From NCBI GenBank assembly GCA_900299195.1, contig OMIX01000061.1, positions 1-57,327 on the forward strand: 57,327 nt of DNA, given 5' to 3'. Positions 1 through 57,327 of the stretch are shown here, in pieces (position 1 is the stretch's first letter; each line of letters begins with the position of its first letter). Origin of the DNA: Deltaproteobacteria bacterium (GTDB lineage Bacteria; Bdellovibrionota; FAC87; UBA2466). A program made the position numbers and the translations under genes. A model generated the notes under the pieces. That model saw nothing but the letters and a program-made list of their open reading frames with translations, had not been told where the DNA came from and ran no database searches.

Positions 1-154
1 AAATGAACTTGTCTTTATGAGGGGAGCAAGCAAGGCGCACCAGGAATCTTTCCAATGCCAGCATTTGCCAAACTTCATTGAAAAGCTTTCCTTGTTGTTC
101 GGCAATTTGCCGAATCTTGGCCTTGATTGACTGTTCTAGATCTTTGTCCTTCAT
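1..154 (-). CDS. abiEii: AbiEii-type nucleotidyltransferase toxin, N-terminal fragment cut by window edge
   Basis: Reading the minus strand from the ATG at 154 gives about 51 residues that run off the window. They contain QGKLFNEVWQMLALERFLVRL followed by KDKFI, which is typical of the start of the AbiEii/AbiGii toxin family, just before its nucleotidyltransferase motif. The ATG overlaps the TGA of the upstream antitoxin gene (ATGA, 151-154), the usual translational coupling of AbiE pairs. AbiEii toxins are nucleotidyltransferases that block growth; related MenA-type enzymes modify tRNA acceptor ends. The catalytic residues lie outside the window, so activity cannot be judged. Confidence 0.8.
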   Translation of the reverse strand, partial: MKDKDLEQSIKAKIRQIAEQQGKLFNEVWQMLALERFLVRLACSPHKDKFI

Positions 155-750
155 GTGGTAGTTGCCAGAATATAAGGGTCCAGAGGCACCCTGAGTTTTT
201 TCGCATAAGAACGGAGTTTTTCTATGTTAGGTCTATGTTCGTTGGATCCTTTCAGATAGGATTTAAGGGCTTTGATGGCTGTTTCTCGGCTTAGATATCG
301 AAACGAATCTACGACTGTTCTTTCTCGATCGAAGATTTTTATCTTATAGTCGCCAAACTCCATTTCCGTTCGCCCAAGTGTCATGTTCCGCATCCGGATG
401 ATTTTTGCTTTGGGTCTTCGGGGGGCGGTCATTCGATTGGGAGTTGCTATCCAATATTGTCTCATGACTTCTTCGGTCAGATTATAAATGCTAAGGGCCG
501 ATATGAGGCAGATAACTCCCCGAGGGATTGTTGCCGCAATGATCACGAGATCTTCCCATTGGATATCGATGCCAGTTTCGATTTCGGGATTTCGATAGAC
601 CCCTCGCCCCACTCGTTTGAAAAAATGTTTCCTTACGTAATAGGCCAGTGATGCAGCTTCAATCCCCATCTTACGTGCTTCGGCAGCTGTAAAAAATGGA
701 AGGCTTCGCAGCTTTGATAGATTTCCACGGCTTTTATTAGAAGGCTTCAT
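151..750 (-). CDS. abiEi: AbiEi-type antitoxin / transcriptional repressor of type IV toxin-antitoxin system
   Basis: This 199-residue protein has the AbiEi layout. An N-terminal winged-helix segment (about residues 15-60, with FTAAEARKMGI and YYVRKHFFKRVGRGVY) is followed by a C-terminal domain with the family's typical stretches: RGVICLISALSIYNLTEE, then YWIATPNR, and later the KIFDRERTVVDSFRY core. AbiEi proteins repress their own operon and counter the toxin without binding it directly. The gene precedes and overlaps the AbiEii start, and a perfect inverted repeat lies just upstream (771-799). The C-terminal part after about residue 160 is short but within the family range. The call is confident at family level; function in phage defence or plasmid-style stabilisation is inferred. 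Confidence 0.85.
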   Translation of the reverse strand: MKPSNKSRGNLSKLRSLPFFTAAEARKMGIEAASLAYYVRKHFFKRVGRGVYRNPEIETGIDIQWEDLVIIAATIPRGVICLISALSIYNLTEEVMRQYWIATPNRMTAPRRPKAKIIRMRNMTLGRTEMEFGDYKIKIFDRERTVVDSFRYLSRETAIKALKSYLKGSNEHRPNIEKLRSYAKKLRVPLDPYILATTT

Positions 751-770
751 CTTTTAAAACATTTTAACAT

Positions 771-799
771 TTACACTCATAGATTGGAAGTGAGTGTAA
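771..799. promoter_or_regulatory. Inverted repeat, probable AbiEi operator
   Basis: TTACACTCA (771-779) and TGAGTGTAA (791-799) form a perfect 9-bp inverted repeat with an 11-base spacer, about 20 bases upstream of the abiEi start at 750. AbiEi antitoxins are known to bind inverted repeats in their own promoter, so an autoregulatory site is the likely role. No clear -10 hexamer could be fixed. Confidence 0.55.
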
Positions 800-945
800 G
801 TATTAAATATGGCAACTTATTACTAGTAATATCAAACACTTATTTATATGACTCAGATCGTTGCGTTTGGAATTTTAATTAAATGCTTGTTTTGGTTAGA
901 CTTGGATTGGGTTACCCACCATGATTGGGCAAGAGCCAAATGATT

Positions 946-1028
946 CGGAGGGAGAGAGACTCGAACTCTCAAGACCTTGCGGTCGCCGCATTTCGAATGC
1001 GGTGGCATACCAATTTGCCTATCCCTCC
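946..1028 (-). tRNA. tRNA-Ser(CGA)
   Basis: Read on the minus strand, a complete cloverleaf is visible. The acceptor stem is GGAGGGA with TCCCTCC, the D-arm GGC/GCC with GGT in its loop, the anticodon stem CCGCA/TGCGG with loop TTCGAAA (anticodon CGA, reading UCG), the long variable arm has a GACC-GCAA-GGTC hairpin, and the T-arm is GAGAG-TTCGAGT-CTCTC. The discriminator is G and no CCA is encoded. The long variable arm is diagnostic of a class II tRNA. Confidence 0.95.
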
Positions 1029-1074
1029 AAAAGGTCCCCTATTTTTGCTCCGAGCCACTGCGATTGTAAAGGTT

Positions 1075-2055
1075 TTAGAATCCCTCTACCTCTTTTTTAA
1101 AAGGGATTCCAACTTGGTCGACCACGTACCGAGGAACTAAGTATCCAGGCAACCCCTCTTTCATCCGCTCCCAAAGGCGCTTGCCCTCCTTGGGTTCCAC
1201 AAAAAAATGGTGAGTTCCCCGGGAAGGGTCTAATTGGTGCAGATAATAAGGCAAAACTCCAGAATCGAAGAGTCGTTCACTCAATTCGGTTAAAGTGCTC
1301 ACCGAATCATTAACCCGTTTCAGTAAAACAGATTGATTTAGAAGAAGCGAAACCTGTTTCAAAGAACGAATCGCCTCTTGGGCCTGGGAGGTTATTTCTT
1401 TAGGATGGTTAAAATGGGTGACCACCACGGGGTGAAATCGCGAGCTCCCCAAAACTTCAATGAGTCCAGAAGTGACTCTTGAAGGTAAAGTCACTGGAAC
1501 GCGAGTATGAAAACGAATTCGCTTCACATGAGACATGCCTGAAAGCTCTGCAATCACTCTTCTCAATTGGTCATCGGTGACCATGAAGGGATCCCCACCT
1601 GAAAAGATCACTTCAGAGATTTCGACAGTCTCCGCCAAATATCGAAAAGCGGCCTCTAAGCCCCCCGAAAAAAGATCTTCCTTGAGCCCGTTTAAAAGAG
1701 TCTTTCTAAAACAGAACCGACAATACATACTGCAGTTCGGGGTCAAGTGTAAAAGCACTCGATTTCTGTAGCGGTGAGTGACTCGTTCGACTGGCTGGTG
1801 TTTAAGATCCTGTAAAGGGTCTGAAACTTCTCTCTCCACCACTTCAACTTCGTCCAGAGCGGGAATAGCCTGAAGTCGAATGGGGCAATCCGGATCGTTG
1901 GGGTCGATTAAAGAAGCGTAATAATCAGAAAGCAAAAACTGATACTGTTTGGCCACTAAAGAAACAGCATCGGCCTGTTCCTTCGAAATGAGCCCAAGTT
2001 TGACCAAGTCGTTAGGGCTTCGATAAGCTTTAGCTAAATCCTGTTCCCAACTCAC
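1075..2055 (-). CDS. KamA-family radical SAM protein, EpmB-like (EF-P beta-lysylation) candidate
   Basis: The 326-residue protein carries the radical SAM cluster motif CSMYCRFCFRK (Cys108, Cys112, Cys115). It then has the lysine 2,3-aminomutase signatures SGGDPFMVTDDQL and RIRFHTRVPVTLP, and a C-terminal PGYLVPRYVVDQ segment next to lysines that could bind PLP. The length fits EpmB (about 340 residues) better than the longer catabolic KamA enzymes (about 415). EpmB makes beta-lysine for attachment to elongation factor P. No efp or epmA gene is in the window, so the substrate is inferred from size. The start overlaps the yihY-like gene by 4 bases, so the two are probably co-transcribed. A catabolic lysine aminomutase remains possible. 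Confidence 0.8.
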   Translation of the reverse strand: MSWEQDLAKAYRSPNDLVKLGLISKEQADAVSLVAKQYQFLLSDYYASLIDPNDPDCPIRLQAIPALDEVEVVEREVSDPLQDLKHQPVERVTHRYRNRVLLHLTPNCSMYCRFCFRKTLLNGLKEDLFSGGLEAAFRYLAETVEISEVIFSGGDPFMVTDDQLRRVIAELSGMSHVKRIRFHTRVPVTLPSRVTSGLIEVLGSSRFHPVVVTHFNHPKEITSQAQEAIRSLKQVSLLLNQSVLLKRVNDSVSTLTELSERLFDSGVLPYYLHQLDPSRGTHHFFVEPKEGKRLWERMKEGLPGYLVPRYVVDQVGIPFKKEVEGF

Positions 2056-3368
2056 AATTGTTCCAACCTCTTATCTCGAAAAAAGGCGAGCCAAGTTTCT
2101 AGAGATTGTCCCCACAGCGATTCCTGTTGCTGAATCAAAGAACTCTTAAAAAAACTTCGTAACACTTCTTCTACAGTCATTTTCGAAAGATCTTTCACGA
2201 CTCCGAAGTATTCACCTTCAGGATCCCCAGGCGACACACATTCAATGAGAAATTTTTCTCTGCACAATTGTTGAACCACTTTTCTTGCTTGAGCCGCATC
2301 CAGACGGCTTGTCCTTTGAATCTCCGAAAAACTGAGCGGCCCAACTCCATTCAAATAAACACGATGAGCCTCAACCAGAATCTGGGTAATCCCCTCACAT
2401 TCCAAAAACGAAGGAGTCCACTCCTGCCCCGTCACCACTTCTTTGCCATGCTGAACTAAATAAGAAATTTCCCCACCTAAAATCACCATCATCCAAGCAA
2501 AGTAAATCCACAAACCCAGAATCGGTAATACGGCGGCTTTTCCATAGGCCGTTTGAGTTCCAAACTTAAAATAAAACTGGATAAAAACATTCGTGAGTTG
2601 TAGCGCTAAGGTAGCTAATAAAGCTCCCCATAAAGCGGATTTCCATTTTACTTTTTCCACTGGCAAATAGCGATACATCGCTAGCAGAGCCATGAAAATT
2701 AAGGCGCTTGGAACCACTCCATTCATTAAGGTAAAAACGGGCGACAAAGCACTGTCTAAAGAAATTCTCTGAGCCCATTGTTTAGCCACCAAAGGAATAG
2801 AAATACCCGCAATCAAAACAATAGGCGCAATCGCAGTCACCACAATAAAGTTTCTGATCTTTTCTATCAAGGGCCTCTGTCTCTCGGAAGACCAAATGTG
2901 ATTCATAGTAGAATCGATGTTGGTATAAACCTTAAGCCCCACCCAGGCTAATACCAGAAACGAAAAAATGCCTAAGCTCGAACTTCGATTCACTAACGAC
3001 GTTAAATACAGATCTTTAAATCTTAGAACATACCCTGCCAAATAATCTCGATGGGCTTCGGGTATTCGAGAAAAAATATTTTGCATCACACTTTCGATGG
3101 CTTCTTGCACCATTCCGACTTGGGAAAACACCGAAACAAGAAAGAAAAGACCCGCTAACAAAGGCAATAGTGAAAAAAGCATGAGATAGGCTAATGACTC
3201 AGCCCTCACTCTCACATCATCTTTGATAAATTCATGAGCAAGAAAATAGCCCCATTTTTTGATCGCGCATTTTTTTTGATGCCACGGATTGAGAGCCGAT
3301 TTCTCCTCCTGAATCAGTTGAGCAATCTTTTTTCTTATTTTTGAAAGGCGTTCATTTTTTACTGACAT
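2052..3368 (-). CDS. YihY/BrkB-family inner membrane protein
   Basis: This 438-residue protein has a hydrophobic core of about six membrane segments between residues 55 and 310. It includes the family pattern around residues 60-95 (DDVRVRAESLAYLMLFSLLP) and later GALLATLALQLTNVF and YGKAAVLPILGLWIYFAWMM. The C-terminal cytoplasmic tail, from about residue 325, has a winged-helix-like look (LSFSEIQRTSRLDAAQARKV), common in this family. It is often mislabelled ribonuclease BN; there is no nuclease motif. The molecular role is unknown, with suggestions of transport. It lies 17 bases after the acylase gene and overlaps the next gene, so it is in a run of co-directional genes. Confidence 0.85.
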   Translation of the reverse strand: MSVKNERLSKIRKKIAQLIQEEKSALNPWHQKKCAIKKWGYFLAHEFIKDDVRVRAESLAYLMLFSLLPLLAGLFFLVSVFSQVGMVQEAIESVMQNIFSRIPEAHRDYLAGYVLRFKDLYLTSLVNRSSSLGIFSFLVLAWVGLKVYTNIDSTMNHIWSSERQRPLIEKIRNFIVVTAIAPIVLIAGISIPLVAKQWAQRISLDSALSPVFTLMNGVVPSALIFMALLAMYRYLPVEKVKWKSALWGALLATLALQLTNVFIQFYFKFGTQTAYGKAAVLPILGLWIYFAWMMVILGGEISYLVQHGKEVVTGQEWTPSFLECEGITQILVEAHRVYLNGVGPLSFSEIQRTSRLDAAQARKVVQQLCREKFLIECVSPGDPEGEYFGVVKDLSKMTVEEVLRSFFKSSLIQQQESLWGQSLETWLAFFRDKRLEQL

Positions 3369-3385
3369 GCCGGTTTTTCCCCATG

Positions 3386-5752
3386 TTAGGGTCCAATCAC
3401 CTGTTTAAGCTCCACTTCAGCCGATTCGAAGGGCAGCCCTTTTCCCGCATACCAACTGTCAAACATATCTTGGTAATGGGGAGATAAGAAATAACCCGAT
3501 TGTCCGCCCGGTTGTGAGAATTTCGAGCGACTCTTATCAGCCAGATCGATCACCATCCGCATCGAGGCGCCATTTTTAGGTTTGCTCACTCGAACCCCCA
3601 AACCGTCTCCTGAGAGCGGTTTCTCAGGCAAATTAATCAATCGCCCCAAAACGGAAGGCAACTGAGAAGAAAAAGGGTGTTTGGCTTGCAATCGATTGTG
3701 CTCTCCCCATGCTAAACCTCTCAGCTGATTGGGCTCCTTGGCTAAGTTTTTTCCGGCTTCCTCAGCAGAAAAAATTAACAAGTGCTCCCAAGAAGAGAAC
3801 TGGGGGCTTAAGAGATGAAAAGGTTTTTGACTCAAAAGGGTATAAACCAAGCTGTCTTTAGCAATGAGAGCTGTGACCTGTTCGTGGCGAAAGGGGGCGG
3901 TTCTTGCCACAAAGGGCGAAGCGCAGTTAGCTAACACTCGCAGCCTAAATGCTTTCATGAAAGTGTAGGCCGCCGAATCCACACTCACCCTTCCATCCCA
4001 GTTTCCTATCAAGTTCAAAGCTTCAGAGATCCAAGGGTTGAGTTCTTTCTGCTGGGTTTCGGCCGTTTTGATGGCCTCCACTAAACGGTCCCGGTACCAT
4101 GCATGCACAGGAGAATAGATCTCATTTTGAATCGACTCCATCGATTCCACGTTCATGGCTGCATTTTCAGAAAGAGATTTTTTAATCTGAAAACCACGAG
4201 CTGGAGATGGCCAATCATGCCCCCATCGTGCATTGGCTACCCCTTCAATCCACATGTTTTGATTTCCACTTGCTATAAATCCTTCTGGAGGATCAATCAC
4301 TTTGGGCATTTCTTTCCAAGGAATGTAACTGTTCCAAGCAGTTTTTTCTCTCGCTGGCACACTTACTTTTCCATCCGCTTTTCTTTTGTCAGGAATTTTC
4401 CCCACCATAGCCCACGCAATGTGATTATCCTCCGTTGCCACCAAAATATTCTGAACGGGGCCACCCCAGCGAGATAAACTATCCCATAACTGCTCTAAGT
4501 TTTGTGACCGATCTAATTCCAACGGATTCAATTGAGCTAAGGGTCGAGGATCAAGCGCAGTCCATTGTAAGATTCTTTTATTAACCTCTCCCGACTCCAA
4601 TTTTTCCTCGACGATCGGGCCCCAAGCCGAATCCCAAAACGAAAAAACCTGATCCTTGGAATTTTTAATTTTGATAGTTTCTGTTCGGGGTTTGAGTTTT
4701 AAAAATTCCCCTAATTCTCCACTCACCGAGTCCTCAGAAAACTGAGGTTCAAGTTCAATAAAATCTTGGACATCGGCTCTTGAATTGGTAAAGGACCAAG
4801 CTAGCTGACCGTTTCTCCCAATCACCACTCCAGGAATTCCAGGCACTGTAACTCCGCGAACATTCCAATCCTGAGATTTCAATTCCACCCGATACCAAAG
4901 GTTTGGAACGGTTAAATTCAAATGAGGATCCCCTGCTAACAAAGGTTTCCCGGAACTGGACCGATTCCCCGACACTACCCAAGCGTTGCTACCCAAAACA
5001 TCTTTTTCGGAAACCTCAACTTTGAAGTCGTTTTTTGACTGGGTTCTTAAGTCTATCTCGGCTCGAAAAGGAATTTTGGCTTGCAGAGAAACGCCTTTAA
5101 CTACTTTCAAAGGGGCATCCAAAAATCCAAAATCCCAAGTCAGAAAATCGACAGCGTTTTTTGAAAACCGATGGAGCAGTTCGTTGTAGGCTAACTCTTC
5201 GCCGTTCTCAAAATCGTTCAACGATTCAAACATGCTTAAAACCACCAAAAGACTGTCTTGAACTTTCCACTCTTTGGGCGAATATCCTAAAACCTTGACT
5301 TCCCAAGGAAGACTCTCGTTTTTCAAATAGTCATTCACCCCTTGAGTAAAGGATTCCCAGATGAGTTTTGTTTGCGGATTCATCAACTCCGAAGCTTTAT
5401 CTGCAACTTGTGAAAACCCCAACTGGCGATGCATTTCATCTGTGGGCAATGCCTTTTCACCGAATAACTCGCTCAATTCGCCGGCCATTTTCCGCCGAAT
5501 TAAATCCATTTGAAAAAATCGATGGCGAGCGGTCACTAACCCCTGGGCTTTTAAAACATCGTTTAACTGTTCCCCTTCAATCGAGGGAACCCCGTAAACG
5601 TCTTGAGTGACCGTTAATGTAGATTGAAAACTTTTTCGCTGGAGTGAATCTTCAGAATTCGGGAAGAAATGGGACAAAGAGTAAACCGCTCCCCAAAACG
5701 CAAACAAAACAAAAGCACAAACTGAAGTGATGACAATAGAAGAACGTCGCAT
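3386..5752 (-). CDS. Penicillin acylase-family Ntn hydrolase (exported)
   Basis: The 788-residue protein has the order expected of penicillin/AHL acylases. An N-terminal hydrophobic anchor (residues 7-28) precedes an alpha chain with DVYGVPSIEG and ARHRFFQMDLIRRKMAGELSE. A spacer ends in Gly254, and the beta chain starts with the catalytic Ser255 in GSNAWVVSG. LAGDPHLNLTVPNLWYRV and the WSFTNSRADVQDF region follow as in the family. Precursors cleave themselves before the Ser to expose the nucleophile. Substrates range from beta-lactams to acyl-homoserine lactones and cannot be read here. The short hydrophobic N-terminus suggests the periplasm. It is one base away from the gene upstream, so probably in an operon with it. 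Confidence 0.9.
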   Translation of the reverse strand: MRRSSIVITSVCAFVLFAFWGAVYSLSHFFPNSEDSLQRKSFQSTLTVTQDVYGVPSIEGEQLNDVLKAQGLVTARHRFFQMDLIRRKMAGELSELFGEKALPTDEMHRQLGFSQVADKASELMNPQTKLIWESFTQGVNDYLKNESLPWEVKVLGYSPKEWKVQDSLLVVLSMFESLNDFENGEELAYNELLHRFSKNAVDFLTWDFGFLDAPLKVVKGVSLQAKIPFRAEIDLRTQSKNDFKVEVSEKDVLGSNAWVVSGNRSSSGKPLLAGDPHLNLTVPNLWYRVELKSQDWNVRGVTVPGIPGVVIGRNGQLAWSFTNSRADVQDFIELEPQFSEDSVSGELGEFLKLKPRTETIKIKNSKDQVFSFWDSAWGPIVEEKLESGEVNKRILQWTALDPRPLAQLNPLELDRSQNLEQLWDSLSRWGGPVQNILVATEDNHIAWAMVGKIPDKRKADGKVSVPAREKTAWNSYIPWKEMPKVIDPPEGFIASGNQNMWIEGVANARWGHDWPSPARGFQIKKSLSENAAMNVESMESIQNEIYSPVHAWYRDRLVEAIKTAETQQKELNPWISEALNLIGNWDGRVSVDSAAYTFMKAFRLRVLANCASPFVARTAPFRHEQVTALIAKDSLVYTLLSQKPFHLLSPQFSSWEHLLIFSAEEAGKNLAKEPNQLRGLAWGEHNRLQAKHPFSSQLPSVLGRLINLPEKPLSGDGLGVRVSKPKNGASMRMVIDLADKSRSKFSQPGGQSGYFLSPHYQDMFDSWYAGKGLPFESAEVELKQVIGP

Positions 5753-5753
5753 T

Positions 5754-6194
5754 TTATTTCCAATGCCCCTCTTGATCCATATTCAAATCGATCACTCTCT
5801 CTGTTTTTCTTCTTGGACCAGAGCGATGAATTTCAAACTTAACTTTTCCCGACTCTTTATTGAGTGACATCTGACAAAGCCAAGAAACCGCACTTAAAAT
5901 AAGAGAAGCAATAAAAGCCGCGCCAAATGAATCCACCGCAAACCCCATCACAAAGTTTCCCGCGATTTTGAAAAGAAATGCGTTGATTATGAGAAGAAAG
6001 AATCCCAAAGTAAAAATCGTCAGGGGAAAGGTGATAAACACCAGCACGGGTCTTACCAACAGATTGAGCAAGGCCAAAACAGCTGCTGCGGCTAGAGCCG
6101 TCCCTATCCCATCGATATAAATTCCAGACACTAAATGAGGTATGGCTAGAATCGTTCCCGCAGTAACCAACCATTTTATGAAAAACTTCGGCAT
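5754..6194 (-). CDS. Phage holin family 4 / YvlD-like membrane protein (PF04020)
   Basis: This 146-residue protein has four predicted membrane segments and the family's conserved pieces: an N-terminal KWLVTAGTILAIPHLVSGI, then ALLNLLVRPVLVFITFPLTIFTLG, and a third block LIINAFLFKIAGNFV. The basic C-terminal tail (SGPRRKTERVIDLN) is extra compared with typical members of about 115 residues. The 'holin' name is historical; these are chromosomally encoded membrane proteins of unknown function, often linked to envelope stress. It ends one base before the acylase gene starts and is transcribed divergently from the HAD gene at 6300. Confidence 0.85.
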   Translation of the reverse strand: MPKFFIKWLVTAGTILAIPHLVSGIYIDGIGTALAAAAVLALLNLLVRPVLVFITFPLTIFTLGFFLLIINAFLFKIAGNFVMGFAVDSFGAAFIASLILSAVSWLCQMSLNKESGKVKFEIHRSGPRRKTERVIDLNMDQEGHWK

Positions 6195-6299
6195 TTTATA
6201 CTCCTTTTCGAGCCTATATACCCTAAAGTTGACCTTTAGTGAAAAGCTAAACGAGGACGTTTCATAAAAAATAAGGTAGAGTTAACTCCAGGCAAAATT

Positions 6300-7094
6300 A
6301 TGAGCTTATTTTCACGCAAAGATTGGATTTTAAATAGCTTTTTTCATCCCTTATCCAGCCGAGAAGTTTTGGAAAAAGTGGAGAAATCGGTAGAATCCCA
6401 CCTGAAGGGACCTAAGGCCCACTTAAAACCGGTGATTTTGTTCGATCTTGATTCTACCCTCTATGAAGTGGGCCATCGAACCCTAGCAATTATTCGGGAA
6501 TGGAATCAAGCCCCCCAAACCCAATTAGCCATCCAGGATAAACTCAATCAGCTAGAACTCAATCACATTAGTTATTCCCTAGCTGACATGGCCCATAACC
6601 TAGGGTTAAACCCCTCCCATCCCGACACCCAAAAGGCCCTTCAAGATCTCAAGCCTTTCTGGTGGGAGCGCTTCTTCTCTAATGAATATTTGTGTCACGA
6701 CAAGCCTTACCCCGGGGCGGTAGAATTCACTCATCGACTTTTTTCTCTTGGGGCCCATCTGATTTATCTGACCGGTCGAGAAGAAAATAAGATGCTAAGG
6801 GTGACCATAGAAAATTTAAAACGAGACCGCTTTCCTTGGTGTGATAAAAATACAACTCTCATCATGAAGCCCAGCGCTGCCATTGCCGATGTGGCTCACA
6901 AAGCTAGTGTGAAAACACCCGCAGAAAAAACCGGAGAGGTCGTTGCCTCATTTGACAATGAACCGGTCAATCTCGTGGCCCTATCGAAAGTTTTTCCCAA
7001 GGCTATGCATGTTTTTATGGACTCGGTTTATAGCGACCACCCTTCAGAACCCGGAAAGGATTTGTTTCGTATACAATCTTTTTTAAAAACTTAA
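6300..7094 (+). CDS. HAD-superfamily phosphatase-like protein
   Basis: The 264-residue protein has HAD motif I as VILFDLDSTLYEVGHRT (the DxD pair with Ser-Thr following), motif II in LIYLTGREENK, and a motif III/IV candidate AKASV-rich stretch leading to VVASFDNEPVNL. In this arrangement the DNEP acid is where HAD enzymes bind magnesium. It lacks a signal peptide and is probably cytoplasmic. A possible substrate class is nucleotides or sugar phosphates, but nothing in the sequence decides. The next gene begins 7 bases after its stop, suggesting an operon of two. Confidence 0.75.
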   Translation: MSLFSRKDWILNSFFHPLSSREVLEKVEKSVESHLKGPKAHLKPVILFDLDSTLYEVGHRTLAIIREWNQAPQTQLAIQDKLNQLELNHISYSLADMAHNLGLNPSHPDTQKALQDLKPFWWERFFSNEYLCHDKPYPGAVEFTHRLFSLGAHLIYLTGREENKMLRVTIENLKRDRFPWCDKNTTLIMKPSAAIADVAHKASVKTPAEKTGEVVASFDNEPVNLVALSKVFPKAMHVFMDSVYSDHPSEPGKDLFRIQSFLKT

Positions 7095-7100
7095 ACCCCT

Positions 7101-7766
7101 ATGAAAATCTTTAAAATCCTGTCCCAAGTTTATACCTCGGTGCTTTGGGGAGCTTTAGTGATCCCTCTTAATGTCAGCTCTCCCCAGTGGCATTCCATGA
7201 CCTTTGCTAAAATTAAGCCCAACAAAGTTTCTTTTACAGAGGAAGGGCTACTCGTTGAGGTGGAGCAGTCTGCAAGCCCCCTTTTTTATCGACTTACAAC
7301 TCCCATCAAAGTTCGAGGTTTCACTGCAGAAGGAAATTTAACTGGCCTACCGGAAATTAATCGTCTGAAGGAAGGCACTGAGGGGAACGATGATTTTTCT
7401 CTTCGTCTGGGGTTTGTAGAAACAGCGGCCAATCCCCCTAGCTGGTTCGATAAAATTTTTATGCCCGACTGGATTACGGACCTATTGGAACTTTTTCCGA
7501 AACAAGGGATCAAAAAAGTTCGATTTTTTACGCTGTCTCAAATCAAGAATCCTGGAACATTCAGAATTCATCCCAAAAACGATTTGATGGAAGAAACTGT
7601 GATCCTCAAAAAAGAACAACCCGGAAAGTTTAGTTTCGACTACCCACTGAGCGAATCGATTCCCGCGAGTGCTGTATGGATTCAGACCGACGGAGACGAT
7701 TCCAAATCTACTTTTACCCTGAAATTAAGTCGATTAGTTCTCAATACGGAAGAACCCGTTCACTAG
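7101..7766 (+). CDS. Exported protein of unknown function (weak DUF3047 resemblance)
   Basis: This 221-residue protein starts with a hydrophobic segment (about residues 5-28) that could be a signal peptide or anchor. The rest is beta-rich by appearance. Near the C-terminus, ASAVWIQTDGDDSKSTFTLKLSRLVL resembles the end of DUF3047 proteins (a tryptophan, then D-x-D-D), but the match is too weak to name it. It follows the HAD gene by 7 bases. Its stop overlaps the ispH stop on the other strand in a shared CTAG, a very tight convergent junction. Confidence 0.6.
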   Translation: MKIFKILSQVYTSVLWGALVIPLNVSSPQWHSMTFAKIKPNKVSFTEEGLLVEVEQSASPLFYRLTTPIKVRGFTAEGNLTGLPEINRLKEGTEGNDDFSLRLGFVETAANPPSWFDKIFMPDWITDLLELFPKQGIKKVRFFTLSQIKNPGTFRIHPKNDLMEETVILKKEQPGKFSFDYPLSESIPASAVWIQTDGDDSKSTFTLKLSRLVLNTEEPVH

Positions 7767-8710
7767 AACGAAATGTGAGAGCTCATGATCTCAGCAATTT
7801 TCTCCCCAACCGCATCCACATACTCTTGAGGAGTTGAAGCCCCACCGGTGACTCCAATTTTCTTTTTGCCTAAAAACCAATCGTTTTGCAGTTCATCGAT
7901 TTCTTCAATGAGATGCGTGTTGGGTTGATATTGTTTGCAAATCTTAACCAGTTTATTGGTGTTACTACTGTTTTTGCCCCCGACCACAACCAACACATCG
8001 GCTTTTTTAGCGAGAACCTCGGCCTCTTCTTGCCGAATACTCGTAGCATCACAAATCGTGTTGTACACAGCTACATCAGAGAAGCGTTTCTGGCAGGCCT
8101 CGACGATCGCATTAAGTACTTTGACTTCAATCGTTGTCTGGGCCACCACCCCAACTTTTTGAACCTCTGAAGGAATCTTCTCTAAATCCGCTGCTTGATA
8201 GGTCACCAAATAATTGTGTCCCCCAAAGTAACTCAAAACCCCTTTAACCTCAGGATGGTTCGCATCACCCACTAACACGAGGTAGTACCCCCGACTCGCT
8301 AAACTAGCTGCAATTTTTTGGGGTTTCTTAACCAAAGGGCAAGTCGCATCCACCACTTGAATGCCCCTGTCTTTAAAATCTTTTTCTATTTCCTGTCTTA
8401 CTCCATGAGATCTCAAAATAACGGTTCCGCCCTCTACTGCAGCAGGTTCGTCAACCGTCATCACCCCTTGAGCCTCAAGCTCTCGGATGGTTTTGGGGTT
8501 GTGTACGATAGCCCCAAAAGAATAAACTGCATTTTGGTTCGTTTTACCTTTGTTGGCGGCCATCTGACCTAATTTGATAGCTCGTACAACCCCGAAACAG
8601 GCCCCACCGTTGGGACTAATCGTAATTTCAACAGAATCATCGTCACTGAAAGCTAAAGACCTCTTAGCCTCCAAAGCATTATCAGTAGTTTTCGGAGTTT
8701 CTATATCCAT
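7763..8710 (-). CDS. ispH: 4-hydroxy-3-methylbut-2-enyl diphosphate reductase IspH
   Basis: The last step of the MEP isoprenoid pathway: an iron-sulfur enzyme turning HMBPP into IPP and DMAPP. The three cluster cysteines are all visible: Cys38 (GGACFGVVRAI), Cys124 (VVDATCPLV) and Cys220 (YNTICDATSIRQEE). The substrate-binding His (GDANHPEVKG) and the NSSNTNKL motif are present too. At 315 residues it matches the family. The N-terminal 25 residues before VEITISPNGG are not conserved in the family, so the true start might be slightly internal. The protein is cytosolic and expected to be essential. Confidence 0.97.
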   Translation of the reverse strand: MDIETPKTTDNALEAKRSLAFSDDDSVEITISPNGGACFGVVRAIKLGQMAANKGKTNQNAVYSFGAIVHNPKTIRELEAQGVMTVDEPAAVEGGTVILRSHGVRQEIEKDFKDRGIQVVDATCPLVKKPQKIAASLASRGYYLVLVGDANHPEVKGVLSYFGGHNYLVTYQAADLEKIPSEVQKVGVVAQTTIEVKVLNAIVEACQKRFSDVAVYNTICDATSIRQEEAEVLAKKADVLVVVGGKNSSNTNKLVKICKQYQPNTHLIEEIDELQNDWFLGKKKIGVTGGASTPQEYVDAVGEKIAEIMSSHISF

Positions 8711-8906
8711 GATATCCCCTGGTGACTTAGACTATCTAGGCAGGGCCAATCTTGTCAATCCACCGTCCAGTTTAGTCGCATCTTTTATAGAAAAACTGAC
8801 CCCTTACCGAAAAGAGAATATGGAATGGCTTTATTTAACTCGAAAATACTATTGGCAGGTCGTGTGTTTTTTTGCACTACTCATGGTAGTTTTAAGCCTA
8901 ACCTAG
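8709..8906 (+). CDS. Possible small membrane protein (65 aa)
   Basis: An ORF from the ATG at 8709 would encode 65 residues. The first 37 are soluble and the C-terminal part (KYYWQVVCFFALLMVVLSLT) is a clear single membrane segment. The start overlaps the ispH start codon on the opposite strand. The stop overlaps the vanZ-like stop in a CTAG, the same tight convergent junction seen at 7763-7766, which supports it being real. A shorter start at 8820 would give only 28 residues, just the membrane helix. No ribosome binding site is obvious for either start. Not recognised as a family. Confidence 0.35.
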   Translation: MISPGDLDYLGRANLVNPPSSLVASFIEKLTPYRKENMEWLYLTRKYYWQVVCFFALLMVVLSLT

Positions 8907-9334
8907 GGCGTCACCCCTAATGGAATTTCATCTTGAGATTCGGCAGGCAAGCGCCAGGGCTGATAAAAAATGAATGTCCCGGCAATTAGCCCGACCACAT
9001 TGAAAAGTATATCCTCTCCACTTGGCCACCGGTTTGGGACACAAAACTGGAGAATTTCTGTCACTCCGCAATAAGCTACTAGCCAAAGTGAATACCTCAC
9101 CTTTTTTGCAGCCGTTTGATGATTAAAGGCATAACAAAACAAAAACCCCAACACAGAAAAAGAGGAGGTATGCAATAGAGCCGAGGCTGGCACAGAACTG
9201 GTATCTAGAGGGGGGTCGGAGGCTATTTTCTCACCTAAGACCACCCACGGGTTTTTTAAAAGAAGTTCATAGGTCAATAAAGAGAAGTACCCCCAAAACC
9301 AGGTTAACCTGTAACGATGAATAAAAGCTTTCAA
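8903..9334 (-). CDS. VanZ-like family membrane protein
   Basis: The 143-residue protein has four hydrophobic segments and the VanZ-like core: HTSSFSVLGFLFCYAF, later YCGVTEILQFCVPNRWPSGEDILFN with the conserved Glu-x3-Phe/Gln and the Asp-x3-Asn that ends in GLIAG. The family includes the VanZ teicoplanin-resistance protein, but most members are of unknown function. The full-length size matches. The gene appears alone, with the small ORF at 8709-8906 converging on its stop. Confidence 0.8.
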   Translation of the reverse strand: MKAFIHRYRLTWFWGYFSLLTYELLLKNPWVVLGEKIASDPPLDTSSVPASALLHTSSFSVLGFLFCYAFNHQTAAKKVRYSLWLVAYCGVTEILQFCVPNRWPSGEDILFNVVGLIAGTFIFYQPWRLPAESQDEIPLGVTP

Positions 9335-9466
9335 TGGAATATCCTGAAATAAGAAGAATTGACCTAAGACTCTTTATTATAATCTTAAATAAAGACAGGT
9401 TTCACCATCCTTTTTGAATTCGCAATGCGTCTAGGCTTAAGCCAGGTTAAAGTTTACCATTCTAAA

Positions 9467-10207
9467 ATGAGAATCTTTCAAATCCTTTTCAAGTACAGTT
9501 TACTCCTTGTTTGCCTTTTTTGCCCTGCGGGCCAAAGCGCTATTTCTCCCCAAGAGATTATTCAGCGCGCTGATGAGGCTAGATACCCCGAGGGCCAATT
9601 TTCTTTTTTTGTGAAAGTCGTCGACAAAGATGAAAGCTCTGAAACCAAAGAAACGGTTTACTTAGTTCACACTAAAGACTCAAACAATTCGCTAGTGGAA
9701 ACCAAGGCTCCCGAGAGAATGAGAGGCAGAAAACTTCTCATGAAAAAACACGATCTCTGGATGTTTTTACCGACGATCAAAAAACCAACCCGCGTCAGCT
9801 TTGAACAAAGACTCACCGGGGAGGTTTCTAACGGTGACATCGCACGAACCAATTTCGCGAGTGACTATAAAGCTAAAATCATTACCGAAGAAAAGGTTGA
9901 TAACAAACCTTGCTACAAACTTCTACTCACCGCGACCCATAAGGAAATCGCCTACCCTCGAATTGTTTACTGGGTGGATAAAAAAGATTTTTTCCCAATT
10001 CAAGTTAAGTTTTTTGCACTTTCTGGAAAACTTTTAAAAACGGGGAAATATTCTGGGATTCAACCCGTCCTCAATAAAAAAAGGGTCACCCAACTAGTGA
10101 TTACTGACGCTATTCAAGGAAAAAAACAATCTGTTCTCAATTATTTTAATTTTAAAAAGGCCTCTTACGACGATAGCTTTTTCAGCAAAGAGTCAATGAG
10201 TGATTAA
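9467..10207 (+). CDS. Outer-membrane lipoprotein-sorting-like protein (LolA-like fold, PF17131 type)
   Basis: The start chosen is the ATG at 9467, because the signal peptide (MRIFQILF then a hydrophobic run to PAGQSA) begins there. An in-frame ATG at 9425 only adds 14 unconserved residues. The mature part matches the family closely: SPQEIIQRADEARYPEG, APERMRGRKLLMKKHDLWMFLPTIKKPTRVS and RQ/RLTGEVSNGDIARTNF, then YWVDKKDFFPIQVKFFALSGKLLKT. These proteins usually sit with FtsX-type ABC or MMPL exporters and are thought to ferry lipids or lipoproteins across the periplasm. Here it overlaps a DUF1302-type barrel gene by 8 bases, and an ABC exporter lies 1 kb downstream. Confidence 0.85.
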   Translation: MRIFQILFKYSLLLVCLFCPAGQSAISPQEIIQRADEARYPEGQFSFFVKVVDKDESSETKETVYLVHTKDSNNSLVETKAPERMRGRKLLMKKHDLWMFLPTIKKPTRVSFEQRLTGEVSNGDIARTNFASDYKAKIITEEKVDNKPCYKLLLTATHKEIAYPRIVYWVDKKDFFPIQVKFFALSGKLLKTGKYSGIQPVLNKKRVTQLVITDAIQGKKQSVLNYFNFKKASYDDSFFSKESMSD

Positions 10208-11474
10208 AGTCCTCAAAGTTTTTCTCATTCTGCTCAGCTGTCCGAGCCTGGCAGCCATCCTTGAGTCTCAGATCAATACTCAGTCGCGAATCGGCTACCA
10301 TTTAGTGGCTCCAACTGACCTCAGCTCTCACAGACATGAATTAGAACTCAATACGACTGTTCGGTTTCGCAATCCCTGGTCGTTGGGAGCTGGCTTTCGT
10401 GCTTTGGTGGAGGGGGCCTATGCTTCCAACAGCTCACGTTACTTAGAACCTGTAAGAAGTCGAGATACCCAAGATTTCATCTTAAGAGATCTTTATCTTC
10501 AATACAAATCGGGCCCTTTCACTCTCAAAATGGGAAATCAACAGGTGGTTTGGGGTGAGGCATTCGGATTTTATTTTGCTGACTTAATCAACCCAAAAGA
10601 CTTTAGGGATTTTGGAATAGGCCCTCTGGAGAGAAATCGACTCCACACTCCAATTATCAATTTTAAGTGGAATATCGACGACACGGTTCTCCAGGGGCTA
10701 TACGTCGTTAAGCCATACTTCAATAAAACCCCTAACATCGGCAGTGATTTTTCTTTCCCTTTTAACAAATTCTTTGCACCTAACACTTTTACTTTTAATG
10801 ATGAAAGAACCTTAACTCTCGCCTCAAAAAATGCGGAATTTGGCGGACGACTTTCTCCTAACATCCCTGGGGCAGATTTATCTTTTCTTTACTTTAATTA
10901 TTTTGATAGAGCTCCTGTTTATGTCTCCAATCAAAACAATGGTTTGAATGAGATTACGGGTAAACACTATCGAATAGAAACTTTGGGAACCACACTCTCT
11001 CTCCCGGTTTCCACTTGCGTTCTCCGCTCTGAACTTCTTTACCATTTGGGTAAACAATTTACTTTCTTTGACGGAGCATTAAATTCATTTAAATCAAACC
11101 AGTTCGTGGGAGTGTTGGGCCTAGACTATATCGTGGGCGACCGTTGGAGAGTTGGAATCCAGGTATCTGAAAATTACCGCACCCGAACTGTTCCGGGGGC
11201 ATTGGAACTTTCCTCCACACAACTCATCACGAGCCATGGAAGTTTCACTCTGACTCAAGACCACATTTTCGATCTCTTAATTGCCTATGCTCCCCATGAT
11301 GGAAGTAGTTTAACCGAAATCAGTTACACGATCCCTCTTAGCAAGAGAGTAGATCTTCTGTTTGCAGCCGATCTTTTTAATGGAGGCAATTCAAGTCAGT
11401 TTGGACTATTCCACCCGGCAAGTCGCGGATACATTCAAATAAAAACCTTTTTAGGTAACGAAGCTAAATTGTAA
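10200..11474 (+). CDS. DUF1302-like outer-membrane beta-barrel protein
   Basis: The 424-residue protein has a GTG start overlapping the end of the LolA-like gene, a signal peptide (residues 1-19, ending in SLAA) and alternating beta-strand patterns throughout. The signature LKMGNQQVVWGEAFGFYFADLINPKDFRDFG is the DUF1302 hallmark (VVWG then NPxDFR). DUF1302 proteins co-occur with LolA-like periplasmic proteins and inner-membrane exporters. They probably form the outer-membrane part of that system. It ends in strands finishing with a non-aromatic KL, so the usual C-terminal Phe is absent. Confidence 0.75.
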   Translation: MIKVLKVFLILLSCPSLAAILESQINTQSRIGYHLVAPTDLSSHRHELELNTTVRFRNPWSLGAGFRALVEGAYASNSSRYLEPVRSRDTQDFILRDLYLQYKSGPFTLKMGNQQVVWGEAFGFYFADLINPKDFRDFGIGPLERNRLHTPIINFKWNIDDTVLQGLYVVKPYFNKTPNIGSDFSFPFNKFFAPNTFTFNDERTLTLASKNAEFGGRLSPNIPGADLSFLYFNYFDRAPVYVSNQNNGLNEITGKHYRIETLGTTLSLPVSTCVLRSELLYHLGKQFTFFDGALNSFKSNQFVGVLGLDYIVGDRWRVGIQVSENYRTRTVPGALELSSTQLITSHGSFTLTQDHIFDLLIAYAPHDGSSLTEISYTIPLSKRVDLLFAADLFNGGNSSQFGLFHPASRGYIQIKTFLGNEAKL

Positions 11475-11943
11475 TTCCTAAAGCACTCATCCACTCGTAG
11501 GTAATAAATAGAGGGCCGCGCCACAAATGATTCCATTGGGTAAAAAACGCAGGTTTGTTCTTTTCAATAGCATGTCCCCAAAACTGAAACATCCATCCGA
11601 TTATAAAAGCCGATCCAGTAAATAGCGCGGAAAAACCGAAAGGCCTTACCGAAATCTCCTCTGCAATGAGAAATAATGGAAACGACCAACACGCAAATCC
11701 GAGCGCGACTGATTTATGAATTCTAAAATAAAGCCCAATCATCCCAACCCAGAAAACAGTGGCTGCCGACAAAGGAATATCGAACGGAGAAAAGCGAAAC
11801 CATCCCAGAGCACAAAAAATAGCGCACAAGATCAACGGAATACCGATAAAATGGGTGATTCTATTACCTAGAGTTTGATGGTACTTGCGATAAGAACTGA
11901 TTTCATTTTCTATCGCATTCGACTGAGAAGTATTTAAAGTCAC
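11464..11943 (-). CDS. DUF962 / Mpo1-like membrane protein
   Basis: This 159-residue protein starts with YRKYHQTLGNRITHFIGIPLILCAI, the signature of the Mpo1/DUF962 family: a His-x-x-x-Asn-x3-His motif followed by hydrophobic segments. It has four membrane segments in all, with the later WMFQFWGHAIEKNKPAF block also typical (GHxxxExxxPA). Yeast Mpo1 is an iron-dependent dioxygenase acting on 2-hydroxy fatty acids of phytosphingosine breakdown. The bacterial function is not established. The conserved His residues suggest metal binding is kept. It converges with the barrel gene and overlaps its 3' end by 11 bases. Confidence 0.85.
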   Translation of the reverse strand: MTLNTSQSNAIENEISSYRKYHQTLGNRITHFIGIPLILCAIFCALGWFRFSPFDIPLSAATVFWVGMIGLYFRIHKSVALGFACWSFPLFLIAEEISVRPFGFSALFTGSAFIIGWMFQFWGHAIEKNKPAFFTQWNHLWRGPLFITYEWMSALGITI

Positions 11944-12006
11944 TGTTTGTGTAGACTCCCTAGTTTTAATTTAAAATATTATAAGACAACGACTCAGGCA
12001 ACCGTA

Positions 12007-12432
12007 CTATTTTCTGTGTCCTATAATCCACAAAACTCGGGAGGGTTCATTCTGAGAAAGCACCTTAAGATTAGGATACTCTTGGCTTGAGTGCCGAGAA
12101 ATCCTAAGCAATTGTAGAGCTGACATCACATAACGCTGCTGAGTTTGCCGCTCATGAATTTCCACCTCCCCTTCTGTGCACACTACCCAATGTTCAACAC
12201 CCGAAAGAGGAAGGTGATATTCTTCCTCAGCTGAAAGGGCCATAGGGTAAATCGTACCTCTTAACTCAAACTGACACCCCAAAAGCGTGAGTAACTCAGC
12301 GGGCATGGGATCAAAGCGTTTGTTTTCTCGAACATTTGATAAAAGATATTGATGAGACCTATCCCTAAGATCCATCTTTTGAATTCTGAGATCTTCAACA
12401 ATACTTTCATTGTGCTTTGAGTTTTTTTTCAT
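12007..12432 (-). CDS. Small cytosolic protein, possible cupin-like fold
   Basis: A 141-residue protein with no signal peptide. The middle (VEHWVVCTEGEVEIHERQTQ and the later ALQLLRISRHSSQEY) alternates in the way small cupin barrels do, with a His-x-n-Glu/His pattern, but no full metal motif can be assigned. Its start touches the end of the FtsX-type permease gene (shared base 12432), so it is the last gene of the three-gene ABC operon and probably made with it. Not recognised as a named family; a regulatory or accessory role is a guess from position. Confidence 0.5.
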   Translation of the reverse strand: MKKNSKHNESIVEDLRIQKMDLRDRSHQYLLSNVRENKRFDPMPAELLTLLGCQFELRGTIYPMALSAEEEYHLPLSGVEHWVVCTEGEVEIHERQTQQRYVMSALQLLRISRHSSQEYPNLKVLSQNEPSRVLWIIGHRK

Positions 12433-13655
12433 TAGATATTGTGACGAAGGGCTTGAACGATGTTCATTTTAACTGCTCTTCTAGCCGGTAAAATAGTGGC
12501 CATGACAGTGACTAAAACACCGAAGACACAGGATTTCGCGATAGACGGAATTAAAATAGCAATCGTAATAATGATAGGCGAGCTTGCACCCGGAAACACA
12601 ACGGGAATTTTCATCGAATTAAAGAGATAAGCCACTCCTATTCCAAGCAGTGTTCCCACCGATGCCCCAAATAGCCCCAGAAAGAATCCTTCGGTCACAA
12701 ATTGTAAAACTACCGATCCCCTTTGTTCCCCTAAGGCCCTTAAAGTGCCAATTTCACCCGTTCTTTCTAATATCGACATCCCCACGGTATTCGCAATACT
12801 GAGTAAAACTAAGGTCATCAGAATAAATTGAATCATCGCATTTTGGACTCGATTAAACATTGAAACTTGTTTGTATAGGGTCGCTAACTGAAACCAGGTC
12901 TTCACTCGAGTTTCAGGTGCTAACGAAGACAATCTTGGACTCAAGGTTTCTAAAACGGCTTTGGTGTCCCAAGAAGAATTAAGACCCACAATGATCTGCT
13001 CGACCGCTTTAGTGTCCAGTAGTTGCTGCGCTGTCTTTAAAGGCATGAGCAATGTATTGTCATCAAATTCAGCGATGTCAGTTTGAAAAATTCCCGATAC
13101 TTTGAGGTCCATCGCATTCACTATTCCATCGTAAGTATGAGTCAGAACGGTCACACTGGTTCCTGTTTTGATTCCTAGTTTTTTTGCAAGGCCGCCACCT
13201 ACGGCAATGTGAAAAGGTCTCTTAGAACTTAAGACCCTACCCTCTCTGAAATTAAAATACTGATTCCGAGTCTTCTCCTTTTCCGGATCCACAGTGATCA
13301 CTCTAGCGCTGATCGACTCCTCACCTCGACTTAAAAGCCCGAAAAACTCTAACCGTCCAGCTGCATATTTGATTCTAGGGTCTTGATTGAGCTCTTTTAA
13401 TATTTTTGAATAATTATGAATGAGATTTTCTTTGGGTTTGAGTTTCTTTTTTTCCCAATAAGTGTCGAGTGCGATTTGTAAGTGGCCCGTTTGGGTCTCG
13501 ATGGTGGTTTCTCTTAATCCCTCCACCATATTGTAAGTAAATCCTTCAAAAAGAATAATCGAACAAACAGCTCCTGCGATCATGAAAATGCTAAGCAAAC
13601 TTCGCCTGCGATTTCTAAACGCATTTCTCATTGCAATTTTTATTCTAAGCCACAT
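12432..13655 (-). CDS. ABC transporter permease, FtsX/MacB/LolC type
   Basis: The 407-residue protein has an N-terminal membrane segment (residues 20-40, after RNAFRNRRRSLLSIFMIAG), a periplasmic domain of about 220 residues, and three C-terminal membrane segments. The FtsX signature is NTVGMSILERTGEIGTLRALG near residue 290, and PARRAVKMNIVQALRH at the end. This is the layout of LolC/E and MacB-like mechanotransmission permeases. It overlaps the ATPase gene by 11 bases. Given the LolA-like and DUF1302 genes nearby on the other strand, a role in moving lipoprotein or lipid to the outer membrane is plausible but inferred. Confidence 0.9.
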   Translation of the reverse strand: MWLRIKIAMRNAFRNRRRSLLSIFMIAGAVCSIILFEGFTYNMVEGLRETTIETQTGHLQIALDTYWEKKKLKPKENLIHNYSKILKELNQDPRIKYAAGRLEFFGLLSRGEESISARVITVDPEKEKTRNQYFNFREGRVLSSKRPFHIAVGGGLAKKLGIKTGTSVTVLTHTYDGIVNAMDLKVSGIFQTDIAEFDDNTLLMPLKTAQQLLDTKAVEQIIVGLNSSWDTKAVLETLSPRLSSLAPETRVKTWFQLATLYKQVSMFNRVQNAMIQFILMTLVLLSIANTVGMSILERTGEIGTLRALGEQRGSVVLQFVTEGFFLGLFGASVGTLLGIGVAYLFNSMKIPVVFPGASSPIIITIAILIPSIAKSCVFGVLVTVMATILPARRAVKMNIVQALRHNI

Positions 13656-14376
13656 GTGTTCGGATTCCTCCGTTCACTTGAGTGCCATCTTCGAGAAAAG
13701 TCACTTGAGAGGCCCGATTCAGCACCAAAGGGTCGTGACTCGAAAATAAAAAAGTAACCCCTTCGTCACCATTCAATTTCTGCATGAGATCCAAAACTTC
13801 GTTAGCGGTCTTGTGATCAAGATTAGCGGTAGGCTCATCGGCCAAAATCAAGATGGGTTTTTTTACCATTGCTCTTGCAATCGCAACTCTTTGACGTTGT
13901 CCGCCACTCATTTGGTTAGGGCGATTCTTTTTAAAGTTTTCTAGACCTACTTTGACAAGCGCTTCTTCGGCCATCTGCTTTCGCTCTCGAGAATTTAATT
14001 TCATCAAAAGAAGCGGATATTCGACATTTTCCAAGGCTGTTAACGTGGGAATCAGATTAAAGGTTTGAAAGACAAAGCCTAGTTTTCGAGACCGAAACTC
14101 AGCTAACGCTTGAATCGATAGTTGCTGGGTCGATACCCCCTCAATCAGAACCTCTCCACTAGTGGGTCTATCCAAACAGCCTAATATATTTAACAATGTG
14201 CTCTTTCCACTCCCCGAAGGACCTGCGATGGCAGAAAAATCTTTTCGCTTAAGAACAAAATTGATTTTGCTAAGAGCCAGTTGCTTACAGTTTCCAAGTA
14301 AAAACTCTCGACTCACTTCGACAGCTCTGACGACCGTTGGGTCTAATGTGGGCATAGGTTCCGAAAGCATTTTCAC
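13645..14376 (-). CDS. ABC transporter ATP-binding protein, LolD/MacB type
   Basis: A 243-residue ATPase with Walker A GPSGSGKST (residues 52-60), the Q-loop region in VFQTFNLIPTLTALENVEYPL, ABC signature MSGGQRQRVAIARAM, Walker B ILILADEPTANLD, and the switch His in LFSSHDP. The sequence near the Q-loop is characteristic of the MacB/LolD/FtsE subfamily. It is the first gene of the operon with the permease (11-base overlap). It powers the exporter from the cytosolic side. About 15 residues at the N-terminus are unconserved and the start could be slightly internal. Confidence 0.93.
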   Translation of the reverse strand: MKMLSEPMPTLDPTVVRAVEVSREFLLGNCKQLALSKINFVLKRKDFSAIAGPSGSGKSTLLNILGCLDRPTSGEVLIEGVSTQQLSIQALAEFRSRKLGFVFQTFNLIPTLTALENVEYPLLLMKLNSRERKQMAEEALVKVGLENFKKNRPNQMSGGQRQRVAIARAMVKKPILILADEPTANLDHKTANEVLDLMQKLNGDEGVTFLFSSHDPLVLNRASQVTFLEDGTQVNGGIRTHVA

Positions 14377-14452
14377 CTCTTAATACCTTCGGTAATTATT
14401 TAGGTTTTATTAAGCAGAAATCGGTTTAATTTTGAATATTTAAGGCTAAGGA

Positions 14453-15118
14453 TTAATTCATTTCCTTCATTTTTTTCTCTTCAAGGCTGCGCTGATTCTG
14501 TAAACGATTTTTTACTTCCTCAAATTCCACGGTTTCAAAACATTCGTAAAACTGTCCAACTGCATCAAACTTTTCTGGAGCCATTAAATAGAACAACTTA
14601 TCGCAATGCATCCTAATTTCTTTAATTTTGTCTTTGGGAAGTACCGGTACAGCCACGAAAACTTCGAGGGCCTGTTCCGCTTTTAAGACTTCTAAGGCGG
14701 CCAGCAGGGTTGCCCCCGTGGCAATACCGTCATCAGTTAAAATCAACGTTCGATAGCTCCAATCCAGTCTGGGGGCTGAGTTTCGAAGAAGCCCCACCCG
14801 CTGAGCGACCTCATCGCTTTGTCTTGAAATCTCTTCTTCCAAATACTGAGGGTGTTCTTTTTGCAGTTTTTTGCCTAGGGAATTTAAGTAGCTTCGCCCC
14901 CCTTCGGCAAGCGCCCCCACCGCAAGCTCTGAACTCCACGGGCTTCTCAATTTCTTAGCGACAATAAAATCCAACTCGGCCCCCAGTGCCTCTGCTAAAT
15001 ATTGAGCTACGACGACTCCACCGCGAGGAATTCCTAAAACTACCGGACGAGTCAAATGGATTTTTTTGAGAAGCTCGAAAAGCAATTGCGCAGCATGTGC
15101 TCGGTCCCTAAATAACAA
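14453..15118 (-). CDS. Phosphoribosyltransferase-domain protein
   Basis: The 221-residue protein has the type I PRT fold signature, the PRPP-binding loop LILTDDGIATGATLLAAL, and upstream the IPRGGVVVAQYLAEALGAELDFIVAKKL block. That block is typical of a widespread cytosolic PRT-like group often found in stress-response loci. In true PRTases the two acids (DD) bind the ribose hydroxyls and the GATL-like tail binds the pyrophosphate. The enzyme's base is unknown. It is divergent from the HPF gene with about 200 bases between. Confidence 0.85.
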   Translation of the reverse strand: MLFRDRAHAAQLLFELLKKIHLTRPVVLGIPRGGVVVAQYLAEALGAELDFIVAKKLRSPWSSELAVGALAEGGRSYLNSLGKKLQKEHPQYLEEEISRQSDEVAQRVGLLRNSAPRLDWSYRTLILTDDGIATGATLLAALEVLKAEQALEVFVAVPVLPKDKIKEIRMHCDKLFYLMAPEKFDAVGQFYECFETVEFEEVKNRLQNQRSLEEKKMKEMN

Positions 15119-15317
15119 ACGATTCTCTCCGTTTTTGCTCTGCTTTCATAAATGCAACTTAAATGCCTAGAAAATGACATTGGGACATTTTGTTTGGCTT
15201 TTAATTTTAAAAAGACAAATTGTCTCGACGATGGAATATAGAAAGCCCATCACTGTCTGATGCGAGTTGGTATTGTCGTTGCACTGTTTAGTTTACAAAT
15301 CAACGAATGAGGACGAC

Positions 15318-15890
15318 ATGAATCAACCCGTAAAAATACAGTTCATCAATTGTCAATCGACTCCAGCTATAGAAAGCAGAATTCATGAACGGATAGAAAA
15401 ATTGGAACGCCATTTTTCCCCTTTGATAAACGGAAAAGTAACGGTTGAAAAACCCCACCGGAGTAAAAAACATGGTCTGTTATATCGAGTGACGGTTCAC
15501 TTGACTGCCCCAGGAAAAGATCTGTTTGCCGGAAAAACGCCAGACAACAACCCGGCACATGAAGATGTCTATGTTGCCATTCGAGATACTTTTGATGTGA
15601 TGGAACGACAATTAAAACACCACTTTGATCAGCTAAGAAAAGAAGTGAAATTTCATGAATCTAGACCCACAGGCCAAGTCATCAAATTGTTTCCCGAGGA
15701 GGGCTATGGGTTCATCCAGAGCATGGATGGTCGGCAGATCTATTTCAATGAAAATAGTGTCCTCAATAAAGCCTTTTCCAAATTAAATTTAGGAACACAG
15801 GTTCGATTCGTGGAAGAATTGGGAAATCAAGGCCCGCAAGCAAGCACTATTGAGTGTGTCAGGCCTAGCCGGGAGGGGTCAGTGTCCTGA
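15318..15890 (+). CDS. Ribosome hibernation promoting factor (HPF/RaiA) fused to cold-shock domain
   Basis: Start chosen at the ATG at 15318, which is preceded by GAGG eight bases upstream; an in-frame GTG at 15267 has no site. The product is 190 residues. Residues 1-110 form the HPF/RaiA ribosome-binding domain (PVKIQFINCQSTPAIESRI, then AHEDVYVAIRDTFDVMERQLK). Residues 115-185 form a cold-shock domain (GQVIKLFPEEGYGFIQSMDG, then ENSVLN). HPF factors pack 70S ribosomes into inactive dimers or monomers in starvation. The fused cold-shock domain would add RNA binding. Such fusions exist in several proteobacteria. It converges with the PLD gene. Confidence 0.9.
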   Translation: MNQPVKIQFINCQSTPAIESRIHERIEKLERHFSPLINGKVTVEKPHRSKKHGLLYRVTVHLTAPGKDLFAGKTPDNNPAHEDVYVAIRDTFDVMERQLKHHFDQLRKEVKFHESRPTGQVIKLFPEEGYGFIQSMDGRQIYFNENSVLNKAFSKLNLGTQVRFVEELGNQGPQASTIECVRPSREGSVS

Positions 15891-16433
15891 AAGTTGCCGA
15901 CTTCGGCGCATCAGTTTTTTGACTTTAACTGAAGAGGCTTGAAGAGTATTCGTTTCCCAAAGGAATCGAAATCGTTCTTGATATTTTCGGATGACATCCG
16001 CTTCAGTCAAAAAGATACAATTTTCAGAATTAGAACGAGATGCAGGCCCCGTCCAATTGAAACTGCCTGTCGAGACAAGGCTACTATCAAACACTGCAAA
16101 CTTATTGTGTTCAATCTTAAATTTACTGTGCACTTTCAAATCAAACCCCTCTTGAATTAAGGGGATAACTAACGAACTCTTCTGAGAGGCCTGAGTAGCA
16201 TCGGTTAGGATCTGAATTGAAATACCCCGCTTTTTAGTTTGCCTTAAAGCTTCAACGATTTTTCTATTGTTCAAACTATAAATAGCAATCTTAACCTCTT
16301 TTTGAGTTTCGCTTAAAGCTTTAACAATTCGATTTTCACAGTCCGGAGAGGGGGAAAAATAGACTTCAACAGCTATCCCCCTCTCCGATATCGCAAAAAA
16401 CAAGACTGTGAACATTAGAAGAAATAGTTTCAT
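15879..16433 (-). CDS. Secreted PLD-family nuclease with a single HKD motif (Nuc-like)
   Basis: A 184-residue protein with an N-terminal signal peptide (to about residue 20) and a single HKD motif: His109, Lys111 and Asp116 in IEHNKFAVFDSSLVSTGSFNWT. The size and single motif match Nuc-type endonucleases, which dimerise to form one active site and cut DNA or RNA without a metal. The conserved SNSENCIFL follows as in the family. It lies six bases from the stop to the papain-like gene's end upstream, so the two secreted hydrolases may be co-expressed. Phospholipase activity cannot be excluded but would usually need two motifs. Confidence 0.85.
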   Translation of the reverse strand: MKLFLLMFTVLFFAISERGIAVEVYFSPSPDCENRIVKALSETQKEVKIAIYSLNNRKIVEALRQTKKRGISIQILTDATQASQKSSLVIPLIQEGFDLKVHSKFKIEHNKFAVFDSSLVSTGSFNWTGPASRSNSENCIFLTEADVIRKYQERFRFLWETNTLQASSVKVKKLMRRSRQLSGH

Positions 16434-16438
16434 TCAGA

Positions 16439-17806
16439 TTATCTTCTCACAGTAATTTGACCATGAGGAGTTGAAACTTTTTGTTTCTGTGTTTTGTCCG
16501 CTTGCCACAAACTGACTAGGGTCATACTCGAACTAGTTCCACACGAGTTCTTGGCGGATAAATGGTACTCAGTAGAAATAGTTGGCTTTGCGACGGGATT
16601 GCAACTATTGGGGTCGCTCAAACCAGCAGCAGGAGCCCAACTACAAGTCATCCCTTCTTTGGGTTCGATCCCAATTTCAACCGATTCCCCTTTCTTGATC
16701 TCCCTTAAATATTTTTGAGCGGCATCCGGCGGAACACAAGTCGGTTTGTACTGGACAATTTTGGCACTTACACCCAGACCCCGATTGAGCCTTCCATCAC
16801 CACACTCCCATTGAATTCTGGAAACGCCATTTTCCCCATGACTTTGACCCCAAGAATTCCAAACATGAGCATTACGTTTTCCATTTTCACTATCCCAACC
16901 CACAATGGCTACCATGTGATTTCCGCCTGAGTTGATCGAACTACAGGAGTTATAAATTCCATTACCCGAGAGTGAATAAGCTGCCACCGTTACTACCAGC
17001 GGCCCTTGAGAATTCTCCATGGCAGCCATCATTTCTTTCACTTTAGTCCCCTCTCGATAACTTCCGTCTTTTTTTCTCATGGCGAGGGAGTAGCGTTTAG
17101 AATCACCCACATAAGGAGTCGCCAAAGCTTTAGGCTCCCAGCCCGTAGCAATGTTAGCAGAGCTGTACTTGCATTGTTTGTCGTAAGCCGCATAGGGAAA
17201 ATCCGATTCCTCGGGTAATCCATGGAGTAAAAAATCTACGGCCTTCATGTACCCACCATTGCAAGAACCTGCTCGCGAACAGGATAAAACGGTCTGAATG
17301 GAGTGATCGACCACAAGGCCGTCATGAACCGCTCTAGCAATTTCCAACCCATGATGAGTGGACCAAGCCCAACAATCACCACATTGCTGTTTCTTGATTT
17401 CTCGAATCCCATTTTTCATGAAGTCGCGCAGATCATATTTCTCAGAAACTTCAGCTTTTGCGGGGATAAACCACTGGACCCCGTCCTGATAGGCCCAATC
17501 TTTTTCTTGGAGCAAACCATACTTAGTCTCAGGCCCTTCAAAAAACAAACTGTCGAGGTCCACTTGAAAAGTACAGCGATTCTCTGCTGGCCCACCCTGG
17601 CTGTTAGTTGCCCCTCTCACGACTCCAGGACCACAATCTGTGACTAACTGCTCCAACTCCTCTCGAGCCGATTTATACTGCTCAAGGTCAAGATCTATTT
17701 TGCCGGGAACCATTTTAAGAACTTCAAAAGGTATCCTATTGGAGGCTTCTAGGTTTGTTGCGGCTAATGTGAAAACCGCAAAGATAGATAAAGGAATGAC
17801 TTTCAT
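16439..17806 (-). CDS. Secreted papain-like (C1) cysteine protease
   Basis: A 455-residue protein with a signal peptide (residues 1-22), a propeptide-like region to about 120, and a C1 domain. The catalytic triad is visible: Cys145 in QQCGDCWAWSTHH, His297 in SGGNHMVAIVGWD and Asn317 in HVWNSWGQ. The usual oxyanion Gln six residues before the Cys is a Lys (K139), with Gln140 and Gln141 adjacent, so the oxyanion hole may be shifted. A C-terminal extension of about 100 residues looks Ig-like. A good AAGGAG-like ribosome site precedes the start. Such proteases are common in predatory bacteria for digestion of host protein. Confidence 0.88.
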   Translation of the reverse strand: MKVIPLSIFAVFTLAATNLEASNRIPFEVLKMVPGKIDLDLEQYKSAREELEQLVTDCGPGVVRGATNSQGGPAENRCTFQVDLDSLFFEGPETKYGLLQEKDWAYQDGVQWFIPAKAEVSEKYDLRDFMKNGIREIKKQQCGDCWAWSTHHGLEIARAVHDGLVVDHSIQTVLSCSRAGSCNGGYMKAVDFLLHGLPEESDFPYAAYDKQCKYSSANIATGWEPKALATPYVGDSKRYSLAMRKKDGSYREGTKVKEMMAAMENSQGPLVVTVAAYSLSGNGIYNSCSSINSGGNHMVAIVGWDSENGKRNAHVWNSWGQSHGENGVSRIQWECGDGRLNRGLGVSAKIVQYKPTCVPPDAAQKYLREIKKGESVEIGIEPKEGMTCSWAPAAGLSDPNSCNPVAKPTISTEYHLSAKNSCGTSSSMTLVSLWQADKTQKQKVSTPHGQITVRR

Positions 17807-17984
17807 GGTTGTTCTCCTTGCTTTATTTTTGGGTGTGCTTTTAAAAAGATATTTTTAGGTTACGACAACTAAGAATAAAAACAACACAAGACCTTAATTA
17901 ACATCTGTTAGCGATGAAACTTAATGAACAGGTGCATTACAAGTGAGAGCTGACTAACAGCAAAAAAACCTTTACTGTAAGGTC

Positions 17985-18563
17985 ATGAAAACAATAATTT
18001 ATTTTCTCAGTATTTTTGGTTTAATTCACTTCTTTTTTGAAGGAAGGTTAGTCATGGCCTATGAAGAGCCTAAGTTCACAGTTCTGGAGAAACTAGGAAA
18101 AATTGAAATTAGAAATTACGAAAGCTATCTTGTGGCTCAAGCTGAAGTAAATGGAGATCGCCAGAGTTCCGGAACTCAAGGGTTTAAAATTTTAGCGGGC
18201 TACATCTTTGGACAAAACGAAGGAGACCACACGATTGCCATGACAGCTCCTGTGGTTCAAACAGAAACTAAGGATCGGTGGGTCATCCAATTTATGATGC
18301 CTACCAAATACCATTTAGAGAACTTACCCAAACCCAAAAATAAAGCGGTCCAATTTAAAACGATTCCGGCTAAAAAGATCGCTGCCATTACTTATTCGGG
18401 AAGATGGACCGATGACAACTACTTCGAACATTTAGAGATACTCAAAAAGGAATTAGAAAAAACTAAGCTAAAACCCAAAGGGGAACCCTTGTGGGCTAGG
18501 TATAACTCGCCCTTCACCCCGTGGTTCTTAAGAAAAAATGAAATTCTAATCGAAGTCGAATAG
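17985..18563 (+). CDS. SOUL heme-binding family protein (exported)
   Basis: A 192-residue protein with a signal peptide (to about residue 25) then the SOUL fold: YEEPKFTVLEKLGKIEIRNYESYLVAQAEV, IAMTAPVV in the middle, IAAITYSGRWTDDNYFEHLEIL, and a C-terminal ARYNSPFTPWFLRKNEILIEV. These are the family's signatures in order. SOUL proteins bind heme in some plant and animal members, while bacterial members have unknown roles. The family's heme His is not obvious. It stands alone, with a strong hairpin after its end (18611-18646). Confidence 0.9.
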   Translation: MKTIIYFLSIFGLIHFFFEGRLVMAYEEPKFTVLEKLGKIEIRNYESYLVAQAEVNGDRQSSGTQGFKILAGYIFGQNEGDHTIAMTAPVVQTETKDRWVIQFMMPTKYHLENLPKPKNKAVQFKTIPAKKIAAITYSGRWTDDNYFEHLEILKKELEKTKLKPKGEPLWARYNSPFTPWFLRKNEILIEVE

Positions 18564-18610
18564 TTTTTAAGGCAAATACAACAGAGAAAAAAATATCGAC
18601 TCATTGGGTG

Positions 18611-18646
18611 TGGCTCGCAATATCCAAAAGAAGGCATTGCGAGCCA
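18611..18646. terminator. Inverted repeat between convergent genes, possible bidirectional terminator
   Basis: TGGCTCGCAAT (18611-18621) and ATTGCGAGCCA (18636-18646) form a perfect 11-bp stem with a 14-base loop. It sits between the SOUL gene end (18563) and the end of the gene on the other strand (18663). No run of T follows directly on either strand, so it is not a textbook intrinsic terminator. Transcript-end protection or Rho-linked termination are alternatives. Confidence 0.5.
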
Positions 18647-18662
18647 TGCGATGGCTTTCAAT

Positions 18663-20222
18663 TCAGTGCGTTTTTTTAAGTACAATCATTTTGGGATTCA
18701 CCAACCCCTCAGGAGCTGGCCCTCGAGTAGTTCCCGGAACCACATAGTTTCTCTGAATGAATTTGAGTTGTTCTCCGTGGGGTACCATTGCTTCGGTAAT
18801 AGGATGACAATGTTTCATATTTCCACAATCTCTAGCAAAATAAACGAGATAAAGTTTCTCAGAATCCTGCGAACCTGGAAATAAATCAGAGGCGGTACCC
18901 TTAAGATCTTTATCCGTGAGATTAGAAACTCCTATCAGTTCAGGTATTCGGTTGACAGCTAAACTGGTATAAGTCGCATTTCCAGTCACAGTTCCTAAAG
19001 TTCCAGCTACCGCTAAAACTTCATCTTGATCGACACTTGCCGTCTCACTGATTTGATAATCAGCATCTGCCGTATCGCCTAAGCAATTCATGGGTCGCTT
19101 GATACAATGTTCCCCTAATAGATCCATAGCTAGCAATAGACTACGAAACTCGGAAGAAACTGAATTCATCTGAGCCCATCTATTTTTTAAACCCACAACA
19201 AGCTTATCTAAACTGTGTTGCAAATTTAACTCGGACCGCACACTTCTTGTTTCACGAACCGACACCGAATAGGGTGTTGCTATTTGATTTCGTTCATGAG
19301 ATCGAACTCGAAAAACGACTAAAGGAAGCTGCTGTCGCCATTGCTCTCCGGCTATTTCATCTTCGGGTAAAGCATAGCGAAGCACAGTCATGAAATCATC
19401 CGCAGAAGAATTAAGACCCAATTTGGCAAAAGAGGCAGGAATCGGAGCCTTGAAAATATGGCGAGTGTCTGGAACCCCAGATTGTAATAGGACTTGTCTC
19501 ATTTCTTTTTCTAATCCGGCATCAGCAGTCATGATAAAAAATCGCTGTTCGCCAAAAGCGGCACCAGACTGATGTTCAATCACCACGTTATTGATACTGT
19601 CTCCGATACTGGAGAAAACAAGGGGTCTCGAGGGATTTGGAGATTTCATGAACAAAATACTTTTCATGAAAGGGTCCGTCAGAGATTGAAAAAGCACGTC
19701 GGCTTCATCAAGTTGCCCTTCTCTTGAGAAAATATAAGGCTGAAATCCGAAATATCTACCAGGAGGTGGAAGTTCACCTAACACAACAAGGGCTTCTTGT
19801 TCCCCTAATCGATGAGTCCACCCTTGATTTTCTGCGACAGGTCCCAAGAGCTGATTCATGTGGGGGTCGACATGTTCGTCTGGCCACAGAGGAAGCGAGG
19901 GAATAATGTAAGGGGCTGTGGGGTTATTCCCCAAACAGTTGCCAATCGACTTCACCGCGTACTTGCAATCCTCAATGGAGAACAAGTGAAAATCGCCTTC
20001 AGCCACCTCAAAGCCTTGAGACAATAACGCCAAACGGAATTTTTCAACTTTCTGTTGAAGCGACTTAGGCAGAATCTTGGTTGATGGCTCAGCATCTGTA
20101 GCCATGCCCGTTAGCTGCAAAGCTCCCAAAGTAAAAATGACGATAGCCATTCTTACCTTTCGCCACGAAAAAAGCTGAACCGTTGGTGAAGATGAATCAT
20201 TTATTTTGAGTTTAATTTTCAT
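18663..20222 (-). CDS. Large exported protein of unknown function (about 519 aa)
   Basis: Start chosen at ATG 20222 because GTGAGAG lies close upstream. An ATG at 20151 (AAAGG seven bases before it) starts right at a classic signal peptide (MAIVIFTLGALQLTGMATDA), and a longer one at 20300 also exists. The mature protein contains APYIIPSLPLWPDEH, LGELPPPGRYFGFQPYIFSR and MTADAGLEKEMRQVLLQSG blocks in an ordered way that suggests several small domains, but no family is recognised. The many conserved-looking Pro-Gly turns and no transmembrane segment after the signal point to a periplasmic or outer protein. It lies just before the Fic-like gene on the opposite strand. Confidence 0.6.
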   Translation of the reverse strand: MKIKLKINDSSSPTVQLFSWRKVRMAIVIFTLGALQLTGMATDAEPSTKILPKSLQQKVEKFRLALLSQGFEVAEGDFHLFSIEDCKYAVKSIGNCLGNNPTAPYIIPSLPLWPDEHVDPHMNQLLGPVAENQGWTHRLGEQEALVVLGELPPPGRYFGFQPYIFSREGQLDEADVLFQSLTDPFMKSILFMKSPNPSRPLVFSSIGDSINNVVIEHQSGAAFGEQRFFIMTADAGLEKEMRQVLLQSGVPDTRHIFKAPIPASFAKLGLNSSADDFMTVLRYALPEDEIAGEQWRQQLPLVVFRVRSHERNQIATPYSVSVRETRSVRSELNLQHSLDKLVVGLKNRWAQMNSVSSEFRSLLLAMDLLGEHCIKRPMNCLGDTADADYQISETASVDQDEVLAVAGTLGTVTGNATYTSLAVNRIPELIGVSNLTDKDLKGTASDLFPGSQDSEKLYLVYFARDCGNMKHCHPITEAMVPHGEQLKFIQRNYVVPGTTRGPAPEGLVNPKMIVLKKTH

Positions 20223-20387
20223 GTTGCTCTCACTTTCAAAGTCAGTACCCGTTGTCATACTGATTCGAACAAGCAACTTTGAGGCCAGAATGTTACTCAC
20301 CTATTAGTCGTTGCATATCTAAACCTTAATTGTTAAATTTTTTATACAATTCTTCATTCGACTTTTTAGGGAAGGAATATTGCACGG

Positions 20388-21341
20388 TTGCAAGCTCAAG
20401 ATTCACACTCATTGGGATCTGACAGGTGGATAGAGTTCATCGACCCAAAAGATTGGAAAGCGGCGGTGGTTCGTTTTCCCAATCAGCCTTGGCGTTTTTA
20501 TGTGAAGCCCAATGGAAGTTACGATCGTGGCAATTGGGGCAATTTCTTAAAAGCAAAAGATTGGATTACCAGAGAATTGAGAAAATTCTCCTATCCTTTT
20601 TCTCCCGCTGAAACGCTTACATGCGAAACCTTATATAAACTTAGTTCTTTATTGCAGTTCGGGGACACTCACCAACACCATTGCATAGTCAGAGACAACA
20701 GTTTGATTATGATTCGGCGCCCGTACTCACTCATTAAATCTGTTTTTCATTCCTATGCACCCTTCTATAAAAGCTCAGGAAATCTTAAAATACCTGTCTT
20801 GGGCTTTGTTCCCAATGGTGTGGAAGTTCTGGATTTATTGTTACTAAAAAATGTACTGCTAAACACACCGGAAAAACAACAACGTGCTATTCTCGACAAG
20901 TTTTTTTCTGTTTCTGGAGAGTTTTCTTTGAGCAACCGAGTAAACAATAAAGCAAACTCCTGGGTAGTCGTATTTCCATATCGGAGAGAAGATATTTTAG
21001 AAAGTTTGCGCAATGTTCTTAGTTGGTACCATTCGGAAAGCACAAAAATCATGGCCTTGTATGAGCCTGGAACTGAGCCTTACCACCGAGCGGTGGTTAC
21101 ATTGGCAGTGCAGATGCAACGATTTGTAGATATGGTCCATTTTTCCAAGGACGCATCGGGTCGCACCAGTCGTCTAGTTCAGGAATACATTTGCCGTTTG
21201 TTTCGAGTTGCCCCCCCAATGCCTGTTCTGTTTCAATACAAAAACATCTGGATGGAAAATGGAACTTATTTGCCTTTAAACATGGCACTCAAAATGGCCT
21301 GGAAAGGATGCCAAAGAGCCCACCTGACAATGCCCGTTTGA
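20388..21341 (+). CDS. Fic-like protein, first copy, paired with PqqD-like gene
   Basis: A 317-residue protein with a TTG start at 20388 (GGAAGGA lies 11 bases upstream; an in-frame ATT at 20379 is closer). Near the C-terminus, HFSKDASGRTSR (His251) aligns with the Fic signature HxFx(D/E)GNGRxxR, keeping His, Asp, both Arg and one Gly but losing Gly-Asn. The helix before it (LAVQMQRFVDMVH) and the end after it (LVQEYICRLF) also look Fic-like. Its N-terminus (DWKAAVVRFPNQPWRFYVKP) matches the second copy at 47466. No precursor peptide is visible nearby, yet a PqqD-like gene follows by 33 bases, as in the other locus. It is probably a peptide-linked transferase, but the activity is inferred. 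Confidence 0.65.
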   Translation: MQAQDSHSLGSDRWIEFIDPKDWKAAVVRFPNQPWRFYVKPNGSYDRGNWGNFLKAKDWITRELRKFSYPFSPAETLTCETLYKLSSLLQFGDTHQHHCIVRDNSLIMIRRPYSLIKSVFHSYAPFYKSSGNLKIPVLGFVPNGVEVLDLLLLKNVLLNTPEKQQRAILDKFFSVSGEFSLSNRVNNKANSWVVVFPYRREDILESLRNVLSWYHSESTKIMALYEPGTEPYHRAVVTLAVQMQRFVDMVHFSKDASGRTSRLVQEYICRLFRVAPPMPVLFQYKNIWMENGTYLPLNMALKMAWKGCQRAHLTMPV

Positions 21342-21374
21342 GTTTAGGTTAAAGGTATAGAAAATGAGATTACG

Positions 21375-21650
21375 ATGTACCCAATAAATAAAAAAAGAAT
21401 TGTTTGGAAAGAAATTAAAGACCAAGTCGTGGTCATGGATTTGGATACCTGGAGCCTTTACACCTTTGAGCATTTAGCAGCTTTCATCTGGAGGCGTTTG
21501 GTTATGCGTCGAAATGACCATGAAATTTTGGAAGACATCATTTCGGAATACAAGGTTGGGAGAGTTCAGGCGCTTAAAGATTTCCGATTTTTTATAAAAA
21601 CTCTAAAAAAACGAAATTTTTTCCTGAAAGCCTCAAATCCAAAGCGATAA
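21375..21650 (+). CDS. PqqD-like RRE protein next to first Fic-like gene
   Basis: A 91-residue protein with the PqqD/RRE winged-helix pattern: a first beta pair around INKKRIVWKEIKDQVVVMDLDTWSLYTFEHLAAFIW (tryptophan and aliphatic spacing as in PqqD), and a helical C-terminal half with ILEDIISEYKV and LKDFRFFIKTLKKRNFF. PqqD-type domains hold the leader of RiPP precursors for processing enzymes. It lies 33 bases after the Fic-like gene on the same strand, so they are likely an operon. It is one of three PqqD-like proteins in the window. No cognate precursor was found within 1 kb. Confidence 0.7.
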   Translation: MYPINKKRIVWKEIKDQVVVMDLDTWSLYTFEHLAAFIWRRLVMRRNDHEILEDIISEYKVGRVQALKDFRFFIKTLKKRNFFLKASNPKR

Positions 21651-21694
21651 GCTATTTTGCGGTCGCTAATCTCTCATGAAGAAAGCATTATTTT

Positions 21695-22432
21695 TTATTC
21701 AAAAACCGGTATGAGAGTCTGCCCATTCACCTGAACCGACTTATTGTCCCTACCCTTTCTAAACACACTGAGCAGGGTACCATCGAGACCTTTCGCTTGC
21801 CCCTCAACGGTTCCTTCTTTCGAACGATCAAAACTAAAAGAAATCACTTTAAGTTCCTGAGTCCCCCAAAACATTCGATAGGGAATCTTTTTCTGTAAAT
21901 CCCCATAAAAAGCTGAGAGAAAAATAGTTTGCCCTTGTTGAGTTCTGTAGAGCCCCCCAAAAATTTTATCTCGAAGACTTAAGTTTTGCTCGTCTCCTTG
22001 GTTAGAGATCATAATCAGACGTTCCTGTTTTTTATCTAAAATCAAAGCACAATTTCCAAACCAAGCCCCTTCACTTCGAGGATTGAGCAAAAATGTCATG
22101 GAATTCGGATCGAGTTGAAGAAGCTTAGAAACCTGTTTCTTCATGCCCTCAATCGCTGAGGATTCGACTAAATAGGATCCATCTTCTTTTTTCTTCCCGA
22201 GAGATTCCAAAGTTTTTTGATGGATAGCGACAAATTCTCTAAGGTCTCGCAGATTGGAATACTGAACCGGAGCACTCTCCGTGGGTGAGATTTCGGGTGC
22301 CGCAGTTTCAACCTGCTTTTTCTTATTACGAACTTTTAAGTCGCTATCTGGCTTTCTGACCTGAGTATTGGAACAACCGATAAGAATGCCTAAGAAACCA
22401 CAAATAACGACAATCATAGATTTTTTGTGCAT
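21695..22432 (-). CDS. Lipoprotein of unknown function
   Basis: A 245-residue protein with a lipoprotein signal ending in a lipobox (ILIGC, Cys at about residue 20), so it would be lipid-anchored. The mature part begins with a charged linker and then a domain with SLRDLREFVAIHQKTLESLG-like helices and a C-terminal beta-rich half (GQTIFLSAFYGDLQKK, GTVEGQAKGLDGTLLS). No family is recognised. A single gene with its own likely promoter region upstream (22433-22540), divergent from the 418-residue gene. Confidence 0.65.
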   Translation of the reverse strand: MHKKSMIVVICGFLGILIGCSNTQVRKPDSDLKVRNKKKQVETAAPEISPTESAPVQYSNLRDLREFVAIHQKTLESLGKKKEDGSYLVESSAIEGMKKQVSKLLQLDPNSMTFLLNPRSEGAWFGNCALILDKKQERLIMISNQGDEQNLSLRDKIFGGLYRTQQGQTIFLSAFYGDLQKKIPYRMFWGTQELKVISFSFDRSKEGTVEGQAKGLDGTLLSVFRKGRDNKSVQVNGQTLIPVFE

Positions 22433-22540
22433 GGAAAGATTGTATCAAAAGGCAAGCCATTTTGAAAAAACTCACACAGTTCTTTGCTTAAGAACTTCTT
22501 AGTTTTTTCCGAAGCGCGTTAAAAGTCTCCTAGAAGAACC

Positions 22541-23797
22541 ATGGCTAAAATAAACAAACAGCCCATTCCACCGAAGGCAGAAGAACACGAATCCCCCGTG
22601 CGCCCCTCCGCTCTAAAATTAATCGTTCCACAAACTTCTCCTCCACTCGTATCTCCCCGTTTTACGCTCTTACAAAAGCTCGTGATTGCCACTTTCCTCG
22701 CGTTGGGGCTCTTTTTCTCAAGCCCCTGTTACCCCGACGGATACGACATACTCCGAACAACGCCCAAACAACACGATTTGGGTAAATTTTGGACCAAAAG
22801 CAAGGATGCTCAAAGACGAACTCTAGCCATGCTGATTGAAATGTATCCTGATTATGAACTTTATTTTCTTGAAAGGGATGCCAGACTTTTAGGCCAAACC
22901 GGTCTTCTCATGGCCAAAATTGAAGGGGATGAATCTCTACAAAAAAGGATTCATTTTCTTAATGTCTCAAGAGCTAACAAAACCCATCCCCTCTTATCTC
23001 AATATCTAAAGCAAGAAGGAATCTCCGAAGAATCTCTCGCACAAGGAAAAAAGTTTCTCTTTATTGATACTGGTTTTGTGGGAAGTATCCCCCGAGGGAT
23101 CATGCAAAGGTTTCCTGGACATGAAGCACAATTTGGAGTTCAAATGATGGTGGCCTCTCCTGCAGATCACGAATACCGTAGCCCTTTCCCATCAACCCGC
23201 GTTTTTGGAACAGCTTTTAGCGACTCTTACCCAATGCAGGACATTTTGGAAGGCGCGATAGATGTCGTTCATCCTTACGCTTCTAGATTACCGAAATCGG
23301 ATCTCAGATCCGATCTTTTCGTTGTTGATCCCAATGGAAAAATTCAACCGGACTCGACTCTTCAATCTCGAGATATCAATGACGGAGAGATTAATCCCAT
23401 GAAAACCCGACAATTCGAAGAGGACCTTCATTTTTATTTAAACCAAAGCTCAACCCGTCTACTTAACACTAAACTTAGGGACGAGTGGCGAAAAGCGCAC
23501 CAATTATGGCAGGCCGGTAAAAAATCTGAATTAGTGAGAGAGTTGGAACATTGGATCAACGTAAAAGGAGTTCAGGGTGTGGCCATGGCTTTCGATTTGA
23601 TTGAGATGACCCACACCAATCTCGTCGGAGGCTTCACCCTCACCCCACCAGAAGTGGGTTTGCCTCTACAAGAGATTAATCAAAACGAAACTAGGCTCAG
23701 AGATAAAAATTTAATCCCCTGGCAACCACGGCCATGTAGAAGACTTTTACAAAACCTAACCAGTCCCCCTCCATCTTCAACCGTTTTTCCGGAGTGA
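22541..23797 (+). CDS. Exported or anchored protein of unknown function with HAD-like motifs
   Basis: A 418-residue protein with a hydrophobic segment after a 45-residue N-terminal tail (LVIATFLALGLFFSS), so it is anchored or exported. The core has three spaced motifs: YFLERDARLLGQTG, HFLNVSRANKTH and LFIDTGFVGSIPRGI. The order and spacing recall a HAD-like domain seen in some glycan-locus proteins (FLARDG, then YVSR, then DIGW/GS), but the match is weak. A C-terminal helical region follows. The small monooxygenase-like gene starts 4 bases after its stop, so the two are probably translated together. Confidence 0.55.
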   Translation: MAKINKQPIPPKAEEHESPVRPSALKLIVPQTSPPLVSPRFTLLQKLVIATFLALGLFFSSPCYPDGYDILRTTPKQHDLGKFWTKSKDAQRRTLAMLIEMYPDYELYFLERDARLLGQTGLLMAKIEGDESLQKRIHFLNVSRANKTHPLLSQYLKQEGISEESLAQGKKFLFIDTGFVGSIPRGIMQRFPGHEAQFGVQMMVASPADHEYRSPFPSTRVFGTAFSDSYPMQDILEGAIDVVHPYASRLPKSDLRSDLFVVDPNGKIQPDSTLQSRDINDGEINPMKTRQFEEDLHFYLNQSSTRLLNTKLRDEWRKAHQLWQAGKKSELVRELEHWINVKGVQGVAMAFDLIEMTHTNLVGGFTLTPPEVGLPLQEINQNETRLRDKNLIPWQPRPCRRLLQNLTSPPPSSTVFPE

Positions 23798-23801
23798 ATT
23801 T

Positions 23802-24101
23802 ATGTATGTGGTTTACTACCAATGGCAAATCAAACCAGGCAAAGAAACTCAATTTATCGAAGCCTGGACCCGTCTCACTGAAGCTCTTCAACAAAAAACC
23901 CCCAAAGTCGCTGGAAAACTTTTAAAGACGCTTCAAGAAGAGTACATCGCCCTGATTGAATGGCCTTCTCAAAAAGATTGGGAATCTCAAACAACTGAAA
24001 ATATTGATCTTTCTATTCAAACCCAACTTATGGATTGTGTAGAAAACATGGTATCGGTCATTCCCTTACAGTGCCTGAAAGAGGTCAAACCCACTTCCTA
24101 A
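23802..24101 (+). CDS. ABM-fold (antibiotic biosynthesis monooxygenase-like) protein
   Basis: A 99-residue protein with the ferredoxin-like ABM pattern: MYVVYYQWQIKPGKETQFIEAWTRLTEAL at the start and YIALIEWPSQKDWES in the middle, then a terminal strand. ABM-fold proteins range from cofactor-free monooxygenases to heme-degrading enzymes and small regulators; no catalytic residue can be assigned. The start lies 4 bases after the 418-residue gene, so the two are translationally linked. Confidence 0.65.
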   Translation: MYVVYYQWQIKPGKETQFIEAWTRLTEALQQKTPKVAGKLLKTLQEEYIALIEWPSQKDWESQTTENIDLSIQTQLMDCVENMVSVIPLQCLKEVKPTS

Positions 24102-24131
24102 CCTATTCTTAAAATTAAAAAGTCTTGCCTG

Positions 24132-24160
24132 TTGGGCCAAAGCCCACTAAATCCCAAAAT
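24132..24160 (+). promoter_or_regulatory. Candidate promoter for riboswitch-nuclease unit
   Basis: TTGGGC (24132-24137) and CAAAAT (24155-24160) are spaced by 17 bases. That would start transcription near 24167, about 14 bases before the riboswitch. The hexamers match the consensus only partly (3/6 and 4/6), so this is a weak call. Confidence 0.35.
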
Positions 24161-24180
24161 GTAGCACGTAGCTTTTGTTA

Positions 24181-24241
24181 CTCGTATAAGCCGAAAATGG
24201 GTTCGGCGTTTCTACTAGACACCGTAATGTCTGACTATGAG
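24181..24241 (+). promoter_or_regulatory. Guanine-class purine riboswitch upstream of secreted HNH nuclease
   Basis: All purine riboswitch parts are present in order. P1 is CTCGT (24181-24185) with ATGAG (24237-24241). P2 is GCCGAA/TTCGGC (24190-24195, 24202-24207) with loop AATGGG. J2/3 is GTTTCTACT (24208-24216). P3 is AGACA/TGTCT (24217-24221, 24228-24232) with loop CCGTAA. J3/1 is GACTATG. The base that decides ligand choice (position 74 in Bacillus numbering) is C at 24235, so guanine or hypoxanthine, not adenine. The 3' side of P1 contains part of the Shine-Dalgarno GAGG (24239-24242), eight bases before the ATG at 24251. Ligand binding would therefore hide the ribosome site and turn translation off. 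Confidence 0.9.
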
Positions 24242-24250
24242 GTATAAAGA

Positions 24251-24748
24251 ATGCGCTTCCTTAAATTATCTATTGTTTCACTCATCACCACTATTAACTT
24301 TGTTTCGGCTTCGATAAGCGATTGGTTTCCAATAACACCCAACGAGAAAATCACTCCAGGGGATGTTTGCGATGTAGCCAACAGCTTTCGCTATCCCGAA
24401 AGAATCAAATATTGCGAAAGAGAAGTTTCTCGGGAAAGAAAAGCTGCTATTTTTTTAACCTATGATCGAGAATTAGGTTTTCATACCCGAGAAATGAATC
24501 GAGCCGATTTTAAAATTGATCATTACATTCCTCTTTGCATGGGTGGAAGTAATGATGATGAAAATCTTTGGCCTCAACACAAAACCATCTATCAACAAAC
24601 TGATCCCCTAGAGCCAGTTTTATGCGAACTGATGGCTTCGGGCCAAATGCTCCAAGCAAAAGCCATTTCGATCATTCGAAGTGTCAAACAGCATCCTGAG
24701 ACCTCAGAAAAAACTCTCAGAGACTTAGAATCCCAATTAAGACGATAA
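24251..24748 (+). CDS. Secreted HNH-type nuclease under purine riboswitch control
   Basis: A 165-residue protein with a signal peptide (residues 1-20, ending near VSA) and an HNH-type motif: FKIDHYIPLCMGGSNDDENLWPQ, the DH-x(n)-GGS-x-DDENL-x-PQ form of HNH nucleases, with flanking Cys. The signal peptide puts it outside the cytosol. The direct link to a guanine riboswitch 10 bases upstream suggests the nuclease is made when purines run short, so it may serve to scavenge nucleobases from external DNA. The catalytic His (DH) and the Asn of DENLWPQ are present. The family is confident; the scavenging role is inferred. Confidence 0.85.
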   Translation: MRFLKLSIVSLITTINFVSASISDWFPITPNEKITPGDVCDVANSFRYPERIKYCEREVSRERKAAIFLTYDRELGFHTREMNRADFKIDHYIPLCMGGSNDDENLWPQHKTIYQQTDPLEPVLCELMASGQMLQAKAISIIRSVKQHPETSEKTLRDLESQLRR

Positions 24749-24755
24749 ACTGCCC

Positions 24756-25271
24756 TTAATTACTACGCGGGGACACGTTCCGACTCGAAACAAGTGTGGG
24801 GCAAGCTACGCGCGAAGGGGAAGTGCTGTGACAAGAAAAAAGTGAACCATTGACCCACAGATGGGTAATGGCTCTTCCGTCAGGAATCCATAAGGAACTT
24901 GGGCCCGCTTTTGGGAGAGAACCCACTCCAACTTCACTAGCCACTTGACGACCTTCTGCACACACAAATACCAAGTGAGAAGGTTCCTCTGAAGGAGAAT
25001 AGTGGCAATTGACAGTGGCATCTGCAAACGAAACTGCGATTTTGTCACTGCTAGTTAAACTATCTGGGTACTCTAGCTCGACTATCTGGCTCTGCACTAA
25101 CTGTGCAGGTGACTTTACAGGCAAAAAACCACCGGTTTTTGAAAAGGTTCCCCTGTTCTGAAGCGAACAACTGACTGCTAGTGCCAGTGAAAAAACAATA
25201 AGTAGACGCCGATATCGCAAACGCTCTCCTTGCCAATACTTAGAGATCCCTCTAGAACTTAACTTTAACAT
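24756..25271 (-). CDS. Probable lipoprotein of unknown function
   Basis: Start chosen at the ATG at 25271. A longer start at 25355 only adds 28 unconserved residues. The N-terminal region ends in a lipobox-like VFSLALAVSCSLQNRG, so the protein (about 171 residues) is probably lipid-anchored. It has four further Cys, three of them in VNCHYSPSEEPSHLVFVC and SLFSCHSTSPSRVAC, which could form disulfides. No family recognised. It is divergent from rocD and its end converges with the HNH gene end 7 bases away. Confidence 0.55.
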   Translation of the reverse strand: MLKLSSRGISKYWQGERLRYRRLLIVFSLALAVSCSLQNRGTFSKTGGFLPVKSPAQLVQSQIVELEYPDSLTSSDKIAVSFADATVNCHYSPSEEPSHLVFVCAEGRQVASEVGVGSLPKAGPSSLWIPDGRAITHLWVNGSLFSCHSTSPSRVACPTLVSSRNVSPRSN

Positions 25272-25379
25272 GGAACTTTGGCTCTGAAGTTGGAACAATT
25301 GTGTTGTTTTTTTCACAATAATCGATTCTTCAGGTAGCCATAAAAAGGGTTTCAATAAAGAAGCTAGAAGTGACTAAAA

Positions 25380-26597
25380 ATGAGACAGTCTAAGGATTTT
25401 ATTGAACTTGAAAATCAAGTAGGAGCCCACAACTATCATCCCTTACCTGTGGTGTTAAGTCGCGGCGAGGGAGCTTATTTATGGGACGTTGAAGGTAAAA
25501 AGTACCTCGATTTTTTATCGGCTTACTCGGCAGTCAATCAAGGTCACTGCCACCCCAAAATTATTCAGGCGCTCACTGAACAAGCTAAAGTTCTCACATT
25601 AACCTCACGAGCTTTTCACAACGATCAACTCGGTCCCTACGAGCAGTTTGTAACCGAGTTTTTTGGATACGACAGAATGCTACCGATGAACACCGGAGTC
25701 GAAGCCGGGGAAACAGCCCTAAAATTGTGCAGAAAATGGGGATATCAGAAAAAGAAGATCGCCGAAAACAAAGCCAAAATTATTTTTGCCGAGGGCAACT
25801 TCTGGGGCAGAACCATTGCCGCGGTGTCATCCTCTACCGATCCTGTCACCTACAAAGAGTTTGGTCCTTACACTCCTGGTTTTGAAATGATTCCCTACAA
25901 TAACTTGCTCGCCCTTGAAAAGGCCTGTCAGGATCCTAATGCTGCTGGATTCATGGTAGAGCCGATACAAGGTGAAGCTGGAGTGATTGTACCCAACCCA
26001 GGCTACTTAAAAGGGGTTCGAGAAATTTGCTCTAAATACAATGTCCTATTTATTGCCGATGAAGTTCAGACGGGATTAGGCCGAACCGGAAAATTGCTGG
26101 CCTGTGACCATGAAAATATAAAACCTGACCTTCTAATTTTAGGAAAAGCTTTGTCGGGAGGAGTTATTCCCGTGTCTGCCGTTTTGGGAAGTCATGAAAT
26201 TTTACTCTGTTTAAAACCGGGTGAACATGGCTCCACTTTCGGGGGAAATCCCTTGGCCTGTGCCGTAGCAAAAGCAGCTCTCGAAGTGCTTAAAGACGAA
26301 AAACTCTCGGAACGAGCTCTCACTCTCGGAAATGTTTTTAGAGATCGTTTAAAAGCACTCAACATGCCCTGGGTGAAGAATGTGCGGGGCAAGGGTTTAC
26401 TAAACGCAGTTGAAATAGATCCCAACCATAAATTCACTGCTCTAAAAATATGTCTAGAACTGGCACAAAAAGGACTTTTAGCCAAACCCACTCACGGACA
26501 CATTATCAGGTTTGCTCCCCCCTTAGTGATCTCCGAAACGGATCTCATTAAAGGTTGTGACATCATCATTGAAACTTTCCGGCAACATGACGGATGA
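25380..26597 (+). CDS. rocD: Ornithine aminotransferase (RocD-like)
   Basis: A 405-residue PLP enzyme of class III aminotransferases. N-terminal [33 protein letters not shown], then [22 protein letters not shown], the cofactor-binding [13 protein letters not shown] and [15 protein letters not shown], and the PLP Lys in [17 protein letters not shown]. The [11 protein letters not shown] block and [13 protein letters not shown] are distinctive of ornithine aminotransferase rather than acetylornithine or GABA transaminases. It moves ornithine's delta-amino group to 2-oxoglutarate, giving glutamate semialdehyde. Its stop overlaps a downstream ATG. Confidence 0.93.
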
Positions 26598-26692
26598 TTT
26601 TCACATTGGGAAAACAAAAATCACCTGGCGTTGTCCTTGCACTTAGGCTCATGCAGGTGTACCCAGGGACTGTAGCCCTTAAGAACACGACT

Positions 26693-28426
26693 ATGAAAAA
26701 AACATCTTTAGCCCTTTTTTGTCTGCTATTTTTGACTCGTCCGACTTTGAGTTGTGAAAAGCTTCTTCAAAGCTTAGGCGAAAAGACAAGTTTAGCTGAT
26801 CTAGTCAGAGATAAAAAACCTTGGGAAACAATTGAAGCCAACTCAGAACAACGCCAACCCTATTACATCGGAGCCACACCTAGGGAATTTTTGATTCAGG
26901 GAAAACAAGCTACTTCCCCTGTATTACCCACTTTTTTAAAGGCTTTGGCCGAACGTCAATCCCAGTCGATTTTAGAGCGTTTAGGAGTGCAAGAAGTTCA
27001 ATTTGAGATTTGGCCCTATCTCACTGACCAAGGCGATCCTAACTGGGTTTTTGCGCGCTACCGAGAGAATAGCCAAGCCCCCTGGCATTGGTTGAAATCC
27101 AACCATTGGTTAAAATCTGAAAACGCAGATTTGCCAGTCCCTGCCCTGCCCCAGTGGATCAATCCGCATCAAGAGAAAGGACACCAAGAACTTTTCAAAG
27201 ATTTTTTAGAGTTTGATAATTTATATCAAAAACCTGCTTATCAAGAAGCTATCTGGACCCGAAACCGAGCAAGCGAAATAATTGCAGCTTGGATTTCTCC
27301 AACAGAAAAAAACACCCTTTTAGATTTAATCGCCCAAGATCCGTCGGTCAGAGCTAGACTTTTGCCCCAGCCATCTCGATTTAATGATTCACCTAAAACT
27401 TTCGTTGTGGCCGCTCAACGGCATGTTCCGCTCAATTGGATGAATGAGAAAATTCGGTGGCGGGAAATCTCGGGAGATCTGCCCCCCAAAATCGGTTCGG
27501 TGGTCGATCTCTCTTTTTCACCTCAGTTTGATTCTGGATTTAAAAATGATGTTAGGATTTTATCTGGGGAAGAGGAGGCCATTTTCCCCATTTCAAAAAA
27601 GAAAATGCGTTTCACCCAGAAAAGTTCAGCTCAACCTGACCACCAATTAGGTGATGTCGTCGACTATCTTGCCGAAAGATATCAAAGGCTCGGATTGGTA
27701 ACGAAAAGGCAACCTTTTACCTGGAGGGGAATCCCGCAATCCAACTTAATTGCGATTATTCCAGGCAAAAACCGAAAACTATCTCCGATTGTTTTTGCAG
27801 ACCATTTCGATACTGCATTTGCCGAAGACCACTTTTCTAAAACCCATGAAAGAATCACCAACCCGGGTGCCGATGACAACGCTACTGCAACGGCCAGCCT
27901 TTTGAGGGCTGCTGAGGAACTCAAAGAAAAGCAACCGGAAAGGGACATTTGGCTGCTGCATTTGACGGGAGAGGAGTTTCCTAGTGATGACCTTGGGGTT
28001 AGACACTTCATGAAAGAGCTCCTCAAAGAGCGCAAGGATATTGCTGGAATGGTATTAGTCGACATGATTGGAATTAGAGATGCAAAAGACCCAGTGTTTC
28101 AAATCAATGGGGGACAATCCCAGGGGGCTTTGCAATTATCGCGAATTGCGATGCAGTCAGCACAGCTTAGAAAATCCCCATTCAAACCCACCTATCGAAG
28201 CCGTTTCGACGATAAAAGCTATCTCTACAACACCGATGGTTACATTTTAGATAGCTTAGGCTTTCCAGTCGTTTTTTTTAATGAACACTTAAATCGTCAC
28301 ACCATGGGCCACATCAACTCGCATTATCATCAAACCACTGATCTCTCGCCCAATGTGGACTTTGAATATGCGACTCACATCTCAAAAATCGCTATCACCA
28401 CTCTGTGGAATGCGGCTCTCAGATAA
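26693..28426 (+). CDS. Secreted M28-family metallopeptidase
   Basis: The start is set at ATG 26693 because a signal peptide (MKKTSLALFCLLFLTRP) starts there; an ATG overlapping the rocD stop (26594) adds a 33-residue tail. The product is 577 residues. The C-terminal M28 domain has the zinc ligands in order: IVFADHFDTAF (His, Asp), NPGADDNATATASLL (Asp), HLTGEEFPSDD (Glu-Glu), VDMIGIRD (Asp), and HYHQTTD (final His). The N-terminal 300 residues are a separate, unrecognised region. It is probably an aminopeptidase or carboxypeptidase that digests external peptides. Confidence 0.88.
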   Translation: MKKTSLALFCLLFLTRPTLSCEKLLQSLGEKTSLADLVRDKKPWETIEANSEQRQPYYIGATPREFLIQGKQATSPVLPTFLKALAERQSQSILERLGVQEVQFEIWPYLTDQGDPNWVFARYRENSQAPWHWLKSNHWLKSENADLPVPALPQWINPHQEKGHQELFKDFLEFDNLYQKPAYQEAIWTRNRASEIIAAWISPTEKNTLLDLIAQDPSVRARLLPQPSRFNDSPKTFVVAAQRHVPLNWMNEKIRWREISGDLPPKIGSVVDLSFSPQFDSGFKNDVRILSGEEEAIFPISKKKMRFTQKSSAQPDHQLGDVVDYLAERYQRLGLVTKRQPFTWRGIPQSNLIAIIPGKNRKLSPIVFADHFDTAFAEDHFSKTHERITNPGADDNATATASLLRAAEELKEKQPERDIWLLHLTGEEFPSDDLGVRHFMKELLKERKDIAGMVLVDMIGIRDAKDPVFQINGGQSQGALQLSRIAMQSAQLRKSPFKPTYRSRFDDKSYLYNTDGYILDSLGFPVVFFNEHLNRHTMGHINSHYHQTTDLSPNVDFEYATHISKIAITTLWNAALR

Positions 28427-28598
28427 CAAAATTAAGGTCCCTATCAACTAGGATAAGTTTACGAAAATCTCGTAAGATGTCTCACACGGTTGCCCTTTTT
28501 GCGTCCTATTTTTGGTTTTGGGTAATGTAGACTTTGAGAATGCCATTCCTATAGACTTGGCGCTGCGATTGCACCTACCTTCTCGAGGTGTTGTCCGT

Positions 28599-30044
28599 AT
28601 GCGCGCTGGATACCTGTTTGTTACCTTAATTCTTGCTCAGTTCTCAGCTTTTGCGTCTCCTCAGTTTACCAAATGTGCAAGAGTTTTAAGGGTCCTCAGT
28701 CTCACACCCCACGATACCAGTGTGGAATTGGAAATTAGGAATTCTGAACCCATTCTTTCTCTTCTTACTACTACCGATGGGACTTTGGCTCCGTTACTTC
28801 CTCCCAGAGCCAACAAAGAAAATAACTCAATAGTTCTTCCCCCTGCGCTCGAAGATACTTTTAGAGGGGTAACTTACGATCAAATGGCTTCAACTCCATG
28901 GGACAACCTCACTTCAAGAGAAAAACGCCTCTTTCTCAATTGGATTACGGTAAGAAAAACAACTCCCTTCTTTGAAGATCGCACCGTTCCCGGAATTAAA
29001 ATCAAAGATAAAGCCACTCTCACTTTCAAAAAAGAAACCGATTTTCTTGGAAGAGTTTATGAGGCGGGCGAACATGAAATTGACATTTCTCACCTGTTTA
29101 GAAAAGTGGAATACGGAAGCCCCGATCAAAGCCCAGAATTTTTAGAACTTCACTTTAGGACCAATCGTCCATCAGGAGAAGTTTCTAATGGTGCTTGGAC
29201 CTTCCTAACAGGGATTTCAGTTCCCAAGAATCATCAACACGTTCATGTAGTAAGTGCTTTAAACATCAAACAACTTCAATCCGATGGGCCTGTTCGTTCC
29301 TTAATGTTCACCGATTACTATCGAAGAGCCAACCTAGTTCTTGAAATGATGAGCCTGATTGAAGACAAAAACTCGGGTCTGTCTAAAAGAGAATCCGAAA
29401 ACGTCATTTTCTGGGATACTCTTACTCCCGACAAGCTAAAGTCGGTATATGATTTTTTTGAGTTCACTCGCAATGTCGGCCACCAACCCCCTTTCCAATC
29501 TCGCGCTAAAATGGCTTATGTGGGATTTCGAGGTGCTGACACTTATGACTCTTCAGATCTGATAGGTTTTGAAGTGCGAGGCATTTCGCATTTATCAAAT
29601 CCAGAAGATATCAAAAAATATCTCAATACACTCCAATGGACTCTCCAACAAGAGCACTATGGAATCTCAAAAGCAGAAATGGAAAAGTGGATAGAGACTC
29701 ACCGAACCCATACAGCTATCGACACCACTCCCCTTTATTACAATCAACCTTGGGAGAACTTGAAAAGCAACGGCTTTGGACATCGATTTGAAGAGATCGA
29801 CCCTTACATGAGAAACCACTTTTTTGACTTGGAAAAGAATCGAGAACTCAAAATGCTTATTCACGATTGGTCTAAGGACCCTCTTCTTTTTCAAAAACCC
29901 AAGCTTTTGAAGCGTATTCGAGACGAGCAAATCAAAGCAATCTCAGATCTCAACTCGGGAACCTTTAGTATTCGACAAGTCATGGAGCAGTTTTTAATTC
30001 GGTCTGGGATTTACGGTATTTTCACCCGCTCGCTAGGAAACTGA
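28599..30044 (+). CDS. Secreted protein of unknown function (481 aa)
   Basis: Start set at ATG 28599 because a signal peptide (MRAGYLFVTLILAQFSAFAS) starts there; an in-frame ATG at 28512 adds 29 residues. The mature part alternates beta and helical sections (GEHEIDISHLFRKVEYG; NVGHQPPFQSRAKMAYVGFRG; QHVHVVSALNIKQ). The many charged and aromatic residues and lack of a membrane segment suggest a periplasmic or secreted enzyme or binding protein. No family recognised. The 104-residue gene starts 53 bases after its end. Confidence 0.6.
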   Translation: MRAGYLFVTLILAQFSAFASPQFTKCARVLRVLSLTPHDTSVELEIRNSEPILSLLTTTDGTLAPLLPPRANKENNSIVLPPALEDTFRGVTYDQMASTPWDNLTSREKRLFLNWITVRKTTPFFEDRTVPGIKIKDKATLTFKKETDFLGRVYEAGEHEIDISHLFRKVEYGSPDQSPEFLELHFRTNRPSGEVSNGAWTFLTGISVPKNHQHVHVVSALNIKQLQSDGPVRSLMFTDYYRRANLVLEMMSLIEDKNSGLSKRESENVIFWDTLTPDKLKSVYDFFEFTRNVGHQPPFQSRAKMAYVGFRGADTYDSSDLIGFEVRGISHLSNPEDIKKYLNTLQWTLQQEHYGISKAEMEKWIETHRTHTAIDTTPLYYNQPWENLKSNGFGHRFEEIDPYMRNHFFDLEKNRELKMLIHDWSKDPLLFQKPKLLKRIRDEQIKAISDLNSGTFSIRQVMEQFLIRSGIYGIFTRSLGN

Positions 30045-30096
30045 TTTACAATTAAAACCAACGATAGGACTATTCCTTCAAGGAGACTTTACCCAA

Positions 30097-30411
30097 ATGA
30101 AACCCTTTATTCTTTTCTTTTTAGTTACTTTTTCTATCCTAGGCTTTTCTTTAGAGAAAAACTCGCATCACAAAAAGGAAACATCCATTCCTGATAAAGT
30201 AGATGCTGAATTAAAACAGATTAAAAAACAGCTAGAAAAGCTGGAAAAGGAAATTACAGAAAGTGCGAAAAAGAAAAGTGAGGACGCTAAAGATTCTTTA
30301 GAACAAGCTGAAGATAATGCCAGAGATCTCGTCAAAAAGGGACTCAATGAGGTTGCGGATGGATTAAACACTCTTGAGAAAAAAGTCCGCAAAATGGCAG
30401 ATGAAAAATAA
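30097..30411 (+). CDS. Small exported coiled-coil protein
   Basis: A 104-residue protein with a signal peptide (residues 1-20, MKPFILFFLVTFSILGFS) and then a single charged amphipathic helix rich in Lys, Glu and Ala with heptad spacing (ELKQIKKQLEKLEKEITES and later KDSLEQAEDNARDLVKK). It resembles small apolipoprotein-like or LEA-like helical periplasmic proteins. Preceded by AAGGAG before the ATG. No family recognised. Confidence 0.65.
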   Translation: MKPFILFFLVTFSILGFSLEKNSHHKKETSIPDKVDAELKQIKKQLEKLEKEITESAKKKSEDAKDSLEQAEDNARDLVKKGLNEVADGLNTLEKKVRKMADEK

Positions 30412-30490
30412 GTTTAGTCCCCTTTGCTGACACGAGACCCCAAACCCAAAAGACTACCTTTCAGACTATCAATTAATGTGCATCCCCGCC

Positions 30491-31714
30491 CTACACCAAC
30501 GCTAGGGATCGATTCATTTCATTGCGAGTGATTTGTATAGCTTCGTCAATTCCCATTCCGGGTTTGGCTAAGATCGCTGTCGGCTGGGTGGCTAACGCAA
30601 CCTGAACGGACATGCGGGCAGAGAGATCTGTTTCTACACAACTGCCCCCCAGAAGACTTCCCACGCCTAATTTTTTAAGATTCAATACGGCTTCAACACT
30701 GTGATGGATTCCCCCCAAATCAGGCATCTTAATGTGCACCATGTGGACAGCTCCACTCCGTGCAAACTCTAATATGTCAGAAAGAGTGTTGGCCCACTCA
30801 TCTGCCACCAACTGAACCTTGATATTTCTTTGCTCTAGAATGGCTCTTAATTCCTTCAACTGGAAAATAGTCTCTGTTTGATTAGAACCAAGTAGCCCAC
30901 TTTCAATTCTCACTGGATAAGGATAGCAAGATTCTTCAATTCTTTTTAAATATTCGCCTATCTTTTTCGCATCGTCGTTAAATACGACCCCCAAAGCCCC
31001 GTGAACATCGAGATGGATAACGGGGTGATAGTTTTTGTCCCCTAGATCTCCTATTTGTTTTCTGAGCCAGTTCACATATCCAAGAAGGTTTTCCCCTTGG
31101 GCTCCCACCTGATTAGGGATGTCATCCACTTGGCCGTGAGGAAGACCCGCCAATCGATTTCTCAACATTTTTTCAGCATTCACTTCGCGCTGATTACCTG
31201 AAGACCCTTGAATAGGAACTGCTTGAGGAACTTCGACCAGTCCCCACTCTCTTTGAAGGGTTTGCCAAGGCTGTTCTGAATGAGCAAAAGCAAATACCTG
31301 GAGCAAGGATTGGCTAAGACCATATTTCACAGCTAACGAAAGTTCCAAATGATCGATCTCAGCCATCAGGTTTCGAAAAGTGGTCAGTTCCTTATTTTTC
31401 AGAAAAGGAATAACACTTTTTTTAATTTGGGCTATCCCATCGCTGGCTCGAAAGAGCTTTTCTCTCCCTGATTTTCCGGAATAGGAAACACCTACACAAT
31501 CTCCCCAACTCCAGCCCGTCTCTTCGCAATAAATCCCTAAAGACACCACTTCTGCAATTTCTCTAACGAACCTAAATCCTTCGGTAGAAGAGGGTGTCAC
31601 CCACCGTTTATCCTCTGAAATAGAATGGTTTCGTAACGTCGTAAAGTCTTCATAGTAATAAGCCCCTTGTCCTTCAATGGCGCGAACCTCAGCGATTCGG
31701 AGATTTTTTTTCAT
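30491..31714 (-). CDS. Methylaspartate ammonia-lyase-like enolase-superfamily enzyme
   Basis: Start set at ATG 31714, which overlaps the transporter stop (ATGA); an upstream GTG at 31759 adds 15 residues. The 407-residue length matches MAL (about 413). The family signatures are clear: the base Lys in HIKMPDLGGIHHS (Lys329; Lys331 in the Citrobacter enzyme), the metal-binding GGSCVETD and the final PGMGIDEAIQI. MAL removes ammonia from 3-methylaspartate to give mesaconate, known in glutamate fermentation and the haloarchaeal methylaspartate cycle. Here it is the last gene of a 2OG oxygenase, dehydrogenase and BCCT operon and no glutamate mutase is seen, so its natural substrate may differ. Confidence 0.85.
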   Translation of the reverse strand: MKKNLRIAEVRAIEGQGAYYYEDFTTLRNHSISEDKRWVTPSSTEGFRFVREIAEVVSLGIYCEETGWSWGDCVGVSYSGKSGREKLFRASDGIAQIKKSVIPFLKNKELTTFRNLMAEIDHLELSLAVKYGLSQSLLQVFAFAHSEQPWQTLQREWGLVEVPQAVPIQGSSGNQREVNAEKMLRNRLAGLPHGQVDDIPNQVGAQGENLLGYVNWLRKQIGDLGDKNYHPVIHLDVHGALGVVFNDDAKKIGEYLKRIEESCYPYPVRIESGLLGSNQTETIFQLKELRAILEQRNIKVQLVADEWANTLSDILEFARSGAVHMVHIKMPDLGGIHHSVEAVLNLKKLGVGSLLGGSCVETDLSARMSVQVALATQPTAILAKPGMGIDEAIQITRNEMNRSLALV

Positions 31715-33240
31715 GATTTTCTTCCCCGTGCAGTTCGAAAAGAAACCCCCATTCTCCACACTAAAACAAAGGCACAGGCGATTTCAAAAATAAGAGCAGG
31801 AAACCCGCCCAAAACTGAAAGGGTTTTAATTCCATTAAGACCTTGCGAAAAAAGCATAGCCATCGCTAACAGTCCAATGCAAGTTCCCCAAAGCAGCTTC
31901 ATCCCAGTCGACGGATTTGGATTTTCAGGGTCGATTTTTTTAGAAGACATGGCTGCCATGGCAATCGTATTAGAATCGGTAGCCGTGACACAGGATACGC
32001 ATAAACCGATCAAAAAGATGGGAATAATCACACGGGCCAGAGGAAACTGAGAAAGCACATAGAACATAATACTCTCCGCCCCTTGTGTTTTGAGCAATGA
32101 TTCTAAGGGAAGTTTCTGCACTAAGTGCATGTGAACAGCCACAGTACCAAAGACAGAAATCCAGATGGCTCCGAAAGCAGCTAAAACCATCAAGAACATA
32201 GCTATAAAAGATCTGACTCGATAGCCATAACTGATTCTCCCAAGAAAAGTTCCGGTGACCGGAGCCCATGCCAACCAGTTGGCTAAATAAAACACAGGCC
32301 ATTCCCGAATCCAGGCATCTTTTCCATTCCCAAAACCAGAAAAGGTACTGCGGGCAAAAAATGTCGATAGAAATTCTTTTAAGCTAAGAACAGTTTCAGA
32401 AAAAATAAATTGAGTGGGGCCCACCGACAGAAAAAATACAATCAGAAATAAAAATAGTAGCGTATTAAAATGGCTGAATCTTCGTATCCCTCGCTCTAGC
32501 CCCGCTACCGTTGAAAAAACATAAAGGCCCAGCAGAACTCCCCCAATCGCCATCCATAACCAGGGAGAACTTTTAACCTGCATCAAATGGGCTACCCCTC
32601 CCCCGATACTTAAAACCCCCGTCGCCAATGAAGTAGCCATCCCTACGACAAGACAAAAAAGCGAAATGGAATCGGTGAGAGTTCCCAACCAGGGCAATCT
32701 TAAAGGATATAAACAAGAACCGATGCTATAAGGTTGTTTGTCATTAAAAAAAGAAAGCGCAAACAGAAGAGCTGGCAGAGTATAGATCGCGTGCGGAATT
32801 AAGGTCCAATGCATGAACAAAGTGGAAATCGCAAAAACGCCCGACTCTCTTGAGTTAGCTGTCAGTCCAAGGCTTTTCGGCGGCATAGTCATGTGAAAAA
32901 TCGGTTCAGCACAGGCCCAAAACAAAATGCCCACAGCTGTCGTCGTCCCTAAGGCAATTGCAAACCAATTCCAAAAACCAAAAATGGGTTTAGCTTGCTC
33001 GCCTCCAATTTTAACTCTACCTAGTGGAGAAAAGGCACACAGCACCAATAACACAAAAAATACGAATGCCGACCCCCCATAGAGATTTTGAAATCTGTCT
33101 AAAAGAAGAGTTTTTAAAGCATTGGCCGTTTTCTCAACTTCCGAGGGAAAATAGAAGCTTGCCACCACTACCCATAATAAAAGAATAAAAGTGGGCCAAA
33201 AAACAAAACTTTTTAGGTTTTTCACGAGTAACGAACCCAA
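31711..33240 (-). CDS. BCCT-family quaternary-amine transporter
   Basis: A 509-residue protein with about twelve membrane segments and BCCT (betaine/carnitine/choline) motifs: FWACAEPIFHMTMPPKS, MHWTLIPHAIYTLPALLFA, and LANWLAWAPVTGTFLGRISYG, the conserved WAPFxGxFxARIS-like segment. It lacks long N- or C-terminal osmosensing tails, so it is more likely catabolic than osmoprotective. It overlaps the dehydrogenase gene by 19 bases and the lyase gene by 4, showing one transcript. It would import the substrate for this operon. Confidence 0.9.
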   Translation of the reverse strand: MGSLLVKNLKSFVFWPTFILLLWVVVASFYFPSEVEKTANALKTLLLDRFQNLYGGSAFVFFVLLVLCAFSPLGRVKIGGEQAKPIFGFWNWFAIALGTTTAVGILFWACAEPIFHMTMPPKSLGLTANSRESGVFAISTLFMHWTLIPHAIYTLPALLFALSFFNDKQPYSIGSCLYPLRLPWLGTLTDSISLFCLVVGMATSLATGVLSIGGGVAHLMQVKSSPWLWMAIGGVLLGLYVFSTVAGLERGIRRFSHFNTLLFLFLIVFFLSVGPTQFIFSETVLSLKEFLSTFFARSTFSGFGNGKDAWIREWPVFYLANWLAWAPVTGTFLGRISYGYRVRSFIAMFLMVLAAFGAIWISVFGTVAVHMHLVQKLPLESLLKTQGAESIMFYVLSQFPLARVIIPIFLIGLCVSCVTATDSNTIAMAAMSSKKIDPENPNPSTGMKLLWGTCIGLLAMAMLFSQGLNGIKTLSVLGGFPALIFEIACAFVLVWRMGVSFRTARGRKS

Positions 33241-34715
33241 ACCGATTTAAGTTTGGTGTACTCTTCAAGTGAATGACGAGCCATCTCTTTACCCCACCCA
33301 CTCTGTTTGACTCCCCCGAACGGAGAGGCAAAATCATAACACCCGTAATGATTCACAAAAACCATCCCAGCATCGAGCTGAGTTGCCACACGGTGAGCTC
33401 GCTTGGCGTCGTCACTGTAGACTCCAGCCGCTAGGCCGTAAGGAGTTCCATTTGCAATCGCAATAGCCTCTTCTTCGGTTTGGAACTTAATCAAACAAAG
33501 AACTGGACCAAAGATCTCCTCTTGAGCAATTCGCATATTATTTTTGACATCACCGAAAATAGTAGGCCGAATAAAGAAGCCACCCGATTTTTCACTGTAG
33601 GGATCCCTTCCCCCGCCACACAATAATTTGGCCCCTTCTTTTTTCCCGAGTTCGATGTAATTCAGTATTTTTTGATAATGCCCCTCATGCGCTTGGGGCC
33701 CCTGTTGTGTTTTTGAGTCAAAAGGGTCTCCACACACGATGGCCTCGGCTTTGGGGATTAATCGTGAAACAAACTCAGAATAAATTTTTTCGTGAATAAT
33801 AAACCGAGTGGGTTCACTGCACTTTTCCCCTTTATGTGAAAACATAGCTTGAAAAGACCGAGCTACAACACTCTCCAAATCTTTGACATCATCAAAAATG
33901 ATGTTGGGCGATTTACCCCCCAGCTCTAAACTTACTCGTTTTAAATTTGAAGATGCAGCGCCTTCAGCCACTTTTTTGCCTACAGCCGTCGACCCGGTAA
34001 AAGAAATTTTGTCGATTCCTGAGTGACGTGACAAAGCCTCTCCAGCTTCGAGGTCTCCAGTAACTAGATTTAGAACTCCGGCAGGAAGAATTTTGGATTC
34101 ATGAATGAGCTCAAACACTCTTACCATCGTTAAAGAGGTAAAGGGCGAAGGCTTAACTATTAAAGTATTTCCCATGGCTAATGCAGGAGCTATTTTCCAG
34201 CAAGCCAGCAATAAGGGAAAATTCCAGGGGACGATCAAAGCGCAAACGCCTAAAGCTTCATGTTGAGTAAAATTAATAAATCCTTTTTCTACTGGAACCG
34301 ACCCTCCGTAAATTTTATCTATCCAACCGGCATAATAATCAAACACATCTGCCGATTCAGGGAGATCATCATAGAAACTTTCTTGATAGGTCTTACCGTT
34401 ATCCAATGTCTCTAATGTGGCTAACTCCGCCTGGTGACTTCTAATAAGCTGAGCTATGCTACGAAGTACGGTGGCCCTTTCTCGTCGATTCATGCCACGC
34501 CAACTTGCATTTTCAAAAGCTGTTCTTGCACTTTTCACAGCCAAATCAACATCTGCTTTTCCGGCTAAAGAAAGAGCAGCTAACTTTTCCTTGTTAGAGG
34601 GATTGATCGAATCAAAAGTTTCTTGAGAAACACTAGGGGTCCAGGCCCCCTGAATGTACAACTGTTTCGTGGATTTTAACCAACTTTTTGCCCAATCGAG
34701 TTTTGGAGGTTGCAT
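33222..34715 (-). CDS. Aldehyde dehydrogenase, betaine-aldehyde-dehydrogenase-like
   Basis: A 497-residue NAD(P)-dependent enzyme with the catalytic Cys299 (GEKCSEPTR), the general-base Glu264 (LELGGKSP), the cofactor FTGSTAVGKKV, and TLDNGKTYQES, which is typical of the betaine/aminoaldehyde subgroup. VPWNFPLLLACWKIAPALA and FGGVKQSGWGKEMA complete the family pattern. It would oxidise an aldehyde made by the oxygenase gene upstream of it. It lies 19 bases after that gene and overlaps the transporter gene. The exact aldehyde is unknown. Confidence 0.92.
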   Translation of the reverse strand: MQPPKLDWAKSWLKSTKQLYIQGAWTPSVSQETFDSINPSNKEKLAALSLAGKADVDLAVKSARTAFENASWRGMNRRERATVLRSIAQLIRSHQAELATLETLDNGKTYQESFYDDLPESADVFDYYAGWIDKIYGGSVPVEKGFINFTQHEALGVCALIVPWNFPLLLACWKIAPALAMGNTLIVKPSPFTSLTMVRVFELIHESKILPAGVLNLVTGDLEAGEALSRHSGIDKISFTGSTAVGKKVAEGAASSNLKRVSLELGGKSPNIIFDDVKDLESVVARSFQAMFSHKGEKCSEPTRFIIHEKIYSEFVSRLIPKAEAIVCGDPFDSKTQQGPQAHEGHYQKILNYIELGKKEGAKLLCGGGRDPYSEKSGGFFIRPTIFGDVKNNMRIAQEEIFGPVLCLIKFQTEEEAIAIANGTPYGLAAGVYSDDAKRAHRVATQLDAGMVFVNHYGCYDFASPFGGVKQSGWGKEMARHSLEEYTKLKSVWVRYS

Positions 34716-34734
34716 GTTTTCGTTCTCCTATTTT

Positions 34735-35547
34735 CTAGCTCAAGGGCTCAGTTCTTCCATATCTGATTTTTCTTAGATATTCGGTGCTCATCACATTGGG
34801 TTCGGCTGCGTACCCCAGAAGCCCCATCAAACGTGAAGTTTCTCCCTCGATTTTAGTCACCCGATGCAGAGAATATCGCCCTTGAAACACCAATAAAGTT
34901 CCCGGACAATTTGGAATATGGATCACTCTTTCTCGATTACCCTTTAAAATCGATTGGACTGCTTCGTAATTTTCCTGACGAGGGGCACGAATTCTAGGCA
35001 CATACTCAAACGCTCCGCCTTTTTCTGAATTGCGAACAGAAAGAGATGTCACAAAATCGCTTTGATCAAAGTGCCAACGTAAGTAGTCGTCTTTTTTCAT
35101 GACCGAAAGATTCAAGGCCCCCATCGGATCCGCATACTGATAAAGTTTAGGCAAACCAAGAAGGGTTCGAATGAACTCCATAAAATGGGGCCATTCATAA
35201 ATTTTTCGCAGCAAAAACTCTTTAGGGAATTGATCATATCCCACCGCACCGAGCGAAGTGGTTTCAGTCCAACGCCGTACATGATTTTCGGGTAAAGAAT
35301 TTTCAGGTTCATCTAAGTAGGCATTGCCCACAAGCGCATTCCAAAAAGCAGATTTTTCAAGCTGACTCGACTCAAGCTCCATCTGTGAAATGCCTTTTGG
35401 GGTTAAAAACCCAGGCATTTCAGCAGCCCCTAAACTATCTAGTTGGGATTGAGCTTTTTTAAGAATTTGCTCAGTTTTGGGGTGGTTGAGGTCATAAATC
35501 GGATAGGCCTCTAAATCGACAAGATGCTGAAACCATTGACTTTCCAT
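34735..35547 (-). CDS. 2-oxoglutarate/Fe(II) oxygenase, BesD/HalB-like family but with Asp ligand
   Basis: A 270-residue protein. The iron facial triad is His159-x-Asp161 (RWHFDQSDF) and His228 (GRYSLHRVT), with Arg239 as the 2OG-binding residue. The KGGAFEYVPRIRAP, VIHIPNCPGTLLVFQGRYS and AAEPNVMS blocks resemble the group that includes BesD-type amino-acid halogenases. Those lack the iron-binding Asp, whereas here Asp161 is present, so a hydroxylase is expected. First gene of the four-gene catabolic operon. Hydroxylation next to a quaternary nitrogen could release an aldehyde for the dehydrogenase. Confidence 0.75.
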   Translation of the reverse strand: MESQWFQHLVDLEAYPIYDLNHPKTEQILKKAQSQLDSLGAAEMPGFLTPKGISQMELESSQLEKSAFWNALVGNAYLDEPENSLPENHVRRWTETTSLGAVGYDQFPKEFLLRKIYEWPHFMEFIRTLLGLPKLYQYADPMGALNLSVMKKDDYLRWHFDQSDFVTSLSVRNSEKGGAFEYVPRIRAPRQENYEAVQSILKGNRERVIHIPNCPGTLLVFQGRYSLHRVTKIEGETSRLMGLLGYAAEPNVMSTEYLRKIRYGRTEPLS

Positions 35548-35582
35548 GATTATTTCCCCCTTTCAACCCAAACCGGGGAAAT

Positions 35583-35611
35583 AAAATACAACGCTACGCA
35601 CAAATTACCAA
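35583..35611 (-). promoter_or_regulatory. Candidate promoter of the oxygenase-dehydrogenase-BCCT-MAL operon
   Basis: On the minus strand, TTGGTA (35606-35611) and TATTTT (35583-35588) are spaced by exactly 17 bases, just upstream of the oxygenase start at 35547. The matches to consensus are 4/6 and 4/6. AGGGGGA lies seven bases before the ATG as ribosome site. Confidence 0.45.
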
Positions 35612-35643
35612 GCTAATTTTTCATAGGCCAGGCCTGAACCTAA

Positions 35644-36414
35644 TTACTGCCCCGTCGAAAGAACCCTGACTCCGCCGCTGGGGGCTCTTGGCATCGCGAT
35701 CACACTGGACATTTCAAGGAGCCTGGCTCTTTGATTTTCTCGAACCAAGGTTCTGATTCGAATACTTAAAGTAGTAAAGCTATTAGGATCGTTAGGTATC
35801 GAGAGCGGATTATGGCTAATACATAGGCTAGACGCTAAAGTCGTTCCATCATCAGCAACATTGGCAGTCGCCGGAGCTTCCGCCCCCCCTGAAAATCTTA
35901 AAACCAAACCGGGACGATTCGAAAATCGAGAACGAATAACTGGAACTTGTCCTCCCACACAAGGCGAGCACTCCTGAATGGCCGTGACTTCAAACGGTTG
36001 AATTGGAACCCCAGGAGAAGGTGCAACACATTCGGTGGTGATGTTTTGGGTGAAATAGGTGGCGATATTGTTAGCATCTAAATAACGATCCATATTGAGT
36101 ATCGAAAATCTCAAAGCTGCGTCGCCGCAATTGGCTAAGCTGGGGTTTCCATTTACCACAAAAGAGCAATTTCGATTTTGATAAGGGTTATTGAGGATTG
36201 TTGAGGCTCCAGGGTAAGAATTTCTCGACTGTGCAATTTGTTTCTTAGTGGTCTCTAAGAACTCTCTCATTCTCTGCTCAGTTTGAGCACGCAAAGTCGC
36301 ATTGACTTGGGCCTGCTTTGAACTTGATATAAATCGTGCCGCCGAGATCGCGATAATGCCTCCGACGACAACTCCCAATGCCAACTCAATCAAGGAAACA
36401 CCTCGTTCCATCAA
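35644..36414 (-). CDS. Type IV prepilin-like protein (pseudopilin)
   Basis: A 256-residue protein with a classic prepilin N-terminus: a short leader MMERG, cleaved after Gly, then VSLIELALGVVVGGII with the Glu at mature position 5 and a single membrane helix. The globular part has several Cys and an all-beta look (CSPCVGGQVPVIRSRFSNRP). Glu5 allows insertion in a filament. It is the last of four co-directional genes (38101-40656, 37128-38051, 36433-37131, this one), all but one prepilin-like. A minor pilin or type II secretion-like pseudopilin is likely. Confidence 0.85.
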   Translation of the reverse strand: MMERGVSLIELALGVVVGGIIAISAARFISSSKQAQVNATLRAQTEQRMREFLETTKKQIAQSRNSYPGASTILNNPYQNRNCSFVVNGNPSLANCGDAALRFSILNMDRYLDANNIATYFTQNITTECVAPSPGVPIQPFEVTAIQECSPCVGGQVPVIRSRFSNRPGLVLRFSGGAEAPATANVADDGTTLASSLCISHNPLSIPNDPNSFTTLSIRIRTLVRENQRARLLEMSSVIAMPRAPSGGVRVLSTGQ

Positions 36415-36432
36415 AGCACCTTCTTTCTGGGT

Positions 36433-37131
36433 TCACTGAGAGTAGATTCGAGAACCAGACTTTTTAAAAACTCCATTCGGGTCATTGGCTCTTTTAAAAT
36501 AAATCAAGTAAGAAATTTTGATTTCTCTCCCGACCCGACTAGGATTTCTAAATTGATCGCAGGTAAGCGCTTGCGCCAACACTCTTTCCTGCATGGCCCG
36601 ACTTGAAGAACTTAACTCCAACCGAACCTTCGCAAATGCTCCAGCTAAACCTTGAAAGCTCTGGCCTGCTAATCCTTCAAACCCCATACAAAAAAGATAA
36701 ACGCCCGGTTGGCTATTGGGAACGGTGGGAATTCCATCAGGGCAGCTATTAAATACCGAATTTAATTCCGTTTGCATCAAATCAGCTGAAGCTTGCGATG
36801 TTTGTAACTGTGTAGAAAGTTGTGTTTTAAGAGTCCCTGCTAAAACTCTCGCAGAACCTTGGTCCCCCAAGGGTAAATTCATATTGTTTAAGGCCGCGAC
36901 TGAACAACTGGAAAGATTCAGCAAAGCTTGCTGCCCCAGAAGTTCAACAAAAGCGTTCTCATAGTCAATAAAACTGGTCTTAGCTTTTACAGTAGCTCGA
37001 CTTCTTCCCATGGAAAAAAAAGCTTGAGACATCGCTACCACCACTACGCCTAAAATAGCAATGCTGACCAAACCGATAATTAGAGTATTGCCCTGCTTAG
37101 ACCTAATGATTGATTCCAATCTGCCACTCAT
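36433..37131 (-). CDS. Pilin-like protein lacking Glu5
   Basis: A 232-residue protein whose N-terminus (KQGNTLIIGLVSIAILGVVVVAMS, with Gly just before the membrane helix) resembles a prepilin with cleavage after Gly and mature NTLIIG. The usual Glu5 is replaced by Ile, as in tip-type pseudopilins (GspK-like) or PilX-like proteins. The rest has three Cys and a beta-rich domain. It starts 4 bases into the upstream gene end and is 18 bases from the next prepilin gene. Confidence 0.7.
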   Translation of the reverse strand: MSGRLESIIRSKQGNTLIIGLVSIAILGVVVVAMSQAFFSMGRSRATVKAKTSFIDYENAFVELLGQQALLNLSSCSVAALNNMNLPLGDQGSARVLAGTLKTQLSTQLQTSQASADLMQTELNSVFNSCPDGIPTVPNSQPGVYLFCMGFEGLAGQSFQGLAGAFAKVRLELSSSSRAMQERVLAQALTCDQFRNPSRVGREIKISYLIYFKRANDPNGVFKKSGSRIYSQ

Positions 37132-38051
37132 TCGGGTTTTCCTTTTTTAGCTGCCTTTTCATTTTCCGGCTTAGCACAAGCTGCCACATCGTATTTAGGA
37201 AGCTCTAAAATTAAAGTATCTTTTTGGAAGATCACGGGAAGAGAACGCAAAGTTTCGATAGCTTCCTGAGCTTTATCAATTCCCGCTTCTACTCTTTGGC
37301 CCTGAAACTTACGCTCTTGACTCATTTTTTTTATTTCATCAAAAGGCTGCTTCCCTTGCGGGCTTTTCTCAAAAAGACTCAAGCCATTTTCATCCAATAA
37401 AAAATACTGATAAAAAATGACCCTCTCTTCTTTTCCAGCGTCTTTTTTTGCGAGCAAATGTTCATTAAAAATTTCGTTGATATCTTTGATTTTTTTGTTC
37501 TGACAGGAGCTTCCCCCCTTACTGGTACAAAGATAAAATCCAAGTTGAATTGGGTCCTTGCTCGCTTTGATCTTAAACTGAGTTCTAGTGACTCCTGAAC
37601 TCAAAAATTCTTTGGGAACTTCCCAGGAAAATGACTTAGTCCCTTGACTCATTCCTTCTAGAGTTGCTAACAGTCGGTTTTCGGGTGCTGCTTTTAAATC
37701 CATCGCGATGGCGTCTGCATCGCCGGGTTGACAGCCCATCTTAACTTTTAACTCTATATTCAATACGGAATCTTCCCCCTCCTTGGGCAAAGACAAAGTC
37801 GTCATATTGGCATTTCGAAGAGCCAGGTCCTTTTTTTCCCATTCCACCACTTGTTGAGGGGACATGAGTTGAGGAGTGGGGATTGCGGCAATTTCAGCAG
37901 ACCCACTCGAAGGTGGAATCGCGGAAACTGGAGATTGAGATAAAGCATTTTCAGACTGGACAGTCGCTACTTGAGAACGTGTTTTTAAAATGATGAGCAT
38001 CAAAACAACAGCACACACTCCCCCTAAAACTAAAAGTTGTCTTTGTTTCAT
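37128..38051 (-). CDS. Membrane-anchored protein of the pilin-like operon
   Basis: A 307-residue protein with an N-terminal membrane segment (LLVLGGVCAVVLMLIILK) and an otherwise extracytoplasmic body. A Pro/Ser-rich linker (residues 35-65) leads to a beta-rich domain (VLNIELKVKMGCQPGDADAIAMDL) and then a charged helical end. No family recognised. It is in frame between the two E5-less pilin-like genes and overlaps the next by 4 bases, so it is probably a structural or assembly part of the same filament system. Confidence 0.6.
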   Translation of the reverse strand: MKQRQLLVLGGVCAVVLMLIILKTRSQVATVQSENALSQSPVSAIPPSSGSAEIAAIPTPQLMSPQQVVEWEKKDLALRNANMTTLSLPKEGEDSVLNIELKVKMGCQPGDADAIAMDLKAAPENRLLATLEGMSQGTKSFSWEVPKEFLSSGVTRTQFKIKASKDPIQLGFYLCTSKGGSSCQNKKIKDINEIFNEHLLAKKDAGKEERVIFYQYFLLDENGLSLFEKSPQGKQPFDEIKKMSQERKFQGQRVEAGIDKAQEAIETLRSLPVIFQKDTLILELPKYDVAACAKPENEKAAKKGKPE

Positions 38052-38100
38052 GTTCGTCCCGTCGGACTATTTTATCACGGTATCCTTGAACCTCCCAATG

Positions 38101-40656
38101 CTAGGGAAGAGTTTTAGTTTCTTTTTTCAACTTAACTTGGGTAGTCAAATCACCTGAGGGAATACCATTAGCTAAAATAAGATGTCCCTCTGAGACCTCA
38201 GTGTCCAATTCCAAATTGTACACCGTGGTAGTTTTTTTATTGCGGACTTTAATGACTCGAGAAACTTTTTGAGGTTGTTTTTCACCCATCAGAAGATCAT
38301 TGGGTCTTAACTGGTCTGCTCGTACCCATCCGATTTGAGTTAAAAAGGGATGATCTTCAGTGACTCTAACGGAACGGTTGCCGGCTTTAACTTCATAAAG
38401 AGGACGATTTTCAGGTCCTTTTACTATTTTTTTAATTCTAACGGGGGTTTGATACAAAGGATTGTATACCCAATCTGCTTCAGAAAGATCAGCGACTCTT
38501 TTCTCACTTCCGTTGGCGAGAGTAACCCGAGTATCCCCCACAAAGCAGCCTTGAGTTCTTAAGTGATATTTCTGGATAGTACAGTTTGCATCTCTCTTGT
38601 TTCCGATTTGGGCTAAAACTGCATTACCGCCAAAAAGAGGAAAATAATAACTTCCATTGTAATACTGGACGTGACTCTTCCTCTGTTCCCAGTTTAATTC
38701 CACCCCTTGAACTGTGTACTTCTGAGGAGTCACCCAAGCGGTCTCCCCGTATTTACCGTACTTCCACTCACCACACTCATAGTAGTGGATGTTTCGATTT
38801 CGGTCGGTCCAAGAGCAGGTTTGAGAAAAATACTTCCATATTTCCTGTTGGTCCCAGATCCCAGTCAAATACTGAAAAGTCCCGGTGCAATAGCTCGAAT
38901 TACTGCAGGGTTCGACTATGGGGTTTAGGTGAGTTGCGTGAAGAACTGAGCTTTCACCCGTTGAAAATAAAACTCCAGTTAAGGGGCCGTATTTTCGACT
39001 GAAAGGCCAAGAACCAAAATAAGAACTGTAATACGCAACTGCTTGAGGATCATTCAAATCACACACTTTATTCAAGTACTCCGCCCCTGACCAAGAGCCC
39101 CCTGGACCTCTAGCTTCAACTACTATCGTTTCTCCTTGGACCATGTTTCTTCGAGAGTAAAAAACACTTCCCGTTTTGTACCTTGGGCTTGAAGGATTAT
39201 TATCAAAGTTGGTGACAGGAATCCCCCCAATGCTGGCATAGTCCACATGGCCAGAGTCGGGAAAATTACAATTGATACTAATGGTGAACCCCTCTCCCTG
39301 AAGTAGCTCTTGGCCCCCTTCTCGAAAACGATCCGAACCGAAACTAGAAACACATTTGGGTTTAGGGGGTGGGACCACAGTCAAGTCTAAAAAAGACTCT
39401 GAGGTCTCGCCTCGTAATCCCTGCGCCCTCAACGACACTGTCCACAATCCCTCGCGGTCATTGGTCGGGTTAATCCGAGGGGTGCCATACAAAGCCGTGT
39501 TGGTATAAAGATCTCTAGGAACAGTCAAAGTCTCAGTGGTTTGTTTAAAAAAAGTTTCGGATTGAACATTCCTAACACTCTGTCTCGGAACGGTTAAAGA
39601 ACGATAAGTTCTAAAGGAAGTTTCTGAAAGTTGGGCTGAAACCGTAATGCTATTGGTTTTGGTATCGAGACTCACTTGCCTTCCAAGGGGAATGGCGCCC
39701 ACTCCTCCTGAGCTTCTTTCTAATAAAGCTCTAGGTTCCGGTGGCATATCCATTGAAACTTCAGCAAGGGTATTTCCCACCCGTACAATCATGCTCTTTA
39801 AAACACGAGGATAAATAGGATCTGGAATCATTTTAAGAAAGCTTACCAGTCTGGAATCTATCGCATCCGTGGGCAAACTAAAGTTGGCTTGCGAAAACAA
39901 ATCTATCAGAGATTTAGGATCAAGTAACATAAGGTTAGCGAATCCTATATAGGCCTGATGAAAATCGGAGGGCCTTTTTGTTTTCTCTAAAGAAAAAAGC
40001 TTGCTCGTATCAAGAGTGAAATAAGAATAACTGCAGTCCTCAGTTTGAAGTTGATTAGTCAACCTGACTTCCGGGTTTAATAAGGTTTCACATTTTCCAA
40101 CAGATGGGCTCTTTTTCCCGGTAACTTGAATAAGAGGAAGATTGATGGGGCTTCCATTAGCTTTCTTTAAATTAGGATTCACCTGATTCGCATCCGGAGC
40201 GGGTCTAAAAAGCATCAAGTTGGGTTTAAAGTTTGAGTCATTCAATTCTGCGAGATTTGGATAAGGTTCCACAAAAACGAATGGCTGCTGATCCCCGGTG
40301 TTGGGAACTCCAGATTCACCATGGCTATAAAATCGAGCAGCTCTTATTTGATTGGGCAGAAGGTATTGTTCTACTCCCTTCAATTTAAATTTCTCGCTCA
40401 ATAAACCTAATGCACTTTGATCCTTGCCATTCGCCTCACTTTTTTGCATTAAAGAAATAGCACTTTTGTTTGCCATTCCCACTTGTTGCATCACAAAAAC
40501 GATAGAAGCTAACCCTAGGGTAGCTGCCAACATAATGACTAAGATCGTGTTTCCCGAATTTTGGCGAAAATACTTCACAAACGTCCTTTTGCTATTTTCT
40601 AATTCTATTTCTCCCTTCATTTTAACAGGATATGCCCCTCTCTCATTAGGCAGCAA
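38101..40656 (-). CDS. Pilin-like large protein with C-terminal Hint (hedgehog/intein) domain
   Basis: An 851-residue protein (ATG 40620 would give 839). Near the start, NSGNTILVIMLAATLGLASIVFV looks like a prepilin helix after Gly, again without Glu5. The middle (200-700) is beta-rich with Ig-like stretches and several Cys. From Cys704, GCFVGDTRVTLANGSEKRV starts a Hint domain: TEDHPFLTQIGW is block B, and VYNLELDTEVSEGHLILANG the last block. The terminal His-Asn for splicing is missing, so self-cleavage or a thioester at Cys704 is likely, not splicing. The first gene of the four-gene pilin-like operon. A tip adhesin processed by Hint is a possibility. Confidence 0.75.
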   Translation of the reverse strand: MLPNERGAYPVKMKGEIELENSKRTFVKYFRQNSGNTILVIMLAATLGLASIVFVMQQVGMANKSAISLMQKSEANGKDQSALGLLSEKFKLKGVEQYLLPNQIRAARFYSHGESGVPNTGDQQPFVFVEPYPNLAELNDSNFKPNLMLFRPAPDANQVNPNLKKANGSPINLPLIQVTGKKSPSVGKCETLLNPEVRLTNQLQTEDCSYSYFTLDTSKLFSLEKTKRPSDFHQAYIGFANLMLLDPKSLIDLFSQANFSLPTDAIDSRLVSFLKMIPDPIYPRVLKSMIVRVGNTLAEVSMDMPPEPRALLERSSGGVGAIPLGRQVSLDTKTNSITVSAQLSETSFRTYRSLTVPRQSVRNVQSETFFKQTTETLTVPRDLYTNTALYGTPRINPTNDREGLWTVSLRAQGLRGETSESFLDLTVVPPPKPKCVSSFGSDRFREGGQELLQGEGFTISINCNFPDSGHVDYASIGGIPVTNFDNNPSSPRYKTGSVFYSRRNMVQGETIVVEARGPGGSWSGAEYLNKVCDLNDPQAVAYYSSYFGSWPFSRKYGPLTGVLFSTGESSVLHATHLNPIVEPCSNSSYCTGTFQYLTGIWDQQEIWKYFSQTCSWTDRNRNIHYYECGEWKYGKYGETAWVTPQKYTVQGVELNWEQRKSHVQYYNGSYYFPLFGGNAVLAQIGNKRDANCTIQKYHLRTQGCFVGDTRVTLANGSEKRVADLSEADWVYNPLYQTPVRIKKIVKGPENRPLYEVKAGNRSVRVTEDHPFLTQIGWVRADQLRPNDLLMGEKQPQKVSRVIKVRNKKTTTVYNLELDTEVSEGHLILANGIPSGDLTTQVKLKKETKTLP

Positions 40657-40715
40657 TTAAGGAGTTAGCACCTCAATCCCTTCACAATTCCTTCACAATT
40701 GAACGGTGTCTGAAC

Positions 40716-40807
40716 GGTGTCAGTCTCCCATCAAGCTTAAACGGTAGCGGTCATCAACCCCAGAAAAGGTATCCGATACTTTTCAATCTTACTGGGAGAC
40801 TGACACC
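40716..40807. repeat. Structured 92-bp element with 15-bp perfect inverted ends (MITE/REP-like)
   Basis: GGTGTCAGTCTCCCA (40716-40730) and TGGGAGACTGACACC (40793-40807) are perfect inverted repeats, with an inner hairpin (AAAAGGTATC / GATACTTTT) between. Just before it, CCTTCACAATT and GAACGGTGTC occur as short direct repeats. It ends right at the DUF3293 gene stop. The TGTCAGTCTCC-type core recalls REP/MITE-like elements of bacteria with IS200-like REP transposases. It could also act as a transcript end. It is in the only gap between the two divergent genes' outer ends. Confidence 0.55.
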
Positions 40808-41218
40808 TTAAAGAAATTTGAGGAGGGGGATGCCGGAACTACCGCCGAACAGGATGGCTTTTTGTTGAAATTGGCTCGCAAGCCTTAATGCCTCAGTCTC
40901 TGAGATCCCCAAAATCAAAAAACTAACTTCAACGGGCCAACCGCCATCGGCAGAGCAACTCTCTCCGGTAAAATAGACATATCCATCTTTGATGAGAAGT
41001 TTTTCAAGTTCTTGGTTTCTCCGAATATTTTCTTGTTCTGTTAACACTTGGGATTGAGGATTAGCTGCGGTCACAAACGCCCACGTTTCAACCTGGTGCT
41101 GGTTGAGCAACTCCTTCAAATCTTGCGAGCGTTCGCCCACTCTCATTTCAAATTCGATGCCCGCCCCTTTCAATCGATAAAGAGCCAGTTGGTAGGCTTT
41201 TAGTAAGCTTTCGTTCAT
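40808..41218 (-). CDS. DUF3293 family protein
   Basis: A 136-residue cytosolic protein with DUF3293 features: TWAFVTAANPQSQVLTEQENIRRNQELEKLL, then FTGESCSADGGWPVEVSFLILGIS and a final FQQKAILFGGSSGIPLL, in the family order (TAxNP, eN, W..E.S, G..A..). The function of DUF3293 is unknown. A single gene, divergent from the TSUP gene, with the inverted-repeat element at its end. Confidence 0.85.
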   Translation of the reverse strand: MNESLLKAYQLALYRLKGAGIEFEMRVGERSQDLKELLNQHQVETWAFVTAANPQSQVLTEQENIRRNQELEKLLIKDGYVYFTGESCSADGGWPVEVSFLILGISETEALRLASQFQQKAILFGGSSGIPLLKFL

Positions 41219-41336
41219 GGGTTTATTTACTCACTTTCGAGTGAAGTATGAATCACAAGCACTCAGATATGGGCTTTTAAAAAATTCACATTTTCCTTTT
41301 TCCATTTGGATTATTTTATGTCACAAACCCACTTGA

Positions 41337-42089
41337 ATGATACAGACAAATCCCACTTTTTTCCTGACAGGGATGGGAGTCATCGCCGGCTTTATTGATT
41401 CTATTGCAGGTGGAGGAGGCCTCATTACCATTCCTTCGCTTTCGCTATTTTTAAGTTTAGGCCCGAGCACCATTGGAACTAATAAAATCGCCGGAACGCT
41501 CTCGGCACTGGTAGCTTTGATCGTCTATTCTACTCAAGGCCACATGAAATGGAAAAGCGGCTGGCTATTCACTGTTTTCATTGGGTTGGGTTCATTTTTG
41601 GGAAGCTCATTGAATCCCTGGATTCCTACATCGTTTTTCAAAGTTTTTCTTCTCATTTCATGTCCCATTCTTTTATGGATTTTATGGCGAAAGGATTTTT
41701 GGATAGAGCAAGAATCTAACCACCTGGAATGGAATAAAAACACTCGTGGGATCATCTTTTCAGCATTGCTCTGTGGGTTTTACGACGGGGTCTGGGGTCC
41801 GGGTGGAGGAACTTTCATGTTTCTTTCCCTATTTTTTCTAGCGAAATTTCCTCTCTTTACCGCTTTAGCAATTTCAAAACTGGCCAATTTTACGTCGGCT
41901 GGAATTTCGCTCCTTAACTTTGCTCATCGTGGGTTCGTTCAATGGCATTTAGGCTTTAGTTTAGCTGTCGGGATTGTCATAGGTTCGCTCTTAGGTTCGT
42001 TACTCGCCACTCGAAAGGCATCGCAAATCATTCGGCCTATTCTTCTCATCGTCGTGTGCCTTCTTCTTTCAAAAGTTCTTTTTACTTAA
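41337..42089 (+). CDS. TSUP-family (TauE/SafE) sulfite/anion exporter-like membrane protein
   Basis: A 250-residue protein with eight membrane segments, and the two repeated TSUP motifs: FIDSIAGGGGLITIPSL with GTNKIAGTLSA in the first half, and GFYDGVWGPGGGTFMFLSLFF with SKLANFTSAG in the second. TSUP proteins move sulfite, sulfonates or thiosulfate, and the exact substrate is unknown. No ribosome binding site is obvious before ATG 41337. A single gene. Confidence 0.92.
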   Translation: MIQTNPTFFLTGMGVIAGFIDSIAGGGGLITIPSLSLFLSLGPSTIGTNKIAGTLSALVALIVYSTQGHMKWKSGWLFTVFIGLGSFLGSSLNPWIPTSFFKVFLLISCPILLWILWRKDFWIEQESNHLEWNKNTRGIIFSALLCGFYDGVWGPGGGTFMFLSLFFLAKFPLFTALAISKLANFTSAGISLLNFAHRGFVQWHLGFSLAVGIVIGSLLGSLLATRKASQIIRPILLIVVCLLLSKVLFT

Positions 42090-42171
42090 CTCCCTACGCA
42101 GCGCTCCTTTTTTCCGAGCTCATCTTTTGTTACAACCCTTACTTCATTTATTGCAATCAAGGAGTCTTAAA

Positions 42172-42864
42172 ATGAAATTGACCGCTTCCAAAGCTTTAAT
42201 GGCTTTTGTTCTATTCTCTCAGTGCTTGGCTTTTTCGGCAGAAATTCCCGTTTTTTTCCAAAAAACCGTTCCCCCCGTGCCAGTATTTACCCCACCCGAT
42301 AAAAGCGCTTTGGCTTTGGCCAATCAAGCTTTTCTCGCCAAATACGGCGCCGAAATGGGCGTTTTAGGAACTTCGGGCGGAGCAAAAGAAGAACTTATTA
42401 TTTTGGTGAGTGACATGGCATACGCCTCTACGGTTTGGTCGAAAATGGTCGCTGCCGGGGACGCTTACAACAGTGCCACAGGCGGAATTTTCCGATATGG
42501 GGAACCTTCAATTCCGTCTATTGTCGACTCCTATCGCTTTTTGGGAAGAGTTCGAGTCGCCGAATCGTCCACCGCTGTATTTTCCTTACCTTGGGGAACC
42601 CCATCTATCAGCCGCATGCTGCTAGCTATGGATAGCCAGTGCGTTTTTGGTAGAGCGAGTGTTCAAACAGTAGGTAATGTGCCCATTCAAACAACTCAAC
42701 TCATTGCTAGCCATAAATTGGCTCCCAATGGAATTGGCTATGAGCATCTGATTAATGGAGGATCGGGGGCGGCTTTGTCTTCTATTATGGTCACTTTAGG
42801 GCCCAAAGCTACACCCGGATTTGGAACTCTCATTTGCCCCATCGATATTTGGGTGCAAAACTAA
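42172..42864 (+). CDS. Secreted protein of unknown function (230 aa)
   Basis: Start set at ATG 42172, which has AAGGAG eight bases before it and a signal peptide (MKLTASKALMAFVLFSQCLAFSA). An in-frame upstream ATG at 42127 adds 15 residues. The mature part has repeated small-residue turns (GGAKEELIILVSDMAYAS, GAALSSIMVTLGPKATPG) and two Cys. No family recognised. A strong intrinsic terminator follows its stop (42879-42902). Confidence 0.65.
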   Translation: MKLTASKALMAFVLFSQCLAFSAEIPVFFQKTVPPVPVFTPPDKSALALANQAFLAKYGAEMGVLGTSGGAKEELIILVSDMAYASTVWSKMVAAGDAYNSATGGIFRYGEPSIPSIVDSYRFLGRVRVAESSTAVFSLPWGTPSISRMLLAMDSQCVFGRASVQTVGNVPIQTTQLIASHKLAPNGIGYEHLINGGSGAALSSIMVTLGPKATPGFGTLICPIDIWVQN

Positions 42865-42869
42865 ACTCT

Positions 42870-43823
42870 TTACTTGAGCGGGACCAACTTAGTTTGGTCC
42901 CGTTTCAATAATTCTCTCGGAACCCCTTCCTTCACAGTCTGAACTAAGGCATCGAGAATTTTTTTCTTGTACCCCTTGCGAACTTGAACACAACTTACCT
43001 CCCGGACTGGGGTGGGCTTAGTAAAAGCCCTCAGTCGTTTTTTGTTTCCGTGTAATACTATTTGCCTCGCTGCTAAGTCGGGAAGCAACGTATATCCAAT
43101 TCCGCTATCCACTAGCCCTTTCAATGACTCTAAACTTCCGCTTTGAAAATTTAATGGGGATTTTGTCATCCACTGCCCCTTTCGCCTTTTGCAAAGAGAC
43201 AATACTTGCTCTCTGAAACAATGCCCTTCTTCTAAAATCCACAAATCGGCCGCCCCCAAATCTGCTCCAGAGATTTCTTTTTGAATAAATAGAGGATGCC
43301 CTTGCGAAACATATCCCCAGAAGGGCTCATAATAGAGCGGAGTCTCATAAACCGATTCTTCTTCAAGAGGAGTGACAAGAATTCCTGCATCGTATTCGTC
43401 TTTCTTTAATCGCTCTACCATCGTTTGAGTCTTACATTCATCTAAGATGAGCGTAACTTTAGGGTAAGAACGCACAAATCGAGCAGCAAATAGGGGAACT
43501 AAATAAGGCGCAATGGAGGGGAGGATGGCAAGCCTAAACTCTCCTGAGACCTCCCCTTGAACCTCGGTGAGAATATCATCGATTTGCTGGGTTTCTTGAA
43601 CCACTGTCCGAAACTGAGCCAAAAGTTTTTCCCCTGGATCTGTAGGGATAATCGGTTGTTTTGTTCGATCAAAAAGGATAATCCCTAGCTCGTCTTCCAA
43701 CTTTTGAAGCTGCATACTCAGTGTCGGTTGTGTGACGTGACACTTTTTTGCCGCCAAACTAAAGTTTTTAGTTTCCTGTAACGTCAATGCATAAAGCATT
43801 TGGGTCAGCGAAATATTTCTCAC
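42870..43823 (-). CDS. oxyR: OxyR-like LysR-family peroxide regulator
   Basis: A 317-residue protein with an N-terminal LysR helix-turn-helix (NFSLAAKKCHVTQPTLSMQLQKLEDELG) and a C-terminal sensor domain. The OxyR redox pair is conserved: Cys202 and Cys211 in EEGHCFREQVLSLCK, spaced by nine as Cys199 and Cys208 in Escherichia coli. The start is GTG. It lies just after the rubrerythrin and rubredoxin genes on the same strand and could control them. A disulfide would form on peroxide contact and alter DNA binding. Confidence 0.9.
   Translation of the reverse strand: MRNISLTQMLYALTLQETKNFSLAAKKCHVTQPTLSMQLQKLEDELGIILFDRTKQPIIPTDPGEKLLAQFRTVVQETQQIDDILTEVQGEVSGEFRLAILPSIAPYLVPLFAARFVRSYPKVTLILDECKTQTMVERLKKDEYDAGILVTPLEEESVYETPLYYEPFWGYVSQGHPLFIQKEISGADLGAADLWILEEGHCFREQVLSLCKRRKGQWMTKSPLNFQSGSLESLKGLVDSGIGYTLLPDLAARQIVLHGNKKRLRAFTKPTPVREVSCVQVRKGYKKKILDALVQTVKEGVPRELLKRDQTKLVPLK
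42879..42902 (+). terminator. Intrinsic terminator-like hairpin after the 42172 gene
   Basis: CGGGACCAA (42879-42887) and TTGGTCCCG (42894-42902) pair perfectly with a six-base loop, followed by TTTC on the plus strand. It sits 15 bases after the stop of the secreted-protein gene. It overlaps the last codons of the oxyR gene on the minus strand. Good for the plus strand; the T run is short. Confidence 0.65.
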
Positions 43824-43841
43824 AAGTTCTAGCTCCTCTCA

Positions 43842-44012
43842 TCACTCCATGAGTGAAAATTGATCTTTGGTCACACCACAATCAGGACAGGACCAATCTT
43901 CAGGCACATGTTCCCATTTAGTTCCTGGAGCTATCCCAGAGTCCGGATCTCCTAATTGCTCATCGTAAATATGATCACAAACTACACAAATATATTTCTT
44001 AAACCCACTCAT
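43842..44012 (-). CDS. Rubredoxin
   Basis: A 56-residue iron protein read on the minus strand, from the ATG at 44012 to the TGA at 43842. Both CxxC pairs are present: [11 protein letters not shown] and [13 protein letters not shown], with the family [13 protein letters not shown] segment between, matching rubredoxins. It is immediately after the rubrerythrin gene (one base gap). Since that rubrerythrin lacks its own C-terminal rubredoxin-like domain, this protein is probably its electron donor. Confidence 0.95.
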
Positions 44013-44013
44013 A

Positions 44014-44499
44014 CTAAGCTCCTTTCCTTTGGTTCAAAATAGCTTGGTATCTATCGGCATGAATTTTCTCCACTTTGGCCAAAGCCGAAAATCGTCTACG
44101 GGCCAAATCCAAAGTTTTCTGAAACCTTTGTTCATGCTCTTCAGACTCTTTGGCTTGTTCAGCAAACTCCTTAGCGGCTACCCCTTCAGCTTCCGCTAGT
44201 GCTTGTCTTTCAAATCCAGGATACATCACGGTGTGTTCGTAGCGCTCCCCTTCAATAGCCAACTCTAATAACCTAGTCACAGTAAGTGTGTCTTTGGGGT
44301 AGACCAGCGAGAGATGCGATAAAGCATGTTCTGTTTCCTGATGAGCCGTTTCCTCAAAAACTTTGGCCACCTCTTCGTCTCCAAGCTCTCTAGCCACCCG
44401 AGCAAAGTACAAGTACTTTCGGTTAGCCATAGATTCTCCAGCGAAAGCTGCCTCTAAGTTTTTGTGTGTCTGTGTTTGTTTGAAATCTTTGGTTTTCAT
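44014..44499 (-). CDS. Rubrerythrin-like diiron peroxidase without rubredoxin domain
   Basis: A 161-residue ferritin-like protein with two diiron motif helices: [23 protein letters not shown] and [16 protein letters not shown] in the first half, and [19 protein letters not shown] and ESEEHEQRF in the second. These hold the family ExxH/ExxE ligands. Classical rubrerythrin has a C-terminal rubredoxin-like domain; here it ends without it, and a separate rubredoxin gene follows at one base. It likely reduces hydrogen peroxide in the cytosol. The AGGAGG before the ATG is a strong ribosome site. Confidence 0.92.
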
Positions 44500-44583
44500 A
44501 AGACCTCCTAATTTGTGTCTTCTGACAATTCCAGGATAGGTCTACCGCTAAAATAAATCCAATCTATAGTTTTTATTATTATT

Positions 44584-44598
44584 ATAGATAATTTCTAT
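44584..44598. promoter_or_regulatory. Possible OxyR-type half operator upstream of rubrerythrin
   Basis: ATAGATAATTTCTAT (44584-44598) has the ATAG-N7-CTAT dyad typical of half an OxyR site, and an additional CTATAG at 44564-44569 nearby. The second full dyad expected seven bases away is not clear. It lies upstream of the rubrerythrin gene and overlaps the stop of the trypsin-like gene. OxyR is encoded in the same cluster. Confidence 0.4.
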
Positions 44599-45536
44599 CT
44601 AAAAGAGGAGGGACTAAGTGCTTCTAACCACTCCCCTATTTGGAACTCCCCGCCACGATGAATGCGGGCAAAAAAACTATTCGAGGTAACTTCACACTGA
44701 GATGGAGAATCAGGGCAAAAAGAGAAGGAATTGACCCCTACCACGTAACTCACTCCTTCAATACTTCTAAACACAGGGCCCCCAGAATCTCCCGCACCTA
44801 AACTGGCGTATTGGGGTCCTAACAAATATCCTAAAGTACCAAAATAAAGCTCGTCACTCACAGAGTCTTCGTCTTCCGAAGAATCCATGTATAGTTTTTT
44901 TAACGTTTCTGGGGGGGCCACTTGAGATAAGTGATATTTTCTAGCGGGAGGAGTGAGATCTTCCGCCTGCTGATAGCCATATCCCACTACCGTTAAATAT
45001 TCCCCTTCAGTTACCCGATTCAAATCCAGAGGAACTAGAGGTGCTTCGTCAAACTCTCGAGATTTTTCAATCTCCACCCAAGCTAGATCGGGAGTGTTTT
45101 CAATACAGGATTCTCTTTCTGATTTATCTTGAGTAAAACATTGTTGAAGAGCGGGATGAAAAACAACTTCAGTAACTTTGACCGTTTTCACCCGTTTCAC
45201 ATTTTCGACTTTTTGTTGAAAAGAATAAAAAATAACGGGAGTTTTATGGGATTTAGGCCAAACCGATATTTCATCTGACTCTTGCAATATAAAACAATGG
45301 GCGGCTGTTAAAAAATGATTTGGGGCCACCTTAGTTCCAGTGCACCGACCCGAAAGCTCGTTGTCATCGATGGAATAGGTAAACACCGATTTGAACTGAT
45401 TCGCTAAATCTTCGTTGCCTCCGACTAAAGAAACCGAAGGTATCGGAACTTGATGAGTTAAGGGCGAACGGCTGCCCATAGACTCTTTGGCCCACCACAA
45501 AAATAAAATTGAAAGAACCCAAAAACCCCGAAACAC
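44595..45536 (-). CDS. Secreted trypsin-like serine protease (S1)
   Basis: A 313-residue protein with an N-terminal hydrophobic signal (residues 3-17) and a chymotrypsin-fold domain. The triad is His80 (LTAAHCF), Asp150 (TPDLAWVEI) and Ser251 (GAGDSGGPVF), all clear. There is no long propeptide, but the start VSLVGG at about 36-40 resembles an activation point (IVGG). It lies about 80 bases from the HprK-like gene on the same strand. It might serve as the leader protease of the peptide locus, but a digestive or defensive role is at least as likely. Confidence 0.9.
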   Translation of the reverse strand: MFRGFWVLSILFLWWAKESMGSRSPLTHQVPIPSVSLVGGNEDLANQFKSVFTYSIDDNELSGRCTGTKVAPNHFLTAAHCFILQESDEISVWPKSHKTPVIFYSFQQKVENVKRVKTVKVTEVVFHPALQQCFTQDKSERESCIENTPDLAWVEIEKSREFDEAPLVPLDLNRVTEGEYLTVVGYGYQQAEDLTPPARKYHLSQVAPPETLKKLYMDSSEDEDSVSDELYFGTLGYLLGPQYASLGAGDSGGPVFRSIEGVSYVVGVNSFSFCPDSPSQCEVTSNSFFARIHRGGEFQIGEWLEALSPSSFR

Positions 45537-45616
45537 TTGACCTTCCTATCTCTTTGGAGGGAAACTTTATCACGATTCGAGATTGAGTAAAGAGAGGAAT
45601 GGCCGTTCTAAACAAC

Positions 45617-46600
45617 TTATGCAGCGCGCCTTTTTGAGGGGTAATCGATAAGTTCCCGTTGAATCACTCGAGCTACTTCTCTAAATTTTTTTCCCCCGTA
45701 GCTCAATTGCACTGACCTCGACTGTTCGACTAATTTAGCCACTAGGTCCAAGTGAGCGATGGATTCCTTGGATAATAAAGGCTCATCACCTACAGCTAAA
45801 TAATAATCTTCCAAAAGCTTCCCGTAAGCTTTCAAAGAAGGAACCGGAGTCACTCTATATTCAGCTTTTTCATTGGGATTTAAAAAGATCACAGTTTGGA
45901 CCAAACATCGTTTCCCAATTGAATTACTCTTTATTTTTCTAGGGTCCAACAAAAACTTTCCACGGTCGGGATGCCAATTCATTTTACTTTCCCAAAGATG
46001 AAAGTAATTTTTAGAGTTTCTGTCTAAAGCAATTGCGCTTGGAAAACTTTTTCCCCACACCTTACCCTTTTCTAGAGATAAGATAGGGTGTTCATCCCCA
46101 TAGTACTTAAAACCCAATTCAATCAAAGCTGCACTTAACGAGCTTTTCCCAGCCCCTTTGGGTCCTAACAGCACAACTCCTTTCCCTTTCCAAGAAAGAA
46201 CAGCTGCATGAATGAATGAGGCCCCATGAGACCTCAACATTTGAGATACTGGATCTAAAAAAAACTGATGGTAAAGGGTTGGAGAGTGAGTTTTCTTTTT
46301 GGGGGGATAATAAACTACAGCCTGATTTTTGTGAAATGGGTAGGCTCGAACCAGGTTCCAAACCCAAATGTTCTCAACGTAACAGCGCCGCTTTAATTTT
46401 CGAATCGGTACTTTTTTTTGGGCAGGAAGAATGCGCAGTTTAAATTCTAGATTTGATTTACGGTCAATTCGCTTTTTTTTAGCAATCAGACTCCCGAAAT
46501 CAACCACATGTTCCGATACCGCTTGAGCCACATTTTTACCCTCCGACTCTAGCTCAATCAACCACTGGTGAAGTTGGATGACATTGCGGTATTTTTCCAT
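45617..46600 (-). CDS. HprK-like kinase (HPr-rel-A type), probable peptide kinase
   Basis: A 327-residue protein with a P-loop GPKGAGKSS (146-154) that sits in GVVLLGPKGAGKSSLSAALI, followed by YYGDEHPIL with Asp169 as the likely catalytic acid, as in HprK and related kinases. The first 120 residues are less conserved. HprK-like kinases adjacent to PqqD genes phosphorylate the C-terminal Ser of lasso peptides such as paeninodin. Here the next gene, upstream of it by 6 bases, is PqqD-like, giving the same pairing. The peptide at 48683 ends in Ser and could be its substrate. Confidence 0.8.
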   Translation of the reverse strand: MEKYRNVIQLHQWLIELESEGKNVAQAVSEHVVDFGSLIAKKKRIDRKSNLEFKLRILPAQKKVPIRKLKRRCYVENIWVWNLVRAYPFHKNQAVVYYPPKKKTHSPTLYHQFFLDPVSQMLRSHGASFIHAAVLSWKGKGVVLLGPKGAGKSSLSAALIELGFKYYGDEHPILSLEKGKVWGKSFPSAIALDRNSKNYFHLWESKMNWHPDRGKFLLDPRKIKSNSIGKRCLVQTVIFLNPNEKAEYRVTPVPSLKAYGKLLEDYYLAVGDEPLLSKESIAHLDLVAKLVEQSRSVQLSYGGKKFREVARVIQRELIDYPSKRRAA

Positions 46601-46606
46601 AAAAAA

Positions 46607-46888
46607 TTATCGGGTTCTGGGCTTTAAAGCTTTCTTTTGGATTAAAGCTTGAATCACGGCTTGTATATCTCTTTGTGCCTTTGCTTGAGAGATCTCGTAA
46701 CGTTTGGCGAAGGATTTAACCATTTGAGGTAGTGATTTTCCCTTACGCACTTGAGTCCAAATCCAACTTCCCGAATCATTGAGCGCGTGAAAGTGCTTTT
46801 CTTTAGGAAATAAAAACAGAACCTCATCATGAATCTGATGAAACTTAACTAAAGGGTTCACCTGATAACGCAGTTCTTTATTTTTCAT
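46607..46888 (-). CDS. PqqD-like RRE protein next to HprK-like kinase
   Basis: A 93-residue protein with the PqqD-like winged-helix pattern: VNPLVKFHQIHDEVLFLFPKEKHFHALNDSGSWIWTQV (beta segments with the N-x-S/W part), then helical LPQMVKSFAKRYEISQAKAQRDIQAVIQAL. PqqD domains bind the leader of RiPP precursors. It lies 6 bases before the kinase gene and has GGGGGT before its start. It may deliver the peptide to the kinase. It is divergent from the signal peptidase gene at 46984. Confidence 0.75.
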   Translation of the reverse strand: MKNKELRYQVNPLVKFHQIHDEVLFLFPKEKHFHALNDSGSWIWTQVRKGKSLPQMVKSFAKRYEISQAKAQRDIQAVIQALIQKKALKPRTR

Positions 46889-46948
46889 GAGTACCCCCTA
46901 TTTTATTCGCTCTCCTAAGAAATAGATACGAAATTTTGTGGGCTCTTC

Positions 46949-46977
46949 TTGATCCCTTAGCTCTTCACCGATACACT
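46949..46977 (+). promoter_or_regulatory. Promoter giving a possibly leaderless signal peptidase transcript
   Basis: TTGATC (46949-46954) and TACACT (46972-46977) are spaced by 17 bases, and the -10 box ends only six bases before the ATG at 46984. Transcription would start at or near the A of that ATG, so the mRNA would have no leader. No ribosome site is visible. Confidence 0.5.
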
Positions 46978-46983
46978 TATTTC

Positions 46984-47481
46984 ATGATTCACACGGATGC
47001 TCTCCAGCAGGCGGCAAAGGAATTGAAATGCCTCGAGCTTTTGCAAAACAACTTAGCTATTTTTGACTACTGCGGCATGAGCATGTTTCCCCTTTTCCGA
47101 GAAGGGGACAAAGTAGTGATCCAATCTTACCAAAACCAACTGCCCAAAATAGGGGACGTTATTGTTTTTCAAAGAGGCAATCAGCTCGTTCTCCATCGCC
47201 TGATTAAAATAGCCCCCCAGTTTTCAGAACCCAAGCCTTACTTAACCAAAGGAGATAATTGCGCCGCGGCTGATTTACCCTTAAACTTTTCGGACATTCT
47301 AGGAAAAGCGATTAGAATAGACCGGGGAGACACTCAAATTCGATTGAATTCTCTTTATGGCTGGACCCTTAAACTCTTACTCACCTTTTTATCACAATTA
47401 GAACTTAAACCTGCTGTTGAATCAAATATCGTTAAGAAGATAAAAAATCTAACTTTTCAACAAATTCAAAAAGAAATGTAA
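46984..47481 (+). CDS. S26-family signal peptidase-like protein, Ser-His type
   Basis: Start at ATG 46984, preferred over the TTG at 46936 because a promoter -10 lies six bases before it. The 165-residue protein has the catalytic Ser33 in CGMSMFPLFREGDKV, GDVIVFQRG in the beta core, and His71 in LVLHRLIKI in place of the Lys of classical LepB, then YLTKGDNC. This Ser-His form is the S26B/SipW/archaeal type. There is no N-terminal membrane segment, so it may act in the cytosol. It is next to the PqqD and kinase genes (divergent) and could remove the leader of the candidate precursor. Confidence 0.8.
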   Translation: MIHTDALQQAAKELKCLELLQNNLAIFDYCGMSMFPLFREGDKVVIQSYQNQLPKIGDVIVFQRGNQLVLHRLIKIAPQFSEPKPYLTKGDNCAAADLPLNFSDILGKAIRIDRGDTQIRLNSLYGWTLKLLLTFLSQLELKPAVESNIVKKIKNLTFQQIQKEM

Positions 47482-48434
47482 TGACCAGTTTTTGATTTGC
47501 TTTTGACTTTTTTCTTCGCAAGTTCGAAAGGCAAATAGGCTAATCGATGCCACTTATTCTTATAAAGCAAAATGGGTTTTGGATCTGGAGATGGGAATCC
47601 AAATTGCCAGTAAATATATTCTTCTACAAGTCGAGTCGTACGGCTTGTCGCATCTATCGCTAAATGGGTCATGTCGAGGTATCTCTGCATTTTAAGCGCT
47701 AATACGGCAACTGTTGAATAAAAGTGAGGAGAGTCTGAAGGAATATCTCGTAAAATTCGACGGCACTCTTTATTGTAGAAGTTTAAAATAGACTTCAACT
47801 GACGCTGAATTTGGTGCGGAGACAAAAGAAAATAAACAACATTTTTCTTTTCCTGTTCGGGGAAGCGTTTTTGAATCTCTCTTCTTAGCCCCTTCACCCT
47901 CAGCTTGATTTGTTTTAGATCTTTTGAAGAATCTAAACTTCGAGAAAAAGCTAGGTTCACCAGTTGAGACTCTTCAAACGGGAGAAATCCTTCCACTCTT
48001 AAGTTCAGTCGGTCAGCGTTTTTATATTGCGTCCCATTCCCCACAAAAAGGTGCTTCATTTTCGAGGAGAGTAATTGCCTATGAACGGGAATGTAGTTTC
48101 GGATGACCTCTTCAGCCGGGCGACTTTCCCCGAAAAGCATGAGTGAATTCAGTTCAATAATAAAATCTAAACTCAATCGATTGTTGATAATGCGCTCATG
48201 CAGTGAAGCCGCGGGGCGATTGGCTTTGGTCCAAGCCCTCAAATAGGCCTTTTTAAAATAGCTCCAACCCCGGTTTGGATATTGCCCATGAGGTTTGCAA
48301 TAGAACTTCCATGGAGTTTTTGGGAATTTTTGGTGAGCCGCGTTCCAATCTTGAGCATCTAAAAATCGTGCCAAGAGATCGTCAAAAGTTAACCTAGGGA
48401 CTTGTGAGACGGACGCCCTACTCTTCACATTCAA
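47466..48434 (-). CDS. Fic-like protein, second copy, in RiPP-like operon
   Basis: A 322-residue protein starting with TTG (48434) or GTG (48428), with AAGGG in front. Near the C-terminus, HLAIDATSRTTR (His257) aligns with the Fic HxFx(D/E)GNGRxxR motif: His, Asp and both Arg remain, and Gly-Asn-Gly becomes Ala-Thr-Ser. The N-terminal DWNAAHQKFPKTPWKFYCKP and the C-terminal YKNKW match the copy at 20388. FIIELNSLMLFGESR resembles the first Fic helix. It overlaps the PqqD-like gene by 17 bases, directly after the precursor. Fic enzymes attach AMP or other phosphates to hydroxyls; the loss of Asn may alter this. The activity is inferred. Confidence 0.65.
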   Translation of the reverse strand: MNVKSRASVSQVPRLTFDDLLARFLDAQDWNAAHQKFPKTPWKFYCKPHGQYPNRGWSYFKKAYLRAWTKANRPAASLHERIINNRLSLDFIIELNSLMLFGESRPAEEVIRNYIPVHRQLLSSKMKHLFVGNGTQYKNADRLNLRVEGFLPFEESQLVNLAFSRSLDSSKDLKQIKLRVKGLRREIQKRFPEQEKKNVVYFLLSPHQIQRQLKSILNFYNKECRRILRDIPSDSPHFYSTVAVLALKMQRYLDMTHLAIDATSRTTRLVEEYIYWQFGFPSPDPKPILLYKNKWHRLAYLPFELAKKKVKSKSKTGHYISF

Positions 48435-48693
48435 TCAGCCCTTCGGATTTGAGTTGAGTTAAAAACTCTGAAACATCTTGTTCGGCTATTTCTTGGGGAA
48501 CTTCGTAATTTTCTCTCACCCATTCCACGAGGGCTGGGTAATCAGCCCCCTCGCAGATGAGCCGCCACAACTCTTCCCCCACCCCTTCTACCGAAAAATA
48601 GCTGTTTTGGGAGGCATTTAGAATGACCGACTTATCGTCTAAATAGCTAGAGAAAACCTCTTTTTTTCGGGGAGAAAAGGATTTAAGACCCAT
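48418..48693 (-). CDS. PqqD-like RRE protein overlapping precursor and Fic-like genes
   Basis: Start set at ATG 48693, which lies within the last codons of the precursor gene (GGC TAT GGG); a GTG at 48702 would add three residues. The 91-residue product shows the PqqD pattern: KEVFSSYLDDKSVILNASQNSYFSVEGVGEELWRLI (beta, N-x-S-x-Y, E-LW as in PqqD), then CEGADYPALVEWVRENYEV and a helical end (DVSEFLTQLKSEGLI). It would bind the YxxPxL leader of the peptide and present it to the Fic-like protein. The overlaps on both sides show tight coupling in one operon. Confidence 0.75.
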   Translation of the reverse strand: MGLKSFSPRKKEVFSSYLDDKSVILNASQNSYFSVEGVGEELWRLICEGADYPALVEWVRENYEVPQEIAEQDVSEFLTQLKSEGLIECEE

Positions 48694-48880
48694 AGCCGCC
48701 ACCCGGTGGTGGTACTGGTGGGGTGCTTACCCCTATCCCCCATACCTTCACCCCTAGTTTTTCTAATTTTTTGAGCTGTGGTTTGGAGTAGGCTTGGGAA
48801 GAACTTTTCTTAGAATTTTTGTTTGTTCGAACCGACTTTTTGTCTTTTGTTAAACTTTTTGATCGAGGTGTTGTTTTCAT
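48683..48880 (-). CDS. Candidate RiPP precursor peptide with YxxPxL leader and Pro/Gly tail ending in YGS
   Basis: A 65-residue peptide from ATG 48880 (an upstream GTG would give 81). Residues 1-30 are basic and Ser/Thr/Lys-rich. AYSKPQLKKLEKLG (30-43) fits the YxxPxLxxLxxLG type of RRE-bound leader seen in lasso precursors. The tail VKVWGIGVSTPPVPPPGGGYGS at 44-65 is split here as VKVWGIGVST and PPVPPPGGGYGS. There is no Cys, and no Asp or Glu for a lasso ring, and no cyclase gene is nearby. The end is Tyr63-Gly64-Ser65; its codons overlap the PqqD-like start. The kinase and transferases could act on Tyr or Ser. Confidence 0.65.
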   Translation of the reverse strand: MKTTPRSKSLTKDKKSVRTNKNSKKSSSQAYSKPQLKKLEKLGVKVWGIGVSTPPVPPPGGGYGS

Positions 48881-48886
48881 AACCCG

Positions 48887-48916
48887 ATTATAGCAATGCC
48901 TTTTTGGGATTGCTAA
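48887..48916 (-). promoter_or_regulatory. Promoter of precursor operon with -10 next to ATG
   Basis: On the minus strand a perfect TATAAT (48887-48892) lies only six bases before the precursor ATG (48880). A TTAGCA-like -35 (48911-48916) is 18 bases upstream of it. Transcription would begin at about the first codon, so the mRNA may be leaderless. The same spacing occurs at the signal peptidase gene. Confidence 0.55.
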
Positions 48917-48954
48917 CAGAAATACCATTTCAAATCAAAATCTAGAAAGCATTG

Positions 48955-49911
48955 CTAAGTGTTATAAACTGACCACGGCCAGGGTCCTATGCGGGTAACC
49001 GGAACGGAGGAGGCTTTTATTGCATAGAAAACAAACCCGCTACAACTACATAAGAGTTTTTTGCAACTGGCCAATAAAGCCATATCCCTAAGAGCATCGT
49101 GAATTTGGCGATAGGGTCCAATCTCTTTTCGCTTTGCTTCCAAAATTTCCCTATTAAAATCGGAAAGGCCTTCTATTAAAACATGTCCTGCCCCACACCC
49201 CTCAGGGAAAAGATATCTGTCCGTATGATAAACCCGCTTCGGATATCTCTGCTGACAAAGAGCTAAAAATCTCGGGCTGTCGGTGCAAATAAAAAACCCT
49301 CCACTTTCTTTATCCATAGCATCAAAAAAATCTTCCATGCGGCACGGCTTTTCTAGGCGCTCTTTATCTAGAATTTCTCCATTACCAAATCGAGCATAAA
49401 CCCCAACTCGCTCACCAATTTTTGGTCGATAATAATCCAAGGTCTGTTGCAACTTAGCGCCCCACACTAAAGTTTTTTTTAGTCTACCCAATTCCGGTTT
49501 GAACTTTTTAAAAGTCGAAGCTTGGTAAATTCGTATTCCGGTTAATTCAATTTGCGTATCCAATGCCAGCTGAGGAAAAAAAGAAATAGCAAAGGTGTTT
49601 TGGGGTTCTCTACAAAGAATTTGATCTATTATTCGACTATCGGAAATGATTCGGTTATCCAAACTTTTAGAATCGAACCATTCCAATTTAAAAAGTGAGT
49701 CGATCAACTCTGAGTTGTAGCCTCCATCAAATCCCTTAAAGTAACAGGATCTTCTAAGATCAAAAAGAATTCTCAAATCATTCCAGTGATGCAGTCTTGA
49801 TAAAATAGCGTCAAAAAACCGAAACTGGCTTCCCATACCGTCCGTTTGGGAAAAATAAAGATATTTGTATTTCTGTAAAGCGTTTAACTCAACTTGTTCC
49901 GAAGGCTCCAT
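48955..49911 (-). CDS. NodZ/GT23-like fucosyltransferase-fold glycosyltransferase (probable)
   Basis: A 318-residue cytosolic protein. GVYARFGNGE (170-179), FFICTDSPRFLALCQQRYP (206-224) and a C-terminal ALRDMALLASCKKLLCSCSGF (last segment before FVFYA) fit the nodulation fucosyltransferase (NodZ) and related O-fucosyltransferase pattern: an Arg near a GNGE loop for the sugar nucleotide, then a D-S-x-R fold. It starts after the divergent nucleotidyltransferase and is upstream of the precursor promoter, so it may be its own unit. It would add a sugar to the peptide or to surface glycan. The family is probable, the sugar unknown. Confidence 0.6.
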   Translation of the reverse strand: MEPSEQVELNALQKYKYLYFSQTDGMGSQFRFFDAILSRLHHWNDLRILFDLRRSCYFKGFDGGYNSELIDSLFKLEWFDSKSLDNRIISDSRIIDQILCREPQNTFAISFFPQLALDTQIELTGIRIYQASTFKKFKPELGRLKKTLVWGAKLQQTLDYYRPKIGERVGVYARFGNGEILDKERLEKPCRMEDFFDAMDKESGGFFICTDSPRFLALCQQRYPKRVYHTDRYLFPEGCGAGHVLIEGLSDFNREILEAKRKEIGPYRQIHDALRDMALLASCKKLLCSCSGFVFYAIKASSVPVTRIGPWPWSVYNT

Positions 49912-50076
49912 ATATTATTTACCCAGTGCCCACTCAAAAATAAATGACCTCGCAAACTCACTTTGGATATTCATGGGAATGAAATAACATCTAAAGTTTG
50001 AAGCTTTTTTATTGGTACCCCATTATGTTAGCATAATAGTGAGTTTACATCCTTTCTCTCGGAGCCTTCTTTCCCC

Positions 50077-51384
50077 ATGGCCGTCGTCGATTTAAAATCC
50101 TATCCCCCTTTTGTTCTTCCTGTGCCACGACACGCCATACACCTTCCGCCTGACCCTCTCCCCTTTTGGTGGTGTGACCCTTATCAAAGGTATTTGCTCG
50201 ATTTAAGCTTTTCCCAAAATGATTTAACACCCGAAGAATTAAATTGGCTCCATCAAAACTATGAAGCGTTATTAGCCCGAATACCCACGGCTAGACTTCT
50301 TCGACTCATCGCCGAATTTAAAGATGAGTCGCTAAAACAGCACCCGGAACTCCATGAAAAGCTCCAAACCTTGACGTCATTAGCTTTGTTACACAACAAA
50401 AAAATAGTCTTTTGCCAAAATCAGCTTCTAGAAGAACTGGAAAAAAGAAGTGTCCCATCATTTCTCATAAAAGGGGCGGCACTCATTAGAAAAATTCCCG
50501 ATACTATTTACTTTCGAAACATCGGAGATGTGGATTTTTTCATTCCTGAAAATAAAGTCAAAGAAGTTCTCGAACACCTTCTAAACTTAGGGTGCCGATT
50601 TGCCCCTAACCTTCTCTTTGGAAAAACCTTTAATACGATAGAGTCTCTTTTGCCTTTTCGGCACTCTTTTGACCTCTTTGATCCCCATCATCAAGTGGGG
50701 CTCGATCTTCACTGGCATCTCTGTCCCCAATCTCCCAACTCAAAATTTGATCAAATCCTCGGTGCGTTAAAACGGACACCCCCTCCACCGGAAGCCCCGA
50801 AAACTTTGGAAGCCAACGAAATGTTCTTGTTGGCCATCGTTCATGCTTTAGGAGACCGGTGGAACCAACCCCAATCCCACTGGGTGATCGACACTTTGGC
50901 TTTAGCTCGTTACTGCCCCAACGAAATAGATTGGAAAAAAATATTCTGGCTAGCTAAGAAAACTGAGTATGTCGCTTTTATTCAACTGGCTCTTAAGTTT
51001 CTTCACGAAATCGACCCCGAAACCATTCCCCAAACGTGGATTAAAAAATCAAAGAAGCTTAGGTTAACCTTCAAAGAAAAGCTGGACCGTTTCTTTTTAA
51101 CTCAGATGAGACGCAATGTAGAGTTAAGGGGACTGTCTCGATTTATCATGGGTATTTACCGAACCGAGTTTTTCAGAGCCCGTGGATTCACCCTCAACAC
51201 TTTAAGAATTTATACTTATTACTACTCCCACAACGAATGTCACCTAGCTATCCACAAACGGTTTTTAAATTATCGTCAACGAGTTATCATTCCATCCCTT
51301 AAGAAATACTGGAGCCACGCAAAGGAAACCTTATTAGGAAGGTTTAACTTCATCCTGTTCTGGAAAAAACATTTAAATTCCTAA
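50077..51384 (+). CDS. NTP_transf_5-family nucleotidyltransferase (PF14907 type)
   Basis: A 435-residue protein with the NTP_transf_5 pattern: SFLIKGAALIRKI (the LKGxAL part), then FRNIGDVDFFIPENK with Asp151 and Asp153 as metal ligands, GLDLHWHLC further on, and MFLLAIVHALGDRW. The CGGAGCC site lies about 12 bases before the start. PF14907 proteins accompany HprK-like kinases in lasso peptide loci, where the pseudomycoidin member adds to a phosphorylated C-terminal Ser. It diverges from the glycosyltransferase gene. It may act on the peptide after the kinase; the donor is unknown. Confidence 0.85.
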   Translation: MAVVDLKSYPPFVLPVPRHAIHLPPDPLPFWWCDPYQRYLLDLSFSQNDLTPEELNWLHQNYEALLARIPTARLLRLIAEFKDESLKQHPELHEKLQTLTSLALLHNKKIVFCQNQLLEELEKRSVPSFLIKGAALIRKIPDTIYFRNIGDVDFFIPENKVKEVLEHLLNLGCRFAPNLLFGKTFNTIESLLPFRHSFDLFDPHHQVGLDLHWHLCPQSPNSKFDQILGALKRTPPPPEAPKTLEANEMFLLAIVHALGDRWNQPQSHWVIDTLALARYCPNEIDWKKIFWLAKKTEYVAFIQLALKFLHEIDPETIPQTWIKKSKKLRLTFKEKLDRFFLTQMRRNVELRGLSRFIMGIYRTEFFRARGFTLNTLRIYTYYYSHNECHLAIHKRFLNYRQRVIIPSLKKYWSHAKETLLGRFNFILFWKKHLNS

Positions 51385-53901
51385 CCAAGCTAAAAACTTC
51401 TCCCAAAGAGTTGGGTTAGTTTTTGAAAGAACTGTGGCTTCGGAAAGCAGTGTCCTCTTTTGGTTTTTACTCAATTCCATTTTTTGCCTATCTTTGGTTT
51501 CCCGATTTTTCTTACTTAGTTTACCCTCTGGAGACTCCATGAGCTCTGTGATATCGGATTTTTTACCCGCACCCTCTGAAGGATATAATTCTTCCAAAAA
51601 CTGACTCAACGAATCTAAGGTGGGTTGCAATCCAAGTTGACTCCAAATCGAATCGGAATCCGTTTTAAACTCTGGGTTTTCTCCTCCTGAAACATCCAGG
51701 GACCCAAGATCCCCACTCACCCCCTTCAACTTTTCAAAGCTGGCCTGGGTGGCTGCCCCCTCATTGCCTTCCCCATTTCCATCGGAACCCTTTTTTGGGA
51801 CTGCGTTACCTTTAGTGGAGACTGGCGAAAACGTCCGTAAATCACTGTTTAAAGCATAAGCGGTACCTTCCGATTTATTTTTATCTAACTCGGTAGTCAC
51901 AGAAGAAGGAGAAGATGCAAAATTGTTGGTCGTGGAATAAGTGGAATAAAAAGTCCCATAGCTTTGGGGTTCTCTTCGAGCTTCTTCTTGGTTCTTTTCT
52001 AGCACACTTAAATTTTTACCTTTGCCTTTTTGCCTGAGGCTAAATCCAGAACCATCCTCAACATTCGCTGCTTCCTCATCACTACCCAAGGCCTGCTGAC
52101 TAGCTTCTTTGTTAGCCAAATTGTTTGAAGGATTCACTTTAAAGTCATTTCTTGGAGAACTTCCCATTCCACCGTTAGGCGGAAAACTAGGCCAGCTCGA
52201 GGAACCATTTGGGCCATTAACTAAAGGAGGAGCCACTGAAGTTGTTGGCGCAATGCTAGAACTCTCTATTCCCTTAAGCAAATTGATGGAAGAAATTCCC
52301 CTTGGGGTAACCTCCTTCTGCCCATTCTTTCCAGCTCCAAAGGTGGGTACTCTCATATTTTTTGAATTAATTTTTTCTATTTCCGAATCATGTGATTCTT
52401 CCACGATCTTGGAATCGACTTTCTGCAAATCCTCAGAAGCTATCGGCCCGGAAGATGAATGATTACCCAAGGCATGGGGTCCTGAATCTAGAAAATCAGG
52501 TTTAAAGGAACGCTCCTCGACTTCAGATGGCTTCTTATCTGAGCTATTCACTGTTTTTGGATTGTTGTCCTTGGCCAAAATAGTGTTTTCCTGAGTTGTC
52601 GGGTTTTGAGCAACTTCTGTTTTGTTCTTTTCACCCTCGTTCAAAAGGGCTCTCAAAGAATTTTCAGTATCAGAAAGTTTTTGTAAGGACCCTAGATAAG
52701 AATGAGCAAGATTAGGCCCCGTGTTTCCATCTGATTGAGCCTTCTCCAATAGGTTTAAACGAGCATTGTTTAAATCTGCAATCGTATCTAATATACTTTG
52801 TCGTTGTGGAAAAAACGGGTTTAAATTTTGGGAATCATTTCGCATCTGCGATATTTTTGAATTAGCATTATCGACCAAAAAATTAGTTCTCTTTATGACT
52901 TGATTGATTTCTTGATTTTCTTGGGCCAACGCCCAAAGTTTATTTTTATTTGCTAGATAAGGTTCCTTATCGAGTAGGCCTTCTTGTTCCAAATGTTTAT
53001 AAAACTGCCCCATGGATTGTAATATTGCCCGCCGGTAACTCAGAGCCAAAGCCTTCCTGTTAGGTTCTGAATTTTTATCAGCAAGGATGCCCCTAAGCCC
53101 TTTATCCATTTCCAGAATATACTGAATGTCATCTTCGTGTTCTAAATGGAATAGAGGCATATCGGAATCACTTAAGTTAAGAAACTTTTGGTAATACCGG
53201 TCTACGACTGTCTTAATCTGTGCAACGTCCGCTCGATTAGCACCTTTAAGGTTAATTTCCAGGTTTAATCCTGGACGAATTTCCGATAAAAACGTAAGTT
53301 CACCCAACCACGCATAAGTTTGAATAGCCCGCTTTGTGGGATCTTTTTCCTTTGAAATACGTTCCTCCCAATCTTGTAACCGCTTTAATGATAGTTTAAT
53401 TCTATCTATGTTTGATTGATGAGGCACATCCTGAGTGTGGTTTCCCAACGACTGATTAAAAATAGAATCCTTAGCTGGAAAAACTAAGTTAAAAGCTTTT
53501 ATTGCTTCTCCTTGTTTGGCTACCACCACATTTTGTGAATTCGTAGTTTGTAAGCTCTGTTGTGATTGTTTGAGGAGTTGATCGTAAACCCCTCGGTCAG
53601 ACGGCTTGATATGAGGCGCTAACTTTTGAAGACTTTCCCATTGTTTTTTTAAAGCAACCTGTCTCTCCTTCTCACCGTAAGTTCCTGAACCCGCTAAATC
53701 AAGAAGCCGCTTCATTTTTTGGTACGCTTCAGATGTTTCGTTGAATTCGATGTAACCAGAACCACTCGTAATCCCCCAGGAATCTGCAGTGAGCATTTCA
53801 TCGTGACTTGCCTGGGGTAAAGCCACCGGCGAACAAAGAAGCCAGCTAATTCCCATTATTTTTAAAGGCAGGACTTTTACCCTTTTAATTTCGATACCCA
53901 T
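51373..53901 (-). CDS. Large exported low-complexity protein of unknown function
   Basis: Start set at ATG 53901, at a signal peptide (VLPLKIMGISWLLCSPVALPQ); an upstream ATG at 53961 adds 20 residues. The product is 842 residues. Residues 60-400 are helical and coiled-coil-like (LQKLAPHIKPSDRGVYDQLL, LAENQEINQVIKRTN-type helices), and residues 430-790 are Ser, Asn, Gly and Pro-rich low complexity. The C-terminal end is charged with a short helix (LWEKFLAWLGI). No enzyme motif. It converges with the nucleotidyltransferase gene by 12 bases. A surface or periplasmic structural role is possible. Confidence 0.6.
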   Translation of the reverse strand: MGIEIKRVKVLPLKIMGISWLLCSPVALPQASHDEMLTADSWGITSGSGYIEFNETSEAYQKMKRLLDLAGSGTYGEKERQVALKKQWESLQKLAPHIKPSDRGVYDQLLKQSQQSLQTTNSQNVVVAKQGEAIKAFNLVFPAKDSIFNQSLGNHTQDVPHQSNIDRIKLSLKRLQDWEERISKEKDPTKRAIQTYAWLGELTFLSEIRPGLNLEINLKGANRADVAQIKTVVDRYYQKFLNLSDSDMPLFHLEHEDDIQYILEMDKGLRGILADKNSEPNRKALALSYRRAILQSMGQFYKHLEQEGLLDKEPYLANKNKLWALAQENQEINQVIKRTNFLVDNANSKISQMRNDSQNLNPFFPQRQSILDTIADLNNARLNLLEKAQSDGNTGPNLAHSYLGSLQKLSDTENSLRALLNEGEKNKTEVAQNPTTQENTILAKDNNPKTVNSSDKKPSEVEERSFKPDFLDSGPHALGNHSSSGPIASEDLQKVDSKIVEESHDSEIEKINSKNMRVPTFGAGKNGQKEVTPRGISSINLLKGIESSSIAPTTSVAPPLVNGPNGSSSWPSFPPNGGMGSSPRNDFKVNPSNNLANKEASQQALGSDEEAANVEDGSGFSLRQKGKGKNLSVLEKNQEEARREPQSYGTFYSTYSTTNNFASSPSSVTTELDKNKSEGTAYALNSDLRTFSPVSTKGNAVPKKGSDGNGEGNEGAATQASFEKLKGVSGDLGSLDVSGGENPEFKTDSDSIWSQLGLQPTLDSLSQFLEELYPSEGAGKKSDITELMESPEGKLSKKNRETKDRQKMELSKNQKRTLLSEATVLSKTNPTLWEKFLAWLGI

Positions 53902-54228
53902 GCTGTCTCCCCCACTAGCGCAAAACCTAAAAAAATCAGATGTTGTCACTAGAGGCTGCAATCCGCAGACCGAGAGTCAACAAAGCTAGGTAACCTCTTG
54001 ATCTCAAGTCGAAGCCCACGAGATTTCAACCCTTTAACTCAAATGAAAAATTAAATTTCGGCTCAATTGTGTTTCCAAATTGTCTACGCAGTTAGCAGCA
54101 GTCCTGACTAAAGCACATTAATTCCTAAACCTATAAATCATGAGATTAATGAACCTTTTTTGGGATTGATGAGGAGACAGGAAAAGGGACTGTACAAACT
54201 TTGGACGAACTTTACGTGTTTTCTTTAT
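53902..54228. other. 327-base gap without a recognised gene
   Basis: This gap lies between the 5' end of the large exported protein gene and the 3' end of the lipase-like gene, both on the minus strand. It must contain the former's promoter. No hexamer pair, tRNA, small ORF with a ribosome site, or strong hairpin was found. It is AT-rich. Confidence 0.6.
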
Positions 54229-56556
54229 TTATTTGAAGGGACTTCTTCGTTTTAATTCTCGTATTTTACGAACCTCGTCTTCTGTTCGGTTTACCCAAAG
54301 ACCAGCCTCAACCATAGAATCGGGAGGTACGAAATCCAAAATTTCTTGAATCTCTCTTTGAAGCCACATATCCCCTGAAGAAAAAACCTCTCTAAGCCCT
54401 CTTTTGTAACCCTGTTCTTTCTCCCAGTGAAGTCGAGCCTCTAATAACGGCGCAAGATATTTACGCCAATTTTTACCAAAATCGCGATCAATACTTTTTT
54501 GAGCCATCAAGCCAATATTTCGGCTGATGCCATTCACCAGCACATTTGGAATTTGGATTCGCCGAGAGGGTTCTGCATTTTCAACCCCGTTTCGAACAAA
54601 TCCCGCATTGATAGAGCTCGCTATTAAATGTTTTCCAATTGAAGGGAAAAAGGCTTTCTCGCCTTTGATATCCAGAAGATCCCCTAAAAAATCCCCAACC
54701 ATCGAAACAGGGTCTCCAGGTAAACGATAATTTTCTATTTGAATGGGGACTACTTCTGCTCCTTCCTTGAACTTATTGTTGTTTAATCCTTTCACTTCAA
54801 ACACAGCATCTTTGGAGTAATTCGGATCTTGTCGAACTATGCTCGCTCCGCCAATGGCCATCCAGCTAACGACAGAAATCTCGCCATAAAGATTCGGGTC
54901 CCAATCTTTTCCTCGACTCAAATTCTTACCTTTTTCCATTTTCCTTAATTCTTTAGCCCTTTTCGAAACATAGTAGCTAAACGCCTGAGCCAAACCTCCT
55001 CCCAAACTGTGCCCAGTCACTAATATAGGGATTCTATTTTCAACATCTTTGGCGGCTTCATTCACCAAACGAAGAAACTGGGGGCTATCCACTTGAATCC
55101 TTCCTAAACCTAAATCTGCCCAGAAATCTTTCGCAGTTTGGCTTCCACCAAAAGCATAAACTTTGGAATATCGGTGGTCCTTAGATTCTTCGCGATAGAC
55201 TGCTGCCTTAAGCCCGGTTCTGGGGTCAGAAACAGTTTCAACCACCTCATACCCTACAGGCACAGATTTATCCCATTGAATCCGCTGCTCCGCCAACTCT
55301 TTACCGTCGATAGGTTTTGAGGCGACTAAAAATCTAGACTTTTCAGCATCTGGCAAAGAATACACATGACGAGAAAAAGTATAGGCATCCAACGCTCTGC
55401 CCACTCTACCTTTGCCTTTTTCTTCAGCAGTTTGAAACCATTTTAAATTCGTTGAACTGCTGTCTTCTTTTTTTTCTTCGGGGTTCAAACTTTGAATTAT
55501 TTGTTCTGTCGCTCTGGAAAGAGCAAAGTCACCATTTCTTTTTAACACCTTAGTTTGTCCGGCAGATAAATAGGCCGAAGGAATCGTATCATGATAATTT
55601 AACTGCGTGACCGCGAGTGCCTTAACTTCAGTCACTGGCTCTTTCTCGATGATCAAATGAAATAGGTTTAGAACCTCTGGGGTGACATAACTTACTTGTC
55701 CTAGAAGATGTACAGCTCGAGCTCGTACTGAGGGAGTATCAGATCGAAGCAGTTCTCGAATCACAGTAAGTTGCTTTTGATGTTCTATCCATTTTCGTCG
55801 AATGGTTATCGGAGAAATCCCCTTCTTCTTTTCAAATTGCTGCCAAACATCCAAAGATTTCCCAATCAAAAAATGTTCGAGAGGCGATTGTTTCCATTCC
55901 AGTGACATGAACTGAGAGTCATTTAAACTATGGAGTTCAAGCCAAAATTCGGAATGTTCAAAAACGTTAAATTCATTGAGGTCTTCTTTGAGATCTTCCA
56001 GCATTCCCTTGCTGTAATTGATTCTGTAACCCAGCGATAATAGCCCTTGCCGTCCCAGTCGACGGACTGCTCGATTCGGATGTTCCAGTAACTCCTCAAG
56101 AATCTCAATCTTTTTATGGCCTTCTAATAAAAGTAAATCTTTAAAGGATTCCGCTCTTATCTTAGGATCTGACGACCGAATTCCCACCCTGATTTCCTTT
56201 GGCATCTTCTCCTGACTTTTCTTGGCTTTAACGAGAAATTTGGTGTGTCCCAATAGTTCAGAATATAATGTTTTACTTAAGGGCCTAAACATCGATTGGT
56301 TTTGTATTTGTTGAATTTTTAAACGAGACAGTTCGATGTTTTCCGGAGTCAGAGGTTGACTTGCAATAACAGCAATCAAATCCTCATCAAAGGGTTCAAC
56401 TGCCTTACCGATAGTTTCGGCGGTTTGTCTGAGTATTTTTTGAGTCAGCCTCGAAAACAAACCGGCACAACGCTTTTCGTCAGCTTGAATGGACGAAGTA
56501 AAGGTCAATCCAAATATGAGCAGAATAAAGTGATGTAAAATCAAGCTGGGCGGCAT
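54229..56556 (-). CDS. Secreted lipase-like (class 3 fold) protein with helical-repeat N-terminal half
   Basis: A 775-residue protein with a signal peptide (LILHHFILLIFGLTFTSSIQA). Residues 120-360 are helical repeats of HEAT type (EELLEHPNRAVRRLGRQGL, LLRSDTPSVRARAVHLLG). The C-terminal half holds an alpha/beta hydrolase with the nucleophile elbow VTGHSLGGGLAQAF, and Asp (LPGDPVSM) and His (GKHLIAS) candidates further on, as in class 3 lipases. The HEAT-like part could bind a partner or lid the enzyme. It is divergent from the LRR gene at 56833. The substrate is unknown. Confidence 0.8.
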   Translation of the reverse strand: MPPSLILHHFILLIFGLTFTSSIQADEKRCAGLFSRLTQKILRQTAETIGKAVEPFDEDLIAVIASQPLTPENIELSRLKIQQIQNQSMFRPLSKTLYSELLGHTKFLVKAKKSQEKMPKEIRVGIRSSDPKIRAESFKDLLLLEGHKKIEILEELLEHPNRAVRRLGRQGLLSLGYRINYSKGMLEDLKEDLNEFNVFEHSEFWLELHSLNDSQFMSLEWKQSPLEHFLIGKSLDVWQQFEKKKGISPITIRRKWIEHQKQLTVIRELLRSDTPSVRARAVHLLGQVSYVTPEVLNLFHLIIEKEPVTEVKALAVTQLNYHDTIPSAYLSAGQTKVLKRNGDFALSRATEQIIQSLNPEEKKEDSSSTNLKWFQTAEEKGKGRVGRALDAYTFSRHVYSLPDAEKSRFLVASKPIDGKELAEQRIQWDKSVPVGYEVVETVSDPRTGLKAAVYREESKDHRYSKVYAFGGSQTAKDFWADLGLGRIQVDSPQFLRLVNEAAKDVENRIPILVTGHSLGGGLAQAFSYYVSKRAKELRKMEKGKNLSRGKDWDPNLYGEISVVSWMAIGGASIVRQDPNYSKDAVFEVKGLNNNKFKEGAEVVPIQIENYRLPGDPVSMVGDFLGDLLDIKGEKAFFPSIGKHLIASSINAGFVRNGVENAEPSRRIQIPNVLVNGISRNIGLMAQKSIDRDFGKNWRKYLAPLLEARLHWEKEQGYKRGLREVFSSGDMWLQREIQEILDFVPPDSMVEAGLWVNRTEDEVRKIRELKRRSPFK

Positions 56557-56689
56557 ACTCGTGGAAGAGCAACCCTAATGCCACCTTAATTCTCTTTAAT
56601 TTCTTTTATTCTAATAACTTAACAGCACTTAGAATTGTGAATTTCGCACACTCTGTACACAGTTCCCTAACTCTATCGATTTGGGTCTG

Positions 56690-56707
56690 GTAAGTTCGCG
56701 AACCTAC
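56690..56707. promoter_or_regulatory. Palindrome upstream of LRR gene, possible operator
   Basis: GTTCGCGAAC (56694-56703) is a perfect 10-bp palindrome extended by GTA and TAC on each side. It is in the divergent gap between the lipase-like and LRR genes. No regulator is known for it; a dimeric repressor site is one possibility. The rest of the 56557-56832 gap shows nothing else clear. Confidence 0.3.
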
Positions 56708-56832
56708 ATGAAAGTTAAAAAGTATGCTTTTTGTCTACAATGAGATCAGAAGCCACCTGGGTTTTTACAGATTGTGTGGGTCACAATTTTGGGGGTTTGG
56801 CAGGTCTTGGTAGATCGATTACGCTTTATCCT

Positions 56833-57327
56833 ATGAAAAAAAATAACTTGTTAAAATGGGGACTTGTGAGTCGTTTTATTTTGTGCCTTTCTCTCTGGGC
56901 TTCAGCACAATCCAGCCAGGCTCATTCCAAAAATTTATTTTTTGAAATGTGTATGAAGCCCCCCTCTCAGGCAGACCAATCCACCATTGAAATCATGAAT
57001 TGGCGGGCGGGTTTGGACATGAAAACAAAAGATGAAAGAATCTGTTCACAGGCAGCCGACCAATTAAAAAGTTTGGTCCATCTTCGACTTGACCGGACCC
57101 CTTTTGATCCCTGGTGGGAACTCAGCTCTTTAAATCCGGTTGCGACACAACCGCAACTTCTTTCCCTATCAGGTTCTCACAATCATTTTTCAGATCTCGC
57201 TCCACTCAAGGGGTTATCTCAATTGCAAACCCTTATTTTTTGGGACAATGAAATTGAGAACTTAGAACCTATTTCATCTTTAAAAAATCTTTCACACTTA
57301 ATTCTGACCAAGAACCAAATCACTTCT
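56833..57327 (+). CDS. Secreted leucine-rich repeat protein, N-terminal part (cut by window end)
   Basis: Reading from ATG 56833 gives 165 residues to the window edge. A signal peptide (ILCLSLWASAQSSQA) is followed by a cap with Cys (FFEMCMKPP) and then LRRs of about 22 residues: HFSDLAPLKGLSQLQTLIFW, NEIENLEPISSLKNLSHLIL, then NQITS. The NxIxxLxPLxxLxxLxxLxL form is the bacterial (internalin-like) type. Its repeats probably bind protein ligands on the outside. The end is missing. Confidence 0.85.
   Translation, partial: MKKNNLLKWGLVSRFILCLSLWASAQSSQAHSKNLFFEMCMKPPSQADQSTIEIMNWRAGLDMKTKDERICSQAADQLKSLVHLRLDRTPFDPWWELSSLNPVATQPQLLSLSGSHNHFSDLAPLKGLSQLQTLIFWDNEIENLEPISSLKNLSHLILTKNQITS

Follow-up and report, generated by a model that had tools for sequence, protein, structure and literature searches.

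A divergent Fic protein encoded with PqqD and a candidate RiPP precursor in a Bdellovibrionota genome

Results and Discussion

The DNA analysed here, hereafter the window, is a stretch of 57,327 nucleotides from a bacterium of the Bdellovibrionota (contig OMIX01000061.1, assembly GCA_900299195.1). Within it, a candidate RiPP precursor, a stand-alone PqqD and a divergent Fic protein, here called X, are encoded by three overlapping genes, and a paralogue of X, X2, is encoded elsewhere in the window next to a PqqD gene of its own. Our preferred reading, held with modest confidence, is that of a RiPP-type cluster in which X would be a PqqD-guided enzyme modifying a hydroxyl in the tail of the peptide. 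Members of the Fic superfamily modify whole proteins with nucleotides, phosphate or sugars, and act in signalling and toxicity. Action of X on the peptide would give the superfamily a biosynthetic role, and genome mining a new enzyme marker.

An overlapping run of peptide, PqqD and Fic genes

The precursor gene, pqqD1 and the gene for X form a single head-to-tail run on the minus strand, with overlaps of 17-20 nt. The features of this region are as follows:

48683..48880, minus strand: candidate RiPP precursor of 65 residues, with a basic leader containing YSKPQL, a Cys-free tail (GVSTPPVPPPGGGYGS) and a C-terminal Ser
48418..48702, minus strand: PqqD1, a stand-alone RRE (Pfam PqqD, 6.7e-15, 55.6 bits, cut-off 23.4)
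47466..48434, minus strand: X, a divergent Fic protein of 322 residues, with the motif HLAIDATSRTTR at residues 257-268
48887..48916, minus strand: promoter-like sequence TTAGCA-18-(TG)TATAAT, directly before the ATG of the precursor

An earlier reading of this DNA, made from the sequence alone (the sequence-only reading), had described a 65-residue peptide with a leader, a PqqD-like gene and an overlapping third gene, and all three are found as described. PqqD1 starts at a GTG codon inside the precursor gene, which it overlaps by 20 nt, and the gene for X overlaps that of PqqD1 by 17 nt. An alternative reading of the precursor, with 81 residues from position 48928, is possible. The promoter-like sequence is the best match in the region, where eight such sites were found against 10 expected by chance; since this extended -10 site ends 7 nt before the ATG, the precursor transcript may be leaderless.

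The pattern Y.[KR]P.[LIV] is found in one of the 226 window ORFs of 40-110 residues, the precursor, whose leader is similar to the leaders of 12 sibling precursors from the phylum (see below); the precursor itself was seen in one genome only. Stand-alone PqqD proteins bind leaders, with an affinity in the nanomolar range, and deliver them to the enzyme (PMC5067487); in the reading that we prefer PqqD1 would bind the YSKPQL leader and offer the Cys-free tail to X.

The best NCBIfam match of PqqD1 is lasso_PqqD_Bac (6.8e-15, under the cut-off of that model), so that PqqD1 is most like the lasso B1 chaperones, and X stands where the leader peptidase B2 often follows B1. To take the locus for a lasso peptide cluster, and X for a B2 that has diverged, is nonetheless almost certainly wrong, as judged on the sequence: neither an AsnB-type cyclase nor a B2 match is present in the window, the tail has no Asp or Glu for a macrolactam, X2 does not conserve the two Cys residues of X, and X is homologous to Fic proteins. 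The two PF00733 matches of the genome lie on other contigs, and a B2 leader peptidase was found on contig C20, where a second RiPP-like cluster of this genome (L032, 8317-12401, G000:C20) codes for an NTP_transf_5 protein, PqqD, HprK, a B2-like peptidase, a glycosyltransferase and a 64-residue precursor ending in Ser (FESPEIELLGSLEDLT), with no lasso cyclase nearby. Lasso-type clusters with PqqD and AsnB occur in the same family (L025, L026, L027 and L029; B2 in three of the four), and the lasso precursors of L026 and L029 have YQKPVxVKLGS leaders.

A paralogue of X with its own PqqD

The second locus comprises two genes:

20388..21341, plus strand: X2, a paralogue of X with 317 residues and the motif HFSKDASGRTSR
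21375..21650, plus strand: PqqD3, 33 nt downstream of X2 on the same strand (Pfam PqqD, 1e-9, above the cut-off)

Across 311 alignment columns, X2 shares 29% identity with X. Of the four PqqD genes in the genome, three are in the window, all above the Pfam cut-off, and X and X2 each adjoin one of them. Two independent placements of this kind are unlikely to arise by chance (about 1e-5, for a genome estimated at ~2,800 genes), an ancient joint duplication of the X-PqqD pair being a possible alternative to independent placement. The gene order is peptide-PqqD-X at one site and X-PqqD at the other, and a comparison of PqqD1 with PqqD3 did not show them to be mutual best matches. X2 and its PqqD had no part in the sequence-only reading, which also lacked the kinase, the peptidase and the nucleotidyltransferase around the locus of X (see below). 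That reading expected homologues of X to sit beside PqqD or a leader-bearing peptide gene; the sole homologue found, X2, does adjoin PqqD, but has no peptide gene, no recognisable precursor being found near X2 and no second precursor turning up elsewhere in a search for sequences like the window peptide.

The isolation of the X2-PqqD3 pair could mean that X acts on another protein or on a small molecule, with X-PqqD as a self-contained unit and the adjacency of the peptide incidental; PqqD genes of the phylum do occur in many contexts. We consider this quite improbable, since the genes of the peptide, PqqD1 and X overlap, with translational coupling probable, and since the modules around X match those of a recurrent RiPP cluster. 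The presence, twice, of a small gene beside a Fic gene is also what a Fic-type toxin-antitoxin module would give, with the PqqD-like protein as the antitoxin. However, neither PqqD1 nor PqqD3 nor X contains the motif of class I Fic antitoxins, [ST]xxxE[GN] (PMC5033356), and the two small proteins are both PqqD above the Pfam cut-off; this explanation was rejected on these grounds and is very improbable.

X and X2 are divergent Fic proteins

Standard family searches do not recognise X: it had no Pfam match at E<=10, falling under the gathering cut-off of PF02661, and none in NCBIfam or PHROG. When an HMM of 28 canonical Fic proteins was run over 104 window ORFs, X2 came first and X second, both weakly. 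In hhalign, X scored 36.9 against the 28 mixed canonical Fic cores (column shuffles, 14.0 +/- 2.6, maximum 23), and 20.1 with the motif masked, which is inside the shuffled range (up to 22). As the score came mostly from the motif, this comparison was set aside as a basis for homology, and the drop upon masking led us to run an unbiased test, in which a profile made from the cores of X and X2 only was searched over 369 genomes of the phylum.

At about 19 of the 29 top non-self loci, this profile retrieved in-register Fic proteins, with HPFxDGNGR aligned. The retrieved proteins form a subfamily with the core QRxFVxIHPFxDGNGRTSRxVQDYI, and both members checked (n=2) pass the Pfam Fic cut-off. 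hhalign to this subfamily gave a probability of 97.9 and a score of 95 (shuffles, 13.6 +/- 2.2), and still 96.0 and 69 with the 12 motif residues masked. The N-terminal segment of X, RF[LI]D..DW..A...P...Y, independently matches the N-terminal stretch ARRFIDRRDW..A...P...Y.P of these Fic proteins (score of 34 versus 12 +/- 2). Finally, an HMM of 19 natural Fic proteins, X and X2 excluded, gave 8.8e-15 for X, 6.1e-14 for X2 and 0.11 for the next of the 104 window ORFs; because the 19 proteins had been picked for their resemblance to the X/X2 core, the core scores are inflated, whereas the N-terminal match is outside that selection. Thus, the Fic identity that the sequence-only reading took from the motif was right: by these sequence comparisons, X and X2 are true, if divergent, Fic proteins, and the homology extends beyond the motif.

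A PDB search with the core profile gave FICD as the best sequence match (E=0.02). AlphaFold, with a two-sequence input, produced models of low confidence (pLDDT of 36 and 56), in which the predicted helices fit alpha-2, alpha-4 and alpha-5. Fold searches with both low-confidence models found nothing informative, and a match to IbpA Fic2 (rank 8, rmsd of 22, from a low-confidence model) was dismissed as meaningless.

In the retrieved subfamily (e.g., L166, L171, L172 and L188), an N-terminal motif, ARRFIDRRDW..Y.PAP.TW..W, and the Fic core are colinear with X. Its members have canonical motifs and, unlike X, no PqqD in their flanks; several have signal peptides (by eye), which are absent from both X and X2. 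X and X2 probably descend from this exported subfamily of the phylum, judging from the shared sequence features, with the signal peptide missing in both. Apparently exported Fic proteins with an N-terminal RRFIDRRDW..Y.PAP.TW..W region are found in several families of the phylum (L166, L168, L171, L172, L176, L181, L187 and L188).

The active-site motif

The canonical Fic motif is HxFx[DE]GNGRxxR (PMC5033356), to which neither HLAIDATSRTTR nor HFSKDASGRTSR conforms. Both copies have HxxxDA[ST]xRTxR instead, in which the His, the Asp and both Arg residues are kept in exact spacing, in X2 just as the sequence-only reading had seen in X. The Phe is lost and G-N is replaced by A-[ST], with the first Gly and the Asn altered in both copies; the motif of X2 is nearer to the canonical one than that of X. 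X shares with the Fic/Fido proteins (Fic, Doc and AvrB; PF02661) homology across the flap to alpha-5 core, as well as the four residues, and with Doc (HxFx[DN][AG]NKR) the 'DA' that follows the His. It is unlike them in the absence of the Phe, the first Gly and the Asn, in falling under the Pfam cut-off, in showing no inhibitory motif that we could find, and in its coupling with PqqD and with a gene for a peptide.

In our preferred reading, H257 would serve as the base and D261 would bind the metal, with R265 and R268 contacting the phosphates of a nucleotide-type donor; the group transferred by X (NMP, phosphate or possibly a sugar) would be placed on the hydroxyl of S52, T53 or Y63. Doc, which has 'DA' at the equivalent position of the motif, is a kinase (PMC4177925), and AvrB, whose motif differs greatly, transfers sugar from a UDP-rhamnose donor as a glycosyltransferase (PMC10866546); the donor of X is therefore not predictable. 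The sequence-only reading had inferred T53, Y63 or S65 as the residue modified by X; as discussed below, S65 more probably belongs to other enzymes. With the Phe, the first Gly and the Asn altered in both copies, X could lack activity or catalyse a different reaction, and the motif is compatible with either altered chemistry or a pseudo-enzyme.

The surrounding modules and the sibling clusters

The run is surrounded by the following genes:

45617..46600, minus strand: HprK-like kinase, candidate C-terminal-Ser kinase
46607..46888, minus strand: PqqD2 (Pfam PqqD, 1.2e-11), adjoining the HprK-like kinase gene
46981..47481, plus strand: S24/S26 (signal peptidase I-like) peptidase, candidate leader peptidase (TIGR02228, 3.2e-14, above the cut-off)
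48955..49911, minus strand: 318-residue protein upstream of the precursor, glycosyltransferase-like by eye (GVYARFGNGE)
50077..51384, plus strand: NTP_transf_5 nucleotidyltransferase-like protein (PF14907, 1.5e-28, above the cut-off)

The kinase matches TIGR04352 (HprK_rel_A) at 4.1e-12, far under the cut-off, and an HMM seeded with sibling kinases at 3.4e-93, the window protein itself being among the seeds. The peptidase gene is on the strand opposite to X, and its 3' end runs 16 nt into X.

PqqD neighbourhoods were gathered across the phylum (113 stretches, some overlapping). Many of them carry a precursor, HprK, PqqD, a radical SAM enzyme, an S26 peptidase, which recurs beside PqqD, and an NTP_transf_5 protein, and a few clusters (L105, L106, L134 and L148) have two PqqD genes, near HprK and beside the radical SAM gene. 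The sibling precursors (L081, L084, L095, L097, L105, L106, L109, L110, L114, L118, L134 and L148) have a basic leader with YxKPx[ILV] and a core of the type ALCNGxxxGGRKxxTGxPxFC; the C-terminal residue is Ser in 11 of the 12, and Thr in the twelfth. Two of them were tested, and no NCBIfam family was above the cut-off; this may be an undescribed RiPP family.

The window holds HprK, S26, NTP_transf_5, PqqD and a precursor that ends in Ser, that is, every sibling module except the radical SAM enzyme, for which an HMM of the sibling enzymes found no match among the window ORFs. With the phylum PqqD-radical SAM clusters (e.g., L105, L148, L114 and L097), the window thus has in common YxKPx[IVL], the Ser end, HprK, S26, NTP_transf_5 and PqqD; it differs from them in having X beside PqqD in place of a radical SAM enzyme, and a core with no GGRK and without the Cys present in the sibling cores. 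As the radical SAM enzyme alone is missing and X is beside PqqD, X takes the radical SAM slot. The RiPP reading proposed from the sequence is strengthened by this recurrent cluster type, as well as by the leader-bearing peptide and the PqqD pairing in both copies. In the most novel form of this reading, a Fic protein that the phylum exports would have shed its signal peptide and stepped in for the radical SAM enzyme of a pre-existing cluster. Nature would then have exchanged the modifying enzyme while keeping the architecture of the cluster, with the core shifting from Cys-containing to Cys-free; a swap of enzyme with a matching core change makes RRE modularity testable.

In lasso precursors, the Ser at the C-terminus is phosphorylated by homologues of HprK, and the phosphate receives a hexose from a nucleotidyltransferase (PMC8498205). 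By analogy, the HprK-like kinase and NTP_transf_5 are likelier than X to act on S65: the kinase would phosphorylate S65 with PqqD2, separately from X, and NTP_transf_5 could decorate the phosphate. The leader could be cut off by the S26-like peptidase, possibly in place of B2. The HprK-like kinase, NTP_transf_5, the C-terminal Ser and PqqD (B1) are shared with lasso tailoring of the paeninodin/pseudomycoidin type; in contrast to these systems, the window has no AsnB cyclase, no B2 and no acidic ring residue, and has an S26-like peptidase instead.

That these parts are all present, and that such tailoring is established for lasso precursors (PMC8498205), also suits an explanation in which X is a catalytically dead Fic scaffold or substrate binder, the chemistry being done at the C-terminal Ser by the kinase and NTP_transf_5 to yield a phosphorylated or glycosylated linear peptide. 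The alterations of the motif in X and X2 agree with it. We think it unlikely, however, as the His, the metal-binding Asp and both Arg residues are kept although X and X2 have diverged so far (29-30% identity); moreover, HprK is already beside PqqD2, which leaves PqqD1 for X. Returning to X as an active enzyme, we put at about even the chances that the locus represents a RiPP type whose defining modification comes from a PqqD-guided Fic-fold transferase, which would leave the tail nucleotidylated, phosphorylated or glycosylated.

Relatives and precedents

No other relative, and no further locus with X, the peptide and PqqD, was found in 59 relatives, in 369 genomes of the phylum, or in plasmids or phages, and an X-like protein was absent from all other PqqD neighbourhoods examined in the phylum. 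Scans of genome and viral contig collections with the peptide pattern found no relative, and the matches to the motif pattern in these collections were chance reading frames. At L029 (G007), a canonical Fic gene and a lasso PqqD are some 2 kb apart with an intervening gene, and the Fic gene does not seem to belong to that cluster. A literature search for Fic together with RiPP, PqqD, lasso peptides or natural products returned nothing relevant, although few subscription journals were covered and absence is unproven.

Addition of a nucleotide group to a ribosomal peptide is known from MccB, a ThiF-like enzyme of the microcin C type. X belongs to a different enzyme family, and no ThiF-like gene was recognised in the window. 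The components of the cluster are of known kinds and their combination appears to be new; should activity be shown, a new RiPP class is a possibility that would be founded, on the sequences at hand, on one genome and two copies.

The 318-residue protein upstream of the precursor has no family match in Pfam, NCBIfam or PHROG, and may lie outside the cluster. Its homologues, at G000:C4 and G001:C131, have short flanks without PqqD. The protein (L200 and L196) is genus-restricted among the genomes searched, marginal matches aside, and the copy on C4 of the same genome adjoins what appears by eye to be a Kdo-transferase gene.
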